Position numbers and translations under genes: made by a program. Below are positions 1-15,675 of a stretch of DNA of 15,675 nt, piece by piece. Each line of letters begins with the position of its first letter. Within the stretch, counting starts at the first letter, position 1. The DNA is taken from positions 1-15,675 of the forward strand of contig JAJXTL010000058.1 in NCBI GenBank assembly GCA_021783855.1, in the 5' to 3' direction. The stretch is from Pseudomonadota bacterium (GTDB taxonomy: Bacteria; Pseudomonadota; Gammaproteobacteria; Burkholderiales; Gallionellaceae). A model generated the notes under the pieces. That model saw nothing but the letters and a program-made list of their open reading frames with translations, searched no databases and was not told the origin of the DNA.

Positions 1-290
1 CGCAAAATCACCGCAAACGGATTAAGACTGCTGAACCTGTCTGCCGGGAAAGGCATTGTCACACCATGATGCAACAGCAGATCAACCAGTTCGTCCACAT
101 CATGCGTTCTGCGAAACACGATACCGAGATACTCGGCAACAGCCTTGAGACATTTTTCCACTGCCTGCTGCGCAAAAAATCCTGGCGCTGAAACATCCAC
201 TTCAGGATGCGTAGCCAGCGCCCGGAATGACGTTATGTCGCGCTGAGCCAACGTTAGTAATCGTTGCGCAACGTCAAGCGGCGGAGTCAT
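1..290 (-). CDS. HEPN domain protein, partial (3' end off window)
   Basis: The reverse strand reads as an open frame from ATG at 290 to the window edge, giving about 96 residues without a stop. It contains the HEPN (PF05168-like) signature: a helix with AQQAVEKCLKA at about residues 44-54 and the downstream RTHDVDELVDLL block at about 65-76. The C-terminal RX4-6H RNase motif expected in active HEPN toxins would lie beyond the left edge and cannot be checked. The start overlaps the end of the upstream MNT nucleotidyltransferase gene by 17 nt, the normal arrangement for MNT/HEPN pairs. In characterised pairs the HEPN protein is the RNase toxin, or the partner neutralised by nucleotidylation. 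The toxin role here is inferred from the family. The Q-A-V-E-K helix makes PF05168 a better fit than the DUF86/HepT family. Confidence 0.8.
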   Translation of the reverse strand, partial: MTPPLDVAQRLLTLAQRDITSFRALATHPEVDVSAPGFFAQQAVEKCLKAVAEYLGIVFRRTHDVDELVDLLLHHGVTMPFPADRFSSLNPFAVIL

Positions 291-594
291 ATAACACCTT
301 GCCTTCGCGTAATGCCCAATATATCGCAGTGGAACAGGATGCCTGCTGCTGAACAATGTCTGCCTGCGAGCAAACCAGCACATCGGCAGGCACGCGAAGT
401 GGACGCAGAACCTGCCTCAAACGCACCATTTCGTGAAATTTATCTGGCAACGTCGGTTCAACTACCAGAAAATCAAGATCTGAACTCTCCTCCGCATCGC
501 CACGCGCATAAGAACCGAACAAAATCACTCTGGCAGGTTTTGCTGCTTCGCCCAATAGCTGGGCAGCATGAACTATGGTTTGTGCTGAAATCAT
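274..594 (-). CDS. MNT-type minimal nucleotidyltransferase (antitoxin-like)
   Basis: A 106-aa protein with the nucleotidyltransferase fold signature GS-X10-DXD: G27-S28 and D39-L-D41, preceded by the hydrophobic strand ARVILFGSYARGDA. The length fits stand-alone minimal nucleotidyltransferases (about 95-140 aa). Known members add nucleotides or AMP to a partner HEPN toxin. The ATG at 594 overlaps the TGA of the upstream gene in an ATGA tetranucleotide, and the 3' end overlaps the HEPN start at 290 by 17 nt, so the three genes are very probably translationally coupled. All metal-binding acidic residues of the DXD motif are present, so it looks catalytically competent. Cytosolic. Its substrate is presumed to be the adjacent HEPN protein, which is inference. 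Confidence 0.85.
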   Translation of the reverse strand: MISAQTIVHAAQLLGEAAKPARVILFGSYARGDAEESSDLDFLVVEPTLPDKFHEMVRLRQVLRPLRVPADVLVCSQADIVQQQASCSTAIYWALREGKVLYDSAA

Positions 595-1589
595 AAAGGA
601 TGTATCTCCACTGTAAGTGGATTTAAAGTAAATCGAATAATGCTAATATTAAGACGGTTAAATGTTTGTTCAACATCAGGCGGAATCACTTCTCTAGCTG
701 GCAAAACGACGAACTGCTTAACATTCTGGCAAGTCCCTGAATGCACGAGCAACTGTCCTATCGCTGTGTATAGCGTCTGACGCGATGTATCAGTTTTAAC
801 CTCATAGATTTCCGTCATGACTCCATTTAACGATACATACAAATCAATCAGCTTAGTGTTTGGAACAACTTCGCTAGACTTCTTTTGCTTTAAGCGGTGT
901 TCTCGCAATGCGTGAACCACGTCACCATGACGACTTACGTAATCGACAATCTCAGTTCGCTTCCCCTTTTTTCGACCAGAGTGTTCGCGGTTGTAAAAGT
1001 CATTGTCTTTGACCGTTTGCTTATACTCGTCAGACTGAACGTAATCAGATGCTGCTCTCTTGAAGCCTGACACTTTTTGAATGAAACGTCTTACTGCATC
1101 CGCAGTTTCATCTGTACCTATTGGAGCGACGAGAATGCCATCTCTTTGAGTGCCGTCTGAGGCGTAGATGGTTTTCGGTTCCTCAGCGCACCATGCCAAA
1201 AATGTGTTTTTACCTACACCTTTTGCACCTCCGCCAACTTTACCGCTGTGCATGAGGAAAAGATCACCTGTTTTATCATCTTTAGCGAAAAATCCCCCCA
1301 CTCTCTTTGTATCATTCTCAGTAGGAATATTGATTTCAACTGTTATGTTTAGATTACCCTCTGCTTTGTAAAAGCCAAAGGAGTTCCAATAACGCGGAAG
1401 TGACTGATTTTGTTGCGGAGCGACGGGCACAAACCAAAATTCTCCATCATGAACGATATCAAGAGTTTTGCTGCTTGGTCGCCACGTGATAGTTCTATTT
1501 TCCTTTTTAATCCAAACTTTTTTCAACTGATCTGAAAATTCTTTTTGTGCCGCTATCTTTTCCGCTTTTGTGTTCAGCAATACCAGCAT
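591..1589 (-). CDS. Uncharacterised protein with C-terminal PD-(D/E)XK-like motif
   Basis: A 332-aa protein I do not recognise as a named family. The C-terminal third has a restriction-endonuclease-like pattern: D249 in KLIDLYVS, then E263-V-K265 in IYEVKTD, then an amphipathic helix carrying Q279 (TAIGQLLVHS). This is the usual D...ExK...Q order of PD-(D/E)XK nucleases. The N-terminal half contains a distinctive VGGFFAKDDKTGDLFLMHSG stretch followed by glycine-rich KVGGGAKGVGK (117-127), which might bind a ligand or nucleic acid. The middle (about 195-245) is highly basic (REHSGRKKGKR). A G-rich stretch (TGGGGGC-like) lies 6-12 nt upstream of the ATG and could act as the ribosome site. The stop shares ATGA with the MNT gene. 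Lower GC and AAA/TTT-rich codons than the neighbouring housekeeping genes suggest horizontal acquisition. A nuclease role is inferred from the motif only. Confidence 0.72.
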   Translation of the reverse strand: MLVLLNTKAEKIAAQKEFSDQLKKVWIKKENRTITWRPSSKTLDIVHDGEFWFVPVAPQQNQSLPRYWNSFGFYKAEGNLNITVEINIPTENDTKRVGGFFAKDDKTGDLFLMHSGKVGGGAKGVGKNTFLAWCAEEPKTIYASDGTQRDGILVAPIGTDETADAVRRFIQKVSGFKRAASDYVQSDEYKQTVKDNDFYNREHSGRKKGKRTEIVDYVSRHGDVVHALREHRLKQKKSSEVVPNTKLIDLYVSLNGVMTEIYEVKTDTSRQTLYTAIGQLLVHSGTCQNVKQFVVLPAREVIPPDVEQTFNRLNISIIRFTLNPLTVEIHPL

Positions 1590-1619
1590 CGTAGGCCCCC
1601 AACTCTCACGCTATTTTGA

Positions 1620-1631
1620 TTCAAATTTGAA
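1620..1631. promoter_or_regulatory. Perfect 12-bp palindrome upstream of the PD-(D/E)XK/MNT/HEPN operon
   Basis: TTCAAATTTGAA is a perfect palindrome 31 bp upstream of the ATG at 1589, inside the short AT-rich gap before this operon. Its position is right for an operator or autoregulatory site, but no clear -35/-10 pair could be assigned around it. AT-rich palindromes also arise by chance. Confidence 0.3.
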
Positions 1632-1687
1632 GCGAACTCTTTTGATCACAGACTGAATGCGCTTTTCATCACCGCACGCCATCACGC

Positions 1688-1777
1688 CTACAAAGGCACA
1701 GAATCGTCATACAGCGTTTCGGGCGCGATGTCGATTTCACCCGGCCAGATTACCGTTTGCCACTTGCCAGTGTATCC
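1688..1777 (-). pseudogene. C-terminal remnant of a second DUF2442-like gene
   Basis: A 29-codon open stretch ending in TAG at 1688 encodes a fragment with the motif VIWPGEIDIAPETLYDD. This matches the C-terminal DUF2442 signature and aligns without gaps to WPNGLELSPQRLH of the intact DUF2442 gene just upstream, in the same frame after its TAA stop. No start codon or N-terminal domain is present, because the upstream gene's stop closes the frame. It looks like the tail left by a recombination or gene-replacement event between two DUF2442 genes, or by truncation of a tandem copy. The similarity is short, so this is a moderate-confidence call. Confidence 0.5.
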
Positions 1778-1783
1778 TGCTAT

Positions 1784-2032
1784 TTATACTGTTTCGAGTA
1801 CGCACAATTCATGCAAGCGCTGTGGCGATAATTCCAACCCGTTCGGCCAGCTTAGCGCACCGGCTTCAATAAAAAATCGTTTGAAATAGGCCTCATCTTT
1901 CAGTGCTTGCAGCAAGCTGCCTGTACGGTCTTTCAAATAAACAGACCCGTTAAAACGTCCTGAACTACCGTCTGAAAATTGCAATGCTAAGGTAAAATTC
2001 CCGTCATAACTGGCATTGAGTATTTTAATCAC
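1784..2032 (-). CDS. DUF2442 domain protein
   Basis: An 82-aa protein beginning IKILNASYDGNFTLALQFSD after the initiator and ending with SWPNGLELSPQRLHEL, the typical DUF2442 pattern (N-terminal strand-rich part, then an F-x-x-F helix and a WPNG-x-(D/E)-x-x-P-x-x-L motif). The frame is open further upstream, but the family begins at this point, so I chose the GTG at 2032. It overlaps the end of the DUF4160 gene by 8 nt. DUF4160 and DUF2442 genes are commonly adjacent, and some members have been proposed to form toxin-antitoxin-like pairs. The molecular function is not established and I infer none. The small size and overlap suggest the two proteins act together. Confidence 0.8.
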   Translation of the reverse strand: MIKILNASYDGNFTLALQFSDGSSGRFNGSVYLKDRTGSLLQALKDEAYFKRFFIEAGALSWPNGLELSPQRLHELCVLETV

Positions 2033-2291
2033 GATCTGCTCCCTGAATTCTTTCGAGTGGCTCAAATCGTTGAGCCAGCAGCCAGTTATTTTGCAGCTCC
2101 TGCTGATGAACCAAACACCACTCTTGCACGATAGCCGCCACCTTGCGCGGCAATTCACCGACACTTACCATGCCGCTTGCAATATTCACGAGCGCTCCAA
2201 AACCTTGATATTCAACGTGAATATGCGGCGGCGGATGGTCATCGTGCCACATACGAATGATGATACCGAAAAAAGTCGAAAGTGTAGGCAT
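2025..2291 (-). CDS. DUF4160 domain protein
   Basis: An 88-aa protein with the hallmark DUF4160 N-terminus: MPTLSTFFGIIIRMWHDDH followed by PPPHIHVEYQGF, then a G-x-LPRKVAAIVQEW helix and a final L-x-x-NW-x-LA motif. Length and motif order match complete family members, so it appears intact. A GAGG ribosome-binding-like sequence lies about 11 nt before the ATG. It is the first gene of the pair and overlaps the GTG start of DUF2442 by 8 nt. The histidine-rich HDDHPPPHIHVEY stretch (residues 16-28) is conserved and might bind metal, which is inference. The family has no established biochemical activity. Its position at the head of a minus-strand accessory cluster fits toxin-antitoxin or defence cargo. 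Confidence 0.85.
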   Translation of the reverse strand: MPTLSTFFGIIIRMWHDDHPPPHIHVEYQGFGALVNIASGMVSVGELPRKVAAIVQEWCLVHQQELQNNWLLAQRFEPLERIQGADRD

Positions 2292-2435
2292 GACAGCTGT
2301 TTACCTCAGTGCTAAATATACAAGGGGAAATCTCTCCAAACTGCAATATCTTCCCACACTTCGGAGGGCAAAAGACAGAGGGAAAAGGCCAGAAATCAGT
2401 CATCAACTTTAAACCATCAACTGTTTTTTCTTTTA

Positions 2436-2470
2436 CCACTCACCACTTGCCACTCACCACTTCCCACTCA
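2436..2470. repeat. Heptanucleotide tandem repeat, five units
   Basis: Five consecutive 7-mers, CCACTCA, CCACTTG, CCACTCA, CCACTTC, CCACTCA, lie in the gene-free stretch between the DUF4160 gene and the MITE-like element. Alternating units give a 14-bp superperiod. No ORF is supported here. The rest of 2292-2498 shows no gene. Confidence 0.7.
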
Positions 2471-2498
2471 GTCCTTCACTCAGAAACAGGAGCTTTAG

Positions 2499-2627
2499 GG
2501 AACCGCTGATTTAATCCGTTCGTGGTGAGCCTGTCGAACCATGGCCGGATTAAATCATTAATAATCATATTATTAGATCAACCCTTCGACATGCTCAGGG
2601 CGAACGGGTGATTTTTTCAGCGGTTCC
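2499..2627. mobile_element. MITE-like palindromic element with terminal inverted repeats
   Basis: A 129-bp non-coding element bounded by perfect 11-bp inverted repeats GGAACCGCTGA (2499-2509) and TCAGCGGTTCC (2617-2627). TTAG occurs immediately outside both ends (2495-2498 and 2628-2631), consistent with a 4-bp target duplication. Inside is a perfect 12-bp inverted pair TGATTTAATCCG / CGGATTAAATCA (2507-2518 and 2546-2557). A longer imperfect pair includes the CGTTCG...TGTCGAA core and its partner in 2584-2607. There is no transposase, so movement would need one supplied in trans. An alternative is a REP/BOX-type structured repeat at the 3' end of purH, with the flanking TTAG fortuitous. The internal TTCGAC...GAACGG motif resembles a dispersed sequence I recall from many genomes (not verified). 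Confidence 0.6.
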
Positions 2628-2675
2628 TTAGCTCCGTGGTTTCGTGGGAATGCCCTTGCGGCATCAATCCTGCCT

Positions 2676-4238
2676 TTAATGTCTGAAATGCCTGAATCCG
2701 GTGTAGACCATCGCGATGCCGTGCTCATCCGCTGCCGCGATCACTTCCGCGTCGCGCATCGAGCCGCCCGGCTGAATCACGGCTTTTGCACCCGCCTCGG
2801 CCAGCACATCCAGCCCGTCGCGGAACGGGAAGAACGCATCCGACGCGACAACCGACCCCAGCAGGCTCAGGCCCGCGTTCTGCGCCTTGATCGCGGCGAT
2901 GCGCGTGCTGTCCACACGGCTCATCTGCCCGGCACCCACGCCCAGCGTCTGACCATTTTTGCAGAACACGATCGCGTTGGATTTGACATATTTCGCAACG
3001 CGCCAGGCAAACAGCAGATCCTGAAGTTGCGCGGCATCCGGCTGAACCTTGCTCACCACTTTCAGTTGCGCAGCCTGCACGTTAAGTATGTCAGGCGTTT
3101 GCACCAGCAGACCGCCGCCTACGCGCTTGAAATCATACTGGTTATGCGTATCCGACAACGGCACGACGAGTACGCGCACGTTCGGCTTGGCGGCGAACAC
3201 CTGCAAGGCCGCCTCGCTGTATTCCGGCGCAATCACCACTTCGACGAATTGCTGAGCGACTGCCTCTGCGGCCGCCGCATCCACGGTACGGTTAAACGCG
3301 ATGATGCCGCCAAACGCGGAAGTCGGATCCGTGGCAAACGCCAACTTATAGGCGGACAACGCGGTGTCGGCAATCGCCACACCACAGGGGTTGGCATGCT
3401 TGACGATCACACAGGCGCATTCATCGAAGGTCTTCACCAGTTCCCAGGTCGCATCCGCATCGCCGATGTTATTGTAGGAAAGCTCCTTGCCCTGCACCTG
3501 AGTGTAGTTCGCAATAGTACCAGCAACCGTTGCAAGCTCACGGTAAAACGCCGCGTTCTGGTGCGGGTTTTCGCCGTAGCGCATATCCTGCACCTTGGCG
3601 AAGTTAAAGTTGATTTGTGCGGGAAACGCGTCGCGTGTACCGTCGCTGTTCACCGTGGTCAGGTAATTGCTGATTGCACTATCGTAAGCTGCCGTGTGCG
3701 AGAAGGCTTTTTTTGCAAGATCGAAACGGGTCGCATCGCTTACCGCGCACTCATTGGTCTGCATCTCGGCCAGCACCGAACTGTAATCTTCCGGGTCCGT
3801 CACGATGGCCACGTGGCCGTGATTTTTCGCCGCCGCGCGCACCATGGTAGGCCCCCCGATGTCGATGTTCTCGATGGCGTCTTCCAGCGAACAACCAGGC
3901 TTTGCGATGGTTGCCGCAAAGGGATACAGATTCACCACTACCAGATCGATAGTGGGAATGCCGTGAGCCGCCAGCGTGGCTACGTGTTCCGGCAGGTCGC
4001 GACGCGCCAGTATGCCCGCGTGAACCTTGGGTTGCAGCGTCTTGACCCGCCCGTCGAGCATTTCCGGGAAACCGGTGTAATCCGCAACTTCGGTGACCGG
4101 AATGCCATTGTCGGCGAACAGTTTGGCCGTCCCCCCGGTTGAAAGTATCTTGACGCCGAGTTCGTTTAAACCCCTTGCGAATTCGAGTACGCCGGACTTG
4201 TCCGAAACGCTGATGAGTGCCTGTTTGATGGTCGCCAT
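2676..4238 (-). CDS. purH: Bifunctional AICAR formyltransferase / IMP cyclohydrolase
   Basis: A 520-aa protein covering the last two steps of de novo purine synthesis: transfer of formyl from 10-formyltetrahydrofolate to AICAR, then ring closure to IMP. The N-terminal MGS-like cyclohydrolase domain (about 1-140) shows ISVSDKSG at 9-16, LSTGGT at 32-37 and the [14 protein letters not shown] block at 62-75. The C-terminal transformylase carries KHANPCG at 280-286, which includes the catalytic Lys-His pair. Length and both domains match full-length PurH. The ATG at 4238 gives the standard family N-terminus ([14 protein letters not shown]). It lies 52 bp downstream of fis on the same strand and is probably the last gene of a dusB-fis-purH operon. 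A large open frame on the opposite strand is only a codon-bias shadow. Confidence 0.97.
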
Positions 4239-4270
4239 GATGATCCCAGTTAATATTAAATTCGGTGTAG

Positions 4271-4287
4271 GTCGGGCTCTGCCCGAC
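4271..4287. other. Hairpin in the fis-purH spacer
   Basis: GTCGGGC / GCCCGAC arms with a 3-nt TCT loop form a perfect 7-bp stem between fis and purH. No T-run follows on the minus strand, so it is not a standard intrinsic terminator. It could be an mRNA processing or stability element, or a partial attenuator that tunes purH relative to fis. Confidence 0.5.
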
Positions 4288-4290
4288 GCG

Positions 4291-4542
4291 TTATTCGATG
4301 CCGTGCTGCATCATTTTTTTGCGCAGGGTGTTGCGATTGATGCCCAGCATTTCCGCCGCTCGGGACTGATTGCCGCCCGCCTGTGCCAGCACCATCTCGA
4401 CCAGCGGTTTCTCTACGCAGTTCATCACCATGTTGTACAAATCACAGCCCGGCGCTTCCCCGTCGAGATCACTGAAGTATTCGCCCAGCGCACGGCGCAC
4501 ATAGCGCGCCATTTCATTTTCGCCTATTGCACAATCACTCAT
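4291..4542 (-). CDS. fis: Fis family nucleoid-associated DNA-binding protein
   Basis: An 83-aa protein starting [20 protein letters not shown]. The C-terminal helix-turn-helix is clear: [20 protein letters not shown] followed by [13 protein letters not shown], the conserved Fis/NtrC-type HTH. In enterobacteria Fis is a dimeric DNA-bending protein that stimulates rRNA promoters and affects recombination. Here it is shorter than E. coli Fis (98 aa), as is normal for betaproteobacteria, and the N-terminal beta-hairpin region is reduced. I chose the ATG at 4542 because GAGG lies 8 nt upstream and this start gives the family N-terminus. The longer upstream frame would run into dusB. It starts 10 bp after the dusB stop, the classic dusB-fis arrangement. 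Confidence 0.93.
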
Positions 4543-4552
4543 CAATATGTCC

Positions 4553-5560
4553 TCATGCTGCCAAACCTTCCAGATAATGCAGCTGTAACCCGCGCTGCGC
4601 CTGTTCTGCAAAAAACTCGTCCACCGCCGACAACTGCTCGGTTATGCTTTCCAGCTGATTCATCTGATGGCGGAAGTGCGCCGAACCTGCCAGCCCCTTC
4701 GTGTACCACGAGATATGCTTGCGCGCGATGCGCAAGCCGCTATGCTCGCCATAAAAGTCATATAATTCAATCACATGCGCCAGCATAACGCGGTGGATTT
4801 CAGCTACTTCGGGCGGCGGAAGATGGCAGCCCGTCTGCAAAAAGTATTCTATTTCGCGGAACAGCCAGGGACGCCCCTGCGCCGCACGGCCTATCATCAC
4901 TGCGTCTGCGCCGGAATACTGCAACACATAGCGAGCCTTTTCCGGCGTGGTGATGTCGCCATTGGCGATGATGGGGATGCTCACACTGTCCTTCACAGCC
5001 GCAATGGTATCGTACTCGGCATCGCCGGTGTAGGCGCAGGCGCGGGTGCGTCCATGTATCGCAAGGGCTTGTATGCCCGCCGATTCGGCTATTTGTGCGA
5101 TGCGAACCGCATTGCGGTTGTGCGTATCCCAGCCGGTGCGTATTTTGAGCGTCACCGGCGCATTCACCGCACTCACCACCGCCTCCAGCAACTGCCCGAC
5201 CAGGGGCTCGTTTTGCAGCAGGGCGGAACCCGCCATCACGTTGCAGATTTTTTTTGCCGGGCATCCCATGTTGATGTCGATGATCTGTGCGCCGCGATCC
5301 ACGTTGTATTTCGCCGCTTCAGCCAGCATTTTCGGGTCCGCTCCGACGATCTGCACCGAAATCGGATCGACCTCGCCCGCGTGATCGGCGCGGCGACGGG
5401 TCTTCTCGGAGCCATACAGCAGCGAATTGGACGCCACCATCTCGCTCACCGCCATGCCGGCGCCCATGCGTTTGCACAACATGCGGAAAGGCCTGTCGGT
5501 CACACCGGCCATGGGGGCAACGATGAGGTTGTTTTTTAGTTCGTAAGGGCCGATGCGCAT
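4553..5560 (-). CDS. dusB: tRNA-dihydrouridine synthase B
   Basis: A 335-aa FMN-dependent enzyme that reduces uridines to dihydrouridine in the tRNA D-loop. The N-terminus MRIGPYELKNNLIVAPMAGV is the family norm. VTDRPFRMLCKRMGAGMAVS follows, and the catalytic cysteine is C100 in INMGCPAKKI. RTGWD, the IHGRTR phosphate/FMN-site motif and IPIIANGDI with GADAVMIGRAAQGRPW complete the TIM-barrel signature. The length is close to E. coli DusB (321 aa). The frame is open upstream to 5797, but that part is antisense to the divergent hydroxylase gene and unlike the family, so I start at 5560. An alternative in-frame ATG at 5599 would swallow the predicted -10 box. dusB leads the fis-purH operon. Confidence 0.95.
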   Translation of the reverse strand: MRIGPYELKNNLIVAPMAGVTDRPFRMLCKRMGAGMAVSEMVASNSLLYGSEKTRRRADHAGEVDPISVQIVGADPKMLAEAAKYNVDRGAQIIDINMGCPAKKICNVMAGSALLQNEPLVGQLLEAVVSAVNAPVTLKIRTGWDTHNRNAVRIAQIAESAGIQALAIHGRTRACAYTGDAEYDTIAAVKDSVSIPIIANGDITTPEKARYVLQYSGADAVMIGRAAQGRPWLFREIEYFLQTGCHLPPPEVAEIHRVMLAHVIELYDFYGEHSGLRIARKHISWYTKGLAGSAHFRHQMNQLESITEQLSAVDEFFAEQAQRGLQLHYLEGLAA

Positions 5561-5587
5561 GGACAGCTTTTCATAAGAGGATTGCGG

Positions 5588-5616
5588 ATTATAAAGCATG
5601 CGGACAGCCATGGAAA
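5588..5616 (-). promoter_or_regulatory. Predicted sigma-70 promoter of dusB-fis-purH
   Basis: On the minus strand, TTTCCA (5611-5616) is followed by a 17-bp spacer and a consensus TATAAT (5588-5593), placing transcription start near 5580, about 20 bp before the dusB ATG at 5560. The same AT-rich centre reads TATAAA on the plus strand and might also serve the divergent hydroxylase gene. Together with family alignment, this supports the 5560 start for dusB. Confidence 0.6.
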
Positions 5617-5636
5617 ATATCGCTATCATGAGCGCC

Positions 5637-6839
5637 ATGAAATCTTCAATGCAATACGATGTGGTGATTGTCGGCGGCGGTCTGGTGGGCGCCAGCTTGG
5701 CTGCCGCCATGAAGGACAGTGGACTGTCTCTGGCGCTGGTGGATGCGGGTGTTCCAGCCGTTCTCGCTGACCCGGTCAGCCACTGGGACAGCCGCATTTA
5801 TGCGATCAGCCCGGGCAGCCGCCGCTTTCTCGAACGATCCGGTGCATGGTCGCAACTTGACGCAAACCGCATCGCCCGGGTCGAAGAAATGCGCGTATTT
5901 GGCGATAGCGGCCCTTCGGCTCAACTCAGGACAGGCGCAAAACTGGAATTTTCCGCCTATCAGATGGGTGTCGCTGAGCTTGCCTGCATAGTGGAAAACC
6001 GCGCTTTGCAACACGCACTGTGGCAGGTATTGCAGCAACAGGACGAGCTTGATCTGATCAATCCGGCACGCTGTTCTTCGCTCTCCTTCACCGCAGAAGC
6101 TGCGGAACTCACACTGGAAGACGGGCGCTGTTTAAGCGCAAAATTGATCGTCGGGGCCGATGGGCGCGACTCCTGGGTACGCAATCAGGCGGGCATTTCG
6201 GCAGCTCCGGTGGACTACCGGCAATACGGCGTGGTCGCCAATTTCAGTTGCGAACTGCCGCATCGCGGCATTGCCCACCAATGGTTTCAGCCGGATGGCA
6301 TCCTCGCCCTGCTGCCGTTGCCGGGCAACAGAGTTTCCATGGTGTGGTCGATCAGCCCCGACAAGGCACAGGCGTTGCTTGCACTGTCTCCTGAGGAGTT
6401 ATGCTCGCAGGTGGCTGGCGCCGCCAGGTATACGCTGGGTGAATTACAACCCATCACTCCCCCTGCCGCATTCCCGTTGCGCATGTTGACGCTACCGCGC
6501 ATCAGCGCGCAACGGGTGGCGCTGATCGGGGATGCCGCGCACAATATGCACCCGCTGGCCGGACAAGGCGTAAATACCGGCTTTCGCGATGCGCGCCAAC
6601 TGGCCCATCTGCTGACAGATCGCGGCGCCTGCCAAGACTGCGGCGATGCCCAACTGCTGCGCCGATATGAACGAAAACGCAAGGAAGATATCTACACCAT
6701 GCAGTCCACCACGTATGCCCTGAAAAATCTGTTCTGCAACGACGATCCCCTGTTGCGCAAATTGCGCAATGTGGGTTTAAATGTCACCGATTACCTTGTT
6801 CCGTTGAAAAAAATGCTGATGCAGCACGCCCTTAACTAA
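5637..6839 (+). CDS. FAD-dependent UbiH/UbiF/VisC/COQ6-family hydroxylase
   Basis: A 400-aa flavoprotein monooxygenase of the ubiquinone-biosynthesis type, which hydroxylates the aromatic ring of a polyprenylated intermediate using O2 and NAD(P)H. From the chosen start, the Rossmann dinucleotide motif GGGLVG is at 13-18, the GADGRD motif at 173-178 and the FAD ribityl-binding GDAAHNMHPLAGQG at 298-311. The order, spacing and length match the family. Which ring position it modifies (UbiH, UbiF, UbiI or UbiM type) cannot be decided from motifs alone, so I give no symbol. Several in-frame ATGs exist (5598, 5610, 5628, 5637, 5649). I chose 5637 because it places the first beta strand close to the N-terminus, but no start has a strong ribosome site. 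Its promoter region is shared with dusB, and dsbC follows 15 bp downstream. Confidence 0.9.
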   Translation: MKSSMQYDVVIVGGGLVGASLAAAMKDSGLSLALVDAGVPAVLADPVSHWDSRIYAISPGSRRFLERSGAWSQLDANRIARVEEMRVFGDSGPSAQLRTGAKLEFSAYQMGVAELACIVENRALQHALWQVLQQQDELDLINPARCSSLSFTAEAAELTLEDGRCLSAKLIVGADGRDSWVRNQAGISAAPVDYRQYGVVANFSCELPHRGIAHQWFQPDGILALLPLPGNRVSMVWSISPDKAQALLALSPEELCSQVAGAARYTLGELQPITPPAAFPLRMLTLPRISAQRVALIGDAAHNMHPLAGQGVNTGFRDARQLAHLLTDRGACQDCGDAQLLRRYERKRKEDIYTMQSTTYALKNLFCNDDPLLRKLRNVGLNVTDYLVPLKKMLMQHALN

Positions 6840-6854
6840 CTCAAAAGATAGATT

Positions 6855-7553
6855 ATGCAAAAAATATTCGCGCTTCTGCTGCTCGTAACTTTTTCCACCG
6901 CACAGGCAGGAGAAGCTGAGATTCGCCAGTCCCTGCAAAACAAATTTCCCAACATCGGCAAACTTGAGCATATCGTCAAGACACCTTATGCCGGACTCTA
7001 CGAAGTCGTGGTTGGCGACCAGCTGATGTACAGCGATGAGCTCGGCAAATATCTGTTCGATGGCAACATCATCGACACCAAAACCCGTACCGACCTGACC
7101 GAGCAGCGCCGCCACCAGTTGTTTGCCATCGATTTCGACAAGCTGCCGCTGGAGCTGGCGTTGAAAAAGGTCAAAGGCAATGGTCAGCGCAAGATGGCCA
7201 TCTTTGCCGATCCGAACTGCGTTTTTTGCAAGAAGCTGGAAAAGGAGCTGACCAAGGTCAACAACGTCACGCTCTATTTGTTCATGTACCCGATTTTCCC
7301 GGGCTCGGAAGAAATCGTACATAACATCAGCTGCGCCAAGGATCCGCTCAAAACCTGGGAAGACAAGATGCTCAAAGATATTATGCCACCCAGTGCCTCA
7401 TGTAAGGCATCCAGCGACAAGATCATCGCACTGGCCAAAAAACTCAGGGTAAACGGCACGCCCAATCTGATCTTTGCCGATGGTACCCAGGTTCCCGGCT
7501 ATCTGCCTGCGGAAGATCTGGAAAAACATCTTGATGAGGCGAGTAAGAAATAA
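6855..7553 (+). CDS. dsbC: Periplasmic thiol:disulfide isomerase DsbC
   Basis: A 232-aa protein with a cleavable signal peptide (MQKIFALLLLVTFSTAQAG, probable cut after AQA at residue 18). The N-terminal dimerisation domain (about 19-80) has the usual GLYEVVVGDQLMYSDELGKY pattern. The thioredoxin domain has the redox motif C122-V-F-C125 in FADPNCVFCKK and the cis-proline T202-P203 in NGTPNLIF. A second cysteine pair (C160, C183) matches the structural disulfide of DsbC. DsbC isomerises wrong disulfides in the periplasm and is normally kept reduced by DsbD. It is 15 bp downstream of the hydroxylase gene and probably co-transcribed. It ends convergently to hicB, with the structured repeat in between. 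Confidence 0.95.
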   Translation: MQKIFALLLLVTFSTAQAGEAEIRQSLQNKFPNIGKLEHIVKTPYAGLYEVVVGDQLMYSDELGKYLFDGNIIDTKTRTDLTEQRRHQLFAIDFDKLPLELALKKVKGNGQRKMAIFADPNCVFCKKLEKELTKVNNVTLYLFMYPIFPGSEEIVHNISCAKDPLKTWEDKMLKDIMPPSASCKASSDKIIALAKKLRVNGTPNLIFADGTQVPGYLPAEDLEKHLDEASKK

Positions 7554-7657
7554 CGGTTCTATATGAAATGCAGTGGGTAATGTGAAAACGTCAAAGTAAA
7601 TAGTACGATGGAATTATGTACGTTCCATATCACCCTCAGCCCCTGTCCGCCGCCGAA

Positions 7658-7875
7658 GATAGTCACAAGCAAGCGGTGATGTAAGGCGAGCACTGTTTGA
7701 GTTCCGCAGCGGGGGAGCGTGGTGTGCGACCCGCCAGGGCGAGTTGCGCAGCCCCGTTTGCTTGTGACTATCAAGGGTACGCCGATGGCGCGGCAAACCG
7801 GGGTCGCCTTCTTTTTGGTGACTTCTTCTTGGCGACGCAAGAAAAAGTCACCAGCTGCCGGTCTGCCACCGGCAA
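7658..7875 (+). repeat. Structured dispersed repeat, copy 1
   Basis: About 218 bp, homologous to copy 2 (9592-9813) in the same orientation. Outer stem: 7658-7676 pairs with 7754-7772 (18 of 19 positions). Inner stem: GCGGG (7709-7713) with CCCGC (7730-7734). 3' stem A: 7816-7831 with 7838-7853 (15 of 16, 6-nt loop). 3' stem B: GCCGGT (7857-7862) with ACCGGC (7868-7873). Blocks identical to copy 2 lie at 7685-7712 and 7731-7757. It sits between convergent dsbC and hicB. The rest of the dsbC-hicB gap (7554-7657 and 7876-7912) shows no gene. Several short ORFs across it in different frames are not believable as proteins. The strand assignment is arbitrary. Confidence 0.85.
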
Positions 7876-7912
7876 TAACTCGGCAACTCAAAATAGTCGG
7901 TTCAGCGCCGGG

Positions 7913-8125
7913 TTAGGCTGCGATTTCGAGGTATTCAACGATGCTTACCGGTTGCGGGATAGGCAAGCCGTCTTCAATGAGCGCCTCAATGTGAAATTCG
8001 ATTGCTTCACGAATTTCACGTTCGGTTTCTTCGACGGTGAAACCCGTAGCGACGCAGCCAGGTAAATCTGGTACGTAGGCTGAATAATTGTTGGCTGCTT
8101 TTTCGACAACGATTGCGTAACGCAT
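7913..8125 (-). CDS. hicB: HicB-family antitoxin-like protein (orphan)
   Basis: A 70-aa protein with the UPF0150/HicB fold signature: N-terminal strand MRYAIVVEKAANNYSAYVPD, the conserved LPGCVATGFTVEETEREIRE core (D20-L-P-G-C is the family hallmark), and the helix AIEFHIEALIEDG ending GLPIPQP. HicB proteins neutralise the HicA mRNA interferase and often repress their own operon. This short version has only the partially degraded RNase-H-like fold and no C-terminal DNA-binding domain. AAAGGG lies about 9 nt before the ATG. The preceding frame, ending 4 bp upstream, is the C-terminal half of a HicA, so the locus was once a hicAB pair. It may persist as an anti-addiction antitoxin or as decaying DNA. 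Confidence 0.88.
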   Translation of the reverse strand: MRYAIVVEKAANNYSAYVPDLPGCVATGFTVEETEREIREAIEFHIEALIEDGLPIPQPVSIVEYLEIAA

Positions 8126-8129
8126 GGTA

Positions 8130-8243
8130 TTAGCCCTTTAACTGTGCCTGTTTAAGTATCCTGTTCAATGTGCCGTGCGCTAAATCATCGCTTGGTTTGT
8201 CGGGCACTGTAACTCGTCCACTTTTGATGAGATGCTTGCATAC
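8130..8243 (-). pseudogene. hicA: 5'-truncated hicA toxin remnant
   Basis: Thirty-seven open codons ending in TAA at 8130 encode SGRVTVPDKPSDDLAHGTLN followed by RILKQAQLKG, the C-terminal half of HicA (the G-R-x-T-V-P strand and the G-T-L-x-x-I-L-x-Q-A helix). The frame is closed upstream by TGA at 8244-8246. The N-terminal part, including the G-S-H motif with the catalytic histidine, cannot be found in any frame of the 96 bp before the mltA end. The toxin is therefore presumably inactive. Order and spacing (hicA, 4 bp, hicB) are typical of intact hicAB operons. Confidence 0.75.
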
Positions 8244-8306
8244 TCAGCAAACGCAAGGAGTCCGTCCTTTACTTTATCGTTTTTTCCCTGGCCTGACCGA
8301 TTTTTC

Positions 8307-8329
8307 AAAAAAACAGTCTGCCGGCGGCA
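8307..8329 (-). terminator. Possible weak intrinsic terminator after mltA
   Basis: On the minus strand, 11 bp past the mltA stop, TGCC-GCC-GGCA can form a short GC-rich stem. It is followed after 4 nt by a run of seven T (8307-8313). The stem is only 4 bp, so termination efficiency is doubtful. Confidence 0.4.
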
Positions 8330-8339
8330 CTCAAACCCG

Positions 8340-9575
8340 TCAGTTCAGCGCGGGTTCTGCGCCTTTTGGGAAAAATACCCACATCTGCCCGCGCTGTTTC
8401 ATGCGGCCCGCCAGCATCCCAGCCTGATCGCCGAAACCCCAGAAAAAATCCGCCCGCACCGCGCCGCGTATCGCGCCGCCGGTATCCTGCGCCATCATCA
8501 GGCGGTTCAGCGGCTCGTCCGTATTTGGATAGCTGGTAGAGAGAAACACCGGCGCGCCTAACGGAATGGTGCGCGGATCAATCGCGATGCTGTATGCGTC
8601 GGTCAGCGGCACGCCGAGCGCGCCTAACGGCGCAGGCAAGCTGTCCGGCAACTCGCGGAAAAACACGTAGCTGGGATTCTGCTCCAGCAGCGCGGCCAGT
8701 TTCGCCGGGTTTTGCTCCGCCCAATGCTTGATACCTTGCATCGAAGCCTGATCGGCAGCGAGCTCTCCCGCATCGATCAGCTTCCTGCCGATGGAAACAT
8801 AGGGGTGACCATTCTGGTCGGCATAGCCGACCTTGATCAGCCGCCCGTCCGGCAATTCAATGCGTCCCGAACCCTGAATCTGCAAAAAGAACAGGTCGAC
8901 CTGATTGTCCACCCAGAACAGCACGCGTTGCCCGCCACGGCCTTCGTCGATCTCGGCACGACTGTAATAAGGCACAACATGATGGCCTTGCAGCCGCCCG
9001 CGCAGACGCAGGTTTTTTAATTGCGGATAAACATCAGCAAGGTCTATCGTCAGCAGATCGTCAGGTGCAGCATACAGCGGGTATTTGAAACGCGCGGTTT
9101 TGACCAGACTGCCTGTCAAACGGGGTTCGTAGTAACCGGTAATCAGACCCTGCGATGAACCGTCCGGATTAAACACCTGATAGGGCGTGAAGGATTCTTC
9201 AAAGAACGACCTCACTGTTTCATTGTCGGGCTGAGCCATCGCGCTGGCTCTTGTGCAAACATCCTGCCAATCGGGCTTGCGCTTCAAGGCGTGACAGCTT
9301 TGCAGAAAAGCCGCAAAGCTTGGCTGCAAGTCGGTTTTTTGCCAGTCCGGCAGCATTTCCCAGTGGCTGACTGCAAATGTCGGGGCGGGCACCTCAACCA
9401 CAGGCGGAACGACGAGTATTTTTGGCGTTGGCGTAACGGTGCAGGCCGTCAGCAACACCAGCGGCAGCAGTAATAACCTGGCAGCTGATGTTACACAAAC
9501 ATGCTTTAAAGTTGAGAATAACTGATGACATGAATCAATGCGTTTTTTGTAAGCCGCACCTGACCTATCGGCCAC
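8340..9575 (-). CDS. mltA: Membrane-bound lytic murein transglycosylase A
   Basis: A lipoprotein lytic transglycosylase that cleaves peptidoglycan with 1,6-anhydro product formation, anchored in the outer membrane facing the periplasm. From the GTG at 9575 it is 411 aa: a hydrophobic stretch RLLLLPLVLLTAC with the lipobox L-T-A-C (C45 becomes lipidated), then the MltA barrel domain with ITGYYEPRLTGS, and the C-terminal 3D/barwin-like part with IDPRTIPLGAPVFL and, at about 360-380, the MAQDTGGAIRGAVRADFFWG block containing the catalytic aspartate region. The mature part, about 367 aa, is near the E. coli size. The start is uncertain: no ATG lies in frame near the signal peptide. The options are GTG 9575 (a long, odd n-region), a rare ATT at 9539, or ATGs at 9845/9866 that would translate through the repeat. 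Confidence 0.9.
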   Translation of the reverse strand: MADRSGAAYKKRIDSCHQLFSTLKHVCVTSAARLLLLPLVLLTACTVTPTPKILVVPPVVEVPAPTFAVSHWEMLPDWQKTDLQPSFAAFLQSCHALKRKPDWQDVCTRASAMAQPDNETVRSFFEESFTPYQVFNPDGSSQGLITGYYEPRLTGSLVKTARFKYPLYAAPDDLLTIDLADVYPQLKNLRLRGRLQGHHVVPYYSRAEIDEGRGGQRVLFWVDNQVDLFFLQIQGSGRIELPDGRLIKVGYADQNGHPYVSIGRKLIDAGELAADQASMQGIKHWAEQNPAKLAALLEQNPSYVFFRELPDSLPAPLGALGVPLTDAYSIAIDPRTIPLGAPVFLSTSYPNTDEPLNRLMMAQDTGGAIRGAVRADFFWGFGDQAGMLAGRMKQRGQMWVFFPKGAEPALN

Positions 9576-9591
9576 ACCCCCCTGTGCGCCG

Positions 9592-9813
9592 CATCGTTCA
9601 TGTGCAATCAGACGGCGTTGCAGGCGAGCACTGTTTGAGTTCCGCAGCGGTGCGCGTATCGTGCACACCGCCAGGGCGAGTTGCGCAGCCCCGTCTGATC
9701 GCGCATGAACGATGGAACCCCGCAGGGGCGGCAAACCGGGGTCGCCTTCTTTTTGGTTACTTTTTCTGGGCGACACAAGAAAAAGTAACCAGCCGCCGGG
9801 CTGCCCCCGGCAA
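9592..9813 (+). repeat. Structured dispersed repeat, copy 2
   Basis: About 222 bp, homologous to copy 1 (7658-7875). Outer stem: 9592-9615 pairs with 9691-9714 (22 of 24), with a sequence unlike the outer stem of copy 1. Inner stem: GCGGTG (9647-9652) with CACCGC (9666-9671). 3' stem A: 9754-9769 with 9776-9791 (15 of 16). 3' stem B: GCCGGG (9795-9800) with CCCGGC (9806-9811). Blocks identical to copy 1 lie at 9623-9650 and 9668-9694. It sits between apaG and mltA and ends 16 bp before the likely mltA start. The remaining spacer (9814-9899) shows nothing recognisable. Confidence 0.85.
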
Positions 9814-9899
9814 GGCCGAGGCAATATTTTTGTCTCTGATTTCATTATTAAGCACGCCTTGTGCATGACATCGGCCAGGACGCAACGCTAAAAAACTGA

Positions 9900-10277
9900 T
9901 TAATGCAATACACGCGGCACGCTTAACACAAATTCCGGAATTTCGACCTCGAAATCCGCGCCGTCATCGCCGCGCATCTGGTAACTGCCGCGCATCGTAC
10001 CGACCTGGGTCGCCAGCACCGTACCGCTGGTATATTCAAAACTCTGGTTAGGCTGCAACATCGGCTGTTCGCCCACCACACCCTGACCGCGCACTTCCTG
10101 AACGTGGTTATAGGCATCGGTGATGATCCAGTGGCGGCTGATGAGCCTAGCCGCCTGTTTGCCCAGATTGGCGATGCTGATCGTATAAGAAAATACAAAA
10201 CGATCAGCCGACTCATCGGACTGATCGGGCAGGTATTTCACCTGAGTTTGTATGATGATGCCGTGTGAATTATCCAT
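9900..10277 (-). CDS. apaG: ApaG family protein
   Basis: A 125-aa protein, the same length as E. coli ApaG. It is a single immunoglobulin/fibronectin-like beta-sandwich domain: FVFSYTISIANLGKQAARLI, then SRHWIITDAYNHVQEVRGQG, VVGEQPMLQPNQSFEYTSG, and the C-terminal EVEIPEFVLSVPRVLH. The GQGVVGEQP and YTSG motifs are family hallmarks. The ApaG (DUF525) fold is also found in eukaryotic F-box and polymerase-delta-interacting proteins. In bacteria it is linked genetically to Co2+ resistance and cobalt/magnesium phenotypes, with no firm biochemical role. I chose ATG 10277 because it reproduces the family N-terminus. The frame continues to 10325 without similarity. The gene is transcribed toward mltA, but copy 2 of the structured repeat separates them, so they may not form a simple operon. 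Confidence 0.93.
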   Translation of the reverse strand: MDNSHGIIIQTQVKYLPDQSDESADRFVFSYTISIANLGKQAARLISRHWIITDAYNHVQEVRGQGVVGEQPMLQPNQSFEYTSGTVLATQVGTMRGSYQMRGDDGADFEVEIPEFVLSVPRVLH

Positions 10278-10384
10278 GCGCAGCATTTGAACCGATTTCA
10301 CCCTGTATCGCAAGAGATAATGCATGCACTCAACATAAAATTTGCGCAGCGATTCGTTTGTCTGGCTTCGCCCCCTCGCTGCGC

Positions 10385-10525
10385 TCTCCCCTGTGGGAGA
10401 TAACCAGCGACTCGGCTGCCGTCTTCTGGCAGCTTAGTCGAATGGCTAGACGTTTCATCAGGATTGAGGTGCACCCGTAAAGGGCAGGCCGTGGTTGTAA
10501 AGCCGACAAGTCGGCAACAACCACG
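10385..10525. other. Cluster of nested hairpins upstream of ilvA
   Basis: Three perfect or near-perfect stems follow one another in the divergent apaG-ilvA gap. TCTCCC / GGGAGA (10385-10390, 10395-10400) has a 4-nt loop. CGACT..GCTGCC / GGCAGC..AGTCG spans 10408-10440. CGTGGTTGT / ACAACCACG (10490-10498, 10517-10525) encloses a second stem GCCGA-CAAG-TCGGC (10502-10515). A wider pair ACGGGCAT (10535-10542) / ATGCCCGT (10571-10578) follows. No protein-coding gene is believable here. It could be a structured ilvA leader RNA, or REP-like dispersed repeats. No known riboswitch class was recognised. Confidence 0.55.
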
Positions 10526-10612
10526 CTCAGGGAGACGGGCATATAGAAGTAAATTTTTGGCAATCATTTCATGCCCGTTATGCTAATCTCCATGCCTGAA
10601 AGGCTGGTAAAC

Positions 10613-12130
10613 ATGAATGAATATTTGAAACGCATCCTCAACGCCCGCGTCTATGACGTGGCAATCGAGTCCCCGCTGGAAATTGCGCCGAGCTTATCGG
10701 CACGCACCGGCAATACCATCCTGCTCAAACGGGAAGACATGCAACCGGTGTTTTCCTTCAAGTTGCGCGGCGCCTATAACAAGATGGCACAGCTAAGCCC
10801 TGAGCAACTGGAGCGCGGCGTGATCACCGCATCGGCCGGCAATCATGCTCAGGGGGTGGCGCTTTCCGCACACAAGCTGGGCTGCCGCGCCATCATCGTG
10901 ATGCCGACCACCACGCCCGCCGTCAAGATCGAAGCGGTGAAGCACTTCGGCCAGCGTTCCGTTGAAATCGTGTTGCACGGCGACAGCTACAGCGACGCCT
11001 ACGATCACGCGCTGGAACTGGAGAAGAAAAATCAGCTGACCTTCGTGCATCCGTTCGACGATCCCGAAGTGATCGCAGGCCAGGGCACCATCGGCATGGA
11101 AATATTGCGCCAGCGCACCCAACCGATACATGCGATTTTCTGCGCGATTGGCGGCGGCGGGCTGATTGCAGGGGTCGCGGCCTACGTCAAGCAGCTGCGT
11201 CCCGACGTTAAAATAATAGGAGTGCAATCGGTCGATTCGGATGCCATGAATCAGTCCATGCAGGCAGGCGAACGCGTGCAACTCACCGATGTCGGCCTGT
11301 TCGCCGATGGCACGGCGGTCAAGCTGGCGGGCGAAGAGACGCTGCGCATCTGCCAGAAATATGTGGATGAAATCCTGCTGGTGGATACCGACGCCATCTG
11401 CGCAGCGATCAAGGATGTATTTCAGGACACCCGTTCCATCCTCGAACCGTCCGGCGCGCTGTCCATTGCGGGCGCCAAACTCTACGCCAAACGCGAAGGC
11501 ATAAAGGGCAAGACACTGGTCACCGTTTGCAGCGGCGCCAATATGAATTTCGACCGGCTGCGTTTTGTCGCAGAGCGCGCCGATATCGGCGAGAAGCGCG
11601 AATCCATCCTGGCAGTGACGATACCCGAGACGCCGGGCAGTTTTCGCAAGTTCTGCACGCTGCTGGGTCGTCGCAACATCACCGAATTCAACTACCGCTT
11701 TGCCGATCCTAAATCCGCGCGCGTGTTTGTCGGCATACAGGTAAAGAATGCGGACGAAGCCACTGAGCTGGTGGAAAAATTGCAAAGTCACAAGCTGCCC
11801 ACGTTGGATCTTTCCGACAACGAAATGGCCAAGCTGCACCTGCGTCATCTGGTCGGCGGCCATGCACCGGACGCCCGTGACGAAATTCTGTTCCGCTTCG
11901 AATTTCCCGAACGCCCGGGGGCGCTGATGCAGTTTTTGAACAGCATGAGTCACAACTGGAATATCAGCCTGTTTCACTATCGCAACCACGGTGCGGATTA
12001 CGGCCGTGTGCTGGTCGGCATGCAGGTTCCGGATCACGACAAACAGGCGTTCAGCGAGTTTCTCAACACCTTGGGTTACCGCTATTGGGATGAGACCGAC
12101 AACCCCGCGTACAAGTTGTTTCTTGGCTAA
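10613..12130 (+). CDS. ilvA: Threonine dehydratase, biosynthetic
   Basis: A 505-aa PLP enzyme converting L-threonine to 2-oxobutanoate and ammonia, the first committed step of isoleucine synthesis, in the cytosol. The N-terminal catalytic domain has the PLP lysine K50 in FSFKLRGAYNKM, the SAGNHAQGVA motif and the phosphate-binding GGGG loop at 180-183 (CAIGGGGLIAG). The C-terminal third contains two ACT-like regulatory domains (IPETPGSFRKFC and FEFPERPGALMQFL starts), which marks the isoleucine-inhibited biosynthetic form rather than the short catabolic one. E. coli IlvA is 514 aa. I chose ATG 10613 because GAAAGG lies about 9 nt upstream and it begins MNEYLKRILNARVYDVA, like homologues. In-frame ATGs at 10571-10592 sit in an inverted-repeat arm. 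dinD follows after 37 bp. Confidence 0.96.
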   Translation: MNEYLKRILNARVYDVAIESPLEIAPSLSARTGNTILLKREDMQPVFSFKLRGAYNKMAQLSPEQLERGVITASAGNHAQGVALSAHKLGCRAIIVMPTTTPAVKIEAVKHFGQRSVEIVLHGDSYSDAYDHALELEKKNQLTFVHPFDDPEVIAGQGTIGMEILRQRTQPIHAIFCAIGGGGLIAGVAAYVKQLRPDVKIIGVQSVDSDAMNQSMQAGERVQLTDVGLFADGTAVKLAGEETLRICQKYVDEILLVDTDAICAAIKDVFQDTRSILEPSGALSIAGAKLYAKREGIKGKTLVTVCSGANMNFDRLRFVAERADIGEKRESILAVTIPETPGSFRKFCTLLGRRNITEFNYRFADPKSARVFVGIQVKNADEATELVEKLQSHKLPTLDLSDNEMAKLHLRHLVGGHAPDARDEILFRFEFPERPGALMQFLNSMSHNWNISLFHYRNHGADYGRVLVGMQVPDHDKQAFSEFLNTLGYRYWDETDNPAYKLFLG

Positions 12131-12149
12131 TGTTCGCAAAATTCAATCT

Positions 12150-12164
12150 CTATCAAGTAGATAG
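12150..12164. promoter_or_regulatory. Short palindrome just upstream of dinD
   Basis: CTATC-AAGTA-GATAG ends 3 bp before the dinD ATG at 12168. It could be a small operator or mRNA hairpin covering the start. It does not match the LexA consensus CTGT-N8-ACAG, and no such box is visible in the 37-bp gap. Confidence 0.3.
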
Positions 12165-12167
12165 CAA

Positions 12168-13055
12168 ATGATCTCGAAAAACGGCCCAGCCATAGGTGAC
12201 CCATCCTTCGAGGAATTGAAACAGTCCAATGAGCACGATGCCGAATACTGGAGCGCTCGCGACTTGCAACCATTACTGGGCTATTCTCAATGGCGGCGCT
12301 TTGAAGATGCCATCAAGCGCGCGATAACCTCCTGTGAGCAATCAGGAAATAATCCGGTGCATCACTTTGCCGGCGCCGGCAAACCGATCGTTGGAGGCAA
12401 GGGGGCAGTGCAAACGGTTGATGACTACCAATTGTCCCGTTTCGCATGCTACTTGATTGCCCAGAACGGCGACCCGCGCAAACCGGAAATTGCCCACGCG
12501 CAAAAGTATTTTGCTATTCAGGCACGCAAACAAGAGCTCAGCGAACAGCTCGCCGCCGATCAGGAGCGGCTGGAACTGCGGAAACACACATCTGAAGAAT
12601 TCAAGATGCTTTCCGGCGCAGCCCGGCAAGCTGGCGTCCAGGACAAAATGTTTGGCGTATTTCACGATGCAGGTTACAAAGGCTTGTATGGCGGACTGGG
12701 TGGCGATGCCATCAAAGCCAGAAAGAATCTTCCGGTCAAGGAACAATTGCTGGATCGCATGAATTCCACAGAACTGGCTGCCAATCAATTCCGCATGACT
12801 CAAACCCGAGATAAACTGGCACGCGATAACATCAACAGCCAGCAGCAAGCTATCCGCACCCATGAACAAGTCGGCAAGGAAGTACGCGCCGCCATCGAGC
12901 GTATTGGCGGCACTCTCCCTGAACGGATTCCACCCGCCGAACACATCAAGGAAGTCGAAAAGCGCATCAAAAATGCCGTTCCCAAAATGGAGCTGGATGA
13001 GAAGGATGCGGGTGGGCTGCTCGGTGAAGTAAACAATACCACCAAAGAAAAATAA
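12168..13055 (+). CDS. dinD: DNA damage-inducible protein D-like (BRO-N type)
   Basis: A 295-aa protein with the DinD signature: EYWSARDLQPLLGYSQWRRF at about 26-45, then AIKRAITSCEQSGN, and VDDYQLSRFACYLIAQNGDP (about 83-102), the BRO-N-like domain. KYFAIQARKQE follows, and a charged C-terminal helical half (about 117-290) is probably coiled coil. E. coli DinD (274 aa) is SOS-induced and interferes with RecA filament activity. Here no LexA box is seen upstream and the gene starts 37 bp after ilvA, so it may depend on ilvA transcription or on a promoter not visible to me. It heads an accessory block with the small ORF, the DUF1016 nuclease and the MntA-HepT fusion. DinD-like genes are often carried on mobile elements. 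Confidence 0.88.
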   Translation: MISKNGPAIGDPSFEELKQSNEHDAEYWSARDLQPLLGYSQWRRFEDAIKRAITSCEQSGNNPVHHFAGAGKPIVGGKGAVQTVDDYQLSRFACYLIAQNGDPRKPEIAHAQKYFAIQARKQELSEQLAADQERLELRKHTSEEFKMLSGAARQAGVQDKMFGVFHDAGYKGLYGGLGGDAIKARKNLPVKEQLLDRMNSTELAANQFRMTQTRDKLARDNINSQQQAIRTHEQVGKEVRAAIERIGGTLPERIPPAEHIKEVEKRIKNAVPKMELDEKDAGGLLGEVNNTTKEK

Positions 13056-13059
13056 ACTG

Positions 13060-13218
13060 ATGATTTCCAAAGACACACTGCCGCAATTACTTACGCAACC
13101 TGGCTTCAAAAAACAGGGCGCAATCTACGGAAAGACTATTGATTCTTCCATCTTAAAAGTCGCCATGATTACTGCTGCACCCGCCATGAAGCAGGCCATC
13201 ATGCAGCGGTATTTGTAA
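13060..13218 (+). CDS. Small uncharacterised protein, 52 aa
   Basis: An ORF too small for most annotations, beginning MISKDTLPQLLTQPGFKKQG and ending APAMKQAIMQRYL. I do not recognise the family. It is basic (K/R-rich with few acids), without a membrane segment, and its last 20 residues could form an amphipathic helix. Support comes from packing: its ATG is 4 bp after the dinD stop, and its TAA shares an A with the next in-frame ATG (TAATG, 13216-13220), filling the gap exactly. Its first four residues (MISK) match those of DinD. No good Shine-Dalgarno sequence precedes it, so reinitiation after dinD is likely. Alternatively it is the degraded N-terminus of a larger protein. Confidence 0.55.
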   Translation: MISKDTLPQLLTQPGFKKQGAIYGKTIDSSILKVAMITAAPAMKQAIMQRYL

Positions 13219-14324
13219 TGGGGAGGCAAATGAATGCTGACAAACCAGGCTCTACGCTGCATTATCCCGCCCTGCTGAGCGACATCAAGCATCGCATCCG
13301 ACAGGCGCAAACTCGGGCGATCCTGGCTGTCAATCGTGAATTAATGGCATTGTATTGGGATATCGGCCGTCTGATTGACGGGCGGCAAAAGCAAGAGGGC
13401 TGGGGAGCCGCCGTTATCCCGAGACTGGTAAAAGACTTATACAACGAACTGCCGGAAGAAAAGGGTTTTTCCGAACGCAACATCAAGCTGATGCTGCCAT
13501 TTTTTCGCGAGTATCCAACGCTCTTTATCATGGATGAAATTGGGCAACCACTGGTTGCCCAATTGCCAGGAGATGCACCATCTACTGAAATAGGGCAACA
13601 GGCGGTTGCCCAAATTCCGTGGGCGCACAATGTGTTGCTCATGCAACGTGTGAAAGACCGTGCAACCCGCATCTGGTATGCGGAAGCAACCTTCACCAAC
13701 GGATGGAGCCGCAATATTTTGGCGATGCAGATTGAAACTGCCGCACACAAGAGGCTAGGCAACGCCACCAGCAATTTTTCTGCGCGTTTGCCAAACCCTC
13801 AATCCGATCTTGTCCAACATGCACTGAAAGATCCCTATCTGTTTGACTTTTTGACACTGACAGAACCTTTTCATGAGCGCGAATTGGAGACTGGATTGAT
13901 TCAACATCTGGAAAAATTCTTGTTGGAGTTGGGGCAAGGTTTTGCATTTGTCGGTCGCCAGCATCGCATTGAAGTAGGTGATCAGGATTTTTATATCGAC
14001 CTGCTTTTTTATCATTTAAAATTGTGCTGTTTTGTGGTCATCGAGTTAAAACGCGGCGCATTCAAGCCCGAGTACGCAGGGAAAATGAATTTTTATTGCA
14101 GCATGGTAGATGATGTGCTGAAGCATCAAACCGATACGCCTACTATCGGGCTGATACTTTGCCAGGAGCAAAACAAGGTGTTGGCCGAATATGCCTTGCG
14201 AGGGATGGATAAACCGATAGGCATTTCTACCTTTGATCTGACCCGTGCGTTGCCAACCGAACTGGAATCGAGCTTGCCAAGCATCGAGCAGATTGAGCGC
14301 GAGCTGGGAGATGAGGCGATATGA
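13218..14324 (+). CDS. DUF1016/YhcG-type PD-(D/E)XK nuclease family protein
   Basis: A 368-aa protein of the YhcG family. The N-terminal DUF1016_N region (about 15-150) has ILAVNRELMALYWDIGRLI, GWGAAVIPRLVKDL, GFSERNIKLM and IPWAHNVLLMQ. The C-terminal nuclease domain has the motif YIDLLFYH with D261, then VVIELKRG with E276-x-K278, and the helix AGKMNFYCSMVDD. All expected PD-(D/E)XK residues are present, so catalysis is plausible. Family members have been tied to restriction-like and defence loci, but no substrate is established. The ATG at 13218 couples to the small ORF's stop; an alternative ATG at 13230 has GGGGAGG 3 nt upstream. The 3' end overlaps the MntA-HepT fusion by ATGA. A duplicated EIGQxxVAQ(L/I)P segment (107-134) interrupts the N-terminal domain. 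Confidence 0.9.
   Translation: MGRQMNADKPGSTLHYPALLSDIKHRIRQAQTRAILAVNRELMALYWDIGRLIDGRQKQEGWGAAVIPRLVKDLYNELPEEKGFSERNIKLMLPFFREYPTLFIMDEIGQPLVAQLPGDAPSTEIGQQAVAQIPWAHNVLLMQRVKDRATRIWYAEATFTNGWSRNILAMQIETAAHKRLGNATSNFSARLPNPQSDLVQHALKDPYLFDFLTLTEPFHERELETGLIQHLEKFLLELGQGFAFVGRQHRIEVGDQDFYIDLLFYHLKLCCFVVIELKRGAFKPEYAGKMNFYCSMVDDVLKHQTDTPTIGLILCQEQNKVLAEYALRGMDKPIGISTFDLTRALPTELESSLPSIEQIERELGDEAI
13538..13611. repeat. Tandem palindromes inside the DUF1016 gene
   Basis: Within the coding sequence there is a 13-bp-arm near-continuous palindrome (13538-13550 / 13552-13564, core GGGCAACC-A-C-T-GGTTGCCC). A second, shorter one follows (GGGCAAC 13593-13599 / GTTGCCC 13605-13611). Each encodes one copy of a repeated peptide, EIGQPLVAQLP and EIGQQAVAQIP. 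Frame is preserved, which suggests insertion or duplication of a palindromic repeat that the protein tolerates. Confidence 0.75.
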
Positions 14325-15133
14325 ACCGCGACGCCATTGTGCACACCCTGCAAGCGCGCGTACCTGGCCTTCTGGCGATTTACGCTTTCGGCAGCCGCGT
14401 GCATGGCACCGATGATCGTGAGAGCGATCTTGATCTGGCGGTGCTGGTAGCAGGCTATGCCGAGCCGGTTGCTTTATGGAGATTGAGCGGCGAGCTGGCT
14501 GACCTGTCAGGTTGTCCGGTAGACTTGCTCGACCTGAGAACCGCATCAACGGTGATGCAATACCAGATTCTTACAAGCGGCGAACGTTGGTGGGCGAAGG
14601 ATGCGCAGGTATCATTGTTCGAGTCTGCCATGTTGAGCGAGAAGACCGAGCTTGATACTTCACGCGTAGGATTGCTCGACGACATTCAAAAAGAGGGAGA
14701 ATTTATGGCTGATGATGTTCTTATCACCAGAGCTGCCACCCTCAAGCGTGGTGTGGCGCGAGCCCGGGAAGAATACGAACGCGATCCTGCTACTTTTGCG
14801 GCCAGTTACACCCGGCAGGATGCGGCCATTCTGAACATACAGCGCACCTGCGAAGCCGCATTGGACATGGGGCAGCACCTGATCCGCCGCGAAAAACTGG
14901 GCGTACCGCAAAGCGCACGCGATGTATTTGCGCTGCTGGCGCAAGGCGGATGGATCACCGCAACACTGGCCGAGAGCCTGAAGCGCATGGTGGGCTTTCG
15001 CAATATAGCGGTACACGATTATCAGACTTTGCAACTGCCGATCACCGTGAGCATCATTCAAAATAATCTCGATGAGTTTCTGCAATACAGCCAGACCTTG
15101 TTGCTGCACGATGCGAATCAGTCCAAAAATTGA
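14321..15133 (+). CDS. MntA-HepT fusion: nucleotidyltransferase antitoxin joined to HEPN RNase toxin
   Basis: A 270-aa single ORF. Residues 1-128 form an MntA-type nucleotidyltransferase with GS-X10-DXD: G24-S25 ... D36-L-D38, in IYAFGSRVHGTDDRESDLDL. Residues 129-270 form a HepT/DUF86 HEPN RNase with the RX4HXY motif R227-NIAV-H232-D-Y234. In characterised systems these are two overlapping genes: MntA (about 139 aa) oligo-AMPylates the tyrosine of RX4HXY and so blocks the HepT RNase. The total here nearly equals the sum of both, with no stop between them. All catalytic and target residues are present. M129 is preceded by GAGGGAG, the HepT start expected in an unfused operon. The gene is coupled to the DUF1016 nuclease by ATGA, and ends 2 bp before the next gene. 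Confidence 0.9.
   Translation: MNRDAIVHTLQARVPGLLAIYAFGSRVHGTDDRESDLDLAVLVAGYAEPVALWRLSGELADLSGCPVDLLDLRTASTVMQYQILTSGERWWAKDAQVSLFESAMLSEKTELDTSRVGLLDDIQKEGEFMADDVLITRAATLKRGVARAREEYERDPATFAASYTRQDAAILNIQRTCEAALDMGQHLIRREKLGVPQSARDVFALLAQGGWITATLAESLKRMVGFRNIAVHDYQTLQLPITVSIIQNNLDEFLQYSQTLLLHDANQSKN
14693..14707 (+). promoter_or_regulatory. Internal ribosome site and ATG for a separate HepT product
   Basis: GAGGGAG (14693-14699) stands 5 nt before an in-frame ATG (14705-14707) exactly at the MntA/HepT domain border. It is a better Shine-Dalgarno sequence than at most other starts in this block. It suggests that free HepT (142 aa) is made in addition to the fusion, or that the stop between two formerly separate genes was lost recently. 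Confidence 0.6.
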
Positions 15134-15135
15134 GC

Positions 15136-15675
15136 ATGCCGCACCAAACACCGACAAAGCAGCAAATCAGGCAAAGCATCCTGTCGTTGCGTGAGCAACT
15201 TCGACCGGATGAGCGCACCGCCCATAACGCGGCGATCACCGCACGGCTGTTGCAAATGTCGGAATACCAGCGTGCCGAAACAGTGCTGGGCTATATGAAT
15301 TTCGGCAGCGAGTTTGCCAGCGAGCTGTGGGCAAACCGCGTGCTGGCCGATGGCAAGCGTCTGGCGCTGCCCCGTGTCAATCGCCATACCAATATGCTTG
15401 ACCTGTACTGGGTGGACGACCCTGAAACCCAGTTGGAAGCAGGTTTATGGGGGATACGCGAACCCGTCGTTGAACGCTGCAAACGGCTAAATGCAATAAA
15501 TGAGGTAGAATTCGCCCTGTTGCCCGGAATTGCGTTCAGCCGGAATGGCGCGAGACTGGGTTACGGTGGCGGATTTTACGACAAACTGCTGGCTCCTCAA
15601 GGCGCCCGCAGTTTTTTGTATCGCCCTGCGCTGGCTGTCGCTGCTTACAGTTTGCAAATCGTGTCACAGCTTCCA
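15136..15675 (+). CDS. 5-formyltetrahydrofolate cyclo-ligase, partial (3' end off window)
   Basis: An open frame of 180 codons from ATG 15136 to the window edge. It begins MPHQTPTKQQIRQSILSLRE and has the family order: R-x-x-x-x-LREQL helix, AETVLGYMNFGSE, LALPRVNR, LEAGLWGIREP, and the ATP/phosphate-binding EFALLPGIAFSRNGARLGYG followed by GGFYDKLL (GYGGGFYDK is the hallmark). The enzyme uses ATP to convert 5-formyl-THF to 5,10-methenyl-THF, recovering folate. About 180 residues of the usual roughly 190-200 are present, so only the C-terminal end is missing. It starts 2 bp after the MntA-HepT fusion with only a weak ribosome site, so its expression may depend on transcription and translation through the toxin-antitoxin gene. 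The E. coli orthologue is ygfA (also called fau). Confidence 0.92.
   Translation, partial: MPHQTPTKQQIRQSILSLREQLRPDERTAHNAAITARLLQMSEYQRAETVLGYMNFGSEFASELWANRVLADGKRLALPRVNRHTNMLDLYWVDDPETQLEAGLWGIREPVVERCKRLNAINEVEFALLPGIAFSRNGARLGYGGGFYDKLLAPQGARSFLYRPALAVAAYSLQIVSQLP

Follow-up and report, generated by a model that had tools for sequence, protein, structure and literature searches.

A widespread mobile repeat with two covarying pseudoknots and a predicted triple helix in Gallionellaceae and related bacteria

Repeats scattered through bacterial genomes are commonly taken for simple palindromes. Telomerase RNA and SAM-II, like the guanidine-III riboswitch, are H-type pseudoknots in which loop 1 forms a triple helix. 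The guanidine-III riboswitch has no loop 2 (excerpts of PMC5696562). BRE is an intergenic repeat of betaproteobacteria, 75–91 bp long and often in tandem, that was described in four Bordetella species; it has mobile features, and one locus (bprJ) is transcribed (excerpts of PMC3110155). MRSC-65-2 is an abundant structured repeat whose RNA or DNA form is undecided and for which the repeat UYCCGG was described; its class comprises 249 other mobile or repeat sequence candidates (excerpts of PMC11109978).

The window, which is the whole stretch of 15,675 nucleotides analysed here from a Gallionellaceae bacterium, carries two copies, W1 and W2, of an intergenic element with a core of about 200–300 nt (Table 1). 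Like BRE (excerpts of PMC3110155), the element is a betaproteobacterial, intergenic repeat with mobile features; no copy of it was found in 12 Bordetella genomes, a set that may not include the four BRE species. BRE is the nearest described repeat and probably a different one. With MRSC-65-2, compared by description only, the element shares its abundance, its structure and the undecided RNA or DNA form, and UYCCGG was not seen in the element (excerpts of PMC11109978). The 3′ part of the element resembles the guanidine-III riboswitch in its strand order and in loop 1, which is predicted here to occupy the major groove of stem 2 as it does there (excerpts of PMC5696562), the triplex of the element being a sequence signature. 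It differs from that riboswitch in its eight predicted triples on a 13-bp stem, its second pseudoknot and its large 5′ domain, and also in having many copies per genome, which lie more often 3′ of genes, and no Rfam match. The Rfam search, proposed in a preliminary description of the two copies, gave no match in the window at the curated cut-offs, only weak unrelated hits. No description of the element was found in the open-access literature searched, and five sequence words typical of the element occurred in that literature only in one unrelated paper.

Table 1. Positions of the features of W1 and W2 in the window
Feature	Position	Strand	Basis or remark
W1 conserved structured core	7640..7873	+	nhmmer; ends compared across 76 full-length copies
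W2 conserved structured core	9579..9811	+	nhmmer; ends compared across 76 full-length copies
W1 5′ terminal repeat, MITE type S1, GGTTCTATATGAAATGCAGTGGGT	7555..7578	+	begins 1 nt past the dsbC stop codon
W1 variable stem P1	7658-7676/7754-7772 (7658..7772)	+	encloses conserved inner hairpin P2
W1 3′ domain	7791..7873	+	model matches, pair covariation, triplex register
W1 PK1	7804-7808/7831-7835	+	
W1 loop 1 (predicted third strand)	7809-7816	+	
W1 stem A	7818-7830/7839-7851	+	
W1 PK2	7852-7854/7863-7865	+	
W1 hairpin B	7857-7862/7868-7873	+	
HicB-like antitoxin gene adjoining W1	7913..8125	-	within the dsbC-mltA stretch absent from nearest relative L009
W2 entire mobile unit, type S2, 390 bp	9485..9874	+	diverged terminal repeats CTGATGTTACACA...TGCATGACATCGG
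W2 variable stem P1	9592-9615/9691-9714 (9592..9714)	+	encloses P2
W2 3′ domain	9729..9811	+	model matches, pair covariation, triplex register
W2 PK1	9742-9746/9769-9773	+	
W2 loop 1 (predicted third strand)	9747-9754	+	
W2 stem A	9756-9768/9777-9789	+	
W2 PK2	9790-9792/9801-9803	+	
W2 hairpin B	9795-9800/9806-9811	+	

W1 and W2 are homologous and lie on the same strand. The preliminary description took them for copies of one repeat that differ in letters and keep their pairing, and a letter-by-letter check of both copies bears this out. The homology stood, while the extents given then, 7658-7875 and 9592-9813, did not, the common core being longer. The outer arms, said to be unrelated in sequence and to pair almost perfectly, do both. 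The arms of W1 form 18 Watson-Crick pairs and one G.T of 19, and those of W2, 24 positions long, form 22 Watson-Crick pairs and one G.T, with one mismatch. Between the copies, five of the first 19 positions of the 5′ arms are identical, which is about chance, and neither 5′ arm pairs with the 3′ arm of the other copy. Among Gallionellaceae copies, the 5′ arm pairs better with its own partner than, on average, with the 3′ arms of other copies in 64 of 73 (49 of 70 with an earlier, cruder anchor). The compensatory changes in stem A (TGGTGACTT/AAGTCACCA in W1, TGGTTACTT/AAGTAACCA in W2) and in stem B (GCCGGT/ACCGGC in W1, GCCGGG/CCCGGC in W2) are present as described.

Covariation shows a + strand fold with the long variable stem P1 around P2, a 3′ H-type pseudoknot and a second pseudoknot, PK2, into the terminal hairpin B. 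The last 83 nt or so covary as the H-type pseudoknot, made of PK1 and the 13-bp stem A, followed by PK2 into hairpin B. The fitting model was built from stems A and B only, and PK1 and PK2 were not used to fit the alignment. The main 3′-domain alignment holds 137 matches (128 distinct rows) from the window and 99 chosen loci of family- and class-level genomes; weak matches with E >3e-6, mostly the opposite strand of true copies, were left out. Over all 27 pairs, 96.4% of the cells are paired and 26 pairs have changes on both sides, with a covariation score of 0.384 against 0.129 in shuffled and at most 0.067 in slid alignments. For PK1 and PK2 alone, 92.0% of the cells are paired, all eight pairs have both-side changes, and the score of 0.377 compares with 0.136 after shuffling and no more than 0.069 after sliding. 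Within 45 Gallionellaceae sequences, 97.0% of the cells are paired, with both-side changes in 13 of the 27 pairs. PK1 occurs as TCGCC/GGCGA, CGGCC/GGCCG, TGCCC/GGGCA, TTGCC/GGCAA, TGGCC/GGCCA and TGTCC/GGACA, and PK2 as CAG/CTG, TAG/CTA, TTG/CAA, CGG/CCG, CTG/CAG and CCG/CGG. PK1 is unpaired in a subgroup, for instance in six rows with GCGAT/GGCAA.

A tree-aware null was also applied, in which the inferred substitutions were redistributed along the tree without changing the site rates (150 replicates; one of the 128 rows left out). E was below 0.05 for five of the 13 pairs of stem A, two of the six of stem B and two of the three of PK2, namely 62-75 (0.020) and 63-74 (none in 150 replicates). 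None of the PK1 pairs was significant singly, the best E being 1.2. A second set, drawn largely from phylum-level genomes, had 67 distinct rows, of which 50 were usable and 17 were left out; two of the 50 (L329) come from a place already in the main alignment. PK1 holds in 44 of the 50 (shuffled 22.2) and PK2 in 49 (shuffled 30.2). Covariation across many copies, to which the preliminary description had looked as a check, is thus strong and includes significant pairs. Its observation is confirmed, and its view that the fold rather than the sequence is maintained is supported.

The tree-aware analysis also brought out covariation that was not planned for. Columns 21 and 23 covary with stem A columns 36/38 and 51/53 (E from 0 in 150 replicates to 0.020); the covariation of column 22 was not significant. 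Loop 1 (columns 19-26) runs as a parallel mirror of the stem A purine strand (49-56), its C shifting where the G of stem A does. In a count of 125 sequences (three of the 128 rows left out), all eight T.A/C.G contacts are present in 77, against a mean of 18.1 and a maximum of 29 with shuffled partners. The parallel register at offset 0 scores 0.894, other parallel offsets at most 0.588, and antiparallel ones at most 0.683. The full register recurs in 28 of the 50 rows of the second set (6.3 shuffled). This signature suggests a U.A-U/C+.G-C major-groove triple helix with loop 1 as its third strand, in an H-type pseudoknot that lacks loop 2. C+.G-C triples need protonation.

The complementarity of pairs is uninformative about the strand. 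A fold of the minus strand would need its 9-nt connection to span the shallow groove of the 13-bp stem, so the geometry would favour the + strand. Wobble pairs were considered as proof of RNA and set aside: a looser P1 count of 143 G.T against 48 A.C had extended into P2, and the strict count is 41 against 34. In the 3′ domain there are 57 G.T and 31 A.C. The wobble signal is weak, so it does not decide between RNA and ssDNA. That two pseudoknots and a triplex register persist through such sequence turnover is explained most simply by a functional RNA, and we regard RNA, rather than ssDNA, as probably the form in which the fold acts.

Run against the window and 146 loci (147 sequences), a profile made from relatives of W1 and W2 gave 107 matches, of which 76 are full-length with one duplicate copy excluded. 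Profile search found the element in 75 of the 100 genomes sampled from the family to which the nearest genome, G001, belongs, and in 76 of 369 genomes of its class; a second profile found it in 53 of 398 genomes of its phylum, G001 being included in all three counts. Undibacterium terreum has 50 matches at E <=0.01; the same search gave none in eight of nine other genomes and a single match in one. In that search, six Bordetella species, one Achromobacter and one Massilia genome had no match, nor had nine genomes of the genus Bordetella, three of which are shared with the six named species. Further carriers are Variovorax paradoxus, Aeromonas caviae and Burkholderia cepacia, the last apparently with the 3′ domain only. 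Phage and plasmid records gave no match to a W2 query, nor plasmids to L220 and L241 queries.

The core lies between terminal repeats GGYTCTATRTGAAAT.. in the W1 subfamily (S1) and CTGATGTTACGCAC.. in the W2 subfamily (S2). Like MITEs, the S1 and S2 units are bounded by terminal inverted repeats, are flanked by 8-bp target duplications and leave no room for a transposase. The 8-bp flanks are alike at seven or more positions in 17 of 25 S1 rows, where shuffling gives a mean of 1.0 (max 6), and in 15 of 37 S2 rows, where it gives 0.7 (max 5); several units appear once per strand, and with each counted once the numbers are 11 of 16 and 9 of 27. Unlike usual MITEs, the same structured core sits inside units with unrelated terminal repeats, and in some S1 shells no core is detectable (L257, L261 and L265, with flanks alike at 8/8, 8/8 and 6/8 positions). 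The core is therefore a module carried by different mobile platforms. The preliminary description offered a structured RNA or a mobile palindromic element as alternatives. Both are partly true: many copies carry transposon footprints, and the covarying fold is present as well, RNA being its probable form. That the element has this fold and is mobile we hold with high confidence.

No target duplication is visible at W1 or W2. The 3′ partner of the S1 terminal repeat was not seen at W1, and the flanks of the W2 unit are alike at five of eight positions. At the W2 site, the interval from apaG to the following mltA contains no core in any of the nine close relatives (L001-L007, L009, L013). At the W1 site, dsbC adjoins mltA in two of the nine (L001, L009), both without a core; in the other seven the neighbour of mltA on that side is not dsbC. 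In the nearest relative (L009, of G001), whose MltA has 93% identity, the stop codons of dsbC and mltA are 8 nt apart.

Two enzymes were considered as movers. An ISL3 transposase (PF01610) as partner of S1 was rejected, with none found in eight genomes. Like REP, BIME and REPIN sequences, the element is intergenic, has many copies and forms inverted pairs; unlike them, it is about 200 nt per copy with pseudoknots, and none of the loci fetched has a RAYT-type gene close to a core. Y1-transposase genes (RAYT-type, PF01797) are present at 12 loci in seven of the eight genomes, with no core within flanks of up to 1.5 kb, and mobilisation by RAYT was likewise rejected.

Close pairs of the element are mostly head to head. 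Among the phylum matches listed, 25 of 30 close pairs are (-,+), with the 5′ ends inward and hairpin B outward; two are (+,-), two (+,+) and one (-,-). The excess over one quarter has p = 3e-11, with pairs treated as independent though several share one genome. In U. terreum, 16 of 17 close pairs are (-,+) and one is (-,-). The outer ends of 36 head-to-head units fetched are 427–856 nt apart, mostly with no room for a gene between the cores. Other pairs enclose genes, and some surround one accessory or defence-like gene. Among ten hand-chosen enclosed genes, seven have Pfam matches (RVT_1, CBS, PemK, P63C, AAA_15, RES, T5orf172); PADLOC gave one strong match (RT-Toprim_I-C, E 9e-164), one of general ATPase type and one weak. 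In L144 and L163, the genes between the paired copies look ordinary, which counts against the cassette reading. Under a simple ORF rule, 51 of 79 copies share their strand with the nearest upstream gene, and 49 have the nearest downstream gene opposed.

The copies tend to lie on the side where transcripts leave genes or cassettes, and a transcript going out of a head-to-head unit either way would end in a sense copy, which favours a knot at the 3′ end. The combined explanation, which we put forward tentatively, as quite possible though short of probable, starts from W1 and W2 as two copies of a widespread element of about 200–300 nt with a + strand fold, which moves inside at least two MITE types. 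The fold would form in the RNA made by outward transcription of a neighbouring gene or cassette. Its knotted 3′ end might block 3′-to-5′ decay or read-through, and the element would then act as an exit-side stabiliser or insulator that makes mobile cassettes cheap for the host. These last two steps are the least certain, and such hindrance of decay or read-through, predicted from the fold and the arrangement, is the function we favour, though less likely than not. Mobility and purifying selection alone could account for the head-to-head pairing and the preference for gene ends. An intrinsic terminator as the whole explanation is not favoured: a single terminator-like site lies on the + strand of each window copy and takes loop 1 for its T-run (7790-7807 in W1, 9725-9748 in W2), and such sites, five in total against 3.6 (sd 2.1) expected, are no commoner than in shuffles. 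A group II intron, suggested by GTGCG near the 5′ end, was set aside on size.

The main alternative is that the fold is an ssDNA end recognised by a recombinase or transposase, inverted copies being the left and right ends of cassettes, with no role as RNA. The hairpin ends of IS200/IS605-REPIN and attC sites are precedents for recognition of ssDNA. The head-to-head excess in the phylum and in U. terreum agrees with this, as do the several pairs that flank one accessory gene between ordinary genes, the weak wobble asymmetry, and the outer ends of the pairs examined in U. terreum and G839, which by eye continue as short inverted repeats. Against it, S1 and S2 units bring their own terminal repeats and show target duplications, so the core is not the recognised end there, and no enzyme is linked to it, the Y1-transposase loci included. 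We judge this alternative possible, if improbable.

A second alternative is that each copy encodes a trans-acting or ligand-binding ncRNA, as a regulator, a riboswitch-like RNA or a ribozyme, multiplied by mobile elements. By eye, motifs in P2 and on both sides of P1 are conserved in very diverged copies, and the 60–80 nt upstream of the core are common within subfamilies; the pseudoknot topology shared with the guanidine-III riboswitch points the same way. These upstream sequences differ between subfamilies, though, one promoter-like site was found around the window copies against 1.5 expected, and the position 3′ of genes and the Rfam result also speak against an ncRNA per copy, which we consider unlikely. 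Plain palindromes, their arms staying complementary through replicative template switching with no selection for the fold, would suit P1 and hairpin P4, which vary in length and sequence yet stay palindromic, and the longer inserts, often palindromic themselves, but template switching yields nested palindromes and not covarying crossing helices or a mirror-register third strand, features that the preliminary description had not seen and that argue against a plain palindrome, so that this reading is already disfavoured and very improbable.

For the mobile element with an RNA fold, the broadest claim would be a module new in kind: a double pseudoknot with a predicted eight-layer triplex, hitchhiking on unrelated MITEs, its head-to-head pairs capping accessory or defence cassettes with sense-strand knots, across much of the Gammaproteobacteria in the wide sense. 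That whole we put forward as doubtful. The maintenance of two pseudoknots and a triplex register over great divergence points to a function of the fold. The element offers an abundant natural set for the study of triplexes in RNA (or ssDNA), and the U. terreum isolate, with about 50 matches, makes transcription directly testable. The head-to-head pairs give a handle on the movement of single accessory genes without a visible transposase.

Three S1 shells, units of the MITE type that holds the window copy W1, occur in genome G063 and measure 315 bp (locus L257), 325 bp (L261) and 124 bp (L265). Their interiors differ from those of the core-bearing units, and a search for the core in these three shells found none. 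The 8-bp target duplication of another S1 unit, from which most of the core is deleted (L260, see the table), is perfect.

Features at or near the core copies
Feature	Sequence	Positions	Strand	Remarks
S1 unit, core largely deleted	L260	1311-1522		stem A shortened yet paired
HicB-like antitoxin gene	window	7913-8125	-	Pfam E 1e-14; adjoins W1
ORF running into mltA	window	8340-9866	-	508 aa; open from ATG at 9866

In the window, the unit carrying the second copy, W2, sits between apaG and mltA, and the ATG of the ORF running into mltA lies within this unit. In L009, from the genome nearest to the window, our reading of the sequence gives mltA a possible start at a GTG codon that overlaps the last bases of apaG.

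Elsewhere in the window, a MITE-like inverted repeat with a hairpin inside (2496-2630; arms TAGGGAACCGCTGATTTAATC / GATTTTTTCAGCGGTTCCTTA) has no noticed likeness to the core. Accessory genes for a Bro-N protein, a YhcG nuclease and a fused nucleotidyltransferase-HepT stand in a row at 12168-15133, and an imperfect repeat, direct as well as inverted, lies within the yhcG (DUF1016) gene (13535-13618, + strand).

Judged by eye, short inverted repeats extend the outer ends of the head-to-head units, the close pairs of cores with their 5′ ends inward (L310-L314 in G839, L342-L357 in G854); the sequence of these repeats varies from genome to genome (G839 versus G854), an example from the units of Undibacterium terreum being AGATTGCTG.
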